Source of the DNA: an uncultured Aquimarina sp.
GTDB taxonomy: Bacteria > Bacteroidota > Bacteroidia > Flavobacteriales > Flavobacteriaceae
Direction of reading: 5' to 3'
Assembly: GCF_947500065.1 (NCBI RefSeq)
Contig: NZ_CANMQT010000014.1
Span: forward strand, 1-64,000
DNA: 64,000 bases
In this document: positions 1 to 64,000 of the stretch, piece by piece
How positions within the stretch are numbered: the stretch's first letter is position 1
How the letters are laid out: the number at the start of each line of letters is the position of its first letter
The notes under the pieces: model-generated
The model's input: the letters and a program-made list of their open reading frames with translations, nothing else
What the model was told of the DNA's origin: nothing
The model's database searches: none
Translations under genes and position numbers: made by a program

Positions 1-58
1 TCAGGAAGACCATACGATGAAAACTTCATTTCTAAATTAGGCTAAAAAGACTTGTTTT

Positions 59-391
59 TTAACTCAGTTCTTTGTTATCTGGCCAACGAGTAAATGAATT
101 GGTTCTACCCGTACTTTTAGCTACATCATCCGGAATTACTAGAATATCTCCTTCCAGAATGTACTGTCCATTAATTTTCTCCACTTGAACAGTCTGTCCA
201 TACAATTGAATGGTTTCGACGACACCTTGTTCTTCGGGAAACGCTCTTTCCTGAACAATTTTTTCCTGATCAACAGTTTCTTGAGTTTCTTCTGCCGAAA
301 ATTCTGCTGTATCCTTTTCACAAGAAATACAAACGATAAGCATTACCCAAATCATCGGGATCAAGCTTGTAATTTTAATTGAGTTTTTCAT
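59..391 (-). CDS. Lipoprotein resembling a truncated metalloprotease propeptide
   Basis: This 110-residue protein starts with a lipoprotein signal: hydrophobic residues 7-22 followed by a CISC lipobox, so it should be anchored in an envelope membrane. The charged middle and the segment NGQYILEGDILVIPDD resemble the propeptides of flavobacterial astacin/HEIGH-type zinc proteases. The protease at 44256-45116 has a similar KYLVSGDITIP segment. In those families a motif like RWPNN opens the catalytic domain; here the protein reads RWPDNKELS and stops, and no catalytic HExxH follows. It may be a truncated protease gene or a stand-alone propeptide-like protein. The open frame is clear; the family link is inferred from motifs only. 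Confidence 0.6.
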   Translation of the reverse strand: MKNSIKITSLIPMIWVMLIVCISCEKDTAEFSAEETQETVDQEKIVQERAFPEEQGVVETIQLYGQTVQVEKINGQYILEGDILVIPDDVAKSTGRTNSFTRWPDNKELS

Positions 392-648
392 GATAAAATA
401 TTTAAGTTGTTATCATGAAACATGAATGAACGGATTTTTATTACCTCATTATCAGTTTTTTAACTTAATTTACCAAAACATAAACCTTTCTTACAAACTC
501 CTTCGTTTTATCGTTAATCTATTACTAAAAATCAATATTTTTGTTAAATTAACCTTGCCTATATGTCGTTAAATTCGAATTTTGTAATACCTATACAAAT
601 ACGCTCGTCAACCTTTAATCCTTACCTTTAGTTATCTAAATATTCTCT

Positions 649-1227
649 ATGAAATTTGAAGCTATCATAAATCATATCAACAAATTCGCAAACCCATCTG
701 AAGAAGAAATACAATCATTCATTGACATTTTAGAATTGGAGAATATTAGTAGCAGAGAATATCTGATTAAAGAAGGACAATATTGTAATTACAATCATTT
801 TATTGTAAAAGGCTGCTTTAGATCATTTTTTACCAATAAAAAAGGCGTTGAAAAAACGGTGAATTTTGGTATTGAAGATTGGTGGCTTACCGATTTTGAT
901 AGCTTTATGAATAAAACTCAAACTCAACTTAATATACAGGCTACTGAAGATGCAGTCATTCTAAAAGTTAGTAAATCTAATCTGGATATCGTTTTACAAA
1001 GCTCTCTGGAAATCAATAAATACTTCAGGGTTATTTTAGAACGTGTCCGAATTGCTGATCAAAGAAGAATCCAGTTCATGTTCAATCTTTCGGGAGAAGA
1101 ACTTTATAATACCTTTTATGAGTACAATCCTGAATTTGTTCAGCGTATTCCTCAATATATGTTAGCATCCTATTTAGGATTTACTCCTGAATTTTTAAGT
1201 AAAATAAGAACAAAAAAACATTCGTAA
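649..1227 (+). CDS. Crp/Fnr family transcriptional regulator
   Basis: The 192-residue protein has a cyclic-nucleotide-binding-like beta-roll (about residues 20-115, containing YLIKEGQYCNYNHFIVKGCFR) and an alpha-helical C-terminal region ending in a winged-helix-type segment, YMLASYLGFTPEFLSKIR. This is the usual architecture of the short Crp/Fnr regulators common in Bacteroidota, which typically sense small ligands and bind DNA as dimers. The glycine and arginine residues of a classical cAMP pocket are not obvious, so the ligand is unknown. It lies 76 bases upstream of the AhpD-like/DoxX pair on the same strand and may regulate it; that is inference from position. Confidence 0.88.
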   Translation: MKFEAIINHINKFANPSEEEIQSFIDILELENISSREYLIKEGQYCNYNHFIVKGCFRSFFTNKKGVEKTVNFGIEDWWLTDFDSFMNKTQTQLNIQATEDAVILKVSKSNLDIVLQSSLEINKYFRVILERVRIADQRRIQFMFNLSGEELYNTFYEYNPEFVQRIPQYMLASYLGFTPEFLSKIRTKKHS

Positions 1228-1303
1228 TATATTTCTTAATCTAGATTAAGTTTTTCTTCATTTCATATACTGAATTTTGTTATAAACAAATAACAATATA
1301 GAT

Positions 1304-1756
1304 ATGAAAACAGCTAGAATAGATATTAGCAAGGTAAGTCCAAACGCTTATCAACCCCTATTTGATTTATATAATAATTGTAAAAAAAGCACACTGACAG
1401 ACACAGAATTTTTATTAATTGAAATCAGAGCTTCGCAAATCAATGGCTGCGCATATTGCATACAGATGCATGTAAAAGAAGCCATCGAAAAAGGTGAAAA
1501 ACAATACCGTATTCATGCATTACCAGTATGGAAAGATTCTCCATTTTTCAAACAAGAGGAACAAATCATTTTAGAAATGACTGAAGAAATCACTCATATT
1601 TCTCATCAGGGATTGTCGGATGATTTGTATCAAAATGCTATTAACACATTTGGGGAAGAAAAAGTGGCCGATATTATTATGGCTATTTGTGGCATTAATA
1701 CCTGGAATAGAATAGGAATAGCAACATTACTAGTACCAATACCATCGCAAGAATAA
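1304..1756 (+). CDS. Carboxymuconolactone decarboxylase / AhpD-like family protein
   Basis: The 150-residue helical protein carries the AhpD-type motif CAYCIQMHVKEA (CxxC followed by His) at about residues 47-58. In this family the motif supports peroxidase or thiol-disulfide activity. The helices QINGCAYC and AICGINTWNRIGI are typical of the carboxymuconolactone decarboxylase fold. It is followed after 23 bases by a DoxX-like membrane protein, a common pairing in Bacteroidota, and preceded by a Crp/Fnr regulator. A role in oxidative stress or electrophile defence is plausible, but the substrate is not shown by the sequence. Confidence 0.9.
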   Translation: MKTARIDISKVSPNAYQPLFDLYNNCKKSTLTDTEFLLIEIRASQINGCAYCIQMHVKEAIEKGEKQYRIHALPVWKDSPFFKQEEQIILEMTEEITHISHQGLSDDLYQNAINTFGEEKVADIIMAICGINTWNRIGIATLLVPIPSQE

Positions 1757-1779
1757 ATACGTAATCAAACTATTTTCTA

Positions 1780-2211
1780 ATGAAAATCATATACATCAAA
1801 CTCTTCTTACGAGTTAGCGTAGCTACTGGATTTATCTCAGCGGTTGCAGACAGATTTGGTTTATGGCCAAAAGAAAAATCAGCTTGGGGAACTTGGGATA
1901 GTTTTCTAGAATACACAAAACTACTGAATCCTTGGGCTCCTGAATTTATGACTAACAGTATTGGCTTGATAGCAACACTTGCAGAAATAATACTTGCATT
2001 TTTTCTACTGATTGGCTTTAAGACCGCATTATCCGCAAGAATAAGTGGCGTTTTATTATTAATTTTTGGAGTTACAATGACCTTTACATTAGGTATAAAA
2101 GCTCCCTTAGATTATTCAGTATTCTCTGCTTCTGCTGCTGCATTTGGTTTAAGTCTTATCAAAGAACAATATCTGGAAATCGACCAGCTGTTTAAGAAAG
2201 AGATCAGCTAA
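1780..2211 (+). CDS. DoxX-like integral membrane protein
   Basis: This 143-residue protein has four predicted membrane segments (about residues 5-25, 62-82, 85-105 and 110-128). It carries the family pattern RVSVATGFISAVADRFGLW near the N terminus and an aromatic loop before the second helix. The DoxX-like family is widespread but biochemically ill defined; members sit beside thiol or redox proteins. It probably forms a two-gene operon with the AhpD-like gene ending 23 bases upstream. No separate promoter is visible in that gap. Confidence 0.82.
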   Translation: MKIIYIKLFLRVSVATGFISAVADRFGLWPKEKSAWGTWDSFLEYTKLLNPWAPEFMTNSIGLIATLAEIILAFFLLIGFKTALSARISGVLLLIFGVTMTFTLGIKAPLDYSVFSASAAAFGLSLIKEQYLEIDQLFKKEIS

Positions 2212-2265
2212 ATCATTACCTTGATTTTTAACCATTCGTTAAGTCATTGATACCTCTTTATATCA

Positions 2266-2273
2266 TAATTTTG
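2266..2273 (+). promoter_or_regulatory. Bacteroidota-type -7 box upstream of the small acetyltransferase
   Basis: TAATTTTG matches the consensus TAnnTTTG and lies 23 bases before the ATG at 2297. The nearest upstream TTG (2247-2249) is 16 bases away, slightly short of the usual -33 spacing, so only the -7 part is convincing. Confidence 0.45.
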
Positions 2274-2296
2274 AGATACAACTTCAAAAATCGCTT

Positions 2297-2617
2297 ATGG
2301 AAAAGAATGATTGGTCTCAACTGGAATTGATAAATAACACGGATTCCTCTAAAAACAGATTCGAACTAAAAGTAGAAAGTGAAACCATATTTATAGAATA
2401 TATTCTCAAGAACGAAAATTCAATATACCTAACTCATACGGAGGTACCAGCAATTATGGAGGGAAAAGGATTAGGGAGTACGATTATAAAAAAGACACTC
2501 GATTATATTAAGGAAAAAAGATATAAAATGATACCACTTTGCCCATTTGTAGTTGCCTATCTAAAACGACATCCAGATGCAGCGGATGGTATATTAAAAG
2601 ATGGATATTCGGTATAA
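2297..2617 (+). CDS. Small GNAT-like N-acetyltransferase (YidJ/Gtn type)
   Basis: The 106-residue protein fits the short acetyltransferase family PF14542. Its hallmarks are an acyl-CoA loop (EGKGLGSTIIKKTLDYIKEK, residues about 56-75) and the closing sequence IPLCPFVVAYLKRHPD. These single-domain proteins lack the N-terminal half of classical GNAT enzymes, and their substrates are mostly unknown. The gene has its own promoter-like -7 box and is followed at once by a strong hairpin terminator, so it looks monocistronic. Confidence 0.85.
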   Translation: MEKNDWSQLELINNTDSSKNRFELKVESETIFIEYILKNENSIYLTHTEVPAIMEGKGLGSTIIKKTLDYIKEKRYKMIPLCPFVVAYLKRHPDAADGILKDGYSV

Positions 2618-2624
2618 TCCATAT

Positions 2625-2660
2625 AAAAAGCCTTCTAAATATAACTAGAAGGCTTTTTTA
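2625..2660. terminator. Bidirectional hairpin terminator
   Basis: AAAAAGCCTTCTA and TAGAAGGCTTTTTT pair into a 13-bp stem with an 8-base loop. T-runs on both strands let it end the acetyltransferase transcript and the convergent leucine-rich-repeat gene. Confidence 0.85.
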
Positions 2661-2691
2661 TATGTCTTAAGAATTAGCTTAAGAAGTAAGA

Positions 2692-5133
2692 CTACTTCTT
2701 AAGAAGTTTTTTAACGATCACTTTGTTGCCTATATTTAGTTTAATAAAGTAGACACCTGTTGCTAGATTGATTGTATTAATCTTTAAGGTATTAGTTTCT
2801 ATATTCTGTCTGGTATAGAATTGTTTACCAGTTATAGCATACAATTGGATTTCATTAATTTTTTCACCGCTTAAATTATCAATAATAAGTTCTTCTGCGA
2901 AAGGAACCGGTGAAATTTTGAAAAACTCAGATTGATTTTCAATATCATCAACAGATAGCAGAGCTACTATTGTTGTCTTAACTTGATTTGTCTCGATTGG
3001 TAAATTAAAATCAAAGAAAATATCAGCTTTATTGTCAAATTCATCACCTATTATCGAATTGGATTTAGGTTTAATTCTATAAGCAATAAAACCATTACTC
3101 TCTTCCTCATCTGTAGTACTGTCCGGTAGATTTATATTGTCAAAAATAAAATTAACGTTATTCTCATCTGTAATCTCTATTCTATAATCGTGACTAGATA
3201 CTGTTGGCGAAAACGTATTCCAATCTAAATTAGCATCTAACACATTCTCTATATTCACGTTAATAGCGGAAGCAGAGCCAGTATTTTGGAAACGAATTCT
3301 ATAATTCAAATAATCATCAACATCTTCTTCAAAAATTTCTTCTCCTTCTAATACCGCTATATCATTAGGGTCATATGAATTAACTACTCGATGATTTAAT
3401 ATTTTAACATTGTCTTCTGGTTTTACATCTCCATTGATTGGTAATGCTGTTGCTTCAAAAAGAATGCGATCTCCCCCATTTACCGTTGGTGGAGGGAATG
3501 TTCTAAAACTCACTCTAAATAATGTATGCCTAAATGGTAAAAGATTACTAAAACTAAACTTCACAGAATTGCTAGTTTGTTCTATGGGAGTCTGACTCGT
3601 AGATGTTAACTCTACCATTTGATCATCAAAATCTAATTCTACAGTACCGCTGTCAACCTGATTACCATTATTTCGAACATATAAATAATACCGAGTGGTA
3701 AAACCTGGTCTTGCTGAAGCTGCCGGAATAAAATATACTTTTAAATCAGAAACATCAGTAGGACTGGTACAAAAATCTGCTACCTCAGCATTTCTAAGCC
3801 CTGTAAAACTTATTGTTTGATTTACTGGATTGGTCATATATTCAGGTAAGTTACTAGACAAAGAAACCTCGCAAGTTCCTTCCTCTGGAATCTGAATCAT
3901 ATAGGTTCCATTTACATCGGTAATACTACTGTAGATATTTCCATTGATCGATGCAGAAATTGTAATATTCTCCATAGCCGATCCACTAGTACAGTTATCA
4001 TTATTAGCATCATATTGTACCGTTCCTGTAAGCACATTTACTGCATCACAGATATCCACGAATTGCACAATTCCATCATTTGCAAAATTAGCAATTGCAT
4101 AACTAACATTATCAACACAAGCAAATTCTAATAACGGCACTTGGACAAATCCACTACCAACATTTAGGTTTTCATTATTTCCATTTCGTAAATTTAGATT
4201 ACTTAACGAATTGTTACTCCAAAACACAAAATACACTAAATCCGACATATGGGAAACATCGATTTCTTCTACATTCGTACCAATAAGATTCAGTCTTTCT
4301 ATCTTATTATTTCTAAAAAGATTCACTGAAGTTAATAGTGAATTAGATGACAAAGTAACTAGAGATAACTCTGGATTTGCTGAAAAATCAATACTTTCTA
4401 TTTGGCTTCTGGTAAAAATAAAACTTTCTAAATTTGAAAGCGTTGATAAATCAATAGCTGCAATTTGATTAAAACTACTAGATACTTTCTTAAGTTTTGT
4501 ATTATTAGTCAAATCAATTGACATAAGATCGGGAGACTCGTAAAAATATAACTCTTCTAAATCTGTATTATTGGTTACATCTAAACTTGTCAATTTATTA
4601 CGATCAACAGAAAGCATTTTTAATTTTAAATTCTGAGATACATCCAGTTGTTTAAGTTCATTATAACGCAAGTCCAACTCTACCAATTCTGGATTATTGC
4701 TTACATCAACAAAATCTATATTATTGTCGTCTAGCCTAAGATTAGTTAGCTTTGAGTTATTAGAAACATCTATAGATGATAATTCTACTTGACCTAGATC
4801 CAATATTTCTAAATTAGAAAAACCCGTTACATCAATTTGCTGTATCGGATGAGAATATAAACTAAATCTTTCTAAATTTTCAAAGGCTTCAATTCCTGTA
4901 ATATCAACAATATCATCATCGTCTTGCCCATTGCTATCGGTAGGATCAGAAATAAATAAAAAAGTTACTGCTAACGCCTCTGAAACCTGAATCTCGTTAT
5001 CTCCATTTGTATCAATAGTGAATGGGTAATCAAGTAAGGCCTGTTTAAAATTTGCATCTGGAATTGATACAGTTTGCGAAAAAATAGACGCAGTGGAAAC
5101 TAGCAAAACTGCTAATAGGTAAATTTGTTTCAT
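2692..5133 (-). CDS. T9SS-secreted leucine-rich-repeat protein
   Basis: The 813-residue protein begins with a signal peptide (MKQIYLLAVLLVSTASIFSQ). Residues about 60-345 form a run of roughly 21-residue leucine-rich repeats with the pattern LxxLDVSxNxxL. A carboxypeptidase-regulatory-like segment (about 360-450) follows, then adhesion-type beta domains including the flavobacterial block DPNDIAVLEGEEI...YRIRFQNTGSASA. The C-terminal 75 residues (ISPVPFAEELIIDNL...GVYFIKL) are a type A T9SS sorting domain, so it should be exported by type IX secretion and held at or released from the cell surface. A surface adhesin or binding role is the likely function; no catalytic motif is visible. A -7 box lies upstream. 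Confidence 0.88.
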   Translation of the reverse strand: MKQIYLLAVLLVSTASIFSQTVSIPDANFKQALLDYPFTIDTNGDNEIQVSEALAVTFLFISDPTDSNGQDDDDIVDITGIEAFENLERFSLYSHPIQQIDVTGFSNLEILDLGQVELSSIDVSNNSKLTNLRLDDNNIDFVDVSNNPELVELDLRYNELKQLDVSQNLKLKMLSVDRNKLTSLDVTNNTDLEELYFYESPDLMSIDLTNNTKLKKVSSSFNQIAAIDLSTLSNLESFIFTRSQIESIDFSANPELSLVTLSSNSLLTSVNLFRNNKIERLNLIGTNVEEIDVSHMSDLVYFVFWSNNSLSNLNLRNGNNENLNVGSGFVQVPLLEFACVDNVSYAIANFANDGIVQFVDICDAVNVLTGTVQYDANNDNCTSGSAMENITISASINGNIYSSITDVNGTYMIQIPEEGTCEVSLSSNLPEYMTNPVNQTISFTGLRNAEVADFCTSPTDVSDLKVYFIPAASARPGFTTRYYLYVRNNGNQVDSGTVELDFDDQMVELTSTSQTPIEQTSNSVKFSFSNLLPFRHTLFRVSFRTFPPPTVNGGDRILFEATALPINGDVKPEDNVKILNHRVVNSYDPNDIAVLEGEEIFEEDVDDYLNYRIRFQNTGSASAINVNIENVLDANLDWNTFSPTVSSHDYRIEITDENNVNFIFDNINLPDSTTDEEESNGFIAYRIKPKSNSIIGDEFDNKADIFFDFNLPIETNQVKTTIVALLSVDDIENQSEFFKISPVPFAEELIIDNLSGEKINEIQLYAITGKQFYTRQNIETNTLKINTINLATGVYFIKLNIGNKVIVKKLLKK

Positions 5134-5157
5134 AAGTAGGTATTATTTTGGGTCGGG

Positions 5158-5165
5158 CAAATATA
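5158..5165 (-). promoter_or_regulatory. -7 box of the leucine-rich-repeat gene
   Basis: On the minus strand this reads TATATTTG, a perfect TAnnTTTG match, 24 bases before the start codon at 5133. A TTG lies 15 bases further upstream, which is closer than usual. Confidence 0.5.
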
Positions 5166-5187
5166 TTAAATATTCTTACACAAGAAT

Positions 5188-6186
5188 CTAATTATTAAGC
5201 ATTTGCCACAATCTATCTTTAAGATCTTGTAATCCTTGTTGAGCAACTGAAGAAATGAATATATAAGGTACGTTTAACTGTGCATCTAATTCTGTTTTGA
5301 GTTCTGCTCTAAGTTCATCATCTAACATATCACATTTAGAGATTGCTATTAATCGCTCTTTATCTAATAAATCCGGATTATATCTTCGTAACTCATCTAG
5401 TAAGATCTCATACTGGTCATTTATATCGGGTGCATCGGCAGGTACTAAAAACAATAATGTAGAATTACGTTCGATATGCCTAAGGAACCTATGACCTATA
5501 CCCTTTCCTTCTGCAGCTCCTTCAATAATTCCAGGAATATCCGCCATAACAAAAGTCTGAAAATCTCTGTACTCTACAATTCCAAGATTAGGTTTCAGAG
5601 TCGTAAACTCGTAGTCTGCAATTTTTGGTTTTGCAGAAGTAATTACAGACAATAAAGTGGATTTTCCTGCATTAGGGAATCCTACTAAACCTACATCCGC
5701 TAGTATTTTTAATTCTAGAGTTAGATCAAATTGTTGACCTTCGATACCAGGTTGCGCATATCGAGGAGTCTGATTCACTGAGTTTTTAAAGTGCCAGTTT
5801 CCACGTCCACCCTTTCCTCCTTCGGCAAGCACGACTTGTTGTCCTTCTTCTGTAATTTCATGAAGAATTTCCTGAGTTTCAGTATCCCGAATTACAGTTC
5901 CTAGAGGTACGTCTACATATACATCTTCTCCATCCGCTCCACTACTTCTACTTTTACTTCCGTGTCCTCCGTGTTCTGCTCTAAAGTGACGTTTGAACTT
6001 AAGGTGGAGTAATGTCCACATATTTGGATTACCTCTAACAATGACATGACCTCCACGACCACCATCACCTCCATCAGGACCTCCTTTAGTTATATACTTT
6101 TCCCTATGTAAATGTACAGATCCTTTTCCTCCGTTTCCGGAAGTTACGTGTAACTTTACATAATCTACAAAATTTCCTTCTGTCAT
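5188..6186 (-). CDS. obg: GTPase Obg/CgtA
   Basis: This 332-residue protein is the ribosome-associated GTPase needed for 50S assembly and stress responses. The glycine-rich Obg fold spans residues 1-157 (repeated GGxGGxGG stretches such as [12 protein letters not shown]). The G domain follows, with P-loop GFPNAGKS at 169-176, DIPG (G3) at about 216-219 and SKCD (G4) near 304. It lacks the extra C-terminal OCT domain seen in some Firmicutes, as is usual in Bacteroidota. It lies 95 bases downstream of hpt-adk on the same strand and may be co-transcribed; a REP-like hairpin sits in the gap. Confidence 0.97.
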
Positions 6187-6201
6187 AATACGCTAACTGT
6201 C

Positions 6202-6221
6202 ATTCCAGTATACACTGGAAT
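6202..6221. repeat. REP-like hairpin between obg and hpt-adk
   Basis: ATTCCAGTATACACTGGAAT is a perfect palindrome. It belongs to the same CATTCC...GGAATnnA family that is clustered at 53.9-54.1 kb, 55.2 kb and 56.9 kb. Confidence 0.6.
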
Positions 6222-6281
6222 CTATTCAAATTCATCCTTTTGTTATCATAAATAAGATCTGCATCTTACAGCCAATAACAA

Positions 6282-7388
6282 CTATAATTTATCTATAACA
6301 CTACTTAATCTATCCGTAATCTCACTAATACCTCCTACTCCATCAACTCCAAAGTACTTATCTTGTTTTTGATAATAGTTTTTTAGAATTGCCGTTTCGT
6401 CATAATATACTTTGATACGATTACGAATTACACTTTCATCAGCATCATCAGGACGTCCTGATGTTTTTCCTCTTTCTAATAAACGTTGTACCAACACCTC
6501 ATCATCTACCTCTAAAGCAACCATCGCGCTTACTTCTGCTCCTTTAGAAGATAATAATTCTGCTAATGACTCAGCTTGTGCTTCAGTTCTTGGGAAACCA
6601 TCAAAAATGAAACCTTTCGCATCTGGATTTTTATCCACTTCAGCATTCAGCATATTGATGGTTACTTCATCTGGAACTAGTTGTCCTTTATCAATATACG
6701 ACTTTGCTAATGTTCCTAGCTCAGTAGCATTTTTTATGTTATACCTAAATACATCTCCTGTAGAAATATGTATAAGATCATATTTTTGTTTTAAAACTTC
6801 TGCTTGTGTTCCTTTTCCTGCTCCTGGAGGTCCGAATAACACTAAATTTGTCATGTTGTTTTGCTTTAATTGGTACACTTCTGTAAGATTACGACCTAAA
6901 CCATCATAGTCTAATCCGTATCCTACAATAAATCGGTTTGGGATTTCTATCCCTATATAATCTAAAGTAATTTCTTTGGTATAAGCTTCTGGTTTAAAAA
7001 ATAAAGTTGCAATTTTCACTTCCTTACATCCCTTATCTTTAAACATTTTGGTCAATTCTACAATTGTATTACCTGTGTCTACAATATCTTCAAGAATAAC
7101 AACCGTTCTGCCTGATATATCTTCTTTTAATCCAATGAGTTCTTGAACTGTAGAAGTTGTCTTTGTCCCTTCATAAGAAGCGAGTTTTACAAAACTCACT
7201 TCACAATCATGATCGAATCTTTTTAGCACTTCAGACACAAACATAAAGGCGCCATTAAGTACCCCAATAAAAAGAGGCTTTTTATCTGATAAATCCTTAT
7301 TAAGTTCATCAGCTAATTCATCTATTGCTTTGATTATTTTCTCTTCAGCAATAAATGGTATAAATTGTAATTCATGTAGTGTAATCAT
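6282..7388 (-). CDS. hpt-adk: Fused hypoxanthine phosphoribosyltransferase - adenylate kinase
   Basis: A single 368-residue frame encodes two nucleotide enzymes. Residues 1-178 are a hypoxanthine phosphoribosyltransferase with the PRPP-binding loop VVILEDIVDTGNT (about 96-108), which salvages hypoxanthine to IMP. Residues 179-368 are a complete adenylate kinase starting MTNLVLFGPPGAGKGT, with P-loop at 186-194, the NMP-binding FDGFPRT segment and an R-rich LID, interconverting ATP, AMP and ADP. No stop separates the halves. An internal ATG at the junction (near 6854) could also allow a free kinase. The same fusion is known in other Flavobacteriaceae. A TATCTTTG -7 box lies upstream, divergent from purK. 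Confidence 0.94.
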   Translation of the reverse strand: MITLHELQFIPFIAEEKIIKAIDELADELNKDLSDKKPLFIGVLNGAFMFVSEVLKRFDHDCEVSFVKLASYEGTKTTSTVQELIGLKEDISGRTVVILEDIVDTGNTIVELTKMFKDKGCKEVKIATLFFKPEAYTKEITLDYIGIEIPNRFIVGYGLDYDGLGRNLTEVYQLKQNNMTNLVLFGPPGAGKGTQAEVLKQKYDLIHISTGDVFRYNIKNATELGTLAKSYIDKGQLVPDEVTINMLNAEVDKNPDAKGFIFDGFPRTEAQAESLAELLSSKGAEVSAMVALEVDDEVLVQRLLERGKTSGRPDDADESVIRNRIKVYYDETAILKNYYQKQDKYFGVDGVGGISEITDRLSSVIDKL

Positions 7389-7432
7389 TGGGTCCCGAGA
7401 TTATCACAATATCCATTTCGATTTTAAAGCGG

Positions 7433-7440
7433 CAAAGATA
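7433..7440 (-). promoter_or_regulatory. -7 box of hpt-adk
   Basis: The minus strand reads TATCTTTG, matching TAnnTTTG, about 45 bases before the hpt-adk start. No well-spaced TTG is seen upstream. Confidence 0.5.
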
Positions 7441-7492
7441 GTGATTACAAACAAGACTTAAGATAGATATCTATTGCATTTACTGCCTAATA

Positions 7493-7525
7493 TTGTGGTT
7501 TTTACTTATTAAAAAATTATTTTTG
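7493..7525 (+). promoter_or_regulatory. purK promoter (TTG - 22 - TATTTTTG)
   Basis: A TTG at 7493-7495 and a TATTTTTG at 7518-7525 are 22 bases apart, close to the Bacteroidota -33/-7 arrangement. The -7 box is 29 bases before the purK ATG. Confidence 0.6.
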
Positions 7526-7554
7526 CGATCACGGACCGTTTTATTATTCCAAAA

Positions 7555-8712
7555 ATGACAAACTATTTTTCATCAGATTTTAAGTTAGGTATCTTAGGTG
7601 GTGGTCAACTAGGCAAAATGATGCTCTATGAAACCCGAAAATATGATATCCAAACTTATGTTCTGGACCCCAACCCCGATGCCCCTTGCAGAATAGCCTG
7701 TGATCACTTTCAACAAGGTGATCTTATGGATTATGAAACTGTATACAACTTTGGAAAGAAAGTAGATGTGCTTACTTTCGAAATTGAAACTGTTAACTTG
7801 AAGGCATTAGCTCGACTCGAGCGAGAAGGGAAAAAAGTATATCCCGATTCTAAAACTTTAGAAAAAATTCAGAATAAAGGAAAACAAAAACTCTTTTATA
7901 AAAATCAAGGAATACCTACTGCTGATTTTATGCAGTTTTCTAATAAAGCACATTTAGCAGAAGGGATTACAAGTGGCAAGGTAAAGTTACCTTTTGTATG
8001 GAAAAGTACCCAAGGAGGATATGATGGTAAAGGAGTTTCTGTTATACGCACAGGAGGAGATATTGCGAAACTTCCGGATACAGAATGCATCGCTGAAACA
8101 TTAGTAGATTTTAAGAATGAACTCGCAGTAATTGTAGTTCGTAATCCTCAGAATGAAATTAAAACCTATCCTGTTGTAGAAATGGAATTTCATCCAGAAG
8201 CAAATCAGGTAGAATATGTAATTTGTCCTGCTCGAATTGACAATGAAATTGCAGAAAAAGCGAGAGCAATAGCACAAGAAGTTTCTAAAGCCTTTTCACA
8301 CGTTGGTATATTAGCTGTGGAGATGTTTCAAACAAAAGACGATAATATTCTAGTTAACGAAGTCGCACCAAGACCTCATAATAGTGGACATTATAGTATC
8401 GAAGCTAGCTACACTAATCAATTCGAACAACATATAAGAGCTATATTAGACCTCCCGCTAGGTGCTACGGAAAGTAAAGTTGCTGGTATTATGGTGAATC
8501 TTGTAGGAGCTGAAGGACATATCGGAAATGTAGTCTATGAAAATATAGATGTCATTATGAAAATGAAAGGTGTTACTCCTCATATTTATGGAAAAAAACA
8601 AACACGACCTTTCAGAAAAATGGGACACGTTACTATTGTCCATGAAGATATCGCGGAAGCTAGAAAAATTGCAGAGAAAGTAAAGAAGACAATAAAAGTA
8701 GTTAGTAAATAG
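7555..8712 (+). CDS. purK: 5-(carboxyamino)imidazole ribonucleotide synthase
   Basis: The 385-residue ATP-grasp enzyme uses ATP and bicarbonate to carboxylate AIR to N5-CAIR in de novo purine synthesis. The N-terminal signature KLGILGGGQLGKMM is present at residues 9-22. The ATP-grasp centre includes KSTQGGYDGKGV (about 150-161) and NEVAPRPHNSGHYSIEAS (about 266-283). purE, which acts next in the pathway, starts 136 bases downstream on the same strand. It has its own promoter and is divergent from hpt-adk, so purine synthesis and salvage genes share this intergenic region. Confidence 0.97.
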   Translation: MTNYFSSDFKLGILGGGQLGKMMLYETRKYDIQTYVLDPNPDAPCRIACDHFQQGDLMDYETVYNFGKKVDVLTFEIETVNLKALARLEREGKKVYPDSKTLEKIQNKGKQKLFYKNQGIPTADFMQFSNKAHLAEGITSGKVKLPFVWKSTQGGYDGKGVSVIRTGGDIAKLPDTECIAETLVDFKNELAVIVVRNPQNEIKTYPVVEMEFHPEANQVEYVICPARIDNEIAEKARAIAQEVSKAFSHVGILAVEMFQTKDDNILVNEVAPRPHNSGHYSIEASYTNQFEQHIRAILDLPLGATESKVAGIMVNLVGAEGHIGNVVYENIDVIMKMKGVTPHIYGKKQTRPFRKMGHVTIVHEDIAEARKIAEKVKKTIKVVSK

Positions 8713-8717
8713 GTTTG

Positions 8718-8745
8718 ACCCTTCGACGTGCTCAGACACATTTTT
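8718..8745. repeat. Remnant of a dispersed CCCTTCGAC...GCTCAG repeat
   Basis: CCCTTCGACGTGCTCAGACAC in the purK-purE gap resembles the hairpin core of the MITE-like copies at 39.6 and 44.2 kb (CCCTTCGACAGGGCTCA). It looks like a short decayed piece. Confidence 0.4.
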
Positions 8746-8848
8746 GAGGTTTAAAGGTTTAAGAAAATTATTTATTGTATTTAATACAACTTCACCCTTA
8801 CAGCACGTGTTATAAATAAAACAAGAACAATAAGAAAAAAAATAAGCT

Positions 8849-9334
8849 ATGAGCAAAGTAGGAATAATCATGGGCAGCACAAGCGATATGCCCGTTATGG
8901 AAAAGGCAATCGACATTCTACAAGGTTTTGACATAGAGGTCGAAGTTGATATTGTATCAGCGCACCGTACACCAGAGAAGTTATTTGATTATAGTAAAAA
9001 TGCTCATACTAGAGGTATTTCAGTAATCATTGCTGGTGCAGGTGGCGCCGCCCATCTTCCTGGAATGGTAGCTTCTTTATCTCCGCTGCCGGTAATAGGT
9101 GTTCCTGTAAAATCCAGAAACTCTATTGATGGTTGGGACTCTGTTCTTTCCATATTGCAAATGCCTGGTGGAGTCCCTGTAGCAACGGTAGCTTTGGATG
9201 GAGCTCTTAATGCAGGTATTCTAGCCGCTCAGATCATTGGGGTATCCGACAAATGTGTATTGGATAAAATTCTTGTTTATAAAGAAGGATTGAAACAAAA
9301 GGTAATTGAAGGAGCTAAACAGATAAAAAAATAA
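8849..9334 (+). CDS. purE: 5-(carboxyamino)imidazole ribonucleotide mutase
   Basis: This 161-residue class I PurE moves the carboxyl group of N5-CAIR to form CAIR. Diagnostic segments are GIIMGSTSDMPVMEKA (residues 4-19), the substrate loop SAHRTPEKLFDY and the GAGGAAHLPGMVAS loop. Length and motifs are normal for the family. It works directly after PurK, and the two probably form an operon despite a 136-base gap with a repeat remnant. A strong hairpin terminator begins about 20 bases after the stop and is shared with a probable small RNA on the other strand. Confidence 0.97.
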   Translation: MSKVGIIMGSTSDMPVMEKAIDILQGFDIEVEVDIVSAHRTPEKLFDYSKNAHTRGISVIIAGAGGAAHLPGMVASLSPLPVIGVPVKSRNSIDGWDSVLSILQMPGGVPVATVALDGALNAGILAAQIIGVSDKCVLDKILVYKEGLKQKVIEGAKQIKK

Positions 9335-9350
9335 GACACTAAAATTAGTG

Positions 9351-9384
9351 TAAAAAAAAAGAGTCGCTCCTCAGCGACTCTTTC
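9351..9384. terminator. Bidirectional terminator of purE and small RNA 1
   Basis: GAGTCGCT and AGCGACTC (9361-9380) form an 8-bp GC-rich stem with a 4-base loop. T-rich flanks extend on both strands; on the minus strand nine T residues follow the stem. It should end purE and the minus-strand RNA. Confidence 0.85.
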
Positions 9385-9482
9385 CAATATCAGGTCTTAC
9401 AATAGAATATAACAATATTTATTAACCAACTTAAATATATTACACAAAAAATTCATCGTAAGACCATACTCTTAAAACCTGA
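9352..9482 (-). ncRNA. Candidate small RNA 1 (about 130 nt)
   Basis: The minus strand has a complete transcription unit with no reading frame. A promoter at 9485-9514 is followed by a start near 9480. The transcript can fold into a long hairpin: TCAGG pairs with CCTGA and TCTTAC with GTAAGA, separated by a one-sided bulge of about 14 nt, with an AU-rich distal stem. It ends in the strong hairpin with nine U residues at 9352-9380. A long bulged hairpin beside purine genes recalls 6S-type RNAs, but that identity is only a hypothesis. Confidence 0.6.
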
Positions 9483-9484
9483 CA

Positions 9485-9514
9485 CAAAGGTAAACCCTTA
9501 CTTTAATTACGCAA
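9485..9514 (-). promoter_or_regulatory. Promoter of small RNA 1 (TTG - 19 - TACCTTTG)
   Basis: On the minus strand a TTG (9512-9514) is followed after 19 bases by TACCTTTG (9485-9492). Both boxes and the spacing match the Bacteroidota consensus. No minus-strand coding region follows. Confidence 0.65.
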
Positions 9515-9666
9515 TAATTATCTGTCAAAACTTATTAACATTTTCGATAAAAATCACCTTTTATCGTTAAAATGCATTAAAATTATTTTTATTTCGCTTT
9601 TTCCCATAGAAAAAACATACATTTTTTTGCATCCTCTATGTAAATAATAGATTTTCAATCAAAATA

Positions 9667-9795
9667 GAAAAGAAAAGAGCTACAATAATTGTAGCTCTTT
9701 CAATATATTTGACCTTTTCAAAGATTACTTATTGTTACCATACCCCTATAGCAATAATGTATTAGATTCTTTGTTTAGGTCATTACTAATAAACC
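9667..9795 (-). ncRNA. Candidate small RNA 2 (about 128 nt)
   Basis: A second non-coding unit lies on the minus strand. The transcript would contain TGACCT-AAA-CAAAGA paired with TCTTTG-AAA-AGGTCA (a 6-bp stem, a symmetric AAA/AAA internal loop, then another 6-bp stem). A further TTATTG/CAATAA stem lies inside. Then comes the terminator hairpin AAAGAGCTACAA/TTGTAGCTCTTT (9674-9700) and a U-rich tail. Length, layout and the ATATTG-AAAGAG junction before the terminator match small RNA 1, so the two may be paralogues. Confidence 0.58.
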
Positions 9796-9799
9796 TATA

Positions 9800-9832
9800 C
9801 AAATGTATCAGTATCATACTTGATTAATTCAA
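9800..9832 (-). promoter_or_regulatory. Promoter of small RNA 2 (TTG - 22 - TACATTTG)
   Basis: The minus strand has TACATTTG at 9800-9807 with a TTG 22 bases upstream (9830-9832, within TTTTG). Confidence 0.55.
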
Positions 9833-9923
9833 AACGTGATGCCATAAAAAAAGCATTTATCGATAAAAAACACACTTTTTCGACAAGAGATCATATAAAA
9901 CATAAAGAAAACATTCTTAGATC

Positions 9924-11954
9924 ATGAAAAACCCATTGTTAGAATCATTTGATCTTGCTCCTTTTTCTCAAATAGAATCGGAGCATTTTTTACCTGCTAT
10001 CAAAAACGCAATCACAATAGCCAAACAAGAAGTTGATGCAATTGTTGCCAATAAAGAAACTCCCTCCTTTTCTAATACTATAGAAAAATTGGAATATAGC
10101 GGAGAATTACTGGATAGAGTAACCAGTATCTTTTTTAATCTGAATAGCGCAGAAACTAATGAAGAAATCCAAAAAATTGCACAAGAAGCTTCTCCATTGC
10201 TTTCTGAATTCAGTAATGATATCGCTTTAAATACGGATCTATTTAAAAAAATAGAATCTGTATATCTAGATAAAAATACATTAAACCTCTCTCCAGAGCA
10301 ATCAACATTATTAGAAAAGAGGTACAAATCATTTTCTAGAAATGGAGCTAACCTTCCTGCTGATAAAAAAGAACAGCTTAGAGAAATAGATAAAGAACTT
10401 TCTCAACTTAGTCTTAAATTTGGTGAAAACATATTAGCCGAGACTAACAAGTTCGAAATGCTATTAACTGATAAAGCTGATCTGGATGGTTTACCAGATG
10501 GAGCCAAAGAAGCGGCTAAAGCACTTGCTGAATCCAAAGAAAAAAAAGGATGGATGATTACCTTAGATTATCCTAGTTACATTCCTTTTATGACTTATGC
10601 CAATAACCGAGAACTGCGCAAAAAATTAGCCTTAGCTTTTGGCTCTAAAGGATTCCAAAACAATGAGCTAGACAACCAAGATATTGTACTTAAAATTGCC
10701 AAACTACGTTATGAACGTGCCAATGTGTTAGGCTATACCTCTCACGCTAATTATGTTTTAGAAGAACGTATGGCAGAAACCCCTGATAAAGTATTTTCTT
10801 TTTTAAATGAAATTCTGGAAAAAGCAAAGCCTGCCGCAAAAGCAGAATTTAAACAATTAGAAAATTTTGCCAAAGAATTAGATGGAATTGATCAGCTTCA
10901 GAAATGGGATGGCGCATTCTATTCAGAAAAATTAAAACAAAAGCTTTTTGATCTTGATGACGAAAAGCTAAAACCATACTTTAAGTTAGAGAATGTTATT
11001 GATGGTGTTTTTCAGATAGCTTCTAATTTATTTGGGCTACAATTTGAAGAAACAAATCAAGTAGACAAATATCACGAAGAAGTAAAAACATATAATGTTA
11101 CTGATACACAAGGTAATTTTATTTCTATCTTTTATGCTGATTTTCATCCAAGATCAGGGAAACGAAACGGTGCGTGGATGACCTCATACAAACCTCAAAT
11201 GAGGAAAGATGGGAAAAATATTAGACCACATATATCTATCGTCTGTAATTTCACGAAACCTACACCTAGTAAGCCTTCGCTTTTAACCTTTAATGAGGTA
11301 ACCACCTTGTTTCATGAGTTTGGTCACGCCTTACACGGTATGTTAGCCAACACTACCTATCCTGGATTATCGGGAACCAGTGTGTATTGGGATTTTGTAG
11401 AACTACCATCTCAGGTATTAGAGAACTGGTGCTATGAGAAAGAAGCATTAGAATTATTTGCCAAACATTATGAAACAGGAGAAGTAATTCCCATGGAATT
11501 AGTGCGCAAGATCAAAGAATCATCCACCTTTATGGAAGGAATGTCAACTATGCGCCAATTAAGTTTCGGTTTACTGGATATGTCCTGGCATGCACAAAAC
11601 CCAAGTGATATTAAAGATGTTAAAGCATATGAAAAGAAAGCTTTTGCTGGAACTGCTTTATATCCTGATGTGGCAGAGAATTGTATGAGCACTGCTTTTT
11701 CTCATATTTTTCAAGGAGGGTATTCTGCAGGGTATTATTCTTATAAGTGGGCAGAAGTATTGGATGCAGATGCATTTGAATATTTTAAGGAACATGGAAT
11801 CTTTAATAAGGAAGTAGCAACCAAATTTAAAGACAATGTGCTATCACAAGGAGGAACAGAGAATCCCATGACTTTATATAAACGTTTCCGTGGTCAAGAA
11901 CCAAAACCGGAGGCCTTGTTAAAACGGGCTGGATTAATAAAACAGGGAATTTAA
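9924..11954 (+). CDS. M3 family oligopeptidase / peptidyl-dipeptidase
   Basis: The 676-residue zinc peptidase carries the thimet-type active site HEFGHALH at residues 464-471. Downstream are the family segments WDFVELPSQVLENW and GYSAGYYSYKWAEVLDADAF. There is no signal peptide, so it probably acts in the cytoplasm, degrading short peptides like bacterial Dcp or oligopeptidase A. The length (about 680 in both families) does not separate them; the VELPSQ..ENWC segment looks closer to oligopeptidase A. It is preceded by the two small RNAs on the opposite strand, and no classical -7 box is evident near its start. Confidence 0.94.
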   Translation: MKNPLLESFDLAPFSQIESEHFLPAIKNAITIAKQEVDAIVANKETPSFSNTIEKLEYSGELLDRVTSIFFNLNSAETNEEIQKIAQEASPLLSEFSNDIALNTDLFKKIESVYLDKNTLNLSPEQSTLLEKRYKSFSRNGANLPADKKEQLREIDKELSQLSLKFGENILAETNKFEMLLTDKADLDGLPDGAKEAAKALAESKEKKGWMITLDYPSYIPFMTYANNRELRKKLALAFGSKGFQNNELDNQDIVLKIAKLRYERANVLGYTSHANYVLEERMAETPDKVFSFLNEILEKAKPAAKAEFKQLENFAKELDGIDQLQKWDGAFYSEKLKQKLFDLDDEKLKPYFKLENVIDGVFQIASNLFGLQFEETNQVDKYHEEVKTYNVTDTQGNFISIFYADFHPRSGKRNGAWMTSYKPQMRKDGKNIRPHISIVCNFTKPTPSKPSLLTFNEVTTLFHEFGHALHGMLANTTYPGLSGTSVYWDFVELPSQVLENWCYEKEALELFAKHYETGEVIPMELVRKIKESSTFMEGMSTMRQLSFGLLDMSWHAQNPSDIKDVKAYEKKAFAGTALYPDVAENCMSTAFSHIFQGGYSAGYYSYKWAEVLDADAFEYFKEHGIFNKEVATKFKDNVLSQGGTENPMTLYKRFRGQEPKPEALLKRAGLIKQGI

Positions 11955-12058
11955 CTCTAAAAAATATAGCATTAACACCTGCTAAACATGGGGGTTTCAA
12001 CTGTGAAATGACATAACGTTGATTGGTAGTTTTACATAAATTTTAAAAACCATTAATT

Positions 12059-12535
12059 ATGAAAACCACACAATTACGTAAATCAACATTAGTAGCATGT
12101 ATTATTTTTTTATTCAGCTCAATGATTATTACCGCACAAAAGCAAGAGTGGGTATTTAATTATAAAATCGCAAACACTGCTGAAGAATTGTCAAAAATTA
12201 TGGATAATCCCGAAGCAAACATTGTAAGAAGCGTAGCAGATTTCAAACAGTATGTTCAATCTAATCCTAAATTAAGAAAAGTATTTGCAAAGAAAGGTCT
12301 TTTAAAAGCAGTTGCAAGTACTATGAAGTTCAACAAAAGAGGACTAAAAACTTTTTCTTATAAAAGCTTAAAAGAAGTATATCCGGATAGAATAAAAGAC
12401 ATTCTCTCAGAAATAACTCCAGGCTTTGGTTTCGGATCGGAAACTCTTGGAGTAGATTACGATGGTTATGCCTGCGTAGCAAAAGGAACCTGTGAAACAG
12501 AATATAATAGCATCTGCATTGGAGATAATTGCTAA
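12059..12535 (+). CDS. Small secreted protein of unknown function with a Cys-rich tail
   Basis: The 158-residue protein has a clear signal peptide (hydrophobic residues 12-25, then TAQKQEW). The mature part is lysine-rich and helical. It ends in about 22 residues with four cysteines (ACVAKGTC...ICIGDNC), which could form two disulfides outside the cytoplasm. I do not recognise the family. It is monocistronic, ending at a bidirectional terminator. The short length and Cys tail would fit a secreted effector or bacteriocin-like product, but nothing in the sequence proves this. Confidence 0.7.
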   Translation: MKTTQLRKSTLVACIIFLFSSMIITAQKQEWVFNYKIANTAEELSKIMDNPEANIVRSVADFKQYVQSNPKLRKVFAKKGLLKAVASTMKFNKRGLKTFSYKSLKEVYPDRIKDILSEITPGFGFGSETLGVDYDGYACVAKGTCETEYNSICIGDNC

Positions 12536-12541
12536 TAAAAA

Positions 12542-12573
12542 AAGAGCCAGTTTTTCATAAAAAACTGGCTCTT
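12542..12573. terminator. Bidirectional hairpin terminator
   Basis: AAGAGCCAGTTTTT and AAAAACTGGCTCTT form a 14-bp stem with a CATA loop. The minus strand continues into a T-run, so it serves the convergent M28 peptidase gene as well as the small secreted protein. Confidence 0.85.
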
Positions 12574-12602
12574 ATCATTTGGCTAACTAATTGTTAAAAG
12601 AA

Positions 12603-15119
12603 CTATTGAATTACCAGTTTTCGTACTGCTAATTTTTCGCCTTCACTTTCTATCCTAATCAAATAAATTCCTGATCCTAATGATAGATTACGAGCAGAAA
12701 TGGTATTCGCTCCAGGGTTTAATTGAATTGTAGATGCTCTTTTTCCTAAAATTGTATATACGGTAGCTGTCATACTCTTATTACTAGTTCCATTTACACT
12801 AAGTGTAAAGCTATCCTTAGTAGGATTAGGAACAATAGTTATGATCGATGAGTTTAGTTCATCCTCATCACCTAATATTGGAATTTTAGTTCCGAAAGCC
12901 ACTACAGCTGTTGATGATCTTACACAAGATCCTTCATAGATCTTTACATTGGAAAAAACAGAAGTATTACCGCTTCCCGCATCATTATCATTTAGAAATA
13001 CCAATCGATCCATAGCACCGGTATAAAAATCTCCAACCGGAATTACATAAGAAGTCGTACCTACAGAATAATTATCGTAATTCGTCACTCCATAGTTTTG
13101 AGTACCGTGAACTTTAAAATATCTATTAGCAGTTAAAGTATTGTCATTCTCGAAACCAACTCCATGAATTTCTCCTTGAGAAGTACTACTGAAATCAAAT
13201 TCTATTACAGTTGATGATGTAACCGTATAATTCAATGGAATATACTTCCAGGTATTATTTTCTAGTGACAATCCTGATCCACCACTAACAACAGAGAAAT
13301 CACCTACTGAATCCTGATTAGAAAAAGCAGAGATTGTATAATCATTAAAGTCTAAAGTGACGCATGGATCTGGACCTGGATCGGTGCCAGATTCTCCTAT
13401 TCTAAAATCATCTACCGCAACATCTCCTTGCCAACTAGTTCCCGTTACCGTATTCAGCCTAAGTTGTATTCCAGTTCCATTATAAGTTGCTAAATCTATA
13501 TCGGCAGTATTCCAATTACTTCCTTGCGCTCCGGATTTACTAAAAATGCTTGTCCAATTAGCGCCATTATCCGTACTGAGTTCGACTGATAAGCTTCCAA
13601 TTGCACTTCCTTCCATATGGTATTTAAAGCTTAATCCGGGATTGCTTAATCCATTTAAATCAAAACAGGGAGAGTTCAATATTGCTCTTTTATTTGGAAA
13701 TCCTGTTCCATTTCCAGAAGCTTCCACATAAATATAGGAAGATCCATCCGCACCATTAGAAGGCCCTGTACCATTAGAAGGGGTACCACTAGCATCCACA
13801 GTCCAGTTAACGTCATCATTGGTAGATTGTGTCCAGGCACCTATAGAACCCTCATAACTTTCTGAATAAGGAAAAGAAGTAATATTAATATTACATTCTT
13901 CTCCTCCACCTCCGCCAGTGTTTACGCCATTTCCAATCTCTATCAAATATTCCAAAGCTAGTTTACAAAATTTAGCAGCATGGGTAGCATTTGGTGTTGG
14001 AGATCTATCGAAGGTATCTCTTGTGGTATGAATATTTGGATTACTTTGATTGAATGTAGCTTCAAAAGGGAAAGTTACGGCGTACCCTTCTTGTGCCCAG
14101 CTATAATGATCAGAACATCCATAGTTACATCTAGATGTACCATATGTAATTCTATGGGTTCCGGAAGCATTATAATAATCCATTAACTCTACTAAGAAAT
14201 CATTTAATGTATCATCATTATATGAATCTGTAGAAACGTATACATCGTTCGTTGACCCTTTATAATTAGTCATATCTAATTGCATATAACTCACTACATT
14301 CACATTTCTACTACGATAATCCTCAGCTATTTCTCTGGAACCTCTTAACCCTACTTCCTCCGCAGCAAAAGCCATAAACTCCATAGTTCTTTTGGGTTCA
14401 AAATTCATATCAAATAATACTCTCGCTGCTTCAGTAATCGTAGCAATACCGGATGCATTATCATCTGCTCCAGGAGCATCATTATTATTACCACCAGAAG
14501 TAGAATCTATATGCCCACCAATGATTACAAATTCATCAGGTGCTTCAGTTCCTGTGATAGTCATAACTACAGAAGGCATATTAGTGCTTGTATGATTTAC
14601 AATGCGAACCGACACATCACTTCTACCGCCTGCTAAGTTCTCCCATTTCGTTTTTAGATCTAAAACAGCTTGCGTTGCACTATTTTTTGTGTGATATCGA
14701 GTACCATAATCTTCTAATTCTTGGATTTGATTTGCAATATTCAGATTATTTACTAAATCAAGGCTTTGTCTCACTAATTGATCTTGAGTAATAGAAAACC
14801 CTCCTGCAAGCTTTTGAGATAATCTTCTCTGTTGTATCGCTGAAATCGCATTTTTCTTTGAGTTCTGATAAATAAAACCGGGACCGTGAACTAATACCTT
14901 ATCATGCAATTCATGGGCGGCTTCATCGCTTAGCATAACCGCACTATAGCCATTATTTGATTCTATAATTTTTATATCCTCAGGATGCTCTTTTTGAAGC
15001 CCTAGAGCATCTTTTGTTTCCATCGTGGCATAAAACATATCCGATGGTTGCTGTGCGTGACTATTTTGCAGGAATAAGCACAGCAAAATTGTTGAAATAA
15101 TTAGGTTGATTTTTTTCAT
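12603..15119 (-). CDS. T9SS-secreted M28 family aminopeptidase
   Basis: I start the protein at the Met eight codons inside the longest frame, because MKKINLIISTILLCLFLQ makes a proper signal peptide. The M28 domain has the co-catalytic zinc ligands: H in GGHIDSTSG (about residue 203), D in GADDNASG, the EE pair in AAEEVGLRGS, D in QLDM and H in CSDHYSW. After a glycine linker come two beta-sandwich domains (choice-of-anchor/MAM-like) and a C-terminal type A T9SS sorting domain (IVPNPTKDSFTLSV...GIYLIRI). It should be a secreted leucyl-type aminopeptidase releasing N-terminal residues from external peptides. Confidence 0.92.
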   Translation of the reverse strand: MKKINLIISTILLCLFLQNSHAQQPSDMFYATMETKDALGLQKEHPEDIKIIESNNGYSAVMLSDEAAHELHDKVLVHGPGFIYQNSKKNAISAIQQRRLSQKLAGGFSITQDQLVRQSLDLVNNLNIANQIQELEDYGTRYHTKNSATQAVLDLKTKWENLAGGRSDVSVRIVNHTSTNMPSVVMTITGTEAPDEFVIIGGHIDSTSGGNNNDAPGADDNASGIATITEAARVLFDMNFEPKRTMEFMAFAAEEVGLRGSREIAEDYRSRNVNVVSYMQLDMTNYKGSTNDVYVSTDSYNDDTLNDFLVELMDYYNASGTHRITYGTSRCNYGCSDHYSWAQEGYAVTFPFEATFNQSNPNIHTTRDTFDRSPTPNATHAAKFCKLALEYLIEIGNGVNTGGGGGEECNINITSFPYSESYEGSIGAWTQSTNDDVNWTVDASGTPSNGTGPSNGADGSSYIYVEASGNGTGFPNKRAILNSPCFDLNGLSNPGLSFKYHMEGSAIGSLSVELSTDNGANWTSIFSKSGAQGSNWNTADIDLATYNGTGIQLRLNTVTGTSWQGDVAVDDFRIGESGTDPGPDPCVTLDFNDYTISAFSNQDSVGDFSVVSGGSGLSLENNTWKYIPLNYTVTSSTVIEFDFSSTSQGEIHGVGFENDNTLTANRYFKVHGTQNYGVTNYDNYSVGTTSYVIPVGDFYTGAMDRLVFLNDNDAGSGNTSVFSNVKIYEGSCVRSSTAVVAFGTKIPILGDEDELNSSIITIVPNPTKDSFTLSVNGTSNKSMTATVYTILGKRASTIQLNPGANTISARNLSLGSGIYLIRIESEGEKLAVRKLVIQ

Positions 15120-15245
15120 TTTAAATGAGTTTGTGTTAGACACTTAACTTACATAAAATCAAAGCGTAACCAAAGTGGCTTCCCCGCAAAATATCAACTG
15201 GACTAACATCTGTTAGTTTATGGTTTTGACATAACTTATTAAATT

Positions 15246-15271
15246 AAACTTTCAATAATTACTGAAAGTTT
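15246..15271. promoter_or_regulatory. Palindromic operator upstream of the GbsR-type gene
   Basis: A 26-bp palindrome with only one mismatched pair has the core TTTCAATAATTACTGAAA. It occupies the -33 region of the promoter whose -7 box is at 15283. A near-identical core occurs at 15857-15876, so both are probably bound by the regulator encoded between them. Confidence 0.65.
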
Positions 15272-15282
15272 AAAATTTATTA

Positions 15283-15290
15283 TATATTTG
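15283..15290 (+). promoter_or_regulatory. -7 box of the GbsR-type gene, possibly leaderless
   Basis: TATATTTG matches TAnnTTTG and ends only 4 bases before the ATG at 15295. Transcription would begin at or next to the start codon. Confidence 0.55.
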
Positions 15291-15294
15291 CTAT

Positions 15295-15798
15295 ATGAAT
15301 TACACAGAAGCAAAAGATAAGTTTATATCCACTTGGGGAGCGCTAGGAACTTTATGGGGTATTAATAAGGCGATGGCACAAATTCATGCCTTATTATGGA
15401 TCTCGCCACAACCACTTTCTATGGAGGACATTATGGAGGAATTACACATCTCTAGAGGAAATACTAGCATGAATTTACGTCAATTAATGGATTGGGGGAT
15501 TGTTTTTAAAGAAAGTAAACCAGGGGAACGTAAGGAATATTTTGCCTCTGAAAAAGATGTACAAGAGCTGGCCAGACAAGTAGCAAAAGAACGAAGCAGA
15601 AGAGAAATCAAACCTGTTATCAAAGTATTAAGAGAAGTATCTCGTATTAAAGGCGATGGAACAAAAAAAACTGAAGAACTTATTAAACAAACCAAAGCTT
15701 TATACGAACTAGCAGATAATGCAGATACCATGATGAACAAAATTGTGAATCAAGAATCTAAATGGCTTACAAAAACACTTATGAAACTGATTAAATAA
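15295..15798 (+). CDS. GbsR/MarR family transcriptional regulator
   Basis: The 167-residue protein has a winged helix-turn-helix (about residues 35-85: LSMEDIMEELHISRGNTSMNLRQL) followed by a long helical C terminus. This fits the GbsR branch of the MarR superfamily. Palindromes with the shared core TTTCAAWAATTAYTGAAA lie before this gene and before the next one, which points to autorepression and control of the downstream operon. That inference rests on site similarity and position. The signal it senses is unknown. Confidence 0.9.
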   Translation: MNYTEAKDKFISTWGALGTLWGINKAMAQIHALLWISPQPLSMEDIMEELHISRGNTSMNLRQLMDWGIVFKESKPGERKEYFASEKDVQELARQVAKERSRREIKPVIKVLREVSRIKGDGTKKTEELIKQTKALYELADNADTMMNKIVNQESKWLTKTLMKLIK

Positions 15799-15856
15799 AA
15801 CTTAAAAACATAAGCGATAAGATAAAGGGAGAAATTCCTTTTCTTTTTCAAATTAT

Positions 15857-15876
15857 GTTTCAAAAATTATTGAAAC
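15857..15876. promoter_or_regulatory. Second copy of the palindromic operator
   Basis: GTTTCAAAAATTATTGAAAC is palindromic except for one base pair and shares the core of the site at 15246-15271. It ends 18 bases before the ATG of the first membrane-protein gene of the operon. Confidence 0.62.
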
Positions 15877-15894
15877 TTTAAAATTATTAGAATT

Positions 15895-16251
15895 ATGAAA
15901 ACAATACATAACATTAACAAATGGAGTTTTATCATCACCTTATTTCTTTACTTATCAGTCATTGGTGGTCTATTAGCTCAAATAGTTCTTGGTGTAGTAC
16001 AAGTTATATTAGGTTTAAACTTATTATTTAATTGGAAAAACTTAAGCAGTCAATCAAAAAAACACGTTTCAGTATATTGGATGATTGTCCTACTATATGG
16101 TTTTACTTGGCTAATACTTGATTTTTCTTTCCGTGATTCTGTCGGTTTTATTTATTTCATGCTTATCCCAATGAGTATCGCTTCTTATTTTGTGTATATC
16201 ACATATCAAATTAAAAAAAATAGCTATGAACCTAAACTTGATTACCTATAG
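15895..16251 (+). CDS. Small integral membrane protein, first gene of the GbsR-linked operon
   Basis: This 118-residue protein has about four membrane helices (residues about 11-40, 57-77, 82-98). It has a basic SSQSKKHVSVYW loop and a short charged C terminus. I do not recognise a named family. It is the first gene after the second palindromic operator, and its 3' end overlaps the next gene by 26 bases, so translation is probably coupled. Its function is unknown; the context suggests a role in a lipid- or envelope-related operon. Confidence 0.7.
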   Translation: MKTIHNINKWSFIITLFLYLSVIGGLLAQIVLGVVQVILGLNLLFNWKNLSSQSKKHVSVYWMIVLLYGFTWLILDFSFRDSVGFIYFMLIPMSIASYFVYITYQIKKNSYEPKLDYL

Positions 16252-16570
16252 TATATACATACTAATCACTGTACTCATTATTATCAAGATAGGCCTTATT
16301 TGTTATAAAAACGGAAACATTTTTGTAGCATATCTCATTCCCGATGACAAGGAGTTTTGTTTAAGAATAAACAATATGCTCCTAATAGGATACTATCTTA
16401 TAAATATTGGATATACAGTTATAACATTATCCGGATGGACTACAATTAATTCTAATGCACAAATGATAGAAAGTTTGTCTAAACATATAGCAATCATTAT
16501 CTGTATCCTAGCAATTTTACATTATTTCAATTTATTCTGGATAACAAAATTTATTAAAAACATTAAATAA
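16226..16570 (+). CDS. Membrane protein, paralogue A
   Basis: I start at MNLNLITYS, inside the end of the previous gene, because the hydrophobic first helix begins there and an upstream start would add a basic stretch. The roughly 114-residue protein has three helices. The central block CYKNGNIFVAYLI...INNMLLIGYYLINIG aligns with the next gene (LFKNGKTFMIDIF...TNRLFEVGFYLLNIG), so the two are tandem paralogues. The family is unknown to me; similar small proteins occur in Bacteroidota. Confidence 0.68.
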   Translation: MNLNLITYSIYILITVLIIIKIGLICYKNGNIFVAYLIPDDKEFCLRINNMLLIGYYLINIGYTVITLSGWTTINSNAQMIESLSKHIAIIICILAILHYFNLFWITKFIKNIK

Positions 16571-16586
16571 TTATAAATACAACTTT

Positions 16587-16997
16587 ATGGAAACTTCTAA
16601 AATTTTTATTGGATATACAATCTACTTACCTATTGCAATAATCCTGACTTATTTTGTCTCTAAAACACTTTTTAAGAATGGAAAAACCTTTATGATTGAT
16701 ATTTTTAAAGGTAAGGATGATATTGCAATCGCAACGAACCGTCTTTTTGAGGTAGGTTTCTACTTATTAAACATTGGCTGTGCACTACTAATTCTGAAAA
16801 TTGATAGCTATCGCTTTAATGACACCTATCAAAATTTAGTGGAAATACTAAGCTTCAAAATTGGTGGGTTCTCTATGTACTTAGGACTCATGCTATTCCT
16901 TAATATGTACTTGTTTTTTAGAGGAAGAAAAAAATCCAAACAAAGACAACAAGTCATTACGCAAACAATAAGACCAAAAGGACCTCAGGTACAATAA
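16587..16997 (+). CDS. Membrane protein, paralogue B
   Basis: The 136-residue protein has three predicted helices (about residues 8-26, 56-76 and 95-112). It has a basic, glutamine-rich cytoplasmic tail (RGRKKSKQRQQVITQT) that its paralogue lacks. Shared features with the preceding gene are KNGxxF, a conserved Asn in the middle and VGFYLLNIG. The pair may act as a heteromeric membrane complex, but this is a guess from duplication and adjacency. Confidence 0.68.
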   Translation: METSKIFIGYTIYLPIAIILTYFVSKTLFKNGKTFMIDIFKGKDDIAIATNRLFEVGFYLLNIGCALLILKIDSYRFNDTYQNLVEILSFKIGGFSMYLGLMLFLNMYLFFRGRKKSKQRQQVITQTIRPKGPQVQ

Positions 16998-17039
16998 ATA
17001 AATTGTGTTTTTTCAATCATAAACTAAAAATACTTTGTT

Positions 17040-17921
17040 ATGAACACTACACTTCCACTATTACATAAAATCAGATTCCAAAAATCTAACAAAGAAAACC
17101 TCATAGACCTCTATGACGAAGCAACAGAAGATTATGAATTCTGGAGTAAAGATTTCAATATGCATTTCGGATACTATATTCCTTTTAAAACAACAGTTTT
17201 TAAAAGAGATACTATGCTTAATGAAATGAATAATCAGGTTTTCAATCGGTTAAATTTTAGTAAAAGAAATGGTCTCATTGCAGATCTAGGTTGTGGAATT
17301 GGTGGCACTATGCGCTATGGATTACGTAAATATCCTCGACTAAGCATTATGGGAGTAACCCTCTCTCCATTTCAGGTAACCGAAGGAAACAAAAGATTAC
17401 AAAATATGAATGGGCTCATTCTGGAAGAAAATTATGGTAACACATCTTTTAGAAATAATAGTTTTGACAGTGCTTATGCTATTGAAAGTTTTTGTCATTC
17501 AGGTCATAGCGATAAAGCCTTAAGCGAAGCATATAGAATTCTAAAGCCTGGAGCTAAATTCGTGATTGCAGATGCTTTTCTAAAAAAAGATGAAGAACAA
17601 CTATGCCCAGGAAGTCATTATTGTTATGATCAGCTCTGCAAAGGTTGGAGTCTAGAAGGATTAGGAAGTATTAACCAAGTAAAGAAATCTTTAGAGTGCA
17701 TTGGTTTTAAAAACGTAATTGTAGAAGATATCTCTTTTAGAGTTGCACCATCGGTACTACACGTACCATTTGCAATCATCGGTTTTGTTTTTAAAAAACT
17801 TTTCAGAAAAGAAACACTGAAACCTCAAAGTTGGAAAAATTTAAAAGGTTCCCTCTTTGCATTGCTATCAGGGTTGCACATGCAAAGCTTTGGATATTTT
17901 ATCATAACAGCAGAAAAATAA
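17040..17921 (+). CDS. Class I SAM-dependent methyltransferase
   Basis: This 293-residue protein contains the SAM-binding motif I LIADLGCGIGGTMRY (about residues 78-92) and motif II-like GVTLSPFQVTEGN. The later segments AIESFCHSGHSDKALSEAYRILKPGAKFVIADAF fit the small-molecule/lipid methyltransferase group (cyclopropane synthase or tocopherol-methyltransferase-like). The start MNTTLPLLHKIR has no signal peptide. It precedes a TIGR01777-type epimerase by four bases, so the two are co-translated. The substrate is unknown; a membrane lipid or quinone is possible given the membrane-protein neighbours. Confidence 0.88.
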   Translation: MNTTLPLLHKIRFQKSNKENLIDLYDEATEDYEFWSKDFNMHFGYYIPFKTTVFKRDTMLNEMNNQVFNRLNFSKRNGLIADLGCGIGGTMRYGLRKYPRLSIMGVTLSPFQVTEGNKRLQNMNGLILEENYGNTSFRNNSFDSAYAIESFCHSGHSDKALSEAYRILKPGAKFVIADAFLKKDEEQLCPGSHYCYDQLCKGWSLEGLGSINQVKKSLECIGFKNVIVEDISFRVAPSVLHVPFAIIGFVFKKLFRKETLKPQSWKNLKGSLFALLSGLHMQSFGYFIITAEK

Positions 17922-17925
17922 CTTC

Positions 17926-18837
17926 ATGAAAAAACTAATCATAGCAGCAGGAACCGGTTTTTTAGGAAATGTACTGGTTGAACATTTTAAAAATAACGTA
18001 GAAAACATTGTCATACTTACTCGTGGTAAAAATAAATCTGCGGGTAACATCAACTATGTACAATGGGATGCTAAAACTCTGAGCACATGGAAATACGAGC
18101 TTGAAGATGCAGATGTTCTTATTAATATGACTGGCAAATCGGTAGATTGTAGATATTATCAAAAGAACAAGGATCTTATCCTTTCCTCTAGAATAGCATC
18201 CACAAATATATTAGGGCAAGCTATTTCTGAATGTCACAACCCTCCTAAAGTTTGGCTTAACTCATCTACAGCAACTATCTACAGACATTCTTTGGATAAA
18301 GAAATGGATGAAGCTACTGGTGAAATAGGAAAAGGGTTTTCTGTGAATGTAGCTACCAATTGGGAACATGCTTTCTTCTCCTGTCAAACTCCAAAAACCA
18401 GAAAAGTAGCATTGAGGACATCTATTGTTTTAGGAAAAAATGGCGGCGCTTTACAGCCTATCCTGAATTTAGTGAAGATTGGTTTTGGAGGAAAACAAGG
18501 CAAAGGAAATCAAAAGTTTAGTTGGATCCATGAAACTGATTTTTCCAGAAGTTTGGAGTATATTATTAAAAACCAAAAAATTCAAGGTCCAGTGAATATT
18601 GTTTCTCCTAAACCTACTAATAATGGTCATTTAATGAAAACATTACAAGAAGTCATTAAAGTGCCATTTGGAATTCCATTACCAAAACCTCTTTTAGAAA
18701 TTGGAGCTCGAATCATTAAAACTGAAACTGAATTAATTTTAAAAAGCAGAAATGTAGTTCCAAAAAAACTTCAGGACACAGGTTTTAAGTTCAAACATTC
18801 TGACCTTACCCATGCACTAATAGATTTAACATCATAA
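17926..18837 (+). CDS. TIGR01777 family NAD(P)-dependent epimerase-like protein
   Basis: The 303-residue protein opens with a Rossmann dinucleotide motif, AAGTGFLG, and ends with a DUF1731-type domain (PFGIPLPKPLLEIGARII...LKSRNVVPKKL). These are the two marks of TIGR01777 proteins. In cyanobacteria and plastids, relatives affect cell or organelle division; the chemistry is not established. The internal block IVLGKNGGALQPI and GKQGKGNQKFSWIHETD are typical. It starts 4 bases after the methyltransferase and ends 2 bases before the SRPBCC gene, so the three form a tight unit. Confidence 0.9.
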   Translation: MKKLIIAAGTGFLGNVLVEHFKNNVENIVILTRGKNKSAGNINYVQWDAKTLSTWKYELEDADVLINMTGKSVDCRYYQKNKDLILSSRIASTNILGQAISECHNPPKVWLNSSTATIYRHSLDKEMDEATGEIGKGFSVNVATNWEHAFFSCQTPKTRKVALRTSIVLGKNGGALQPILNLVKIGFGGKQGKGNQKFSWIHETDFSRSLEYIIKNQKIQGPVNIVSPKPTNNGHLMKTLQEVIKVPFGIPLPKPLLEIGARIIKTETELILKSRNVVPKKLQDTGFKFKHSDLTHALIDLTS

Positions 18838-18839
18838 TT

Positions 18840-19295
18840 ATGACTACAATTCAATTAAGCACTGTTATCCAAGCTCCTCTAGAAAATGTTTTTGATGCAG
18901 CAAGGAATATTGATCTTCATATAAATTCTGCAAAGAATACAAAAGAAAAAGCTATTGCAGGAAGGACTTCTGGATTGATAGCACTTTATGAAACAGTAAC
19001 CTGGAGAGGAAGACATTTTGGAATGTACTTGACACATCAAAGCAAAATAACATCTTTAAGGTATCCAACCTTTTTTATAGATGAAATGATTTCTGGGCAT
19101 TTTAAGCGGTTTAAGCATCAGCATGTTTTTAAAAAGACATCAACCGGAACAGAAATGATTGATGTTTTGGAATACATCACACCCTATGGTTTTTTCGGAA
19201 GAGTTTTTGATCGATTAATTTTAAAGAAACATTTGACAGAGTTTCTTACTACTAGAAACCAATTTATTAAAATGAAAATAGAAAAATTAGCATAA
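18840..19295 (+). CDS. SRPBCC family lipid/ligand-binding protein
   Basis: The 151-residue protein has the helix-grip START-like pattern: STVIQAPLENVFDAARNIDLHINSA at the start, a central ITSLRYPTFFIDEMISGHFKRFKHQHVF sheet and a long C-terminal helix after LTEFLTTRN. SRPBCC proteins bind hydrophobic ligands in a deep cavity. In other bacteria a domain of this kind is often encoded with, or fused to, TIGR01777 proteins, as here. It is the last gene of the operon; no clear terminator follows. Confidence 0.88.
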   Translation: MTTIQLSTVIQAPLENVFDAARNIDLHINSAKNTKEKAIAGRTSGLIALYETVTWRGRHFGMYLTHQSKITSLRYPTFFIDEMISGHFKRFKHQHVFKKTSTGTEMIDVLEYITPYGFFGRVFDRLILKKHLTEFLTTRNQFIKMKIEKLA

Positions 19296-19409
19296 TCAAC
19301 AGTTTTTCTAACAAGTAGTTATATCGTTATAAGCAATGTATTTTTTTAGTGATTTTGTTTTTTTAAATTAATATCAACAAACATAAAATCATATCAGTGT
19401 TTAAAAAAC

Positions 19410-19424
19410 ACCCAGTTACTGGGT
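19410..19424. promoter_or_regulatory. Palindrome upstream of the sigma-factor gene
   Basis: ACCCAGTTACTGGGT is a perfect 7-1-7 palindrome about 50 bases upstream of the sigma-factor promoter. It lacks a following T-run, so an operator is more likely than a terminator. Confidence 0.35.
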
Positions 19425-19476
19425 ATATTGTTAGGTCACTTAATCATCTTTCCTACAATTCAATGGTTTAAACTTA

Positions 19477-19506
19477 TTTGAGATTCAACTTTTTATCCTA
19501 TTTTTG
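19477..19506 (+). promoter_or_regulatory. Promoter of the ECF sigma gene (TTTG - 18 - TATTTTTG)
   Basis: TTTG at 19477-19480 and TATTTTTG at 19499-19506 are 18 bases apart, a full Bacteroidota housekeeping promoter, about 20 bases before the ATG. Confidence 0.68.
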
Positions 19507-19526
19507 AGGAAAAGAGCTGATAAACT

Positions 19527-20081
19527 ATGCCAACAAACACGATAGACCCTAATACGTGGATTGACAAATACAGTGATTATTTATTTAATTACACGATAGT
19601 AAGGGTTGACGACAGAGAAATTGCACAGGATTTAGTGCAAGAGACCTTTTTTGCAGGTCTTAAATCAATGAAAAATTTTAAAGGAGAAGCTAGCGAACGT
19701 ACTTGGCTAATTTCAATCTTAAAAAGAAAAATCATTGATCATTACAGAAAAATAAATAGTAATAAAGGAAAAGCAGAAGTCCGCATCAAGTACACCAACG
19801 ATGGCGAAACGGAAGGAGATTGGCTAGAAGAGCGAGTAGCGGATCCCTTTGATCAGAATGCTGAAGGTAAAATTGAGAATACAGAATTAGGCGTTGCCAT
19901 TCATAATTGCATTGGCAAACTACCTGAGAAACAAGCACGTATTTTCTCTATGAAAACAATTCAAGGATTTGATACAGAAGCAATCTGTAATGAATTTGAT
20001 ATTACTGCGTCTAACCTATGGGTGATTATTCATCGTGCACGTACAGCGATGGCAGAATGCCTGGAAAAAAACTGGTTTTAA
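19527..20081 (+). CDS. ECF-type RNA polymerase sigma factor
   Basis: The 184-residue protein has region 2 (about residues 8-75: DREIAQDLVQETFFAGLKS) and region 4 (about 125-180: LPEKQARIFSMKTIQGFDTEAICNEFDITASNLWVIIHRAR). The usual sigma-3 domain is absent, so it belongs to the ECF group. It carries a housekeeping-type promoter and is followed closely by two small Cys-containing proteins resembling putative zinc-binding anti-sigma partners. The same arrangement near gcvP is common in Flavobacteriaceae. The target regulon is unknown. Confidence 0.93.
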   Translation: MPTNTIDPNTWIDKYSDYLFNYTIVRVDDREIAQDLVQETFFAGLKSMKNFKGEASERTWLISILKRKIIDHYRKINSNKGKAEVRIKYTNDGETEGDWLEERVADPFDQNAEGKIENTELGVAIHNCIGKLPEKQARIFSMKTIQGFDTEAICNEFDITASNLWVIIHRARTAMAECLEKNWF

Positions 20082-20086
20082 TACAC

Positions 20087-20347
20087 ATGAGTACAGAAAA
20101 CAAAATATTTGTAAGTTGTGAAAATGCTAATCACATTTGCGATAAAAATCAATATAAAGAAGCCTCTTTTTGGGAAAAAGTAAAATTAAATATCCATTTA
20201 ATTTATTGTAAGGCTTGTAGAAAATATTCGTCTAAGAATACGAAACTAACTAATTTATTCAAAGATCCTAAAGTTATAAGCATCAACCAATCAGCTAAGG
20301 ATGCAATGAAGGAACAATTAAAGAAAAAAATGACTGAACAAGAATAA
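20087..20347 (+). CDS. Small Cys-motif protein, putative anti-sigma partner
   Basis: I start at MSTENKIFVSC, 6 bases after the sigma-factor stop; an upstream in-frame Met would overlap the sigma gene by about 60 bases. The 86-residue protein has the pattern VSCENANHICDKNQYKEAS...LIYCKACRKYS, with four cysteines in two pairs plus a His that could bind zinc, as in ZAS-type anti-sigma factors. There is no membrane helix. Database entries of this family are sometimes mislabelled as glycine dehydrogenase because of the nearby gcvP. Confidence 0.72.
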   Translation: MSTENKIFVSCENANHICDKNQYKEASFWEKVKLNIHLIYCKACRKYSSKNTKLTNLFKDPKVISINQSAKDAMKEQLKKKMTEQE

Positions 20348-20389
20348 TAAATTAGTAAAACCCCAAATAATTAGTATTTTAAAATTGTA

Positions 20390-20644
20390 ATGAAAACAAG
20401 TAATAGTTTATTAGTATCCTGTGAACAGGCAAAATTTATCTGTGACAAAAACCAATATGGTGAAGCATCCCTTTCGGAAATCATCAAATTAAATATTAGG
20501 TTAATATATTGTAAGGTGACAAGAGCATATTCAAAAAAGAATAACAAACTCACTAAAATTATAAAAAAATCTAATCTACAGGTGATAACATCTTCTAAAA
20601 AAGAAGAAATGAAAGAGCAGTTGCAAAAAAAATTATCCAAATAG
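20390..20644 (+). CDS. Paralogue of the small Cys-motif protein with a lost cysteine
   Basis: The 84-residue protein aligns along its length with the preceding gene: VSCEQAKFICDKNQYGEAS...LIYCKVTRAYSKKNNKLTKI. The second Cys of the C-terminal pair is replaced (YCKVTR against YCKACR), so a four-ligand zinc site is no longer possible. The gene starts 43 bases after its paralogue and overlaps the convergent UbiA-like gene by 12 bases at the stop codons. It may have diverged to another partner or be decaying. Confidence 0.65.
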   Translation: MKTSNSLLVSCEQAKFICDKNQYGEASLSEIIKLNIRLIYCKVTRAYSKKNNKLTKIIKKSNLQVITSSKKEEMKEQLQKKLSK

Positions 20645-21460
20645 GCTTTGCATCAGAACCAATATAAACAACCACATAATCGGAATACTTTCAACCCAAA
20701 AGGAACAGAAGTATTCCGATTGTTTTTTATCAGTACCCCATAAGAATAATAAACTTATAATCGTAATAGCTACCGAACTTAGAATTTCTGTAGAAAAAAG
20801 TTCATTTTTAAAAGCTGTAAGCAACAGAAAAATTACTAACAGAATACTACCAAAAACTTTGGTTCTAGTAATACCTATTTTCTGAGGAATAGTTTCTAAT
20901 TCTTTTCTATCATATTGTAAATCTCTAATCTCAAAAGGAAGCATGATCACTACAATAAATAAAAAACGTTGGGTGACCTCTATAATAACATCTATGAGCA
21001 AAGTTCCTTCGGCATAAAGAATAGGTGTCAATACAGTAATTCCTGTCCAAGTAACTCCTATAATAAAAATCTTAATCCCCGCAACACTTCTTAAGTTCTT
21101 TTTATTTGGAAAAATTGGAACCGTATAGAGAATAGTCAATAAACCAAAGGGCAACATACAAAGCAAAGTATCTCTGGATAGCTGAGATCCAAAATACATA
21201 AGCAACACGACACTAATACCGGTTAATATTTTGATACTGGTCATTGATTTCGTTAATTGTTTATGATACAATTTCGAAATATTAGCATATTTCACGAAGT
21301 TATACGCTACAATAGCACTAAAAAAGCTGAAATATATGTACTTATTATCCTCTAAAATCTCGAACTTTAAAAAGGTAAGTTTTACTAAAGCTGCTACAGC
21401 TAACGCTACATGAATACTACTGTTTAAATAAAAATTAAATATACTTTTTACGACTTTCAC
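20633..21460 (-). CDS. UbiA-like polytopic membrane protein
   Basis: The 275-residue protein has about eight membrane helices. The cytoplasmic segment MLPFEIRDLQYDRKELETIPQKIG resembles the second Asp-rich motif of UbiA prenyltransferases. The first motif (NxxxD) seems degenerate; the equivalent region reads YNFVKYANISK. Flavobacterial genomes carry several such UbiA-like proteins of unknown activity. It lies between the sigma-factor unit and gcvP, divergent from gcvP. Catalytic activity is doubtful because of the missing first motif. Confidence 0.72.
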   Translation of the reverse strand: MKVVKSIFNFYLNSSIHVALAVAALVKLTFLKFEILEDNKYIYFSFFSAIVAYNFVKYANISKLYHKQLTKSMTSIKILTGISVVLLMYFGSQLSRDTLLCMLPFGLLTILYTVPIFPNKKNLRSVAGIKIFIIGVTWTGITVLTPILYAEGTLLIDVIIEVTQRFLFIVVIMLPFEIRDLQYDRKELETIPQKIGITRTKVFGSILLVIFLLLTAFKNELFSTEILSSVAITIISLLFLWGTDKKQSEYFCSFWVESIPIMWLFILVLMQSLFG

Positions 21461-21559
21461 TCTGTAAATTTAGGGGAATCTGTTAATAACAGTCTAAGTT
21501 GGTTAAAAACTTGCTAGTTTTAGGTTAATTTATTGTGAAATTTTTAGGGATTAAATATG

Positions 21560-21567
21560 TACTTTTG
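21560..21567 (+). promoter_or_regulatory. -7 box of gcvP
   Basis: TACTTTTG matches TAnnTTTG, 26 bases before the ATG. A TTG (21533-21535) lies 24 bases upstream. The short leader leaves no room for a glycine riboswitch. Confidence 0.55.
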
Positions 21568-21593
21568 CGCTTTAAATCTCAACCGTTTTTGCT

Positions 21594-24446
21594 ATGAAAA
21601 CTGACTCATTTAAACTACGTCATATAGGTCCATCAGAAAAAGATCTTAATGATATGTTGAATATAATCAAGGCTGATTCAATAGATCAACTCATCTTTGA
21701 AACTGTCCCTGATGACATTTTATTAAAAACCTCTCTACAACTTGACGAGGCTATGAGCGAACAAGAGTATTCTGCTCATATACAGCAATTAGCTGCTAAG
21801 AATAAGGTGTTCAAAACCTATATAGGTCTAGGATATCACGAAGCCTGTTTACCAGCTGTAATACAACGTAACATTCTGGAAAACCCAGGTTGGTATACTG
21901 CTTACACACCTTATCAGGCAGAAATTGCTCAAGGTAGATTAGAAGCTTTATTGAATTATCAAACCATGGTTTGTGACCTTACTGGAATGGAATTAGCTAA
22001 TGCCTCTTTACTTGATGAAAGTACAGCTGCAGCAGAAGCAATGACCATGTTATTTGCCGTACGATCAAGAACACAGAAAAAAGAAGGTACTCATAAGTTT
22101 TTTGTTTCTGAAGAAATATTACCTCAAACACTTTCTCTACTAAAGACAAGAGCGATCCCTTTAGGAATTGAACTAGTAATAGGGGATCATACTACATTTG
22201 ATTTTTCTACAGATTTCTATGGTTCAATTTTACAATATCCTGGTGTATCTGGTCAAGTATTTGACTATGCCGAATTTGTAGAAAAAGCACATCAATCAGA
22301 AATTAAAGTGGCCGTAGCTGCAGACATCCTTAGTTTGGTAGCTCTTAAATCTCCAGGTAGTTTTGGTGTTGATGTAGTTGTTGGTACCACACAGCGATTC
22401 GGAATTCCGTTAGGATATGGAGGACCACACGCAGCATATTTTGCTACTAGAGAAGAATACAAAAGAAATATCCCAGGCCGAATCATTGGAGTTACCCAAG
22501 ATACTAATGGGAATCGAGCGTTACGTATGGCGTTACAAACACGTGAACAACATATCAAACGTGATAAGGCAACTTCTAATATCTGTACAGCTCAGGTATT
22601 ACTAGCCGTAATGGCAGGTATGTATGCTGTATATCATGGTAAAGATGGATTACAATATATCGCCAATAAAGTAAATAGTTCGACTGCTAGTCTTTCTAAG
22701 ACGCTTAGTCAACTTGGTTACGAGCAATTAAACGCTGCATTCTTTGACACTATACGAATTAAAGCAAACGCAGATAAGATTAAAGAAATTGCTGAAACAC
22801 AAGAAGTAAACTTTTATTATCCAGATACAGAGACTATATCAATCTCACTAAACGAAGCTACAACTACTGCAGATCTAAATGCTATTGTATCAATTTTTGC
22901 AAAAGCAGCTGGAAAAGACAGCATTCAGATAGATGCTATTGATGTTTCTACACATATTCCTGATACTTTAAAACGAAATACAGAATTCTTAACGAATGAG
23001 GTATTTAATACCTATCATTCTGAAACAGAACTGATGCGTTATATCAAGAAGTTGGAACGTAAAGATCTTTCTTTAAATCATTCTATGATTCCGTTAGGGT
23101 CTTGTACAATGAAGCTAAATGCTGCTTCAGAAATGCTTCCATTAAGTAACCCACAATGGGGTAACATCCATCCATTAGTACCTGTTACACAAGCGCAAGG
23201 ATACCAAGAAGTATTAAAAAAATTAGAAGATCAATTAACAGAGATCACTGGCTTTTCAGCAACCTCATTACAACCTAATTCAGGTGCTCAAGGAGAGTTT
23301 GCTGGATTAATGGTAATTCGTGCATATCATGAATCAAGAGGAGATCATCACAGAAATATCTGTTTGATTCCATCCTCTGCACACGGTACTAATCCTGCAT
23401 CTGCAGTAATGGCCGGAATGAAAGTAGTGGTAACCAAAGCTACTGAAGAAGGAAACATAGATGTAGATGATCTGAGAGAAAAAGCAGAGAAGTACAAAGA
23501 CAATCTTTCTGCATTAATGGTAACCTATCCTTCTACTCACGGAGTGTATGAATCTGCTATTAAAGAAATTACTCAAATAATCCATGATAACGGAGGACAG
23601 GTATATATGGATGGCGCCAATATGAATGCTCAGGTAGGATTAACCAATCCTGGAGCTATCGGTGCAGATGTATGCCACCTGAATTTACATAAAACATTTG
23701 CCATCCCTCATGGTGGTGGTGGACCTGGAGTTGGTCCTATCTGTGTAGCAAAACAGCTAGTACCATTTTTACCAGGAAACCCTGTAATTACTACAGGAGG
23801 AGATCAAGCTATTACAGCTATTTCTGCAGCTCCTTGGGGATCTGCTTTAGCTTGTTTAATATCTTATGGGTATATCACCATGTTAGGATCAGAAGGTCTT
23901 AAAGAATCAACAGAATATGCTATTCTTAATGCCAATTATATTAAGGAACGATTAGATGGACATTATAGCACCTTATATTCTGGGGAACGTGGCCGTGCAG
24001 CTCATGAAATGATTGTAGATTGTCGTCCTTTTAAAGCACATGGAATCGAAGTAACGGATATCGCTAAGCGATTAATGGATTATGGGTTCCACGCACCAAC
24101 CGTTTCTTTTCCTGTTGCCGGAACGATTATGATCGAACCAACAGAGAGTGAAAGTAAAGCGGAATTAGATCGTTTTTGTGACGCCATGATCAGTATTCGT
24201 CAGGAAATTGCAGAAGCAAACCCTGATAATCCCAATAATGTGATGAAAAACGCTCCTCACACAATGGCTATGTTAACTGCAGACTCTTGGGATTTTCCAT
24301 ATACCAGAGAGCAAGCGGCATATCCATTATCATATGTTGCAGATAATAAATTCTGGCCAACTGTAAGACGTGTAGACGATGCTTATGGAGATAGAAACCT
24401 TATCTGTACTTGCGCTCCTATTGAAGCATATATGGAAGAAGTATAG
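21594..24446 (+). CDS. gcvP: Glycine dehydrogenase (decarboxylating), P protein
   Basis: The 950-residue PLP enzyme decarboxylates glycine and passes the aminomethyl group to lipoyl-H protein in the glycine cleavage system. It is the long fused form with both halves. N-terminal landmarks are [13 protein letters not shown] and [14 protein letters not shown]. The C-terminal half holds the PLP-lysine motif [16 protein letters not shown] (about residue 700) and the [14 protein letters not shown] loop. The other cleavage-system genes are not in this window. A hairpin terminator follows 22 bases after the stop. Confidence 0.98.
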
Positions 24447-24468
24447 TATAATTACAAAAAAAAATAAG

Positions 24469-24508
24469 AATAAGCCTGAAAACTTGTTAGTTTTCAGGCT
24501 TATTTTTT
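24469..24508 (+). terminator. gcvP terminator
   Basis: AATAAGCCTGAAAAC pairs with GTTTTCAGGCTTATT around a 6-base loop, followed by a T-run. Confidence 0.88.
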
Positions 24509-24560
24509 CCGCCACTTTATCTATCCTAATTAGTAAAATTCTTTTAATCTCTAGAAAATT

Positions 24561-25619
24561 TTATTTAATTCTCCGAATTACTTTCTCCTCTTTCATTAAC
24601 TCATAAAATTTATCATCTAATATGAGTGATTCTGGCAATCTACCATCCCATTTATCTAAAAAGTAAATTAAAGCTCCTTTTTTCAATTCTTCCATACTCT
24701 TACTTTTTATCTCTGCCCGTTTAAGTTCATTTTTTTCATAATCATCCAACTCTAACAAACTCAACTCAACTTTGTTTTTGGATTCATAAGTTTCTGGTGT
24801 ATAGATCTCTAATCGCATATATTTGATAATTATACCTAAATCAGGAAGCCGTTCATCGTCCATCATTGGACCTGGAATAGTTATCTGGTAATCAGGCAAA
24901 TGATCTTTTATACCCGATTTCAGATTATCAGATTTTTTCGTTAATGAGGTTTTTTTAAACCCCATTGTAAATAAAGCATTATGAATTAATGCAGCTCTAT
25001 TTTGTATAATATCACTCAAATTATACTGAGGACCTAGATTTTGCAGAGAGTATCTTACTTCATCTTCAATTCTGGTTTCTATTAATTTTCTGGTCTCCTC
25101 AGAATCCTTAGCTCCATATGCATCGACAAGCACTTTGCCTTTACTCTTATCTAACGTATAATGTATACTTGCAATAAATCCAGCATGGTATTTATCCCTT
25201 GTTTCAAAATCAATCCCTTCTATTCCAGAATTATCATGTCGATCAGTTAAAGTAATATTCTTTTGACGTAAATCAAAACGATGCACTTTATCCATGATTG
25301 GCCAAAACCATTTTAATCCTGGTTTAACAGGCGTCTGCTTTAAACTTCCCCATCTATGAACCATTACTAGTTCATAATCTTTAACTTGAGTTACACAAAA
25401 GGGAGCCAATATTATCAAGCCTCCGAAAAATAATATTCCAAGTTTGACTATTAACTTTGCCACAACTGCATTCAATAACGCATTTAAAACTCTAACAATT
25501 GGTGGTAACTTTTTGTTAGATTCCTGAATCTTTTCATCGACTCTCTTATCTATCTCATTTAAAACCTCTTGATTTAATAAATTATTGCTATCCGAATTTT
25601 CAACTGAATCACTCATCAT
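24561..25619 (-). CDS. SPFH/band-7 domain membrane protein
   Basis: The 352-residue protein has a soluble N terminus, one membrane helix (about residues 58-80: LIVKLGILFFGGLIILAPFC) and a prohibitin-like SPFH domain (MVHRWGSLKQTPVKPGLKWFWPIMDKVHRFDLRQ). SPFH proteins build large membrane-associated rings that support protease or microdomain functions. Unlike HflK/HflC it is encoded alone, without an obvious partner. Two adjacent Met codons open the frame and either could be the start. It is convergent with gcvP. Confidence 0.82.
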   Translation of the reverse strand: MMSDSVENSDSNNLLNQEVLNEIDKRVDEKIQESNKKLPPIVRVLNALLNAVVAKLIVKLGILFFGGLIILAPFCVTQVKDYELVMVHRWGSLKQTPVKPGLKWFWPIMDKVHRFDLRQKNITLTDRHDNSGIEGIDFETRDKYHAGFIASIHYTLDKSKGKVLVDAYGAKDSEETRKLIETRIEDEVRYSLQNLGPQYNLSDIIQNRAALIHNALFTMGFKKTSLTKKSDNLKSGIKDHLPDYQITIPGPMMDDERLPDLGIIIKYMRLEIYTPETYESKNKVELSLLELDDYEKNELKRAEIKSKSMEELKKGALIYFLDKWDGRLPESLILDDKFYELMKEEKVIRRIK

Positions 25620-25947
25620 TATATTTGATTATATATTACTTAGAGGAAACCTGTTCCTTCAATTAAATATTAATTTTCAATAATGACGCAGGAGAGTATT
25701 ACGTAGAATACGTTTAATATACAAATTAGTTCGTACAACGTACAATTGTTGATTGTTTTTATTTTTTCCTTTCTTTAGAATACCTTCTTTAGATCATTAT
25801 TTCTATAATGTGAAGTTATTAAATGTTTACACCTAACTAAATACCCAATAAAAGGTATTTTTAGACATACAGAAATAAAAAGTCAATGGGAAAATGATCC
25901 GTAAACAGAAGAGTCCAAAAATCAGACTAACCACTTTTTGTTTGATT
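25620..25947. other. Intergenic region, nothing recognised
   Basis: About 330 AT-rich bases between two minus-strand genes. No reading frame, RNA-like structure or repeat copy stands out, and no full TAnnTTTG promoter is seen for the SPFH gene. Confidence 0.5.
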
Positions 25948-26670
25948 TTAAATAGTTTTTAAAAAACCTTTTACCTCGTTCCAATAACTTTCACTGTCAG
26001 AAAACTTATCCCAAAGCGCTCTCGATCCATGATTTCCTTTTGTTTCAGGAAGAAAGAATTGTTTTTTACCTGATGGAATCGCTTCATAAATTCCAGACCA
26101 ATTCTTTTTTTCATTCTTAGCAGAGGTAATAAATACTGGAACTTTAATATTAGCAGCGCTAGAAGTAATAAAATTCTTTTTACCAAAATATTCTCCTGGA
26201 GCAAAAGACAAAACCCCGTTTACAGCATCTGGGTTATCTCCTGCATATTTTAATACAAGGGCTGAAGAATAAGAACTTCCCCAAATAATAATTTTTTCAG
26301 GGTCATAGGTCTTTTTTACATAATCTACGGCAGCCTCTATATCCTGAAAAGCATCTACAAATTCTGTTTGCTTTCCCTCTTTTTTGGCCAAGGCTTTCGT
26401 TTTGTTTTCAACCCCATTAACTGCTCCTCCAGATCGCTGATCTACAGCCATACAATGATATCCTAAACTATTCAGTTTTGGAGCAATTTCTAGGTATTCT
26501 CCGCGACTCCACCCTGCTTGATGAAAAAGAATAATAAATTGACTGCTTTTTTTGGCTTCATACATATCGGCCGTTATCGTTAGTCCATCTTTGGATGGAA
26601 AATCAATGGTTTTTTGAGCATACAAGGATACCGTTAAGAATACGATTACTGCGGTAAGAATACTTTTCAT
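25948..26670 (-). CDS. Secreted alpha/beta hydrolase (dienelactone hydrolase-like)
   Basis: The 240-residue protein has a signal peptide (MKSILTAVIVFLTVSLYAQ), so it should be periplasmic. The hydrolase fold shows an oxyanion region HQAGWSRGEY, the nucleophile elbow IIWGSSYSS (a variant of GxSxG with Ser in the last position), an acid region near ITSAKN and the catalytic His in KGNHGSRAL. The family hydrolyses esters or lactones; the substrate is unknown. It is flanked downstream by no gene on the same strand, and upstream by a MITE-like repeat. Confidence 0.85.
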   Translation of the reverse strand: MKSILTAVIVFLTVSLYAQKTIDFPSKDGLTITADMYEAKKSSQFIILFHQAGWSRGEYLEIAPKLNSLGYHCMAVDQRSGGAVNGVENKTKALAKKEGKQTEFVDAFQDIEAAVDYVKKTYDPEKIIIWGSSYSSALVLKYAGDNPDAVNGVLSFAPGEYFGKKNFITSSAANIKVPVFITSAKNEKKNWSGIYEAIPSGKKQFFLPETKGNHGSRALWDKFSDSESYWNEVKGFLKTI

Positions 26671-26787
26671 AGATAATAAATGATTAATACAAATAAGAAT
26701 AAGTTCCTCAAAGTACTAATTTACATTATAGATGTATATTATAATTTTGTTATAGTTTTGAAAAATATCTCAACAGTAAATACAAAA

Positions 26788-26920
26788 AAAGCTGTTCGAA
26801 AAGCACAATGTTAACAATACTGTCGCATTGAGCGGAGTCGAAATGTATTGAAAACCAAGGGTAGTTATTTCTCGACTCCGCTTGAAATGACAGAGAAATC
26901 TACTTTTTAGACAGCCTTTT
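26788..26920. mobile_element. MITE-like element, copy 1
   Basis: The segment starts AAGCTGTTCGAAAAGCACAA and ends TTTTTAGACAGCCTTTT, giving terminal inverted repeats of the form AGGCTGTC/GACAGCCT. Inside, AGCGGAGTCGA and TCGACTCCGCT form a second inverted repeat. Matching sequence occurs near 39.6, 44.1 and 58.1 kb. It encodes nothing. Confidence 0.6.
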
Positions 26921-26974
26921 AGATCTAGATGATCAATTCTCGATTACCTATACTTTTATATCATAAAGACAACC

Positions 26975-28123
26975 TTAGTTATCTATTTCATTCTCCATTG
27001 TAATTTCTTTTTCTTTTTCAGGAATTCTCTTTTTTAGAAACAAGATTTGCCCAAGATGACTCGATTGATGTTCCATTACATGAAACCATGCAAAATGATT
27101 ATTCATAGTAGATCCTGGCCATGAGTCTTCTAACCAAGCATCATTACGTTTCTTTAGCTCTTCAATTGTCTTTTTTCTAACTTTTTTATAAATCTCCAGA
27201 TAATACGAAATTGGTTTTCCTACAAATTTTTCTCTAGCTTCTTCTCCAAGGCTCAATCCTGCTTGCCATTTTTCTTCCTCTTCTTTATTAAACCTCCTAT
27301 TTTCAAAAGTAAGGTTCTGATATAATTTTTCGGCAGCGGCCAAATGCATTATTAGCGCACCGATTCGATTTGCCTTTTCATCTACTAAATGATCTGTCTC
27401 TCTTTGGTCTAGATTTTTTACAATACCTTCTACTCTGTTACTAAGATTATTTAACATAGAGATTAATGTCCCTATTTGCGGAGAAAAACCTTCTTCCTGT
27501 ATGATATAATTACTTTTATCATAATGAACATCTTTACCCAAAATCATTAGTAAAGATTCTTCAGAATCCTTATCATCTCCAGAATGAAAAGTATATCCTT
27601 TTACTTTTAGTATATTCTTTTCTTCGTCTACATCTTGTAACCATCCAGGAATATTATCATTTGCAACTTTCTTTTCGAAACCAGCATTAGATATCGTTAC
27701 AGGTTTATAAGCTCCTTCTTCTTGGAACAACAATTCAAAATCATCAAAATAAAATGTACCATTACTAACAACATACCCTCCAAAAGTTATGGTCTCTGCC
27801 TCTTCATCAAAATAACCTTCGATCTCATAAGAAGTCCATTGGGGTTTAGTTAATACTGTATCTTGTATACCATCGCTAAAACCGTATTCTTTATTTTTGT
27901 TTTCTACAGAAACCCAAATCGCAGCAACACTATTACTACTTGCAGCTTTGGTTTTTACTCGTGCCTTCAGTTTAAATTTAACTTTCTCATCGGTTTGAAC
28001 ATCGATTTTTTGCTGAAAAGAAACCCATTCTCGTTCTACCTCTTTGGTTTGTGCATTCGTGTAAAAAATAGAAAAGAAAAGTACTACGGTCGATATAAAT
28101 TTGGAAATCTGTGAGATTTTCAT
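26975..28123 (-). CDS. Secreted DinB-like protein with an N-terminal beta domain
   Basis: The 382-residue protein has a signal peptide ending near FYTNAQ. Residues about 25-190 form a beta-rich, possibly ligand-binding domain (YFDDFELLF; the TFYFDDF pattern occurs in carbohydrate-binding-like domains). The C-terminal part (about 205-370) is a DinB-like four-helix bundle. Its putative metal ligands are His in LIMHLAAAEK and two His in WFHVMEHQSSHLGQI. DinB proteins bind divalent metals and often act as thiol-dependent enzymes; an exported version joined to a beta domain is uncommon. The function is unknown. Confidence 0.78.
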   Translation of the reverse strand: MKISQISKFISTVVLFFSIFYTNAQTKEVEREWVSFQQKIDVQTDEKVKFKLKARVKTKAASSNSVAAIWVSVENKNKEYGFSDGIQDTVLTKPQWTSYEIEGYFDEEAETITFGGYVVSNGTFYFDDFELLFQEEGAYKPVTISNAGFEKKVANDNIPGWLQDVDEEKNILKVKGYTFHSGDDKDSEESLLMILGKDVHYDKSNYIIQEEGFSPQIGTLISMLNNLSNRVEGIVKNLDQRETDHLVDEKANRIGALIMHLAAAEKLYQNLTFENRRFNKEEEEKWQAGLSLGEEAREKFVGKPISYYLEIYKKVRKKTIEELKKRNDAWLEDSWPGSTMNNHFAWFHVMEHQSSHLGQILFLKKRIPEKEKEITMENEIDN

Positions 28124-28219
28124 TGATTGATTTTTGAATTAATAATCGTCAAAGATGCAGATTTTTTCCAATTAAAAATGAGAAAAAACAGTGTTTATTA
28201 GCCTTTGTCTACCTCAAAT

Positions 28220-29605
28220 CTACCTATCAATATTTATTATATTCCTATCCCCATGTTTACGCAAATAACTTTTAATTATTTTAGTAGTATGATAGGTATG
28301 CTTCTGAAGGTTTAGGAAATTCTCGAAGTCTTCTATTTTCGCAATTTGTTCATCTTCTTGTATAAACCCGAAACCTTTATAAACACCATCCTGAATCATT
28401 ACAAAACTTAGCTCACTAAAAGTTCTTCCCTTTTCTTTAATAAAGTAGCTTTTTTGATCTCTACGCAATGAGGACAATGCTTTTTGTACCCGCATATTAT
28501 ACAACGCAACAGATTCTTGACCTTCACAAATACCTTTGCAATTCTTTATCTTATAGTGAGAACATCGTTCTGTAGTACTTTGTAAACTACAATATCGTGG
28601 ACATAACTGATACTCTTCACAAAGCTGCTCTAACTTTTCTACTGCTTCTGCCCTACTATAAAATATTTCTACCGAATGATCTATAGAATGTGATCTATCT
28701 ATTGCCAGTTGTACCACTCCTTTCCTATTGGTATAGAACATAATGCAATAAGGAGCAACAGGTCTTTTCTGTGCTCGATTAAATTTAGGATAGTGCTTTT
28801 GTATTTTTTCTGATTCTAATAACAACGCCACTAGCTCATTACCTGTCACTTCATAGTCTATAGAATATGTTTCCTGACCTAATGCATATTCTTTATTCTT
28901 TTTATCATAAAAATGGCTAATCACACGCTGTTTAATATTCTTAGCTTTACCGGCATATATTACTTCTCCTTTTTGATCTTTAAATAAATAAATCCCCGTT
29001 TCTTCGGGTAATGCATCTATGTTTTCTACTTGAAGATGCGGAGGTAATGTAGCCTCTTTAGAACGTGCATTTAAAAATTTATTGATAACCAAAAATTCAG
29101 GATCAAGACTCAGAATCCGCTGAAATAAAATAACAGTAGCATCTGTATCGCCTTCCGCTCGATGTCGACCTTCTAATGGAATATTAAGAGATGAACAAAG
29201 TTTTCCTAAACTATAGGATAACATCCCCGGAATTAACTTTCTGGATAAACGAACGGTACATAATTTCTTTCGAACAAAAGAATATCCCAGGTTTTTAAAC
29301 TCCCCTTTAATGACATTATAGTCAAAGCTTACATTATGCGCCACAAAGATGGCTCCTGTAGTCATTTGTACAATACGCTCTGCTATTTCGTGGAATCTAG
29401 GTGCATTTCGCACCATATCATTATCTATACCGGTAAGTCCTGTAATAAAAGGTGGAATATAACAATCAGGATTCACTAAAGAAGTGAATTTATCTATAAT
29501 GGTATTGCCTTGTAACAATACAATACAGATTTCTGTAATGCGATTACCTTTAATGCCTTTACCGGTAGTTTCTACATCAATAACAGCATATAATTTTTCT
29601 GACAT
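28220..29605 (-). CDS. Exonuclease (DnaQ-like) fused to a GIY-YIG nuclease
   Basis: I start at MSEKLYAVIDVETTG, because a -7 box (29624-29631) overlaps an upstream in-frame ATG. Residues 1-165 form a DEDDh 3'-5' exonuclease: DVETTG, IFVAHNVSFDYNV and HRAEGDTDATV. Residues about 200-285 form a UvrC-like GIY-YIG nuclease (ETGIYLFKDQKGEVIYAGKAKNIKQRV). A C-terminal Cys cluster (CPRYC...C...CKGIC) follows. The fusion is known in Bacteroidota and is usually annotated as an exonuclease or UvrC-like repair protein; the substrate is not established. Confidence 0.93.
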   Translation of the reverse strand: MSEKLYAVIDVETTGKGIKGNRITEICIVLLQGNTIIDKFTSLVNPDCYIPPFITGLTGIDNDMVRNAPRFHEIAERIVQMTTGAIFVAHNVSFDYNVIKGEFKNLGYSFVRKKLCTVRLSRKLIPGMLSYSLGKLCSSLNIPLEGRHRAEGDTDATVILFQRILSLDPEFLVINKFLNARSKEATLPPHLQVENIDALPEETGIYLFKDQKGEVIYAGKAKNIKQRVISHFYDKKNKEYALGQETYSIDYEVTGNELVALLLESEKIQKHYPKFNRAQKRPVAPYCIMFYTNRKGVVQLAIDRSHSIDHSVEIFYSRAEAVEKLEQLCEEYQLCPRYCSLQSTTERCSHYKIKNCKGICEGQESVALYNMRVQKALSSLRRDQKSYFIKEKGRTFSELSFVMIQDGVYKGFGFIQEDEQIAKIEDFENFLNLQKHTYHTTKIIKSYLRKHGDRNIINIDR

Positions 29606-29623
29606 CACATTTCTTTTGAAATG

Positions 29624-29631
29624 CAAATCTA
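29624..29631 (-). promoter_or_regulatory. -7 box of the exonuclease/GIY-YIG gene
   Basis: The minus strand reads TAGATTTG. Transcription should start near 29619, which rules out the first in-frame ATG (29626) and supports 29605. Confidence 0.5.
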
Positions 29632-29804
29632 AGAGAAATATTTGGAATTTGGAATTTTTCCTTTTACAATGGAATTTTTCCTATTATCCTTTGTTTTTTA
29701 TTTTTTAAATAAAGCGCCTATTCGAGTCGTTTTCGATAGAAAACGATGTACTTCAGCGGGCTCAGTAGAACTATTGAGAATAGCTTTTATATGATGAAAA
29801 TAAC

Positions 29805-30218
29805 TTATTCTCTTAATAAATATGCCGCCAATTTAGTAGCATTTTCCTGATATGCATTGTCATAAGTAACAGGAAGTACATTCTTCTTATAATAAGCAGT
29901 CAATGTTTGCTTAGAAACGAAACTCATTTCGACATTTTGATAACACTGGAGTAGCGCTTCTAATTTAAAAGAAACCGCTGCCGCAGCGAACTTACCTTTG
30001 GTTTGTCTACTAATAATAGCAATATGATCTGGTGTTATCGAATCAAAAAACGCATGAATATCCTTCTGAAAGTTCTGTATATCTTGATTGTTCTGATCAT
30101 CTTTGATTTCGATATACTTAGTTTTACCTGTAAGATTGGAGTATTCTCCTTGTGTATCTTTGGATAAGATTACACAAATCGCTCTTTTTTTATCAATCTC
30201 GATTCCTATTACTTTCAT
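29805..30218 (-). CDS. DUF3010 family protein
   Basis: The 137-residue cytoplasmic protein begins MKVIGIEIDKKRAICVIL, the first beta-strand pair of an RNase H-like fold, and continues with DHIAIISRQTKGKFAAAAVSFKLEALLQ. This matches the DUF3010 family found in proteobacteria and Bacteroidota. No function has been assigned to the family; the fold suggests a nucleotide- or nucleic-acid-related role. It stands alone, about 160 bases from the DUF4157 gene upstream. Confidence 0.8.
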   Translation of the reverse strand: MKVIGIEIDKKRAICVILSKDTQGEYSNLTGKTKYIEIKDDQNNQDIQNFQKDIHAFFDSITPDHIAIISRQTKGKFAAAAVSFKLEALLQCYQNVEMSFVSKQTLTAYYKKNVLPVTYDNAYQENATKLAAYLLRE

Positions 30219-30377
30219 GAAGGTGTTTTAGTGGAGAATAATTGTAGCAACCAAAGTACACTCGGAACTTAAAAATTCTCAATGTATAGTTTTCAAAGAT
30301 ACAGTAGAATTCTACTCATTTAAAAGTTATTTATTTTAAAAACTAAACCTCCATTAAATATCAGAACAAGAACCTGA

Positions 30378-32903
30378 TCATACAATAATATCATCCTTGA
30401 TGCTATATAGCACTTCAAACGGAGTATCGTAGGTAGGTACATCTGGTGTAGCTTCTAGTCGACTCAATCTAATTGTAAGTAATAATTTAGCAAAAAATCC
30501 TCCAGGTGCACCTGGACAAAAATCTACAGCATCATGGACATCGAACGTATATTTAATCTGAAAACGCAAGGTACCGCCTCCTTGATTAGTAACTCTAAAT
30601 TGTCCATCAACATGTCGTACATCATCCCCAGCATCACTAGAATCTACACCAAATCCTCCAGCCACTAGACCTGGAATTCTTGAAAAAGGATCCTTAAAAC
30701 TCATGGGTAAATTCATAATTTCCGGATCTTTGAGTACCGTTCTAAATGGTAATAAAAGTGTTGTTTTACCTACAGGAGGAATCAGTTTTGGGTCTTTGCT
30801 TACCCTACTAGTGATCAGATCTTGAATGCGTTTTTTTTCTCTAAAAGTTTCTCCATCAATCATAAATGATTTTACAAAGTCACTTGTAGGATCCTTAAAG
30901 AGCCTACGCGGTAATATGGTTCCTGTAGTACCTGTTTTTGGTTTATTGAGATATTCCATATACAAACCCATTGCATCCGTATTACCAGAATGTCGCGCTG
31001 TAATAAACGCCTGTAATTCTTTTTTTGCTATCGCTCTTTCTACTTTAGCCTCAGTTTTAGTAAGAAAAGGCACACAATATAACAAAGGAGTATCGTCAGG
31101 CTTCCTGGGCCCTACAGGTGTTCGAGGTATTCTAGGTGTTGGAAGATTAAGTACAAAAGGCTGTACTACAGTAAGCCTGTGTAATGCTACCATACCACAG
31201 ACAGAAACCTTAATCATTACATCTCCTTCTAACGAACTCAGTTCTTTTCCTTTGATTTTTACTTTAGGTTTTTTATCAGAACCATTAATCCCTACACGTC
31301 CATGGTTTGAAGGATCGTGTTCTACATCCCAGTCAGGTTGTGATCCAGGATGTGCGCCTTCTGCTTCCAACTCTATTTCATTAGGTTTGGTTACCTCATC
31401 AGGTCCTTTGATATTTAACTTTTTACCATTATGAACAAATTGTTGTTGGATAAATACTTCAGTTACCATATTTCCTTGCTTATCCGGTAAGGATCCATTA
31501 CAGAAACGAACTTTAAGTAAAGTCATGGCTCCAACGGGAATAATAGACAGAACTCTTACAGGTGTTCCTTTAGGAGGACAAATGTGTTTCCGTGGATCTT
31601 TACCAGGTGTTGGATTATTCTCATGGAAAGCAACAGCTTTATCCATGGTAAGGGCCAAATCACCAACACTCCCTTTATAATTGGAAGCCGGCAATGGACA
31701 TCCACAAAAATCTTTGCAATCCTTATTATTTGACGGGGTTTTACATTCGATAGCTTCCTCGCCATTAGGTAAATTTACCGTAGGAGTATCTTCTGTAAGT
31801 TCCTTCTGTTCCTGTGTAAGGGATGAGACCGATACCAACCCATTTTTATCAGATTCCAGTATCGTACATATATTAGGAATAATAGGCGGTACTTTTGTAT
31901 TTGGAGGGCTATCTGTAAAGAACTGATCCAGATCTCCCATAGTTTCCGGGCCAACAATTCCATCAACTTTTAAGGTTCTCTCTGCCTGATAACTTCTTAT
32001 ACCAGTATGAGTTTCACTACCAAATATACCATCTACACCAAATTTTGGCAATGGATGCCCAGCATCAACTACTCCTTGCTGAATTGCACGTACATGTGCT
32101 CCATTAGCACCTATTCTTATAAGGCTTTGATTATCAAAAGCAGCTTCTAGTTTTGGATTACCAGAAAACCTGGGAGATTGCAAGTCATGTCCATCTCCAA
32201 TAGTGCGTTGCGCACTTGCAGGTGCTGACCCTTTGGTTTGTTGTACTACGTGGGTTAATTCGTGGCTCAATAATTTCTTTCCTTCTTTTGTACTCGTATC
32301 AAAAGTTCCTTGGCTAAAATACATATGCTCTCCATGGGTAAACGCTTTTGCCTGTAGTTGCTTATTCATAAGATCGGCTGTAGAATCTGTATGTACTTTT
32401 ACATTCTCAAAATCAGTATCAAAAGCCTGCTCCATTTCCATCTTACTATCATCCGGAAGTGATTTCCCACCACTCTTAGAAGCCTGAAGTGTGTTTTCTA
32501 AAGTATCAGAAGAAGAATTTTCATTGTTAACTCCTAAATTCGTTGCGGAACGCTCCATAGGCTTGGTCATCACCATATCCTCTGGTTGCTCATCCAAAGA
32601 TCCATTTTTTTCTTCTTGTTCACATTTTTTACATTTTCCACATGTATCACATTTTCTTTGTACTACGGAAGGTCCTACACTTTGTTTTGTTATACTATTT
32701 TTGGGATTTACATTCGCCTCTTTTTCAGAAACAGGATCAATAGAGCTGCCTATATGTTTAGGCTGAACGAATGATGTATCAAAGAAACTTGCTGTTTTCC
32801 GAGAAGTTTGCGAAAAAAAACTGTTTTCATCATTTTTCTTTGAAAATAAATGAGACGCATGTCTTGTAGGAGGAGTTAAGAATGGGTTCCTAATAATTCT
32901 CAT
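30378..32903 (-). CDS. Large DUF4157 (eCIS-core) protein with a peptidoglycan-binding domain
   Basis: The 841-residue protein has no signal peptide. Residues 82-95 (VQRKCDTCGKCKKC) form a Cys knuckle often seen before DUF4157. DUF4157 itself spans about 145-235 and includes the metallopeptidase-like motif SHELTHVVQQ (HExxH at 214-218). A peptidoglycan-binding domain follows (about 258-330: VDGIFGSETHTGIRSYQ, VDGIVGPETM). The remaining 500 residues contain Cys pairs, beta domains and no recognised toxin fold. DUF4157 marks proteins associated with extracellular contractile injection systems, but no such cluster is seen here. It may be a cargo or cell-surface protein made elsewhere or by itself. 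Confidence 0.86.
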   Translation of the reverse strand: MRIIRNPFLTPPTRHASHLFSKKNDENSFFSQTSRKTASFFDTSFVQPKHIGSSIDPVSEKEANVNPKNSITKQSVGPSVVQRKCDTCGKCKKCEQEEKNGSLDEQPEDMVMTKPMERSATNLGVNNENSSSDTLENTLQASKSGGKSLPDDSKMEMEQAFDTDFENVKVHTDSTADLMNKQLQAKAFTHGEHMYFSQGTFDTSTKEGKKLLSHELTHVVQQTKGSAPASAQRTIGDGHDLQSPRFSGNPKLEAAFDNQSLIRIGANGAHVRAIQQGVVDAGHPLPKFGVDGIFGSETHTGIRSYQAERTLKVDGIVGPETMGDLDQFFTDSPPNTKVPPIIPNICTILESDKNGLVSVSSLTQEQKELTEDTPTVNLPNGEEAIECKTPSNNKDCKDFCGCPLPASNYKGSVGDLALTMDKAVAFHENNPTPGKDPRKHICPPKGTPVRVLSIIPVGAMTLLKVRFCNGSLPDKQGNMVTEVFIQQQFVHNGKKLNIKGPDEVTKPNEIELEAEGAHPGSQPDWDVEHDPSNHGRVGINGSDKKPKVKIKGKELSSLEGDVMIKVSVCGMVALHRLTVVQPFVLNLPTPRIPRTPVGPRKPDDTPLLYCVPFLTKTEAKVERAIAKKELQAFITARHSGNTDAMGLYMEYLNKPKTGTTGTILPRRLFKDPTSDFVKSFMIDGETFREKKRIQDLITSRVSKDPKLIPPVGKTTLLLPFRTVLKDPEIMNLPMSFKDPFSRIPGLVAGGFGVDSSDAGDDVRHVDGQFRVTNQGGGTLRFQIKYTFDVHDAVDFCPGAPGGFFAKLLLTIRLSRLEATPDVPTYDTPFEVLYSIKDDIIV

Positions 32904-33400
32904 AATTACACACTAATGTTAAAACCAAAAATCGCATAGCTACCAACTAGTCAGACAACGTCCATGATTCTTTTTATACAGGCTTGTTTTTCTATATTCC
33001 TTTAGGATAGACGGGACAAAAACTTTACATAAGAAACCCTAAATGTATTATTTTAAAAAACTAACCACAATAGGTATACACCTTAAAAAAACAGGGGCAA
33101 ACAACTGATTAACAAACAACTAATGTTTTGACCAACGTGTATTCGAGTAATTAAGCACCCTTCTTCTAAATCTTTATTTCCTCAATTAATTAACAAAATT
33201 CATGCAATTATAATATTTATCAACATAAAATATTTATATATCATCAAAAAACATTAAATTGGTTGACCAATTTAATTATTTAATAGTAAACAACGAATTT
33301 ACGTATCTACACTAGCTTTTAAAATCTTAACTGCTTTATTACAATCAAACCAAATTGGAAGGCTAGATCATCTATAACTAAACCATTTAACACATTTAAC
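32904..33400. other. Regulatory intergenic region between DUF4157 and PL6 genes
   Basis: About 500 bases with no reading frame. It holds a 24-bp palindrome (33253-33276) and a related half-site TTTTGACCAA near 33127-33136, both probably serving the PL6 gene. I see no other structure. Confidence 0.5.
33253..33276. promoter_or_regulatory. FadR/GntR-type palindrome upstream of the PL6 lyase
   Basis: The core TTGGTTGACCAA lies in a 24-bp palindrome that is perfect except for the central TG. GntR regulators of the FadR branch bind sites of the form TGGTnnACCA, including in sugar-acid and alginate regulons. It lies 124 bases before the start codon. Confidence 0.55.
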
Positions 33401-36400
33401 ATGAAAAATCTTCACACATTTTGGAACCTAATAATGCAAACAGTATATGATTCGGATGTTTTGTTTTTAAAAGAATTATTGAAAAAAAAGATTCCTCCAG
33501 TATTATTTATTCTCGCTTTTCTATGTTCAACGAACATTCTTGCTACAGAATACACGATTAGTTCAATAGACGATTTTAGAAATTTAACCTTAGCACCAGG
33601 TGATGTAGTCATATGGGCAAACGGAACGTATAACGATGATGAAAGACTTGTATTCAAAGCTAATGGAACCTCATCAAACCCTATTACTTTAAAAGCTGAA
33701 ACTCCTGGTGGCGTAATTTTTAATAATGGACTACAAATGGATATTGCCGGCAACTATCTTATCGTTGAAGGATTTCACTGGAAAGGAGGATATGGAGCTA
33801 GTAATTTTATCCAATTTAGAAACGGAACTACCTATGCACAAAATTCTACAATTCAAAATTGTGTAATTAATGGTTTAGGAGTTGAACCTGGTGATGCTGC
33901 AGAAGCCGAACAAGATGGAGCAATTGTTAAACATAGATGGATTGTATTATATGGAAATAATAACAAGGTACTACATTGTTCTTTTTTGAATAAATCTACC
34001 GCAGGAGCTTTGGTGTTAGTCGAATTAGAATACAATGCCGAGGTGAATCGATGTGACATTGTTGGTCATACGATAAGCAATAATTATTTTTATAAATACG
34101 AAAAAATGGATCCTTCATTATCAAACTCTGGCGATAGTGAAACCATTCGTGTGGGAACCAGTGAATTTCAGAATGTAGATTGTAGAACAACAGTGAGCAA
34201 CAACTACTTTGTTGAGGCAGATGGTGAAAATGAAATTATTACCAATAAAAGTGACAATAACACATACCAAAATAACACCTTTAGAAGATGTAGAGGATCA
34301 TTAACATTGCGTCATGGTTCTGGTGCTACTGTAGAAGGCAACTACTTCTTAGGAGAAAATGTTGATGGAACAGGTGGTATTCGGATAGTAGATAGTGATC
34401 ACCTGATTACGAACAATTACATTCAGGATTGTATCACCGTTATTGATCAAGCAAAATGGAATAATGGAATTACATTTATGGGAGGTTCTACCGGCTCTCA
34501 GGATAATTGTAATGCTACAAGTGTATCTAATGGGTATCAAGAATCAAAAGACATTACAGTTTCCAAAAATACCATAGTGAACACCAATGCTCCGTTATTT
34601 TTTAATGGAGACAAAGGTACTAGCAGCAATACCGGTAACGTTTCTAACAATGTCATTTTCTTTTCGAGTAATTCATCTAATACTACTAATGTTATTACTG
34701 AAGATGATAATGGAGATTTTTCAGATATTGGTTCGTCGTTATCGTATTCAGGAAATGTATATGATAACACAAATTTAGGAGCATCGGTAAGTGGATTCAC
34801 CTCAGCAAATTTATCGGCTAGTAGTAATGGTGAAATTTTTGATATTTCTGGTACCAATGCCGGATCAAACATAGCTCAATCTCCCTACTCTGATAGCGAT
34901 GTAGCCGCAATGGTTGGTGCTTGTTTCGTTAATTACATCGGAGATTCTCTGAATTCTTGTAGTAATACACCGCCTACAGATATCTTAACAGTATCCGCAA
35001 TTAGTGATTTCGCAGCTGCTTCTGGTAGCAAAACACTTACCATCACATCCAATGTTAATTGGACCATATCCAATACTAGTTCCTGGATTACTGTAAGCCC
35101 TACATCTGGAGTAAATAATGGCAGCGCTACAATATCGGTCACTGCCAATTCCCAAAGTACTACAAGAACTGGTACAGTAACCGTTAGTGGTGGATCTTTG
35201 ACCAGAACAATCATTATAACCCAACTAGGTGCTACAGGAACCGTATCTGTGGACGGTATAGTTCTTTCTCCAAGCACTACTACTATACAAATTGGCAACA
35301 CCCAACAACTAACAGCCACAATATCACCTGCCAATGCAACTAATCAAAACCTTACCTACAGCAGTAATAATACCTCAGTAGCAACAATCAATGCTAATGG
35401 ATTAATAAATGCTACCAACACTGGCGAAGCGGTTATTACCGTAACTACAGAAGATGGTGGATTTACAGATACAACTATAGTGACTGTTGTAACTACTTCT
35501 TCAGAGATCAATCTGGCGTTAAATAAACCAGTAACCGCTACAGGTACACCAGATGGTAATAATGTAGCTTCAAACCTTGTAGACGATTCTACAGATTCTC
35601 GTTGGTCGGTAAATGGTTTTCCAAAATCTTTTACGGTAGATCTTGGAGCTACTTTTAGCATTAACAAAACAGCATTAATTTGTTATAAAGACAGAGCATA
35701 TCAATATACCATAGAAACAGCTACTGATCCCAATGGAACCTATACGGCAATTGTTGATAGAAGCAACAACACAACACCAGGAACAGTTTCTAACCCGATT
35801 ACTGATAACTTCTCTTCTGTAGATGCTCGTTATGTTAGAGTAACTGTATCCGGTGCATCTGGCTATTCAGGACCATGGATAAGCTTATCAGAGTTTAGAG
35901 TTTTTGGTAATACTATTACTACTCCAACTTGTGCTGCAGGAAGTAATCTATCATTAGATGCTAGTCTTTCTAGTTACAGTGATCAACAGACAGCAAATCC
36001 AGCAAGTAACCTAATAGATGACAATACAGATAATAGATGGTCTGCTCAAGGTTTTCCGCAAAACGCAGTAATAGACTTAGGAGAAGAATATACTATTAAC
36101 GAGATCAATTTGTATCCATATAGCAATAGAGCATATCAGTTTATTGTCGAAGGCTCTAGCAACTCTCCTACTTCAGGATTCTCGGTATTAACCGATGCCT
36201 CAAATAACACATCTGGCGGCTCTGTGATTAACAGAAGTTTTTCTACGCAATCTGTTAGATATGTTAAACTTACAATTACGGGTGCATCAGGATATTCAGG
36301 TAGTTGGTCGTCTATAAATGAGTTTAAAATAATCTGTTCTGGTGGTAGTCAGAGTCTATCTAATAGAAGTCAATATACAGAGGTTCCTAAAATTTCGATC

Positions 36401-36637
36401 TACCCAAATCCTTTTACAACAACACTCACGGTTCAATTACCAAAAAGTAATACCGAAATCACCAGAGTACAGCTCATAGATGTATTTGGTAGAGAAGTTT
36501 CTAGCATGCCTATAATGAATGATTCTAGCAGCATTAGTTTTTCTACAAATCTTCCTAGAGGTGTTTATTTCCTGAGAGTATTAGACAAAAATCTAAGGGT
36601 TTTAAAAACAGAAAAAGTAATCAGTGATTCCTACTAA
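33401..36637 (+). CDS. T9SS-secreted polysaccharide lyase family 6 (alginate lyase-like)
   Basis: The 1078-residue protein has an N-terminal hydrophobic segment (about 31-48, ending NILA). The signal peptide could begin at Met1 or at the Met 11 codons later (33434). Residues 50-510 are a beta-helix PL6 lyase. The residues equivalent to the chondroitinase B Lys/Arg pair are K283 (NKSDNN) and R304 (LTLRHG), 21 apart as in that enzyme. Then come a BACON domain (530-610), a Big-2 domain (615-697), two discoidin-like F5/8 domains (703-836 and 844-979) and a T9SS sorting domain (about 997-1078). It probably degrades alginate at the cell surface; dermatan/chondroitin cannot be excluded. It is encoded alone, not in a polysaccharide locus. 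Confidence 0.93.
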   Translation: MKNLHTFWNLIMQTVYDSDVLFLKELLKKKIPPVLFILAFLCSTNILATEYTISSIDDFRNLTLAPGDVVIWANGTYNDDERLVFKANGTSSNPITLKAETPGGVIFNNGLQMDIAGNYLIVEGFHWKGGYGASNFIQFRNGTTYAQNSTIQNCVINGLGVEPGDAAEAEQDGAIVKHRWIVLYGNNNKVLHCSFLNKSTAGALVLVELEYNAEVNRCDIVGHTISNNYFYKYEKMDPSLSNSGDSETIRVGTSEFQNVDCRTTVSNNYFVEADGENEIITNKSDNNTYQNNTFRRCRGSLTLRHGSGATVEGNYFLGENVDGTGGIRIVDSDHLITNNYIQDCITVIDQAKWNNGITFMGGSTGSQDNCNATSVSNGYQESKDITVSKNTIVNTNAPLFFNGDKGTSSNTGNVSNNVIFFSSNSSNTTNVITEDDNGDFSDIGSSLSYSGNVYDNTNLGASVSGFTSANLSASSNGEIFDISGTNAGSNIAQSPYSDSDVAAMVGACFVNYIGDSLNSCSNTPPTDILTVSAISDFAAASGSKTLTITSNVNWTISNTSSWITVSPTSGVNNGSATISVTANSQSTTRTGTVTVSGGSLTRTIIITQLGATGTVSVDGIVLSPSTTTIQIGNTQQLTATISPANATNQNLTYSSNNTSVATINANGLINATNTGEAVITVTTEDGGFTDTTIVTVVTTSSEINLALNKPVTATGTPDGNNVASNLVDDSTDSRWSVNGFPKSFTVDLGATFSINKTALICYKDRAYQYTIETATDPNGTYTAIVDRSNNTTPGTVSNPITDNFSSVDARYVRVTVSGASGYSGPWISLSEFRVFGNTITTPTCAAGSNLSLDASLSSYSDQQTANPASNLIDDNTDNRWSAQGFPQNAVIDLGEEYTINEINLYPYSNRAYQFIVEGSSNSPTSGFSVLTDASNNTSGGSVINRSFSTQSVRYVKLTITGASGYSGSWSSINEFKIICSGGSQSLSNRSQYTEVPKISIYPNPFTTTLTVQLPKSNTEITRVQLIDVFGREVSSMPIMNDSSSISFSTNLPRGVYFLRVLDKNLRVLKTEKVISDSY

Positions 36638-36666
36638 ATCGTGATTTTATACATTTTATAAATTGG

Positions 36667-36701
36667 GGCTGAATTCTAAGATAAAACTGAAAAATTCAGC
36701 C
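36667..36701. terminator. Hairpin terminator between PL6 and ada
   Basis: GGCTGAATT and AATTCAGCC form a 9-bp stem with a 17-base loop, followed by a weak T-rich tail. It sits between convergent genes. Confidence 0.55.
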
Positions 36702-36719
36702 TTAATTTTGTATCAAAAA

Positions 36720-37781
36720 CTAATCAGATAAGTGATTGTTACTTTCGTGCGTTAACAACCATTGCTTTCGTTCGACACCACCACCATAACCAGTCATACT
36801 TCCATCTTTTCCGATGACTCTGTGACACGGAATTATAATCGAAATCCTATTATACCCATTTGCAGAAGCTACTGCTCTAATGGCTTTTGGATTCTTGATT
36901 TTCTCTGCTTGTTGCTGATAGGTAGTCACCTGTCCGTATTGGATTTCTTTTAAACTATGCCAAACAGTATTCTGAAAATCCGTTCCCGGTGTTTCTAGAT
37001 CAACCTCAAAGATTTTTCTTTTACCGTCGAAATATTCAGTGATTTCTTTTTTAGCTTGCTTAATGTGTTCGTTTTCGCCAGCTATGATCTGTGTCTGCAA
37101 TCGCTTCTGCAAATCAGTAAACTCGGTTTCCAGCATACGCCTATCTACAAATTCTAGCAGACAGATCCCATTTTCGGTAGCACACACAAACATAGGCCCC
37201 AAAGGTGTTGTCAACCGACTAATTAAAATTACATTTCCCTTTGTACTTTTTTGAGGAGATGTTCCTATGACTTTTTTAAAGGTATATCCAAAACCGCTCA
37301 AGGATTCATATCCCGAATCAAAAGCAGTATGTGTAGCATTTTTTCCTTTTTTTAATTCCTGAAAAGCATTATTAATCCGATACATCCGCTGATACGCCTG
37401 AAACGTCATTCCATAGTTTTTCTTAAACCATCTCCTCACCACTTCTGGACTGATTGCTAGTTTTCGTAACTGATCATCTGTGATTTTCTCTTTTGGGTTT
37501 TGCTTCACCAATGTAATGGCTTTTTCTACCTGTTCTGGTGCTTCATTAGCATTTTCGGTAGGCTTACAGATTTTACATGGTCGGTATCCATTATCCAGCG
37601 CTTCCTTAAACGAGGTGTAGAATTCTACATTTTTTAATTTCGGTTTTCTGGCTCTACACGTAGCGATACAAAAAACAGATGTCGTTTTTACACCCACAAA
37701 AAAAATCCCTACAAAGCTCTCTTTTCGTTCTAGCAATGCTTTGTAATACGTTTCTATTGTTTTGTTTTCTGTAATCAGCAT
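36720..37781 (-). CDS. ada: Bifunctional Ada: DNA methyl-repair and transcription activator
   Basis: The 353-residue protein combines three modules. The Ada zinc domain (about 15-80) has the four-Cys pattern FCIATC...CKIC and repairs methylphosphotriesters. An AraC-type DNA-binding domain (about 85-165) follows. The C-terminal O6-methylguanine-DNA methyltransferase has the acceptor-site motif IIPCHRVIG (about 315-323). Methylation of the N-terminal Cys normally turns the protein into an activator of its own operon. Its start codon lies one base after the stop of the isocitrate-lyase-like gene, so the two are one operon. Confidence 0.96.
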   Translation of the reverse strand: MLITENKTIETYYKALLERKESFVGIFFVGVKTTSVFCIATCRARKPKLKNVEFYTSFKEALDNGYRPCKICKPTENANEAPEQVEKAITLVKQNPKEKITDDQLRKLAISPEVVRRWFKKNYGMTFQAYQRMYRINNAFQELKKGKNATHTAFDSGYESLSGFGYTFKKVIGTSPQKSTKGNVILISRLTTPLGPMFVCATENGICLLEFVDRRMLETEFTDLQKRLQTQIIAGENEHIKQAKKEITEYFDGKRKIFEVDLETPGTDFQNTVWHSLKEIQYGQVTTYQQQAEKIKNPKAIRAVASANGYNRISIIIPCHRVIGKDGSMTGYGGGVERKQWLLTHESNNHLSD

Positions 37782-37782
37782 C

Positions 37783-38538
37783 TTAAAAAATGGATTGAAA
37801 TGATTGTTGGTCTACGATTTCTTTGGTAGTACGTTCTAACTGACTGTACATCTTATCGAATAAAAAATTACCCATACTAATTCGTTGTACTCCTATGCTT
37901 GCTAAGGTTTCAAAACCCGGAAGATTGGGCATACACATTACATTGATCGGTAACTGTGTACAAGTTACAATTTCTCTGATATCCGATTCGTTTTCTACAC
38001 CAGGTGTAAAAATTCCATTAGCACCTGCTGCTTCGTATAATTGGATTCGTTTTTTGGTTGCCGCTACGGGATCCGGATCTCCCAACAAAAAGATATCCGA
38101 TCGTACATTTATAAAAACATCGATATCCTCTTGTGATAATAGCTTGTTTACTTCCTTAAGGGTATTGGCAAACTCGGCTGCATCTAGCAATGTTCTTGTA
38201 TCCGCAACCACACTATCTTCTACATTAACACCTACTACTCCCATCGCTACCAGTTCCTTAATATGCTCTGCAATACTTGTTGGATTGCGGCTATAACCAG
38301 ATTCCAGGTCTACGGATAGTGGTAGATTAGTATTTGCTGCGATTCGTTTTACGAAATAAGCCAGTTCAGAAAAATCCATGTCCTCACCATCTTGGTATCC
38401 TAAAAGACTAGCAATGGCAGCGCTCGAAGTTCCTATGGCTTTAAAGCCTAGTTTCTCGGCTGTTTTGGTACTAGGTACATCCCAAACATTTCCTAATAAC
38501 AAAGGTGTTTTTTGCGTATGAAGCTCTTTAAAATTCAT
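37783..38538 (-). CDS. Isocitrate lyase / PEP mutase family protein
   Basis: The 251-residue TIM-barrel protein has the superfamily landmarks: LLLGNVWDVPSTKTAEKLGFKAIGTSSAA at the start, DLESGYSRNP (substrate/metal region), VGVNVEDSV and INVRSDIFLLG. This group cleaves or forms C-C or C-P bonds in small acids. The usual KKCGH-type lyase loop is not seen, so the reaction is unknown. It is co-transcribed with ada, a linkage that recurs in Bacteroidota, and so may act on metabolites related to alkylation stress; that is inference. Confidence 0.85.
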   Translation of the reverse strand: MNFKELHTQKTPLLLGNVWDVPSTKTAEKLGFKAIGTSSAAIASLLGYQDGEDMDFSELAYFVKRIAANTNLPLSVDLESGYSRNPTSIAEHIKELVAMGVVGVNVEDSVVADTRTLLDAAEFANTLKEVNKLLSQEDIDVFINVRSDIFLLGDPDPVAATKKRIQLYEAAGANGIFTPGVENESDIREIVTCTQLPINVMCMPNLPGFETLASIGVQRISMGNFLFDKMYSQLERTTKEIVDQQSFQSIF

Positions 38539-38675
38539 CGTTGTTTGTTTTTATACAAAGTACCGATGATCATATCTGGCCAGCAACCGAAAATTGGACA
38601 TGTATTTTTTTGTTGTATCGATAGGGACAATAAAATCAGTTAGAATACCGCAATTATAAGATATCGTTTAATATC

Positions 38676-38687
38676 ACTGATATCAGT
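38676..38687. promoter_or_regulatory. Palindrome upstream of the 38.8-kb lipoprotein gene
   Basis: ACTGATATCAGT is a perfect 12-bp palindrome in the divergent gap between the lyase-ada operon and the lipoprotein gene, so it may be an operator for either. Confidence 0.3.
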
Positions 38688-38760
38688 AGTCATTTTTAGA
38701 CTTGTAAAAACGATTTAAATACTGCATTTTTGCGGTCGTTTTAATACTAATCTACCCAAA

Positions 38761-39582
38761 ATGAAAAAACTTATTACTTTCGTATGTATTTCGTGTATGC
38801 TATATTCTTGTAGCGAGAGCGATATCTTCGGTGATGGAGATGAAGATGCAATTTATAACGCTCCTAATGTGAGGTCGTATACTACCTATACTTCTCAAAA
38901 TGCTGTATCGCTTAATGGTTTCATTAATCATGAAAATGTTGTTTTCCAACAACAAGACACATATACCACAGGTTTTATATTTAGAACCGGAGATGCACAG
39001 GATTCCAGTAACGATCAGATCATCGAACTCGAAGGAGAGGTGGAATATTACAATGGTTTTTATAAATTTAATCATACTATCGATGGACTAACGCCAAATA
39101 CGACTTATCACTATACAGCATTTACAAAAAACGGTCCTACAGAAGAAACCGATTGGGAGTCATTTACTACATCTGCTATTGCGTGTACCTATGATCAAGA
39201 TAATTATTATAGTATTTCCGGAACCTGGAGAGATGCTAACGTAGAAATCACAAATCCTAGTTGCTGTGGTGACGGTAACGTTGGTTTTAGGTTTGGAATC
39301 TGGCCAGATATTTTTCAAATTAATTTTAATGAATTAAGTGGCGGATATCCTAAAACAGGACAATATTTTGGCGTGGATTACGAGTTTAAGGGTACACATA
39401 TCCAGAGAGAGCTTGTAAAATCAACCAATCAGGTATTGATCGATAATGGCGACTCTACTCCAGAAACTGAGTTATTTGTAAACAATGATGGTCAAAAAAT
39501 CACTTTGATTTTTTGTGATACACAGTTACGAAATGGAGGCGTGTTAAACGGAAAGGTTTCTGCAGCCATTCCTACGAATTAA
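38761..39582 (+). CDS. Lipoprotein with a fibronectin-III-like domain
   Basis: The 273-residue protein has a lipoprotein signal peptide (MKKLITFVCISCMLYSC). The N-terminal half contains a fibronectin type III-like fold ending in LTPNTTYHYTAFTKNG. The C-terminal half is a beta-rich domain with a Cys pair (NPSCCGDG). I do not recognise the family; a surface-binding or structural lipoprotein is likely. The 3' end (RNGGVLNGKVSAAIPTN) recurs as fragments at 45541-45594 and 46055-46102, so relatives of this gene once lay further downstream. Confidence 0.75.
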   Translation: MKKLITFVCISCMLYSCSESDIFGDGDEDAIYNAPNVRSYTTYTSQNAVSLNGFINHENVVFQQQDTYTTGFIFRTGDAQDSSNDQIIELEGEVEYYNGFYKFNHTIDGLTPNTTYHYTAFTKNGPTEETDWESFTTSAIACTYDQDNYYSISGTWRDANVEITNPSCCGDGNVGFRFGIWPDIFQINFNELSGGYPKTGQYFGVDYEFKGTHIQRELVKSTNQVLIDNGDSTPETELFVNNDGQKITLIFCDTQLRNGGVLNGKVSAAIPTN

Positions 39583-39596
39583 AAGTAAAATATTTA

Positions 39597-39727
39597 CTAT
39601 ACTGTCACATTGAGCCCTTCGACAGGGCTCAGGACAGGCTATAGTCGAAATGTACTGAAAACCAAATGTGGTTGTTTCTCGATTCCGCTAGAAATGACAG
39701 AGAAAACTACTTTTTAGACAGCCTATT
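39597..39727. mobile_element. MITE-like element, copy 2
   Basis: This copy has the right end TTTTTAGACAGCCTATTTGG and the interior hairpin GAGCCCTTCGACAGGGCTC. The left terminal repeat is missing or diverged. It aligns with the copies at 26.8 and 44.1 kb. Confidence 0.55.
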
Positions 39728-39830
39728 TGGTTTATAGTGTTTTTTGTGGTGCCCCACCATTAGGGATGTCACAGCCACTAGTTGGGAGCTGGGGAATTTT
39801 TCAGCTTGCGCCTAACCAGACTGTATAAGG

Positions 39831-40238
39831 TTAGTTATGCGAAGTCTTTTTTGTTTTTGTCAACACCTGTGATAGCATTAAAAATAAGAACGCTATTCCA
39901 AAGCCTAAAACTCCTATATTAATTCCCACTATAGTCTTTTCGCTTCCATCTAAATATTTCATAGAACCACCATATCCATCTTTTAAGAAGAATGCTAATA
40001 AGAACCCTCCCATAACTATGAGGCTTAATATAGTGCTTAATTGAACTTCTTTTTTATACCAAACCAGCCACAAGCATACTACTCCAATACTGGAGTTGGT
40101 AATCAATTGCCAAACCTCATGTATTCGAGCGTGAGGCGTCCAATCTGGATTCCAAACATGCGTTTCATTGATATCCAGAAAAGGGACGATAATTGCATAT
40201 AGAATTACACTAAATGTTATTGCTATTTTTTTTATCAT
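39831..40238 (-). CDS. Four-helix membrane protein of unknown function
   Basis: The 135-residue protein has four predicted membrane helices (about 7-25, 45-62, 68-88, 105-125) and a conserved-looking N-terminal loop WNPDWTPHARIHEVWQL. Membrane proteins with a PHARxHxxW motif exist in several phyla but lack a defined role. It follows the alpha/beta hydrolase gene by about 80 bases on the same strand and may be its operon partner. I cannot name the function. Confidence 0.65.
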   Translation of the reverse strand: MIKKIAITFSVILYAIIVPFLDINETHVWNPDWTPHARIHEVWQLITNSSIGVVCLWLVWYKKEVQLSTILSLIVMGGFLLAFFLKDGYGGSMKYLDGSEKTIVGINIGVLGFGIAFLFLMLSQVLTKTKKTSHN

Positions 40239-40320
40239 TACTAGTTATTTTTAGATTACACATAACTCATGTTATATGGCGTATTTCATTTCAAGCATTC
40301 TCAAGTTTGAGAAAACCTTT

Positions 40321-41229
40321 TTAATCAAGAGCGTTGCTATTAGATGTTTTATGAATTTCGTGTCTAAATTCTTGATAGTATAACAAAACACCGCTTGGAT
40401 CCTCAATTTGTGGCCAATGTCCGATGTCTTGACCCAGTAGCTTTACTTTAGGATCGGGAATCAGTTCTTTATATCGATTAGCCATATGAATACCAGAATT
40501 GGGATCGAATGGCCCATTTATAAAACACATTGGGATCTTTGTATTTTGCATGGCGCTTATCCATCTTTCTTGATGGTTTAATTTGTCAAAAACCAGCCTC
40601 CCAATCAAATATGCGATTGACTTGCCATCATTATAATTTAAAATATCCCAGAATTGATTTATGAGTAGGTTCGTGGGTTGGGTGTTGGGACCAAAAACTG
40701 ATTTGATCGATTTTTCCAATTTCTTTTTAGTGAGAAGCTTGCTCAACAGTTTCCCAATAGGTTTGGGAGATTGCGAAAGCAATCGTTGTATCATTCTAGG
40801 TTTGTAACTATCCATAAACAAACCACCGTTCATAAATACCACCGATTGTATTTTAAAGCAGTTCTGCGAAACTAAGTCCCTGGCTAATAATTCTTGTACA
40901 ATACTAACTCCTAGATCATGTGATAAGATATGGGTTTGTTTAATACCCCAAAACTCGATTAGAGAATTGACTATTTCGCAATGTTCATGAAAGCTATAGT
41001 CATGATCTTTGGGCTTATCTGAAAATCCCATACCCAAATAATCAAAGGTAAAAACCGTGTACTCTTTTACTAGATTTTTCCAAACAGATTTCCACTCGAA
41101 GGTATTGAAAGGATATCCGTGAAGTATTAAAAGGTTGGGACCACTACCTTCTTTTATGTAAAATACTTGATGACCGTTTACGTCTATTGTTCGACCCTTA
41201 TTCTTCCATGCAACCACTTCTTTGTCCAT
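40321..41229 (-). CDS. Alpha/beta hydrolase (haloalkane dehalogenase / epoxide hydrolase-like)
   Basis: The 302-residue cytoplasmic hydrolase shows the oxyanion motif HGYPFNTFEW and a nucleophile elbow SHDLG, where Asp replaces the usual Ser. An acid region NGPFDPNSG and the catalytic His in GHWPQIEDP follow. The Asp nucleophile and the EDP after the His are typical of dehalogenases and epoxide hydrolases, but the substrate is unknown. It starts 33 bases after the AraC regulator stop and also has its own -7 box. Confidence 0.88.
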   Translation of the reverse strand: MDKEVVAWKNKGRTIDVNGHQVFYIKEGSGPNLLILHGYPFNTFEWKSVWKNLVKEYTVFTFDYLGMGFSDKPKDHDYSFHEHCEIVNSLIEFWGIKQTHILSHDLGVSIVQELLARDLVSQNCFKIQSVVFMNGGLFMDSYKPRMIQRLLSQSPKPIGKLLSKLLTKKKLEKSIKSVFGPNTQPTNLLINQFWDILNYNDGKSIAYLIGRLVFDKLNHQERWISAMQNTKIPMCFINGPFDPNSGIHMANRYKELIPDPKVKLLGQDIGHWPQIEDPSGVLLYYQEFRHEIHKTSNSNALD

Positions 41230-41257
41230 TCCTAGCTTATTATGGTTAGTTATACCA

Positions 41258-41265
41258 CAAAGTTA
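41258..41265 (-). promoter_or_regulatory. -7 box of the alpha/beta hydrolase gene
   Basis: The minus strand reads TAACTTTG, overlapping the end of the AraC gene and lying 28 bases before the hydrolase ATG. Confidence 0.45.
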
Positions 41266-42012
41266 CTTATTGGGGATGATAGAAATTTGTAAAAATCGGT
41301 CGTTTTCGTTATTTGATAGGGTTTTTGGAGTGTGATTGGTATACTTTTTTATTTCTTTATTAAAATGGGATCTGTCATAATAGTTTTGATTAGACAATAA
41401 ATCTCCTTTCTTAATGTCTTTGAAGGATGCCGAACATCGTACTATATTACAGTAGCTTTTTAGAGAAAGCCCGAACATTTTATTAAAATATCTGTTGATT
41501 TGCCTACTAGACCAAAATACTTTATCGGCAAAATAGTTCACGCTTTGATTGCCTTTAGTTTGACTCAATAAGCTAAATAGACGAATTTTTCGATTGTCTG
41601 GATTATCTTCTTTATCGATTTCTTGACTTATTATTGAACTTAACCTATCAATCGTATCTGAGTTTTCGGAAAAGTCAAATGAATTTAGATCCCAAAAAGC
41701 ATTAGGCAATTTTTTATCAGAATTTAACAACGGAGCAATACTTTCGCAGAATATATATTCCGCAGCTGGTAGTTTGAATTGTATTCCGAAAAGTTGATGA
41801 TTTGGTGGAATGACCACTTCAACCTCTTTTGTATATAGCCCCGTTAGCACAGTACTTTGATAATTGTAATTCTCGAAGCGAACGATAACATCAAAAAAAC
41901 CGTCAGGTAAAATCGTGTAATCAAGATTTTTTGATGAATCGTTGTCTAACCACCAAAAACATCTGATGTACTCTTTCAAAACGGCATTAGATGCTTGTTG
42001 ATAATAGGTCAT
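41263..42012 (-). CDS. AraC family transcriptional regulator
   Basis: The 249-residue protein has an N-terminal effector domain (RCFWWLDNDSSKNLDYTILPDGFFDVIVRFE, the DUF6597 type) and a C-terminal AraC helix-turn-helix: FADKVFWSSRQINRYFNKMFGLSLKSYCNIVR...YDRSHFNKEIKKYTNHTPKTL. Such regulators usually activate the neighbouring gene; here the alpha/beta hydrolase lies 33 bases downstream on the same strand. The inducer is unknown. Confidence 0.9.
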   Translation of the reverse strand: MTYYQQASNAVLKEYIRCFWWLDNDSSKNLDYTILPDGFFDVIVRFENYNYQSTVLTGLYTKEVEVVIPPNHQLFGIQFKLPAAEYIFCESIAPLLNSDKKLPNAFWDLNSFDFSENSDTIDRLSSIISQEIDKEDNPDNRKIRLFSLLSQTKGNQSVNYFADKVFWSSRQINRYFNKMFGLSLKSYCNIVRCSASFKDIKKGDLLSNQNYYDRSHFNKEIKKYTNHTPKTLSNNENDRFLQISIIPNK

Positions 42013-42098
42013 GTTTTATACTTCAAGTTTGTGTCAATATGGTTTAGTAATCTGCTGTAAACAACTTACTACCAAGTAATTAATTTCGCACAATGTTA

Positions 42099-42704
42099 TT
42101 AGGCACAGTATTCTTTTATTTTTTTACCAATACCATTAATTATTTCCATGTGTTTATGCTTCACATTTTCTTTATTCAAAGTTCCACCTAAAATAATCAT
42201 TTCTTTCTTTATAAATCGTTTCCCGAGTCTATCATCTATCATTACATTTCTCATGCTTTCTGCTATTCCGATTTCATTTAAAAACTCATTTGGATGTCCT
42301 GCTGTACAAAGGGCAATTCCATATGGTACTGTTTTCATTTTTTGAGTATTATTATCAGATTCATCGTACCCATAGGAATATCCAACAGAATACACTCTAT
42401 CAAACCAACCTTTCAATTTTGCAGGGCAATCACTCCACCAAACCGGATAAACAAAAATTAAACAGTCTGATTTTTCTATTTTCTGATGTTCATTTTTTAC
42501 ATCATCAGGTATTGATAAATTCAAATTAACAAACCCTTCTCGTTCATACTCATCTTCACTCATATCCGTTTTAAAATTCATGGCATATAAATCTGAAACT
42601 TCGAATTCTAAATTTTCCTGTATGAGGTTTGATTTTAATTGTCCAAGTATTTCATAGGTATACGATTTTTGACTTGGGTGACAATAAATAATTTGAACTT
42701 TCAT
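42099..42704 (-). CDS. NAD(P)H:quinone oxidoreductase-like flavoprotein
   Basis: The 201-residue flavodoxin-fold protein begins KVQIIYCHPSQKSYTYEILG, matching the FMN/FAD-binding start of the NQO/MdaB family. It has the central LIFVYPVWWSDCPAKLKGWFDRVYSVG segment that closes the flavin site. It probably catalyses two-electron quinone or electrophile reduction in the cytoplasm. In related bacteria such a gene often pairs with an HxlR regulator; the HxlR gene here is 1 kb away and divergent. A CPBP protease gene lies between them on the same strand, 56 bases upstream. Confidence 0.88.
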   Translation of the reverse strand: MKVQIIYCHPSQKSYTYEILGQLKSNLIQENLEFEVSDLYAMNFKTDMSEDEYEREGFVNLNLSIPDDVKNEHQKIEKSDCLIFVYPVWWSDCPAKLKGWFDRVYSVGYSYGYDESDNNTQKMKTVPYGIALCTAGHPNEFLNEIGIAESMRNVMIDDRLGKRFIKKEMIILGGTLNKENVKHKHMEIINGIGKKIKEYCA

Positions 42705-42760
42705 TCTTGCTATCTTATTTTTTCAGTATTCTGCATACTACCAATTTACCTAGTATTGTC

Positions 42761-43582
42761 TTAATTAAAGCTTTCATTTAATTTTTTAACTACAGTTTCT
42801 TTTTTAATTTTTTTTGCTACAAAAAGACCGATAATTAAAAGAGGTAAGGTTAAAATTATAGGAGCAATTGAGGTTCCTGTTTCTTCTAAAGGTAGGGTGT
42901 TTTCAATATCTTTTATACCAGGTAGCAGCAAAATAGAAAAGAAAAAATTTATGAGCCCGTGAGTGAATGCAACAGGTATTATTTTATTTGTTTTCAGAAC
43001 TAAAACACCGAAAAAGAATCCAATAAACATCGCAAATACAACTTGAGTTAATACAGCACTTACATTATCGTTTTTTGTCAAATTGATTAGATGAAATAAT
43101 CCAAAAACTATGGCTGGTAGTACTATGCTGATAAGAATTCCATTCTTACTATGGACATATTTTTTTAAAAATACTGATTGCAATACTCCTCTAAATAAAA
43201 ATTCTTCTGCGAACCCAACCGTCAAACAAGCAAAAAGTAAGAGTACTACGTTTCCTATATGGATTTGGGTTACATCTGTAGCTATAATGCCCGAAACTCC
43301 GATTATAATAAGATAAACAGGGATCAAATTCAAATACTTAAATTTCCAATCATATGCTGAAGAGAGGCCAGTTATAGGTTCAATTTTCATTTTTTTTATA
43401 ACACCATAACTTATGATTAGGATGGATGCCATTTTAATCGTTAAACCCAGGTATTCCGAATGAAACTCTGAAAGTGACATTTTTAAAAGAATCGTATCAA
43501 TTGGCAATAGCACGATACTACTAATAACTACAAGTGTTAGAATTGCAACTATTCCTGGAGAGATATTCTGGATGTTTTTCAT
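42761..43582 (-). CDS. CPBP family intramembrane metalloprotease
   Basis: The 273-residue protein has about eight membrane helices and the CPBP (Rce1-like) active-site pattern: EEFLFRGVL (Glu-Glu-xxx-Arg), FGLFHLIN and AFTHGLINF. The His residues and glutamates bind the metal within the membrane. In bacteria these proteases are linked to immunity against bacteriocins or to surface protein processing. It lies between the divergent HxlR gene and the NQO-like gene. Confidence 0.88.
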   Translation of the reverse strand: MKNIQNISPGIVAILTLVVISSIVLLPIDTILLKMSLSEFHSEYLGLTIKMASILIISYGVIKKMKIEPITGLSSAYDWKFKYLNLIPVYLIIIGVSGIIATDVTQIHIGNVVLLLFACLTVGFAEEFLFRGVLQSVFLKKYVHSKNGILISIVLPAIVFGLFHLINLTKNDNVSAVLTQVVFAMFIGFFFGVLVLKTNKIIPVAFTHGLINFFFSILLLPGIKDIENTLPLEETGTSIAPIILTLPLLIIGLFVAKKIKKETVVKKLNESFN

Positions 43583-43631
43583 ACTATAAAATTGATGTAC
43601 TTAGAAAATTAATATAAAGTAAAGCTTTTAA

Positions 43632-43666
43632 TATATTTGTGACAAGTACGTACAATAAAGTGCACT
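43632..43666. promoter_or_regulatory. Candidate HxlR operator region
   Basis: A plus-strand TATATTTG (43632-43639) is followed by two short palindromes, GTACGTAC (43646-43653) and AGTGCACT (43659-43666). HxlR regulators commonly bind GTAC-centred sites, but the match is only suggestive. Confidence 0.35.
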
Positions 43667-43704
43667 ACATACCAAAAGGATAGTATTACTGATTATCAGC
43701 TATT

Positions 43705-43712
43705 TAAATTTG
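43705..43712 (+). promoter_or_regulatory. -7 box of the HxlR gene, short leader
   Basis: TAAATTTG ends 7 bases before the ATG at 43720, so the transcript would have almost no leader. No spaced TTG is seen. Confidence 0.4.
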
Positions 43713-43719
43713 CATAAAA

Positions 43720-44043
43720 ATGAATAAAAAAAATACAACAGCCTATTGTCCTGTAGATTATGCCTTCAAAAGAATAGGAGGAAAATATAAAGGACGTATA
43801 CTTTGGGTACTTAGAGACAACTGTATGCGCTATGGAGAGTTAAAAAGAGCAATTATTGGAATTACACCTAAAATGCTGACACAAACATTGAGAGAATTAG
43901 AAGCTGATGAATTAGTTTCAAGAAAGGTATATGTAGAAGTTCCTCCAAAAGTTGAATATTCACTTACATCAACAGGAGAGGAATTAATTCCATTAATTAA
44001 ACAACTGAGAAGTTGGGGAGAAAAACAAATGTCTCGAAATTAA
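43720..44043 (+). CDS. HxlR family winged-helix transcriptional regulator
   Basis: The 107-residue protein matches the HxlR family throughout: CPVDYAFKRIGGKYKGRILW with the redox-type Cys near the N terminus, the recognition helix GITPKMLTQTLRELEADELVSRKVY and the wing EVPPKVEYSLTSTGEEL. Many members sense electrophiles or quinones through the conserved Cys. It is divergent from the CPBP-NQO pair, and control of that pair is plausible. Confidence 0.93.
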   Translation: MNKKNTTAYCPVDYAFKRIGGKYKGRILWVLRDNCMRYGELKRAIIGITPKMLTQTLRELEADELVSRKVYVEVPPKVEYSLTSTGEELIPLIKQLRSWGEKQMSRN

Positions 44044-44121
44044 TTGTAAGTACTAAAACACGAGCCTTTAGATTTGCTAATAGAAAAAGAGAATTAAAAG
44101 CAAAAGAATATCAAAATAGTA

Positions 44122-44217
44122 TAAGGCTGTCCGAAAAGCACAATATCTAAGATACTATCACATTGAGCCCTTCGACAGGGCTCAAAATGACAGAGAAAAC
44201 TACTTTTAGACAGCCTC
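44122..44217. mobile_element. MITE-like element, copy 3 (short)
   Basis: AGGCTGTCCGAAAAGCACAA at the left and TTTTAGACAGCCT at the right form clear terminal inverted repeats. The interior has the GAGCCCTTCGACAGGGCTC hairpin. The flanks AGTATA and TATACT are also inverted. Confidence 0.62.
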
Positions 44218-44255
44218 TATACTATTTATAATTTACTACTGATTATTTTATATTT

Positions 44256-45116
44256 TTAATACAAAATATTCAAGGCATCTTTATCCGAATCGGTAAACTC
44301 GCCATCTTCTCCGGTACCAAAGCAACCTAGCATAATAGAATCCGCAAACGGAGACCAAGGTGTACCAGGAATCCAGATCGCAGCTGGGCTTACTGATGGT
44401 TCTGCAGGAAGTGGGCCTGTATAATTACAGCTCCAACGATTATACCAATCCTGATGTCTAAAGCCAACACTATGTCCTATTTCGTGACCTATCACATGCT
44501 CTACTACATTGTAACTCCACGTGCTACTATCCAATCCGGAGTTAATACGCACATATCGATTGGGTCTACCTGCCGAGGTAGGGAATCCTGCGGATCCTCC
44601 TGCGCCTCCAATTACTCTGTACACCACCATATCAACTTGCGATTGATCATTACCATAGGTCAGCGTAAAATTAAGCGTGTTAGGTAATGCATTATAGTTT
44701 GCCACTGCCCAGGACAATGCAGTCTGCATTTTAGGAGTCAGATCAAACGATGAACCTGTGCCTGTCCAACCCAAAACCCTTATATTTCTGTACTGTGGTG
44801 CAACAATATAATCAGATCGGTATTGTTTATTAATCCCATCCTCAGATACTAGATCTGGGTATTCCTTTAGGTCATTAATAGGAATCGTGATATCCCCAGA
44901 TACCAGGTATTTCTCTTTGGATCCATCTGGCAGCGGGATATCCTGTATCGTTACTTTTTCTGTATTGACCCCCATTTTGGATAGTTTATCCAGCTGTGCT
45001 TTGGTGGGTTCTTGGGCTACCTCTTCTACAGCAGTATCAGAGACGTCTTCTTTTTGGCAGGATATCAAGCATCCCATCATAATAGCGCAAAGCGCCAATA
45101 ATTTTAAATTTTTCAT
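44256..45116 (-). CDS. Lipoprotein zinc protease (M57 / HEIGH type)
   Basis: The 286-residue protein has a lipobox (GCLISC at 15-20), a propeptide-like region and the catalytic motif HEIGHSVGFRH (residues 211-221), the extended zinc site of M57 (HEIGH) proteases. The substrate is unknown, but the enzyme should act in or outside the periplasm. The segment YLVSGDITIP is shared with the truncated lipoprotein at 59-391. It stands alone on the minus strand. Confidence 0.9.
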   Translation of the reverse strand: MKNLKLLALCAIMMGCLISCQKEDVSDTAVEEVAQEPTKAQLDKLSKMGVNTEKVTIQDIPLPDGSKEKYLVSGDITIPINDLKEYPDLVSEDGINKQYRSDYIVAPQYRNIRVLGWTGTGSSFDLTPKMQTALSWAVANYNALPNTLNFTLTYGNDQSQVDMVVYRVIGGAGGSAGFPTSAGRPNRYVRINSGLDSSTWSYNVVEHVIGHEIGHSVGFRHQDWYNRWSCNYTGPLPAEPSVSPAAIWIPGTPWSPFADSIMLGCFGTGEDGEFTDSDKDALNILY

Positions 45117-45169
45117 TTGGTTGTGGTTTTAAATAGTACAACATTCAGTTAGTAATATCCGATTACCGC

Positions 45170-45248
45170 ATTACATCCATCTTTATACATGAAACAACAT
45201 CTAATGCTATTTCTAACCCGTTAAGATGGGTGGTCTTTAGGATGTAAT
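45170..45248. other. Long-range inverted repeat upstream of the zinc-protease gene
   Basis: ATTACATCC (45170-45178) pairs with GGATGTAAT (45240-45248), and CCATCTT (45177-45183) pairs with AAGATGG (45223-45229). On the minus strand it lies in the leader region, so a structured RNA is possible. No promoter was found to support this. Confidence 0.35.
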
Positions 45249-45540
45249 ACACGTTTGGGATATCATACCTTTTTCAGGTAGTTTTATTGTGATAGTTATC
45301 AGGCTAACACCGCGGTTTGCATGACTGATGTAGGATAGACTCAAATATACTCTGAATATCAATTATTAAAAATAGCCTTGACGTATCTGAAAGTTTATAC
45401 AGATTATAAATCTCTAACAATCAGAAAGTTATTTGTTTTCATAGGGGAAATAAATCCCTAATAAATAGTTAAAAGACCTTTTAACAAACAGGGGAAATGC
45501 CTTGAATTATTTTAGTGGTTTGACTCCATGAATGCTCATT

Positions 45541-45594
45541 GATACATATGGAGGTGTCTTAAACGGAAAGGTTTCTGTTGTTATTAATCGTTGA
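45541..45594 (+). pseudogene. 3' remnant of a lipoprotein gene, copy 1
   Basis: Eighteen codons ending GGVLNGKVSVVINR plus stop match the end of the lipoprotein at 38761-39582 (GGVLNGKVSAAIPTN). Nothing of the rest of the gene is present, so this is a fragment. Confidence 0.55.
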
Positions 45595-45596
45595 TC

Positions 45597-45619
45597 CTCC
45601 GAAGTTGCAAACTTCGGAG
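45597..45619. repeat. GAAGTTGCAAACTTC hairpin, copy 1
   Basis: CTCCGAAGTT and AACTTCGGAG form a 10-bp stem around GCA, directly after the gene remnant. Further copies are at 46105-46127 and 47895-47917. Confidence 0.65.
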
Positions 45620-45690
45620 AGCTGGAACGAGACAGAGAGCATTAGAAGATAATGTATTTGTTAAAAAATTAACGTCACTTAGTCATTAAG

Positions 45691-45960
45691 GGGTACTTCT
45701 TAAGTACCCTCTCCCTACCTCTGGAGTACCAAGGGGGTACCTCGTAGCTAAGTCTATCTTAGCTCTATGGCAAGTGACACTTAGCTCTAACACAAGTGCC
45801 ACTTCTGTTTGAAGTCCCCCCTTCGTCAATTTGCAGTACCCCATGCCGACCTTTTCGACAAGAGTACCCACTTCCATAAGTACCCTAAGTTATGTTCTAA
45901 CTGATGTATACCCACTTATACAAGTACCCCCTCCCCACTTATAGTAGTGGGTTTGAGATA
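45691..45960. repeat. Island of short GTACCC / CCACTT palindromes
   Basis: Within 270 bases the hexamer GTACCC or its complement occurs about seven times, often in hairpins such as GGGTACTTCTTAAGTACCC and CCCACTTATAGTAGTGGG, with AAGTGACACTT and AAGTGCCACTT between. The island is much more GC-rich than its surroundings and holds no credible gene. Confidence 0.5.
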
Positions 45961-46054
45961 TTTTTAGCTAGTTTTTATTATAGAAATGTTAAAATCTATT
46001 ATTTAGGACTTACGTTTAGAATATTCTTATCTGTTGGTTTAATCATAGAAATCG

Positions 46055-46102
46055 GATGGAGATGTGTTAAACGGAAAGATTTCTGTTGTTATTAATCGTT
46101 GA
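46055..46102 (+). pseudogene. 3' remnant of a lipoprotein gene, copy 2
   Basis: Sixteen codons ending GDVLNGKISVVINR plus stop again match the 3' end of the 38.8-kb lipoprotein gene. A hairpin repeat follows 2 bases later, as in copy 1. Confidence 0.55.
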
Positions 46103-46104
46103 TG

Positions 46105-46127
46105 CTACGAAGTTGCAAACTTCGTAG
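46105..46127. repeat. GAAGTTGCAAACTTC hairpin, copy 2
   Basis: CTACGAAGTT and AACTTCGTAG form a 10-bp stem around GCA. Confidence 0.65.
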
Positions 46128-46178
46128 ATCGGGTTTTATAGGGTTAATTTAGGGTGTAGGTGTTGTTACTTGGTATCG

Positions 46179-46838
46179 TTACACCAAATCAAAGTAAATA
46201 CAGGTTAAAGCTATGGTATTAAAAAAACCATGTACGGCAATAATAAACCACAAATCGTATTTACGCAAGTAGAATATCAGGGCTAAGAGCGCTCCGACAA
46301 TCCAAGTAACAAGTTGCCCGGTAATTCCTTGAGAACTATGCATAAAGCCAAAAAAACCAGTAATTAGGACAATGTTAAGCACAATACTGACTTTGCTTTC
46401 TCCAAAGAATTTTACAAATTGTCGCATAAAATAACCACGAAAGATTATTTCTTCTCCAAATCCCGCTGTAGCCCACACTAATAATAAAGTAATTAAAAAG
46501 GCTGGAAGATTTCCTTTTAATTGATCAAAACCTGAATAATCTATGGGAACTCCTGTGAGTTTTGTAATTCCAGGAACCAATACAAAGACATAAAAAACAA
46601 AGAGTCCTAGTGTAACTAATGGAGCAAGTACGAAAATGTTTTTGAATGTGAATTTTTCACGTTGAAATCCAAGTGCTGAAAATGGTTTCCCTTTATATTC
46701 TATATAATTGGCTATAATGATTACTATAGAAATAATGATATTTTCTATGGTTATACGGAATGGTCCAAACCATAAAAAGCAGATGATTGCAATGGTAATT
46801 AATGGAATTAATATTTGTCGTAAGGTGATTTTGTTCAT
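46179..46838 (-). CDS. CPBP family intramembrane metalloprotease (second)
   Basis: The 219-residue protein has about six membrane helices and the CPBP motifs EEIIFRGYFMRQF, FGFMHSSQGI and HGFFNTIAL. It is shorter than the one at 42761 and not obviously its recent duplicate. It lies just upstream, in transcription order, of a repeat region and downstream of a LytTR regulator gene on the same strand, so it could be a target of that regulator. Confidence 0.88.
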   Translation of the reverse strand: MNKITLRQILIPLITIAIICFLWFGPFRITIENIIISIVIIIANYIEYKGKPFSALGFQREKFTFKNIFVLAPLVTLGLFVFYVFVLVPGITKLTGVPIDYSGFDQLKGNLPAFLITLLLVWATAGFGEEIIFRGYFMRQFVKFFGESKVSIVLNIVLITGFFGFMHSSQGITGQLVTWIVGALLALIFYLRKYDLWFIIAVHGFFNTIALTCIYFDLV

Positions 46839-46962
46839 TGTTTTTTGATTTTAAATTCTAAACGAAATAATGAACAAAATCCCTGAAAACCCCTTTAGAT
46901 AGGTGTGTTTTTACTGAGTGGTCGTAATTTATAACTGAATAGTCGATAGTTTTTGGCATCTT

Positions 46963-47799
46963 TTATTGAAACCAATTCATAAATGCTTTTCGCTTGTAAC
47001 GGCTGATATTGATTTCAGCAATACTATCGTTCTCAATGAAAGCTTTTAACTGAATACGCAACTTACCATTTTCAATCTTTTCAATGAGGTCTACAGTATC
47101 TTTGTGAATGATAATTTGTCGATTGGCTCTAAAAAATAATTGATCGTTTATTTTTTCTTCGAGCTCATTTAATGTAAAATCGGTGTTAATTGTGCTGCCA
47201 TCATTCTGAACAGTATATACAATTTTGTTTTCGCTATAAAAGCACGCAATATTTTCATAGGTAAGCTTTGTCATTTTCGTGCCATTATCAATAGTAATTT
47301 CAGCTTCCCTTATAGATAACTTATATAAATTGTATAGGTCTTGGGCATACAATAAACCTATGAGAATAAAACACAATAATAAGGTAATTAGTAAACCAAT
47401 TAATAAATAATAGAACACTGTCTGTCCACCTGCTACTTTATCTACAATAATATTTACAGGAATATACATGAGTGTAATATATCCCAGCGTAGAAATCATA
47501 AACCTTATGACAGTGATGATTTCTACCTTTTTAGAAAAATATTTTTTCTTGTAAAATTTAAAATTAAAATCCGCTATGATTCCAACGAGAATAGATAAAA
47601 CGATAGTCGACAGAAAACCTTCTATGGGGAATCTATACGATCCACTATCCAGAAAATTATCACTCGCTGCTAAATGATTTACTACTAAAGAGAAAATTAT
47701 CAATATAATTGCTTTCTGAAACCAACGCCATGCAGCACTACTGATGTATGTATTCCATACTGTTTTTACTATATTCTTGGTTGGTTGCGTAGTACTCAT
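46963..47799 (-). CDS. Membrane-bound LytTR family DNA-binding regulator
   Basis: The 278-residue protein has four membrane helices in the first 165 residues and a C-terminal LytTR DNA-binding domain (about 178-275: YENIACFYSENKIVYTVQ...NRQIIIHKDTV...ISRYKRKAF). There is no receiver domain, so it probably senses a membrane or extracellular signal directly. A minus-strand TACTTTTG -7 box lies about 29 bases upstream of the start. The CPBP protease gene 124 bases downstream may be under its control. Confidence 0.9.
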   Translation of the reverse strand: MSTTQPTKNIVKTVWNTYISSAAWRWFQKAIILIIFSLVVNHLAASDNFLDSGSYRFPIEGFLSTIVLSILVGIIADFNFKFYKKKYFSKKVEIITVIRFMISTLGYITLMYIPVNIIVDKVAGGQTVFYYLLIGLLITLLLCFILIGLLYAQDLYNLYKLSIREAEITIDNGTKMTKLTYENIACFYSENKIVYTVQNDGSTINTDFTLNELEEKINDQLFFRANRQIIIHKDTVDLIEKIENGKLRIQLKAFIENDSIAEINISRYKRKAFMNWFQ

Positions 47800-47827
47800 G
47801 AATTAGAAACTCTTTCTTTGTCAAATC

Positions 47828-47835
47828 CAAAAGTA
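47828..47835 (-). promoter_or_regulatory. -7 box of the LytTR gene
   Basis: The minus strand reads TACTTTTG, a TAnnTTTG match 29 bases before the ATG at 47799. Confidence 0.45.
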
Positions 47836-47881
47836 AAAAATAATTTCTCTATAGAATGCGCTTATCGGTTTATGCTGTTAT

Positions 47882-48379
47882 CTAACCTTTGATGCTACGA
47901 AGTTGCAAACTTCGCAGAGCGGGTGTAGTCTCTTCATTATCTACTAGAAATAATGTTCCTTCATACACATCATTTTCAAAACAACTTACATTATATGCGA
48001 TAGTTTGTATATTTTTTTTGTCAAAACTTTTAGCAAAGTTTTTATTTTCAATTTTTAACGACTTATTGTACAGGGTTTTGGTACTACTATTTATATTTTT
48101 ATTGGATCGCAACCTCCATAAGAAAAATAATGAAATACTTAGTACTGCCATCATTACAAGAATTGCTCTTAACGGCATTTTATAAAAGATTTCTATATTC
48201 TCAATAAATAGGTAATAGGCCATACCAATTAATATAATCAGTGGCAGAACAACCAGCCCTAAAAGAGTAGTGTAGTCAATTTTAGCATTCCCTATGATCA
48301 CTTTATACCCTTGTATTTGGTAAGCAATTTTGTGTCTTTTAAATTTTGATTCTAAAACTGAAATCTCTTGTAAGTTCAT
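47882..48379 (-). CDS. Membrane protein of unknown function with a repeat-derived tail
   Basis: The 165-residue protein has two membrane helices in the middle (about 38-57 and 72-90: VVLPLIILIGMAYYLFI and ILVMMAVLSISLFFLW) and soluble ends. I do not recognise a family. The last residues (ALRSLQLRSIKG) are encoded within the third copy of the GAAGTTGCAAACTTC repeat, which may have extended or replaced the original C terminus. It lies next to the LytTR gene on the same strand. Confidence 0.6.
   Translation of the reverse strand: MNLQEISVLESKFKRHKIAYQIQGYKVIIGNAKIDYTTLLGLVVLPLIILIGMAYYLFIENIEIFYKMPLRAILVMMAVLSISLFFLWRLRSNKNINSSTKTLYNKSLKIENKNFAKSFDKKNIQTIAYNVSCFENDVYEGTLFLVDNEETTPALRSLQLRSIKG
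47895..47917. repeat. GAAGTTGCAAACTTC hairpin, copy 3, inside a coding end
   Basis: CTACGAAGTT and AACTTCGCAG (one mismatch) flank GCA. This copy lies in the last codons of the 165-residue membrane protein gene. Confidence 0.6.
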
Positions 48380-48606
48380 ATATGTCTTTCTTTAATCATC
48401 TGTAGACCGCCAAAGATCTTGTATATAAATGTAGTGTGCAAAAAACATGTTGAAAACCACCTAAAGGGTTTTATGGCCTTTCTTGATATATGTAAACTTT
48501 TAATTGAATCTCTTAATACTAATATTTACCGCCACTAGTCACACCTGTCCGCCTGAGGTGGCGACTGGCGGAGAGACTATGCTTTATACAAGTTGTTACC
48601 TCCTAG

Positions 48607-50145
48607 TTATTCCTTTTTAAATACTGCTAAATGTTCAAGCATAGATTTATTACTTCCTTTCTTTTTAATTGTCTCAAATATTTTTATCCCACTTGGTAAA
48701 GGTTTAAAAAACTCACTTCGATTAGCTTTCAAACTTTTTATTAGCGGTGATTTAATTTTTCTCGGAAACTTTATTAAAAAAATATCATTAGATTTAATAA
48801 AGTATATTAACCAAATTAAATCATATTGATTGTCTTCAATATTTTTCATTTTGTCGTTAAACAAATTCTCAATTGCTTTTTCTATTTTATGCATTACAGA
48901 CTTATTTGTAGAATATTTTTCAATTATCTTTTCGATTAGGGCAAGAATTTGAGGAAATGATTTATATCTGCGTTCTTTCAGTAAAAGTAAAAGACTAATT
49001 GCTTTCATCAAGTTCTTTTCATTAAAGTCTAATTTTAGATTAAAAGAATTAGATGAAAGTTCACTTAAAAATCGGTCAACAACACCAGTTCCTTTATGTG
49101 TCTTATCTACTTTTAAAGTTCCCCTTAAAGATTTTTCAAATCTATTATAAGTTATTTTATTTTTATATCGCAATGAAAATTGTTGGTAATCAGCAGTCCA
49201 TTCTCTAAATAACCCTTCAGGTAATTCATTTACTTCTGATTTGTCATCATTTAGTGCTAAATTGAAATTTTTTAATTGCTTTTGTAGTATTCTTATTATC
49301 GTATTTGCTTCTTCTTTTGATTGACAAAGAATTCTATAATCATCTTTAAATCGGACTGCTAAAAAATCAATTTTTAGTTTGTCTATTTCTTTAGAGCTTT
49401 CAGTGTCTACTGCTGATAAAATTATTTCTGCAATTAAATCTGATATCGCAGGGCCAATAGGAATTCCATTTGTACAACCATCATTAGCATATTGTATTAG
49501 TTTATCCAACTTCAATCCTAAAAACCTATCATAAGCATTTCTGTTCCCACTTGTTCTAATTACTTTTTTCGTGTGAATTGCCCAAGCAATACTATGAGTG
49601 TAAATTGAAGGATAGAAGTTTTTTATGTCTGTTTTTAAAATGTATTTATAATTAAAAGCTTCTGCGACTAAATCATTTTCAGCCATTTCCAGAAATTCAT
49701 AAATCATTCTTCCTGCTCTTAAATTCCCTAATTCTCCTTCATTTTTTTTAGTGACAGGAATTGGAAAGCTATAGCAGTAGATTTTGTTTTTTGAATTAAA
49801 TAAATGGTTTGTTATTAAATCCCATTCATTCATTAAGTACCAAACTATATCGTGATAAATTTTCGGTTCAATAACTCCAAATGTTCTATCCGTTAATTGT
49901 GTCTTTGGAAATGAAACATTTATTAATTCACTTTTTTCAACATCAAATTTTGGATTTGCTCCAGTAATATCCACCTCAATGAAAGGTGTTGGTTTTAAAT
50001 CAAATTTTGATACTTTGAACGTAGGTGGAACAATATATTGTTCTGGAAAATAACCTTCCTCTAATAGCCATTTTGCAATTTTTTCAGTAGAAACACTTTT
50101 TAAAAGCTTTTTTGTTTCAAAGAAATGTTTTCTCGGTAGTTGCAT
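48607..50145 (-). CDS. Reverse transcriptase, candidate defence type
   Basis: The 512-residue protein carries a reverse transcriptase core. Motif A is LKTDIKNFYPSIY with Asp173, the middle motif is NGIPIGPAISDL (227-237) and the catalytic pair is RFKDDY (Asp268-Asp269). The usual YxDD is replaced by FKDD. The remainder (about 310-512) is helical with no match I recognise. The core fits the unknown-group / abortive-infection reverse transcriptases that include phage-defence types, rather than group II introns, retrons or DGRs: no intron RNA, retron msr or variable repeat was recognised nearby. It is 91 bases downstream of a large helicase gene on the same strand. Confidence 0.85.
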   Translation of the reverse strand: MQLPRKHFFETKKLLKSVSTEKIAKWLLEEGYFPEQYIVPPTFKVSKFDLKPTPFIEVDITGANPKFDVEKSELINVSFPKTQLTDRTFGVIEPKIYHDIVWYLMNEWDLITNHLFNSKNKIYCYSFPIPVTKKNEGELGNLRAGRMIYEFLEMAENDLVAEAFNYKYILKTDIKNFYPSIYTHSIAWAIHTKKVIRTSGNRNAYDRFLGLKLDKLIQYANDGCTNGIPIGPAISDLIAEIILSAVDTESSKEIDKLKIDFLAVRFKDDYRILCQSKEEANTIIRILQKQLKNFNLALNDDKSEVNELPEGLFREWTADYQQFSLRYKNKITYNRFEKSLRGTLKVDKTHKGTGVVDRFLSELSSNSFNLKLDFNEKNLMKAISLLLLLKERRYKSFPQILALIEKIIEKYSTNKSVMHKIEKAIENLFNDKMKNIEDNQYDLIWLIYFIKSNDIFLIKFPRKIKSPLIKSLKANRSEFFKPLPSGIKIFETIKKKGSNKSMLEHLAVFKKE

Positions 50146-50236
50146 TTTTTTTAATTTGTGGTAACGGTTAATATATGGAACTTAACATCCCTTAGGCTGT
50201 TATGATTTTATATACGGTGTTAGTTAGCTCGCTTTT
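50146..50236 (-). other. Gap between helicase and reverse transcriptase with cassette-border-like motifs
   Basis: On the minus strand this gap reads CTAACACCGTATATAAAA near its start and CATATATTAACCGTTACCACAAA near its end. Similar pieces flank the two genes elsewhere: CTAACA near 53517, and GGTAACAACTTGTATAAAGC downstream of the reverse transcriptase. Confidence 0.4.
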
Positions 50237-53200
50237 TCAACTTGAATAAACTTTTAGTTCCACATTTCCAACGGTATGTAAATAATGATGTGTATTACCT
50301 AAGAGTAACATAATGTTATCTGATCCTTTTCCCTTTATTAAACTTGGTTGAACTATATAAATGTGAAACTTCATTTCCTTAGTCCATTTGGCAGCATTTA
50401 ATAATAGCTCTAAATCATCTTCATTGCCCTTGATAATTCTACTACAACTGGCTCCTTTTTTAGATTTGGTTACCCTTCGTAAAAGATGATTAAAGAATTC
50501 TTTTCCATCACGATATTTCCAATTAAGGGATTTTTGCGCTTGTCCACATACTTCATAAAAGTTGCCTATATCGTTACCAGTACGTCCACCTTTAGCAAAC
50601 TTTAAATGAAATAAATGTATGTCTATTACCTTATCTCCATTATTGATTCCTATCACATCTGCAATCTCTCCTGGTCCATCATCATCATAGATGATTTCAT
50701 AATCTTCTCTAATCTTCTCTATAAAATTATATTGTATCGATTCTTTTTTATATGGAGCAATACCTTGTGCTTCGTCTTTTATAGAAACACCATCCCAATT
50801 CATTGGAGTAATACTATCCAATGAAATTCCATCCACCCTTTCCTTAGGAACAACGTAGCTATTTTGAAATAATTGACCACCATTTGTAAACCAAAAAGTA
50901 GGAGTAACTTCTTGTAAGAAGTTAGTTAAATCCTCTCTTTTGTTTCCATAAGATATTATAGGGTTTTCCGGCGAGAGTTTCTTGATTTGGTGAAAAGGTT
51001 GTTCTACATCATCAACAATTCTTGATCCCAAAATCAACTCATATTCAATGCTGTAATCTTCACATTTAAAACAGAAACGTAATGGCGAATCATTAGGAGT
51101 ATCAACTATATTCAATTCAGAATTAGATAGGTTATAATGAATTCCATTTAAACTTATTACATATCTATTTTCTGAATATTCAAACATCTCATGGTGCCAT
51201 TCAATTGCAATTGGGACAACATTTGGTCTTTCGGTAATTATTACTGGAACTAGAGTGTTTTCTAATACAGTATTCGGATTGATTTTAGGATTATCAAGTA
51301 CATCCCCAATATCTCTACACCACTGAGTTAATTCATTTAAATTACCCCTTAAATACGACCATACTTTACCCTTCACAGAACATCCTAAAGAAACCTTCTC
51401 TCCATTTTTAAAACCTACACCAAATACATTGTTTTTAATTAGAGTTCCTTGTTCTAACAACTTTAAACCATCTTGTACACCTTTTCCAAAAAAGGATTGA
51501 AAACTTATATCACGCCCTGTACCTTTTCTAGCTCCAACATTATATAGGGTTAGCCTCTTGACTTCATGGAAAATCTTGAACATATCCATGCCTTTAATCT
51601 CACTAACCACATCTCCAAAAATTGCCTTAACAAGCTTAGTAGATGATAAGTTTTTTAATGAAGTATGGACAAATACTAAATTCTTCTTTGGTCTTAGGTC
51701 CCAATGAACTACAATCATATTCCAATCCATGTTTTGAACTACGTCAAAATCACCCCATTCAACTTTTTCTACTTTCCCTAAAATAATTACTAATGTGTTT
51801 TTTTTAGGATTATGTTTGCTAAATTGATGTTCATATGCATCGATGTTATTAATACCCTCTTTCCAATTATTAGGATCCCAGTCATCTCCATTGTTTCGGA
51901 ATACAACCGAACTCATAGCTGGGTTGATATTTTGAAAAGGTATTTCCGAATTTTCAAGATCATTGAACCCGTCTAAGAATTCTTGGAAATTAATTTCTTT
52001 ATCGGTGGCACCTTCACTCAAGTTTGGAAGCAATAGGTTCCAATCCGCATTTTTAGCATAAAGGTGATTTAGCTCTTGTTGAATAGGAGGATATGCAATG
52101 TTCGTTATAAAACTCGCATTGCCAAGACTTACAAAAGATGTCCTAGTAAACCTACCAACAAATTGAAGTGTAATTGGCAAGCTTTGCCTTTCATCATGTA
52201 TTGCTGCTATCTTTAATTCGGGAAGATCAAACCCTTCTCCTAACATATTTACACAAACGATAATACTATGCTTCTTTTCCTTTATCGCTTTAACCTTGTC
52301 CTTTAAACCTGCAACTCCTGTATAAACAATTACGGGTTTTAAATCTTCATATTCTTCATAGTGCTCAAAGACTTCTTTAGCTCTATTCTTTGAAACACAT
52401 CTTGCCATGATTATATGCGGATAGCCATTAGCAATATCTTCTCTTAATTTAGCTACTGCCGTACTTGCTATCTTTTTATCAGCCTCTTCCTTATCATACT
52501 CTCTTATGGGTAAATAGTTTATTTTTTTATAATACCCTTGCTTTTGCGCTTCTTTAAGAGAGAAGTTAAAAATGAATTTTCCATCTAAATTCTTACCATC
52601 GTTTCTAAAAGGTGTTGCAGTAAAAAGAAATACCTTCTCCTTATCGAAGTTTTTTATAAATTTCTTCCAAGTACTTGCTTCGGAATGATGTGCTTCATCA
52701 ACAAATAAATGGCTAAAGTTTTGAGCAAAAGTCATTTGTTGCTGATATGTACTACCAGTAAGAATATTCATAGTCGTAACAACTACATTCGTTTTAGATA
52801 TGAACTCTAAAAGATCTTCTTGACTATCAAATTTTTGATTTATGACACCTACTATTGGATTGTGGCAAGTTTCATCAACTATTCCAAATTCTCTTAATAA
52901 CCCAAGAGTGATAAACTTGTTAGATAGTTGGGTGCGCAGTGAATCGGATGGAACAGCTACTAAAAGCTTCTTACACTCATTAGCTACTAAGGTTGATAGC
53001 ATTGTTTCTGTTTTCCCTGTTCCCGTTGGCATCACAACTATCCCCTTATCTTCAGGAGTTTGAACATGAGCTAATATCGAGTATAAAGCCCCAATTTGAG
53101 GTGGTCGTAATCCTTTAATGTCATTATCAACATCTTCCTTTATAAATTTAAATTTACCCTTCCATGAGCTTACAACATCTTCAGGAGTCAAATCTTCAAA

Positions 53201-53479
53201 TGCAGGATGTTTTAACCACCTTTTGATTTTTAAAGAGCTAGCTTCAAAATCTTTCTTGTAAGGTTTCTTTGTAGTTAAAAGAGCATAATTGCAACCTTCG
53301 GGTATTTCATCTTCAAGTTTACTGGTAATGAAGTAAGATTCTTTGTTTGAAGAAATTATAAATGGGGTGCTTTGAACGAATTCAAAATTTACGATTGGAG
53401 AGTCATTAAAAGACTGTTTAATGAAATTGCTCCCATTGGTAAAAATAAGCTTTTCAATATTTGGTAATTTTATTTCCAT
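50237..53479 (-). CDS. Superfamily 2 helicase with a C-terminal nuclease-like domain
   Basis: The 1080-residue protein has a complete SF2 helicase core. Landmarks are a Q-like motif RPPQIGAL (125-132), Walker A TGTGKT (152-157), DEAH (261-264), TATPFRND (288-295) and GRFTR (about 439-443). Residues 480-900 are unrecognised. Near 955-990, DDDGPGEIADVIG and KVIDIHLFHLKFA could form a PD-(D/E)xK-like nuclease site, although the central acidic residue is not canonical. The architecture resembles restriction-type helicases and defence translocases. With the reverse transcriptase downstream it forms a likely two-gene module. Confidence 0.85.
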   Translation of the reverse strand: MEIKLPNIEKLIFTNGSNFIKQSFNDSPIVNFEFVQSTPFIISSNKESYFITSKLEDEIPEGCNYALLTTKKPYKKDFEASSLKIKRWLKHPAFEDLTPEDVVSSWKGKFKFIKEDVDNDIKGLRPPQIGALYSILAHVQTPEDKGIVVMPTGTGKTETMLSTLVANECKKLLVAVPSDSLRTQLSNKFITLGLLREFGIVDETCHNPIVGVINQKFDSQEDLLEFISKTNVVVTTMNILTGSTYQQQMTFAQNFSHLFVDEAHHSEASTWKKFIKNFDKEKVFLFTATPFRNDGKNLDGKFIFNFSLKEAQKQGYYKKINYLPIREYDKEEADKKIASTAVAKLREDIANGYPHIIMARCVSKNRAKEVFEHYEEYEDLKPVIVYTGVAGLKDKVKAIKEKKHSIIVCVNMLGEGFDLPELKIAAIHDERQSLPITLQFVGRFTRTSFVSLGNASFITNIAYPPIQQELNHLYAKNADWNLLLPNLSEGATDKEINFQEFLDGFNDLENSEIPFQNINPAMSSVVFRNNGDDWDPNNWKEGINNIDAYEHQFSKHNPKKNTLVIILGKVEKVEWGDFDVVQNMDWNMIVVHWDLRPKKNLVFVHTSLKNLSSTKLVKAIFGDVVSEIKGMDMFKIFHEVKRLTLYNVGARKGTGRDISFQSFFGKGVQDGLKLLEQGTLIKNNVFGVGFKNGEKVSLGCSVKGKVWSYLRGNLNELTQWCRDIGDVLDNPKINPNTVLENTLVPVIITERPNVVPIAIEWHHEMFEYSENRYVISLNGIHYNLSNSELNIVDTPNDSPLRFCFKCEDYSIEYELILGSRIVDDVEQPFHQIKKLSPENPIISYGNKREDLTNFLQEVTPTFWFTNGGQLFQNSYVVPKERVDGISLDSITPMNWDGVSIKDEAQGIAPYKKESIQYNFIEKIREDYEIIYDDDGPGEIADVIGINNGDKVIDIHLFHLKFAKGGRTGNDIGNFYEVCGQAQKSLNWKYRDGKEFFNHLLRRVTKSKKGASCSRIIKGNEDDLELLLNAAKWTKEMKFHIYIVQPSLIKGKGSDNIMLLLGNTHHYLHTVGNVELKVYSS

Positions 53480-53515
53480 TCATTCAGATAAATAGGTCGT
53501 TTACTTTTGTTTGTT

Positions 53516-53824
53516 GCTAACAATTGTGTATAGCTACCACGGTAACCATATCTCTTATTATATATAATATATAGCCACTAATTCATATTAAATTCTCTCC
53601 ACCAAACTACCACAACCACAAATCAATTCCTTACGGGAATCCGCAATGGTGGTATTTTAGTATATACAACGATGAAATAGGACTACAGGAATCTGTACTC
53701 GTAGGGCGATTGGTTATTTACGTTAGTAGAAAGTGAATTACTTTCTGGTAATGATGCACTATTAGATTTTGGGGAAATAATAACACACTTGGGTTTTTAA
53801 ATATATGAAAATAAAATGACTGTT
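53516..53824. repeat. 300-bp repeat R1 upstream of the helicase
   Basis: About 300 bases recur at 56508-56800 (R2), with the highest identity from 53636 to 53824, and partly at 54948-55080 (R3). Each copy lies just upstream of a different minus-strand gene (helicase, methyltransferase, tyrosinase-like). Confidence 0.7.
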
Positions 53825-53939
53825 GTTGTTTAAAATCCTATTCTCGATAGTTCTGCTGAGCTTGTCGAAGTACACTTCTCCTAAAGTCGAAGCACTCGAA
53901 TCTACCTGGTATGGTAGACAGGCTGACGGATTTTATTAA

Positions 53940-54145
53940 TTCTGGATTCCGCCCTACGGCGGAATGACAGGTTGTTTTTTTATTTATTTATAGTTGTCGT
54001 TTTTATTCTGGATTCCAGCCTACGCTGGAATGACAGGTCGTTGTTTTTAGAGACTCTGGATTCCGCTCTCTACCTTCACAAATGTTACGGTAGACAAGTA
54101 CGGCGGAATGACAAGTTGTTGTTTTGTTATTCTGGATTCGGGTCT
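53940..54145. repeat. Cluster of GGATTCC...GGAATGACA hairpins
   Basis: Three complete palindromes of the type GGATTCCGCCCTACGGCGGAATGACA lie at about 53943, 54011 and 54057 (the last split by an insertion), and a half-copy near 54133. Single copies occur near 55187, 56908 and 6202. Confidence 0.65.
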
Positions 54146-54150
54146 TCATT

Positions 54151-54891
54151 TTATTTTTCAATTTTCTCAGCGACAATTACATATGTTGGAAAAGCATAGG
54201 TTTCTCTATTTATGACCTCTTTAATTTCAAAATTATTTATCAATAAGAATATCTCAATTTCATCCTTTGTAAATGTTCTTACTATCGAAGTATCATCTTC
54301 TATCTTCAAGAATTTATCTCCTACTTTTTTACTGTATTCTGAGTGCCAAATAAAATCCATTCCCGCTTTTAAACTTAATTCCCACTTACTTTTGCGTTTA
54401 TATTGTACGCCTTTGTAAATCGCCTCATGTGTTATTTTTTCTCCTTTTAAAATTCTAGGTATAAATCTATTGGCATCAATAAAATCAAAACTTATTATTC
54501 CTCCAATTTTTAAATTTTCATAAATGCTTGCAAAAGCTGACATTAAATCATTATTACTTAATAAATAACTGATTGTTCTTCCAGTTACTATTACACTATC
54601 CACCTTATTTTTAGTGGTAAAGGTTCTCATATCTCCTACTATAAATTTACTCAGAGGCAACTTACGTTTTGATATATCTACCATTTCTTTACTCAAGTCT
54701 AATCCACAATATTCATAGCCATTTTCTTCAAAATAGATAGCTAAATTACCTGTCCCACTTCCGATTTCAAGAAGGTTTAATTTTTTGTGCTTAGAAAGTA
54801 TTTTATTATAAAACTTATATTCTTCCTCGTAATTAATAAAGGTAGTATACATAGCTTCATATACTTCTGATAATTTAGAATACAATTTCAT
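54151..54891 (-). CDS. Class I SAM-dependent methyltransferase
   Basis: The 246-residue protein shows motif I LLEIGSGTGNLAIYF (about 40-54), motif II YCGLDLSKEMVDISK and the later IVGDMRTF segment. It has no signal peptide. Such small methyltransferases can act on many substrates, and none is indicated by the sequence. It is preceded by R3, the short version of the repeat, and a REP-like cluster sits at its 3' end. Confidence 0.85.
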   Translation of the reverse strand: MKLYSKLSEVYEAMYTTFINYEEEYKFYNKILSKHKKLNLLEIGSGTGNLAIYFEENGYEYCGLDLSKEMVDISKRKLPLSKFIVGDMRTFTTKNKVDSVIVTGRTISYLLSNNDLMSAFASIYENLKIGGIISFDFIDANRFIPRILKGEKITHEAIYKGVQYKRKSKWELSLKAGMDFIWHSEYSKKVGDKFLKIEDDTSIVRTFTKDEIEIFLLINNFEIKEVINRETYAFPTYVIVAEKIEK

Positions 54892-54947
54892 CTTTATTTA
54901 TCTATTGTGTTACCATTCATATTTGAACACATCTTTTCTTGACCTTA

Positions 54948-55080
54948 ATTGTGGCTAACGTTTGTATATTCACGTTAGTCGAAAGCGGATCACTCTCTGG
55001 CATGAATGTGTTATGAAGTTTTGGGGAAATAATAACGCACTTGGGTTTTTAAATATATGAAAATAAAATGATTGTTGTTG
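54948..55080. repeat. Short repeat R3 upstream of the methyltransferase
   Basis: GGCTAACGTTTGTATATTCACGTTAGTCG joins the two ends of R1 and lacks the roughly 200 bases between them; the right part (TTTTGGGGAAATAATAAC onward) is nearly identical to R1 and R2. It looks like a deletion derivative. Confidence 0.6.
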
Positions 55081-55220
55081 GTTTGTTTCATATTGTCATT
55101 CTTATTGTTGTTTTGTCATTCCAGCGTGTCATATTGAGCTTGTCGAAATATAGACTGGAATCCACAACGGATCTTTTACCAAGATTATGGATTCCGCTCT
55201 GCAGCGGAATGCCACATATG

Positions 55221-55335
55221 CTACTCCATCGATTCTAAATACTCTAAAAATAATCGGCATCCTGCAATGGATCAGGCATAGGTTTCTGCTAACTTCATCT
55301 CTCCTATCGTTTATGCCTGATCTCTTTCTGCAGTT
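55221..55335 (-). pseudogene. Broken copy of the 133-residue protein's 3' end
   Basis: The frame reads AERDQA*TIGEMKLAETYA*SIAGC...LEYLESME and then stop, matching the end of the gene at 56941-57342. A TAA (55311-55313) and a TGA (55272-55274) interrupt it. The surrounding REP-like hairpin and repeat R3 are copied too, so a block was duplicated. Confidence 0.78.
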
Positions 55336-55345
55336 AGTTTCTAGA

Positions 55346-56455
55346 TTAGAACCAAGTCATCGGTTTTGTATCAACGGATCTTTTAGTATCTTTCAAAATC
55401 CCTTCGTTCTTCGGGAATAATATTCCAGATACTTTCTCCATAGTTTCTATATCATGATGTGCATGTGGTGAAGGTGCTGACCAAGGATTATCAACCTCTA
55501 TCCATTTAGAAGATTTGTACCAAGTAATTCCGTTAACTTCAATTTTTTCAATCTCTCCTTTATGGATTGTTTCGTGTGCTTTATACCACTCATCAATAAT
55601 ATTGTCAACCCATTTATGTAATCTCCAAAAAATTGGATGTACGTGTGACGAATATGTTTCTCCTAAAAAATCATATTTCACAGAATCCCATTTTACATCT
55701 ATATCAATCTCGTCTCTTCCCATAGGTATGGCTTCTCCCGTTACTGGATCGTATGGTTGACTTGCCCATCGCATATGCATATCATTATGCACCGATGTTT
55801 CCATTAATGAACCTAATTGTCCTAGAGTTAACGTTCTTAAATAACTGTGATCGTGAAATTCTCTATCCCACCATCTTATTCTTGACCAATAAAAATCATC
55901 TGTTTTAACAGATGCAAAGCGTCTCTGAAGCCATTTTAAGTTTTCTGGTAATTCCCAAACTGGTGGCACTTCAAATTCAGGATATAAACCAGGTTCAGGA
56001 ATTAAAATCCATCCAATATCTGGATCTTCTCCTTCTTTTTTCATTGCATTGTCAAATTCAAAAATCATTTCTCTGTGCATAAACAAAAAATCAATCCCAG
56101 AGCCATTCAAAGTTAATGGTGTCCAACCACCTCGTTGCCATTGAAGAGCAGGACGCGGTGGATTCCAGTTTAATTTTGTAATCTCTTTTTTGGCTAATTC
56201 TGAAACCTTATCAGATCTATCCCAAAAGTCTCTTAATCCATGCCATAGCGAGTGATGCAGTCTATGGCCTCTTGAACCAAAAAGTTCTGAAACTTTAGGC
56301 GGCAAGGCAATAGAAGATGCTTCTATGATTTTTGAAGATTTTTCGATTACTTCATTTTTTTTATCGGATTCTTCTTCACAAGATGCTAAACTCGAAATTA
56401 AAGTTAAACTTCCTAAGCCTAAAGCTGAATGTTTAACAAAGTCTTTTCTATTCAT
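55346..56455 (-). CDS. Tyrosinase-like (type 3 copper) lipoprotein
   Basis: The 369-residue protein has a lipoprotein-type signal (SALGLGSLTLISSLASC) preceded by NRKDF, a weak Tat-like start. Candidate copper-site histidines are in HRLHHSLWHGLRDFW and FMHREMIFEFD (CuA side) and in SVHNDMHMRW and SHVHPIFWRLHKWVD (CuB side). The pattern fits the tyrosinase/hemocyanin family, which oxidises phenols. The overall length and lack of other domains are normal for bacterial forms. It is preceded by repeat R2; its 3' end nearly touches the pseudogene at 55221. Confidence 0.8.
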   Translation of the reverse strand: MNRKDFVKHSALGLGSLTLISSLASCEEESDKKNEVIEKSSKIIEASSIALPPKVSELFGSRGHRLHHSLWHGLRDFWDRSDKVSELAKKEITKLNWNPPRPALQWQRGGWTPLTLNGSGIDFLFMHREMIFEFDNAMKKEGEDPDIGWILIPEPGLYPEFEVPPVWELPENLKWLQRRFASVKTDDFYWSRIRWWDREFHDHSYLRTLTLGQLGSLMETSVHNDMHMRWASQPYDPVTGEAIPMGRDEIDIDVKWDSVKYDFLGETYSSHVHPIFWRLHKWVDNIIDEWYKAHETIHKGEIEKIEVNGITWYKSSKWIEVDNPWSAPSPHAHHDIETMEKVSGILFPKNEGILKDTKRSVDTKPMTWF

Positions 56456-56507
56456 AAGTATTAGTTTTTTTGGTTAGTTCGTTTTTAAATTGATTATAAC
56501 AGTTGCG

Positions 56508-56800
56508 TACAGTAACCACGGTAATCATATTCTCTACATCTCGGAAATACAATCACCAATTACTATTCATTCTATACACTACCACAACGACAATTCTATC
56601 CCATACAGGAATCCGCAATGGTGATACTTTAGTATGTACAACGATGAAATAAGACTACAGGAATCTGTACTCGTAGGGCGATTGGTTATTTACGTTAATA
56701 GAAAGTCTATGGCTTTCTGATAATGATGTGCTATTAGATTTTGGGGAAATAATAACACACTTGGGTTTTTAAATATATGAAAATAAAATGACTGTTATCG
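56508..56800. repeat. 300-bp repeat R2 upstream of the tyrosinase-like gene
   Basis: Second full copy of R1, nearly identical from about 56605 to 56800. Variable parts lie toward the gene. Confidence 0.7.
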
Positions 56801-56940
56801 GTTTATTTCATAATTGTGTTGTTTGCTTTTTTTTGTCATTCCAGCATGTCATATGGAGCTTGTCGAAATATAGACTGGAATCCACAACGGATCTTTTACC
56901 AGAATTATGGATTCCGCCCTACGGCAGAATGACACATATA

Positions 56941-57342
56941 CTATTCCATCGATTCGGAGTATTCTAAAAATAATAGGCATCCTGCTATGGACCATGCATA
57001 GGTTTCTGCCAGGTTCATCTCTCCTATCGTTTGTGCTCGTTCTCCTTCTTTAGTACAGATAATACTTATACGATCTATGGCACCAACCATTAGTTTATAC
57101 AATCGATCATCTGATTGTGAAATAAACGGTGATTGATTGGCTACTTCTAAATCATTTTTTATCGCTGCAATTTCACTCCCAATTCCTATCTTTAGTACCT
57201 GCATCATGGATACAAACCGGATTAACTCAGTTAAAAAATCCTTTGGCAAACACAAATACCCGGATCGCGCGGGATTAGGAATAACATCCGTGTTTCCTTC
57301 AGTGACTATTTGTTTGACCATCACAGAAAATGTAGTTGACAT
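56941..57342 (-). CDS. Helical protein of unknown function
   Basis: The 133-residue protein is predicted to be mostly helical, with heptad-like hydrophobic spacing (ELIRFVSMMQVLKIGIGSEIAAI...ETYAWSIAGCLLFLEY), and has no membrane segment or signal peptide. I do not recognise a family. It lies alone on the minus strand. A broken copy of its 3' end lies 1.7 kb away, which shows that the segment from here to the repeats was duplicated and one copy decayed. Confidence 0.6.
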   Translation of the reverse strand: MSTTFSVMVKQIVTEGNTDVIPNPARSGYLCLPKDFLTELIRFVSMMQVLKIGIGSEIAAIKNDLEVANQSPFISQSDDRLYKLMVGAIDRISIICTKEGERAQTIGEMNLAETYAWSIAGCLLFLEYSESME

Positions 57343-58300
57343 ATCAGAATTAGTGTATTACATTATTTTATTCTGCTAAAAATATAGGTATGCACTTTCA
57401 TAAAAAATGCGGGATTATACCCGTTTTTGCATAACACAATAATAGGGAATTTTCCCTTTATACTGCATTAAAAAAAAAGGATTTATGGTCACCATGATCC
57501 CATTCCCTGATACTCTTTATCTTACGAATTGATCCTTCGAAGGATTGTTTTAATACTTCGAAGGAGTTCCGAAAAGCTTCGAAAGCCTAAAACGAAGGAT
57601 TGAAGAGTCAAAACGAAGGTTGTAAACCCATTTTAAAAGGCAGTTACCCCTAATTTTAGGGCTATGAATCTATCAGGTAATTCTTCTAAGGATCGTTTTA
57701 ATAATTATAACTAGTATTTTAATCCTTATAAAGTATTCTCTATAGGTGCTAAGGCTTGTTACAAAGCAAGAAATGCCTGTAATACAGCTTGCAACCCTTG
57801 TTCTAAGGGCAATTAGATTTGATTATTGGGGTTAGAAACCACAAAACAATCCTTCTAAGGATTGTTTTAAAACGTATAATGGGTTCCGTAATGGGGTGAA
57901 ATATAAGAGGGATTTAGGAAGGTGTATGACAAGAGTTAGTTTCTGGGAATAACATCCTCACCCAGCCTCTCCTTCAAAGGAGAGGAGCTCCATTTTGATA
58001 TTTTTTTTTAAAAGTCTCCCTTTGAAGGGAGATTTAGAGGGATGTATTTTTATCTTATATTAACATTTATCCCAAACCTCTCCTTCAAAGGAAAAGAGCT
58101 TAAAAAAAGTCCCTTTAGATCACTGGGCAAAATCGAAATGTACTGAAATCGAAGGATGGTTATTTCTCGACTCCGCTCGAAAATGACAGGGAAAATTATT
58201 TTTTAGACAACCTCTTAATACGTATAATGGGTTCCGTAATGGGTCGAAATATATTAACAGTACTGAGACGAGTTGTTTTTTGGGCTTCACTTCGGCTTCA
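57343..58300. other. Repeat-rich intergenic region
   Basis: Nearly 1 kb without a credible gene. It contains CTTCGAAGGA-type repeats (57530-57620), CCTCTCCTTCAAAGGAGAGG hairpins (57966-57985 and relatives near 58078), and the direct repeat TATAATGGGTTCCGTAATGGG near 57877 and 58214. MITE-like copy 4 lies inside the region. Confidence 0.55.
58131..58217. mobile_element. MITE-like element, copy 4 (decayed)
   Basis: TCGAAATGTACTGAAA...TTATTTCTCGACTCCGCTCGA...TTTTTTAGACAACC aligns with the interior and right end of copy 1. The left terminal repeat is missing. Confidence 0.5.
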
Positions 58301-58311
58301 CTTCGACTTCC

Positions 58312-58402
58312 CTCAGCGTAAACGCTCAGTGTAAACGCTCAGTGTAAACGCTCAGTGTAAACGCTCAGCGTAAACGCTCAGTGTAAACGTTCAGTGTACA
58401 CG
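58312..58402. repeat. 13-bp tandem repeat, seven units
   Basis: CTCAGTGTAAACG (two units with CTCAGC, the last with TTCAGTGTACACG) is repeated seven times without gaps. The unit is not a multiple of three, and the region is non-coding. Confidence 0.85.
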
Positions 58403-58423
58403 ATCAGTCTTTCTGCCATCACA

Positions 58424-58483
58424 GGAGACTGAGGTTCTCGAATGGAGACTGAGGTTCTCGAATGGAGACTGAGGTTCTCGAAG
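58424..58483. repeat. 20-bp tandem repeat, three units
   Basis: GGAGACTGAGGTTCTCGAAT occurs three times in a row, each unit containing a GAGACTGAGGTTCTC palindrome-like core. It lies 35 bases before the TolC gene stop. Confidence 0.85.
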
Positions 58484-58518
58484 TCTCTTTCTTCATAGAA
58501 AAAAACATATAATGTAAG

Positions 58519-59922
58519 TTACAAATTCTCTGGATTGACGGCCAGATTCTTAAATAACTTTGCTTTAGTACCGAAATACTTATTCTGTAATTTGTTACTT
58601 TTTAGCGCTGCATCAATCAATTTACTTTCTCGGGAATTGATCAAAAACAACGAGCTCTCTCCAAAACTAAACTTGCGTTCTTCTGCCTTTAATAAAGTGG
58701 TGTAATCATTTACAATACTAGCGATTAAATTATTCTGAGTTTTAAAAGATTCTAACTCATTATAAATGGCATTTACTTTATTTTCTATCTGTAATTGCAC
58801 ACTTGCCAATTCATACTGACTGTCCTGAATTTTATATTTAGCTAATTTTACCGCACCACGCTCTTTCCGCAAAAATAATGGAAACTTAAAGGTTACTCCA
58901 CCTTTGTAATCTGCCGTATTAAAAGAATTCGCTTCTTCTGGCGAAGCCGTCAGAAAATTATATTCCAGATTAATTGTAGGCAGCAACTTATTGGCTTTCA
59001 GTTTACGATCTATCTCCAATCCTTCTATTTTATAGTTCAGCGATCTTAGTTTAGGATGATTTACCAGATCTACTTCTGCAAACAGTGCCTGCTGTATCTG
59101 TAATGTCTGATCTATCACTGCATCTACCTCGTTATCCGGAATCACATTAGGCTGTAACTCTACCGGAATATTGTTCCCAATCCATAGATAATTAGAAAGG
59201 TCTAAGGTAGATTTCATCAGTTTCAACTTTGCTTGTTCCAAACTTAATTGACGATTCTGTACCGTGATTTTTGCCTCGACAGTATCAATAATTGCTTTAT
59301 CACCTGCTAAGGCACTCTTTTTTATACCATCGAAACGTGCTCTGGCATTGATTAAAAAATCCTGATAGATTTCTTTCTCATTAAATGCTTGCAGCCAATC
59401 AAAATACGCTAATGATGCATCGTATAGAATCTCATTGACCAAAAGGTCACGATCTGCTTTGGTTTGCTCTCTAAATAATCGGGCTTTTTTAAGTGACGCC
59501 ATACGATCATTGATCAATAATCCTTGTGCAATAGGCACGGATACTCCTGCACTATACAATCCCTCATCTGGCACTGTTCGTTCCGGATTTAGAAAAATAC
59601 CTTCATTCTGCTCGAAATTAGCTTTCAGCTCGATTCCATACCAGGTTGGCACTTTAAAAGTAGCATTCAGCAAATCATAATATTCTGATCCTTTAAACTT
59701 TTTTCGATCGTAATCTACTTCAATTTTAGGATCAAAACCGCCTCTGGATTTTAATAGATTCGCTTCTCCTATACTGATGTTTAACTCCGCTTGTTTTGCA
59801 ACTGGATGATGTTTTTTCACAAAACCCAGATACTCCTTAAAGTTAAGAGTAATGGTATCTTCTTCCTGTGCATACAGCACCGTTGTCAAAAAAAGAAAAC
59901 TGTACAACAAGTATTTGTTCAT
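58519..59922 (-). CDS. TolC family outer-membrane channel protein
   Basis: The 467-residue protein has a signal peptide (LLYSFLFLTTVLYAQ) and the TolC pattern of two repeats with long coiled-coil helices (ARARFDGIKKSALAGDKAIID, LQIENKVNAIYNELESFKTQ). It forms the outer-membrane tunnel of an export system. It is the last gene of the TetR-ABC-HlyD-TolC operon and starts 3 bases after the HlyD stop. The cargo is unknown. Confidence 0.93.
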   Translation of the reverse strand: MNKYLLYSFLFLTTVLYAQEEDTITLNFKEYLGFVKKHHPVAKQAELNISIGEANLLKSRGGFDPKIEVDYDRKKFKGSEYYDLLNATFKVPTWYGIELKANFEQNEGIFLNPERTVPDEGLYSAGVSVPIAQGLLINDRMASLKKARLFREQTKADRDLLVNEILYDASLAYFDWLQAFNEKEIYQDFLINARARFDGIKKSALAGDKAIIDTVEAKITVQNRQLSLEQAKLKLMKSTLDLSNYLWIGNNIPVELQPNVIPDNEVDAVIDQTLQIQQALFAEVDLVNHPKLRSLNYKIEGLEIDRKLKANKLLPTINLEYNFLTASPEEANSFNTADYKGGVTFKFPLFLRKERGAVKLAKYKIQDSQYELASVQLQIENKVNAIYNELESFKTQNNLIASIVNDYTTLLKAEERKFSFGESSLFLINSRESKLIDAALKSNKLQNKYFGTKAKLFKNLAVNPENL

Positions 59923-59925
59923 AGG

Positions 59926-61281
59926 CTATTTTTTCTTTTTGGTTGTTGTCGCTTTATCTTCAGGTTGGTAATAATTAGGAGGAAAACCGTTAAGCTGCCT
60001 CCATAATTCGAACCAGATCGGTACATCCTCTAATAATGCAATGGTGTTAGCTCCAGAGCCTACACGCACACCTTCAGGCCAAGGATGATCGTTGGGATCA
60101 GGTGATATTAGTACTCTGTATTTTCCATTAGTACTGATAAATGTCTCTACCGCAACTATTTTACCTCCATAAGTTCCATAAGATGCATTAGGCCATCCAC
60201 TAAAAATAATCGCAGGCCATCCATCAAATTGTACTCGCACTTCTTCACCGAGGTGTACCAAAGGCAGATCGATAGGTTTTACAAAGGTTTCTACCGCCAT
60301 GTCATACTCTGATGGCATAATCCCGACTAATTCATCCCCTTCTTTAAAGGTTTCTCCAAGACCAGATTGGATAGCTTTGTTGATATATCCGGTTTGAGGA
60401 GCTCTGATGATGTATAAACCATTTCGTATTTCATAGTTGGTATACTGATTCTCTAATTTAGTTACCTGTGCTTCTGCATCAAATTGACCAGATTGCGCGG
60501 TAAATCGATCACTCTGCGACTTAGAGATTTTTTCTGCATACGTTGCTTGGATACGATTCAACTCTATCTGTGCATTGATCACTTCATTCTTACTGGCCAG
60601 TAATTTATTTTCCTGAGAAATTAATTTTGCCTGGGTCTCTTGTAATTTCAATCGTTTTGTTTCTACATCCGTCAGCGATTTTAGCCCTTCAGTTTCTAAC
60701 TGCAGGATTCGATTGTATTGCCGCTCTGCAATGCTAATATTGGTATTGGCAGCTTGCAGATCAATACTATCACTCTTTACTTTTAGTCTAGATTGCAGTA
60801 ACTTATTATTTGCTTGTTGTAATTTTAGTGTACGTTCTCGCACCAGTGCTTCAGCTTGATTTCCTAATGCTTTTACCTTTTCTTCATACGAAGTAACCGA
60901 CATAGATTTTGCTTTGATCTGCTGCCCTGTTCTTGCTACCAGATCAGGATCAAAGTATTCATTTTTAACTTCTGAAATTCGTAGAATCGTATCTCCTTTT
61001 TTCACAAAATCTCCTTCTCGCACATACCATTGTTCTATTCTGCCTGGTATGGGTGACTGAATTGTCTGAGGGCGCTGATCTGGTGTTAATGTGGTTACAA
61101 AACCATTCCCCGAGATGTTCTGAGTCCAGGGAAAAAACAAGATGATAAAAATGATGATGGTAAATGCTAATAAAAACCGATTAAAGTATTTATAATGTTT
61201 CTTACCAAATACCTTCTGTGATGCTTTATACCCTAAAATATCTACAGTTTTGTTGAGCTTGTTATTTGAAATATTTAGCAT
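59926..61281 (-). CDS. HlyD family periplasmic adaptor
   Basis: The 451-residue protein has one N-terminal membrane helix (about 34-54: LLAFTIIIFIILFFPWTQ), a lipoyl-like start (IEQWYVREGDFVKKGDTI), a long coiled-coil region (about 125-285) and a beta-barrel C terminus ending in a basic KKKK tail. It connects the inner-membrane transporter with TolC across the periplasm. It starts 5 bases after the ABC stop, and translational coupling with both neighbours is likely. Confidence 0.94.
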   Translation of the reverse strand: MLNISNNKLNKTVDILGYKASQKVFGKKHYKYFNRFLLAFTIIIFIILFFPWTQNISGNGFVTTLTPDQRPQTIQSPIPGRIEQWYVREGDFVKKGDTILRISEVKNEYFDPDLVARTGQQIKAKSMSVTSYEEKVKALGNQAEALVRERTLKLQQANNKLLQSRLKVKSDSIDLQAANTNISIAERQYNRILQLETEGLKSLTDVETKRLKLQETQAKLISQENKLLASKNEVINAQIELNRIQATYAEKISKSQSDRFTAQSGQFDAEAQVTKLENQYTNYEIRNGLYIIRAPQTGYINKAIQSGLGETFKEGDELVGIMPSEYDMAVETFVKPIDLPLVHLGEEVRVQFDGWPAIIFSGWPNASYGTYGGKIVAVETFISTNGKYRVLISPDPNDHPWPEGVRVGSGANTIALLEDVPIWFELWRQLNGFPPNYYQPEDKATTTKKKK

Positions 61282-61286
61282 ACTTT

Positions 61287-62954
61287 TTATTTTTCGCTTA
61301 CTATTTTCCCATTATCTACTGTAATAATTCTACCGCAGCGTGATGACCATTTATTATTCTCACTGACTACAACTAATGCCCAAGGGCTTGATGGGTCTGC
61401 CAGAAAATCCATAATCCTTGTGGCTTCTGCTCCGTTAAATTGATCTAATGGATCCTTAAGAATCAATAATTTTGGTTTTCTGACAATGCCTCGAGCTAGT
61501 ACGATTTTTTTAGAAATTGTATATGGAATTTGCCTACCTTCTGGATATAACATGGTTAATAATCCTTTTGGTTGTTCCTTAACAAATTGAAGTAATCCAA
61601 CTTTCTCTAGTGCCCAATACACCTGTTCACTGGTAATACTTGTATCTCCGAAGGTGATATTCTCTAAAATAGTTCCTTCGAAAGGAGATTCTTCTGTAAG
61701 CGACTGTCCTAAATGCCCTCTGTAGTAATTAAGATTTACTCCTTTTAGCGAAACATCATTAATATAAATACTACCGCTATCAGGTTCTATTAATCCGGCA
61801 ATCAATCGCAAAAGTGTTGTCTTCCCAGAACCATTAGAACCTTGTATTAATATCGTACAAGTCTCCGAGATATTAAGAGAAATATCATCGATGATTTTTT
61901 TGTCTCTATCCGGAACTGTATAAGTAACTTGGTCTAGTTCTATGATAAATCCTTCATTCTCTTTAAAGGGTTTTTCTCCTTCCTGAGGTTCTAGTTCCTT
62001 ATCGACAACCTGCCCTATTTTTTCTAAAGACGTTAGTACATCATAAAAAGACTCCAATCCCACGATCAATTTTTCTACAGAACTGATGACTAATAAAATG
62101 ATGATCTCTGCCGCTACAAACTGACCGATATTCATCTGCTGGTTCAATACTAACACTCCACCGATAAGTAAAAGTCCCGCAGTTACCAGTACTTTAAAAC
62201 CAATCATCTGAATAAATTGTATCACCAATATCCTAAAATGACTCTCTCGGGAATCCAGATAATCGGCTACCAGAGCATCATTCTTATTTAGTGAAAGATT
62301 CGTTCTACCGGATAGTTTAAAACTTACAATAGATCGTGCGATTTCCTGAATCCAATGGGCTACTTTGTATTTACTTTTTGATTCACTCAAACTTGTTTCT
62401 AATCCTTTGGTTGCTGTATATTTAAATACGATATAAATCAAAACCAATAACAACAAGCCATAAATGATAAAGAATGGATGATAAAAAGATAATAGTAAGA
62501 GTCCAAAAATGATTTGAACCAATGCTGTGGGGAAATCAACTAATATTTTAGATAACCCCTTTTGAATTGTCAACGTATCAAAAAAACGGTTGGCCAGTTC
62601 TGGTGGATAATAATTACGTAATTCGCTCATTTTAATTTTAGGAAATCGATACGTAAACTCAAAGGAAGCTCTGGTAAAAATCTTCTGCTGTACATTTTCA
62701 ATAATTCTGATTTGCATAAGCTGAAGTATCCCAACAAATAGCACACCTGCGGTAACTAAAATTACCAGAATTATCCAGGAGGTACTAACCTGAGCTCCTT
62801 GAAGTAAATTGATAATCGCTTGTATCCCTAAGGGAAGCGATAAACTTACCAATCCTGCGAAAATTGCATAATAAAATACTTGAAGGATATCTCTTTTATC
62901 AAGTTTTAAGAGTCCTATAAGGCGCTGCCAAGCGGTCAATATGTTTTTAGACAT
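61287..62954 (-). CDS. ABC exporter with degenerate ATPase motifs
   Basis: The 555-residue protein joins six membrane helices (about 25-300) to a C-terminal ATP-binding domain. Walker A is intact (GSNGSGKTT, 372-380). The signature motif expected as LSGGQ is replaced by YTISKKIVLAR (478-488). The Walker B region reads LLILKDPLDQF (496-506): Lys500 occupies the usual Asp position and Asp501 the catalytic Glu position. The switch His is replaced by Glu in VVVSENNKW. ATP may bind, but normal hydrolysis is doubtful. It sits in a TetR-ABC-HlyD-TolC operon. Confidence 0.9.
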   Translation of the reverse strand: MSKNILTAWQRLIGLLKLDKRDILQVFYYAIFAGLVSLSLPLGIQAIINLLQGAQVSTSWIILVILVTAGVLFVGILQLMQIRIIENVQQKIFTRASFEFTYRFPKIKMSELRNYYPPELANRFFDTLTIQKGLSKILVDFPTALVQIIFGLLLLSFYHPFFIIYGLLLLVLIYIVFKYTATKGLETSLSESKSKYKVAHWIQEIARSIVSFKLSGRTNLSLNKNDALVADYLDSRESHFRILVIQFIQMIGFKVLVTAGLLLIGGVLVLNQQMNIGQFVAAEIIILLVISSVEKLIVGLESFYDVLTSLEKIGQVVDKELEPQEGEKPFKENEGFIIELDQVTYTVPDRDKKIIDDISLNISETCTILIQGSNGSGKTTLLRLIAGLIEPDSGSIYINDVSLKGVNLNYYRGHLGQSLTEESPFEGTILENITFGDTSITSEQVYWALEKVGLLQFVKEQPKGLLTMLYPEGRQIPYTISKKIVLARGIVRKPKLLILKDPLDQFNGAEATRIMDFLADPSSPWALVVVSENNKWSSRCGRIITVDNGKIVSEK

Positions 62955-62958
62955 TCTT

Positions 62959-63633
62959 TTAGTTATTTAAAGAATTAAATACTAGGTCAATAAAATAGGT
63001 AGTTGGAGTGATGTTCTCATTACAATCGGTTAATGAAGAAAAATGATCCTTTAAGAAGTGTTGATGCAAAGCACCTTCTGTAACAGTACTGGCTAGACTA
63101 GTAGGATATTGATACTTCTTATCAACTTCGATAATCATATCTTTAATTCTATTTACCAGCCTTTTATAGATAGAAAAATATCCATCTTTGTTTTCACTAT
63201 CAACTTCTTTAGTTAAATACGATTTCGAATATTCATTAATGACAATCTTGTTAAGTAGGATCTCATTAATATGAGAAAAAGAAGAATCCTCTTTTGTTGT
63301 CTGAGTGATAATCTCAATAGCCTTCGTAAGTTTTTCTTTCGAATCAGAAATACTATTGGTGGTAAATACCAACTGATATTCTAACCATCCCCAATACCAA
63401 GAAGTAAGATACAAGAGTAGTTTATGCTTATTTTCGAAATATCTGTAAATCGAGCTTTCATTTGATCCTATCTTTATTCCTAGTTTCTTAAAAGTGAAAC
63501 TATCAAAGCCTATCTCGTCAATTAAAAGAATACTATACTCAACAATTTTTTTCCCTAAAGTCGAAGATTCCGGATCCTTAAGGTATATATTATTGTTGAT
63601 ATTAACCTTTAAGTCTTGAAGTATGTATTTCAT
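62959..63633 (-). CDS. TetR family transcriptional regulator
   Basis: The 224-residue protein has an N-terminal TetR helix-turn-helix (about residues 27-75: IVEYSILLIDEIGFDSFTFKKLGIKIGSNESSIYRYFENKHKL) and an all-helical ligand domain. It is the first gene of the export operon, 4 bases before the ABC gene. A 15-bp palindrome overlapping its promoter suggests self-repression. The ligand is unknown, perhaps the exported compound. Confidence 0.9.
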   Translation of the reverse strand: MKYILQDLKVNINNNIYLKDPESSTLGKKIVEYSILLIDEIGFDSFTFKKLGIKIGSNESSIYRYFENKHKLLLYLTSWYWGWLEYQLVFTTNSISDSKEKLTKAIEIITQTTKEDSSFSHINEILLNKIVINEYSKSYLTKEVDSENKDGYFSIYKRLVNRIKDMIIEVDKKYQYPTSLASTVTEGALHQHFLKDHFSSLTDCNENITPTTYFIDLVFNSLNN

Positions 63634-63651
63634 AATTAAAACTATTTAGCT

Positions 63652-63670
63652 CAAAAGTAATAGTATTACT
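63652..63670 (-). promoter_or_regulatory. TetR promoter overlapped by a palindromic operator
   Basis: On the minus strand TACTTTTG (63652-63659) is a -7 box 18 bases before the start codon. The palindrome AGTAATAGTATTACT (63656-63670) covers part of the box, so a bound TetR dimer would block transcription. Confidence 0.55.
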
Positions 63671-63778
63671 ATTAGCACATAATACATTAACTATTATTTA
63701 ACCAAATTTTATGTTTTATTGTTAACCAAATATTAGTAACTTTAGGATACACATCATTCTACATAAAATTACACATCT

Positions 63779-64000
63779 ATGAAAAATCTAGTATTTATAG
63801 CATTTTTATCGATAGTTACGATGAATGCTCAAGATTCGGAAGTTTTATCTACAGACACTATAGGCGTTGGAGACGTTATTACCTTAGGAGCGCCTTCGGG
63901 GCAAAGCTATCAACACATCTTGTTTCCTCCTACTAATTTCATCATCAAAAAGGGAGGAACCACTAATTTCAAACAATTACAAGGAATAAAGGTAGTGGTC
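63779..64000 (+). CDS. Secreted protein, partial at the right edge
   Basis: The frame starts MKNLVFIAFLSIVTMNAQDS, a clear signal peptide ending at the Ala-Gln bond common in Bacteroidota, and stays open to the window end (74 codons). The visible mature part (LSTDTIGVGDVITLGAPSGQ...HILFPPTNFIIKKGG) does not reveal a family. It is divergent from the TetR-led operon with a 145-base gap. It is certainly coding by start and signal peptide, but incomplete. Confidence 0.78.
   Translation, partial: MKNLVFIAFLSIVTMNAQDSEVLSTDTIGVGDVITLGAPSGQSYQHILFPPTNFIIKKGGTTNFKQLQGIKVVV

Follow-up and report, generated by a model that had tools for sequence, protein, structure and literature searches.

Tandem candidate small RNA genes beside purE in Aquimarina: a proposed LytTR-type switch with a core complementary to start codons of surface genes

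In the 64,000-nucleotide stretch of Aquimarina DNA analyzed here (the window), the gap between purE (8849-9334, plus strand; Pfam AIRC, E 4.1e-62) and an M3 peptidase gene (9924-11954, plus strand; Pfam Peptidase_M3, E 2.4e-142) holds two minus-strand units with an RNA of about 125 nt each. purE is the convergent neighbor and marks the syntenic slot; the peptidase gene is the divergent neighbor. We judge it moderately probable that the units are tandem, probably paralogous sRNAs, that a sigma-A-type promoter, an operator, and a terminator belong to each of them, and that they form a LytTR-type switch in which unit 1 covers the start codons of surface genes. In this model, a regulator, most likely of the LytTR type, would bind a direct repeat with a 20-bp period upstream of the -33 element and turn on both units along with other sRNAs. 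Unit 1 would then pair through its near-invariant A/U-rich core with mRNA leaders of the form UUAACCAACUUAAAUAUAUUACACAAUG, with first contact probably made through the loop AGUUGGUUAA. Since the start codon would be covered, we expect repression, that is, less translation of curlin-repeat proteins, double-glycine-type peptides, and lipoproteins. Unit 2 would have diverged from its sibling, would carry a GGGGUAUG loop, and would act on a target other than that of unit 1. Together, the two RNAs probably adjust the cell surface when a signal arrives. Among the open-access papers searched, mostly judged by their listings, we recognized none that describes these RNAs.

In both units, the letters point to a genuine sRNA gene that has a separate promoter and intrinsic terminator. 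The preliminary description had reported two minus-strand units with TTG/TAnnTTTG promoters (spacing 19 and 22), ATATTG junctions, and terminators, and direct reading of the letters gave the same picture. Unit 1 occupies 9353-9480, with a predicted start at 9480 and a predicted end at about 9353. Its promoter, as read from the sequence (9485-9514), comprises TTG at 9514-9512, 19 nucleotides, and TACCTTTG at 9492-9485. The 5' element AGGUUUUAAGAGU (9468-9480) is unpaired in the consensus fold of unit 1, yet paired in the minimum-energy fold of the window's own sequence. The core UUUGUGUAAUAUAUUUAAGUUGGUUAAUAAAUAUUG (9413-9448) forms a weak A/U hairpin, and the intrinsic terminator hairpin (9356-9385) has the stem AAAGAGTCGCT/AGCGACTCTTT and a T-run that extends to about 9352. 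Unit 2 occupies 9668-9795, with a predicted start at 9795. Its promoter (9800-9832) has TTG at 9832-9830, 22 nucleotides, and TACATTTG at 9807-9800, and stands at a comparable place in many sister gaps. The unit 2 RNA would carry the 5' element GGUUUAUUAGU (9785-9795), unpaired in the fold, an apical-loop motif GGGGUAUG (9739-9746) that is kept in 42 of 45 distinct unit-2 sequences, and an intrinsic terminator hairpin (9674-9700) with the stem AAAGAGCTACAAT/ATTGTAGCTCTTT. Both starts were placed by the rule that the TAnnTTTG box lies at -12 to -5 relative to start sites (PMC9723704), so that the RNAs would open with AGGUUUUAAGAGU and GGUUUAUUAGU. An independent gene with a promoter and an intrinsic terminator, as expected of a base-pairing trans-acting sRNA, is thus present at the sequence level for each unit. 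The unit 1 promoter sits inside a conserved stretch, GTAATnAAAGTAAGGnnTTACCTTTG (50 aligned rows, selected by the TACCTTTG box itself). As a separate observation, the conservation of GTAATnAAAGTAAGGnnTTACCTTTG (9485-9510, minus strand) seems to exceed what a promoter needs, and the stretch contains an inverted repeat; it is possibly the site of a second regulator.

A match to the interval was found in 60 of 66 genomes of the genus, and we read 58 purE-M3 gaps, chosen because they match the interval. Three rows were dropped, L015 and L031 as duplicates of L161 and L162, and L160 for having neither purE nor M3; gap ends were set by hand for L013, L136, L147, L155, L156, L158, and L159. The unit-1 core is kept in all 58 gaps, the unit-1 5' element in 52, and unit 2, by its 5' element (also the extraction anchor), in 44. 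In the A1 rows, a 24-nt core fragment served to extract unit 1 and the 5' element to extract unit 2, so invariance there is partly by construction. Among the 50 rows anchored instead on the TACCTTTG box, the core is letter-identical in all 49 that are readable. Counted by 5' elements, a single unit 1 is accompanied by a single unit 2 in 40 of the 58 gaps, and unit 1 stands alone in eight. Another four gaps contain three or four units, with masked bases interrupting one of them, and six show neither element. The copy number of the array is thus variable, with three or four units in L149 (G039), L134 (G037), L142 (G049), and L162 (G060).

The basal stems and terminators of both units covary, as the preliminary description had proposed to look for in the purE-downstream gap of relatives. 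For unit 1, 14 of 36 pairs covary, with 41 cells altered on both sides and 98.6% of cells paired; for unit 2, the values are 8 of 14 pairs, 35 cells, and 99.7%. None of 500 shuffles matched the observed values and slid structures were only 35 to 56% paired, where the structures tested came from those very alignments. Compensatory changes fall in helices 4 and 5 of the unit 1 terminator, and 5 of 10 pairs in the unit 2 terminator are changed on both sides. The inner hairpin of unit 1 is nearly constant (11 of 14 pairs never vary), and covariation is uninformative on it because it hardly varies. For unit 2, two perfect 6-bp stems around an AAA/AAA loop had been described; these stems, TGACCT/AGGTCA and CAAAGA/TCTTTG, are both in the minimum-energy fold of the window's unit 2, but this does not hold genus-wide, as the inner stem has other bases or another geometry in many members examined. 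Compared with shuffles, folding with terminators included gave z -6.3 for unit 1 and z -4.4 for unit 2. Without terminators, the effect is modest, with a median z of -2.15 for unit 1 (46 sequences; 27 below -2) and -2.10 for unit 2 (45 sequences; 25 below -2, 3 above 0). The comparative data, namely architecture, near-invariance, and covariation, are stronger support for the units than the folding z values.

The two units are probably paralogous, at one to four copies per locus. The R1 model (unit 1) matches the window at 9356-9484 with 149.8 bits and the R2 model (unit 2) at 9672-9799 with 125.8 bits, where the window sequence is one training row of each. R1 also matches unit 2 (E 0.039) and R2 matches unit 1 (E 0.0022), both weakly and at the expected place. 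Related adjacent copies, as in sibling sRNAs, are suggested by these weak cross-matches and by the presence of both kinds of unit in 44 of 58 gaps. The earlier view of the units as duplicated regulatory RNAs gains from the covariation, from the cross-matches, and from the extra copies in 4 of 58 gaps.

The near-invariant unit-1 core, UUUUGUGUAAUAUAUUUAAGUUGGUUAAUAAA, is complementary in sister genomes to mRNA leaders that end at a start codon. Among the matches listed, 19 core matches in sister genomes lie off the locus, and we scored those with an ORF of at least 40 codons whose start falls between -14 and +12 relative to the end of the match. A start codon was found at 9 of the 19 on the strand complementary to the sRNA and at none on the other strand (9 of 20 if the omitted home-genome match C7:99333 is included); the remaining 10 of 19 lie away from start codons. 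For 20 control matches to other parts of the interval, hand-picked among the matches listed, the corresponding strand gave no start codon and the opposite strand gave one. The nine start-codon matches represent about five gene types and are not nine independent events. Three lie at genes for curlin-repeat proteins, with Pfam Curlin_rpt scores of 66.9-68.3 bits (cut-off 20.7). Another three lie at genes for short peptides whose leader was assigned by eye to the double-glycine type, with no Pfam match and one weak NCBIfam match to a bacteriocin-like leader. The rest lie at genes for one lipoprotein-like and one secreted-looking protein, both judged by eye and without a Pfam match, and for an amino-acid kinase, the weakest target, with a duplex of -22.1 kcal/mol. 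The other eight predicted duplexes range from -32 to -37 kcal/mol. In seven duplexes, pairing runs without a break for 22-29 bp at its longest; the corresponding lengths are 15 in L357 and 11 in L363.

Unit 1 therefore has a conserved region complementary to translation-initiation regions, a signal that is weak in the home genome alone. Outside contig C12, among 1124 home-genome genes, the start regions of five reached a complementarity score of at least 14.5 points versus 1.67 in shuffles (15 of 300 as high), and three versus 0.5 did so in the register-limited version (7 of 300 as high); the free-register version showed no excess at 12-13 points (12 versus 16.0; 7 versus 6.8). For the whole set scanned (1.28 Mb), the count was five versus 0.48 (0 of 100 shuffles), which includes three C12 paralogues chosen for their matches. 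These three C12 peptide genes carry the leader AACTTAAATATTTTACACAATG or nearly so. As an observation in its own right, they are adjacent genes for peptides of 62-64 aa with a double-glycine-type leader, at about 65700-66300 of C12 (L367), and their mRNA leaders are complementary to unit 1. Within the window, a weak candidate target is a 110-aa lipoprotein-like ORF (59-391, minus strand) with the leader AACAACTTAAATATTTTATCATG, whose register-limited score of 15.0 is second of 1124. Two home-genome core matches, C7:99333 and C7:219732, stand beside terminators and not at starts, and the unit-1 5' element gave no clear start-region enrichment in the 1.28 Mb scanned. Because the excess in the unselected 1.26 Mb is weak and threshold-dependent, each genome probably has few targets.

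These leaders admit another explanation, which we regard as somewhat unlikely: UUAACCAACUUAAAUAUAUUACACAAUG could be a translation or transcription element shared by surface genes, and unit 1 an inverted copy of it or an unrelated likeness that acts otherwise, for example by protein binding. Unrelated gene families do have a nearly letter-identical leader, which alone would suggest a common element, and the enrichment is weak in the unselected part of the home genome. However, the complementary stretch is the best-conserved part of unit 1, it belongs to a predicted hairpin whose loop is exposed, and start codons accompany the matches on the target strand only (9 versus 0). We retain start-codon pairing as the predicted action of unit 1. 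The target rule, leader UUAACCAACUUAAAUAUAUUACACAAUG plus a near-invariant core, is explicit, so a target list can be drawn up for any genome of the genus. To our knowledge, a target rule has been put forward for few sRNAs of environmental Bacteroidota.

Upstream of most units lies a putative operator, a direct repeat TCGA-N16-TCGA inside TTTTRTCGA half-sites. For unit 1, the half-sites are TTTTAACGA and TTTTATCGA (9542-9572, minus strand), and for unit 2, TCTTGTCGA and TTTTATCGA (9858-9888, minus strand), both in direct orientation with a period of 20 bp. The 58 gaps contain 98 sites with at least 7 of 8 letters, and 89 of these stand 84-91 nt before a 5' element. The operator is present for 89 of 101 units, that is, for 47 of 48 unit-2 rows and 42 of 53 unit-1 rows, leaving 11 of 53 unit-1 rows without a 7/8 site. 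Other periods from 14 to 27 gave 3-19 sites and letter shuffles averaged 6. Sibling sRNAs are expected to have a common activator site; the units have an upstream site in common, putatively one for an activator. Across the 6.57-Mb home genome, a 31-nt operator pattern with up to 3 mismatches gave 10 matches, compared with 1 for a control pattern; this pattern was loosened to take in both units and misses two of three C6 units. The 10 matches are the two units, a LytTR/rpsF promoter, the C6 array, the C13 unit, and five others, among which one on C2 precedes an exported-protein-like gene and one on C1 lies inside an open frame.

At the LytTR/rpsF promoter (L278), a LytTR response regulator gene is divergent from an rpsF-rpsR-rplI-like operon (727-1440 and 1601-2707 of that locus; names given by eye), with the operator between them. 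The best match to the LytTR gene in each of 27 genus genomes is 82-100% identical to it. The operator precedes it with at least 7 of 8 letters in 24 of the 27; the period is 21 in L320 and L333, and no operator was seen before the LytTR gene in L334. LytTR proteins are described as binding pairs of direct repeats upstream of the promoter, with a distance of 12 bp in most cases and 11 or 13 bp in some, and the promoter-proximal repeats of AgrA are centered near -60 (PMC6193735, PMC4227749). A LytTR promoter is expected to have direct repeats at a distance of about 20-22 bp upstream of -35/-33, and the period of 20 found here fits. The spacing at unit 1 is similar to that at LytTR direct-repeat promoters, and its proximal TCGA falls at -67 to -64 from the predicted start. 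Unlike those promoters, the operator here precedes sRNA genes and rpsF, and the likeness drawn here concerns geometry. A LytTR activator is favored because of this site geometry and because the operator occurs at the promoter of a LytTR gene. The regulator that would bind the operator is most likely a LytTR response regulator, and there is a roughly even chance that the LytTR gene beside rpsF encodes the activator itself. The shared operator ties sRNA arrays to a named regulator class, which makes the input side testable.

Two other loci of the home genome carry C-rich sRNA-like units. On contig C6 (L277 780-1745; L280), the plus strand carries three units marked by an operator-like repeat, TAnnTTTG, and terminators; C-rich motifs are repeated in this array and two of its units have C-rich terminator loops. 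At C13:82153 (L342 1501-1800, contig minus strand), a lone C-rich unit has the same operator. C-rich units were found in 12 of 14 sister loci scanned. In the 1.28 Mb scanned, the C-rich RNAs gave no clear start-region enrichment and unit 2 gave none over shuffles, so for unit 2 complementarity to initiation regions was not found there. It is conceivable, though we consider it unlikely, that unit 2, through its GGGGUAUG loop, interacts with the C-rich sRNAs, or that both sequester one RNA-binding protein. They have the operator in common, CCCC motifs are repeated in the C6 and C13 units, and the terminator loop of C6 unit b has CAUACCCC, the exact complement of GGGGUAUG. Against this, the duplexes that unit 2 would form with the four C-rich RNAs do not clearly surpass shuffles, which were as good in 27 of 200 cases for C6b, 44 for C13, 107 for C6c, and 173 for C6a. 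For the duplex of unit 1 with C6b, 6 of 200 shuffles were equally good. Under our preferred reading, unit 2 would be a sibling that has diverged and acts on a target of its own. A wider proposal, possible but doubtful in our view, is a LytTR regulon with mainly RNA output, comprising the purE siblings (unit 1 as a start-codon antisense RNA that silences the cell surface, unit 2 with a GGGG loop), the C6 and C13 C-rich sRNAs (titrating an RNA-binding protein or pairing), and rpsF, the gene for ribosomal protein S6, within the circuit. Such a regulon would unite in a single system the Bacteroidota counterpart of the OmpR-OmrA/B and GacA-Rsm circuits.

Among known systems, the pair is best read as OmrA/OmrB-like sibling sRNAs under putative LytTR-type control. 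OmrA and OmrB of enterobacteria are encoded by tandem genes, are controlled by OmpR, and have curli-related targets. The units likewise appear as related sRNAs that lie side by side, have separate promoters, are probably controlled by a response regulator, and have predicted surface targets that include the curli type. In contrast, the unit-1 core would pair over up to 29 bp and cover the start codon, the operator is of LytTR type instead of OmpR type, and the likeness drawn is one of description. A further difference is that Hfq is not known to occur here. A second comparison is with GibS and FopS of Bacteroides, paralogous sRNAs whose binding sites lie around the start codon in mRNAs of surface proteins, where the seed R1 of FopS is single-stranded near the 5' end (PMC11697453). 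The likeness is that of paralogous Bacteroidota sRNAs with start-codon pairing to surface-protein mRNAs, predicted in our case; unlike in GibS/FopS, the complementary core is internal in unit 1 and the two genes form a tandem provided with an operator. FopS was not among the 16 Rfam matches of 9000-10200, where the Rfam copy may be without a FopS model. By present evidence, the pair would work like OmrA/OmrB and like FopS; this is a likeness of action and implies no membership in either family. Lastly, Rfp18 of Flavobacterium psychrophilum is a structured sRNA conserved beyond the species with predicted pairing to metalloprotease and adhesin mRNAs, and its deletion mutant has lower mRNA of two metalloproteases, which indicates positive regulation (PMC9723704). 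By description, the units resemble it as structured flavobacterial sRNAs with predicted mRNA pairing; unlike Rfp18, unit 1 is expected to repress.

The units had also been suggested to be 6S-like, a suggestion we do not uphold. In that view, they would bind RNA polymerase and have been duplicated beside purE/purK in the manner of cyanobacterial 6Sa. The neighbors are indeed purK-purE, the hairpins are bulged, and cyanobacterial 6Sa (Yfr7) lies downstream of purK (PMC1242208). We find this very improbable: 6S-Flavo (RF01685) has a single match in the genome, on contig C18 with 101.9 bits; no 6S family matched 9000-10200 even at E 10 in Rfam; the RNAs are about 125 nt long; and the unit-1 core is complementary to start codons. 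The anatomy also differs, for an open 5' element, a start-codon-complementary core, an own terminator, and a direct-repeat operator are, judged from the letters, those of a base-pairing sRNA. No Rfam family reached its gathering score anywhere in the window. The weak matches of the interval were far below gathering, with DapZ at 26.2 (gathering 56), Phe_leader at 20.4 (55), and GibS at 18.9 bits (115; E 7.9), so membership in the GibS family was not found. Rfam searches gave no match at E 0.1 on 20 other-genus loci and just four matches on four C-rich loci, each below gathering. That the units are small ORFs encoding short peptides is hardly credible, since frame length and start codons vary whereas pairing is kept, even if 18 of 45 unit-2 sequences have a 24-25-codon frame that runs from a loop AUG, mostly into the terminator.

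Outside the genus, the R1 model matched Gillisia (E 2.2e-4) and Christiangramia (E 2.6e-3), in both cases directly behind purE and on the same strand. Over 397 genomes of the family, it gave 18 matches at E of at most 0.01, 15 of them outside the genus, with about 4 expected by chance. Among seven with a purE position, those in G072 (E 9.9e-6) and G176 (E 3.6e-4) directly abut purE and the other five (G121, G136, G137, G162, G165) do not. A purE match was present in 156 other-genus genomes, and we inspected the purE gaps of 60 of them, using a set of core motifs fixed after the gaps had been viewed. A related-looking core (UUGAUUAAUAGC, GUUAAUAGC, GGUUAAUAAA) was found on the same strand in 28 of 60 gaps and on the opposite strand in 0 of 60, with 0.5 in shuffles; 21 of the 28 also have a promoter and a terminator. 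Gillisia-like genera have an altered core, AGAAUGGUUAAUAAAU. We infer that the short core forms of other genera are homologous to the unit-1 core. In 13 of the 28 core-bearing gaps, a palindrome like TTATGTATGCATAATA stands upstream of the purE-side unit (L240, L249, L250, L253, L261, L263, L264, L268, and others); this palindrome suggests a different regulator in those genera. Elsewhere in the window, a single minus-strand ORF (6282-7388) joins a phosphoribosyltransferase domain to adenylate kinase (Pfam Pribosyltran, ADK).
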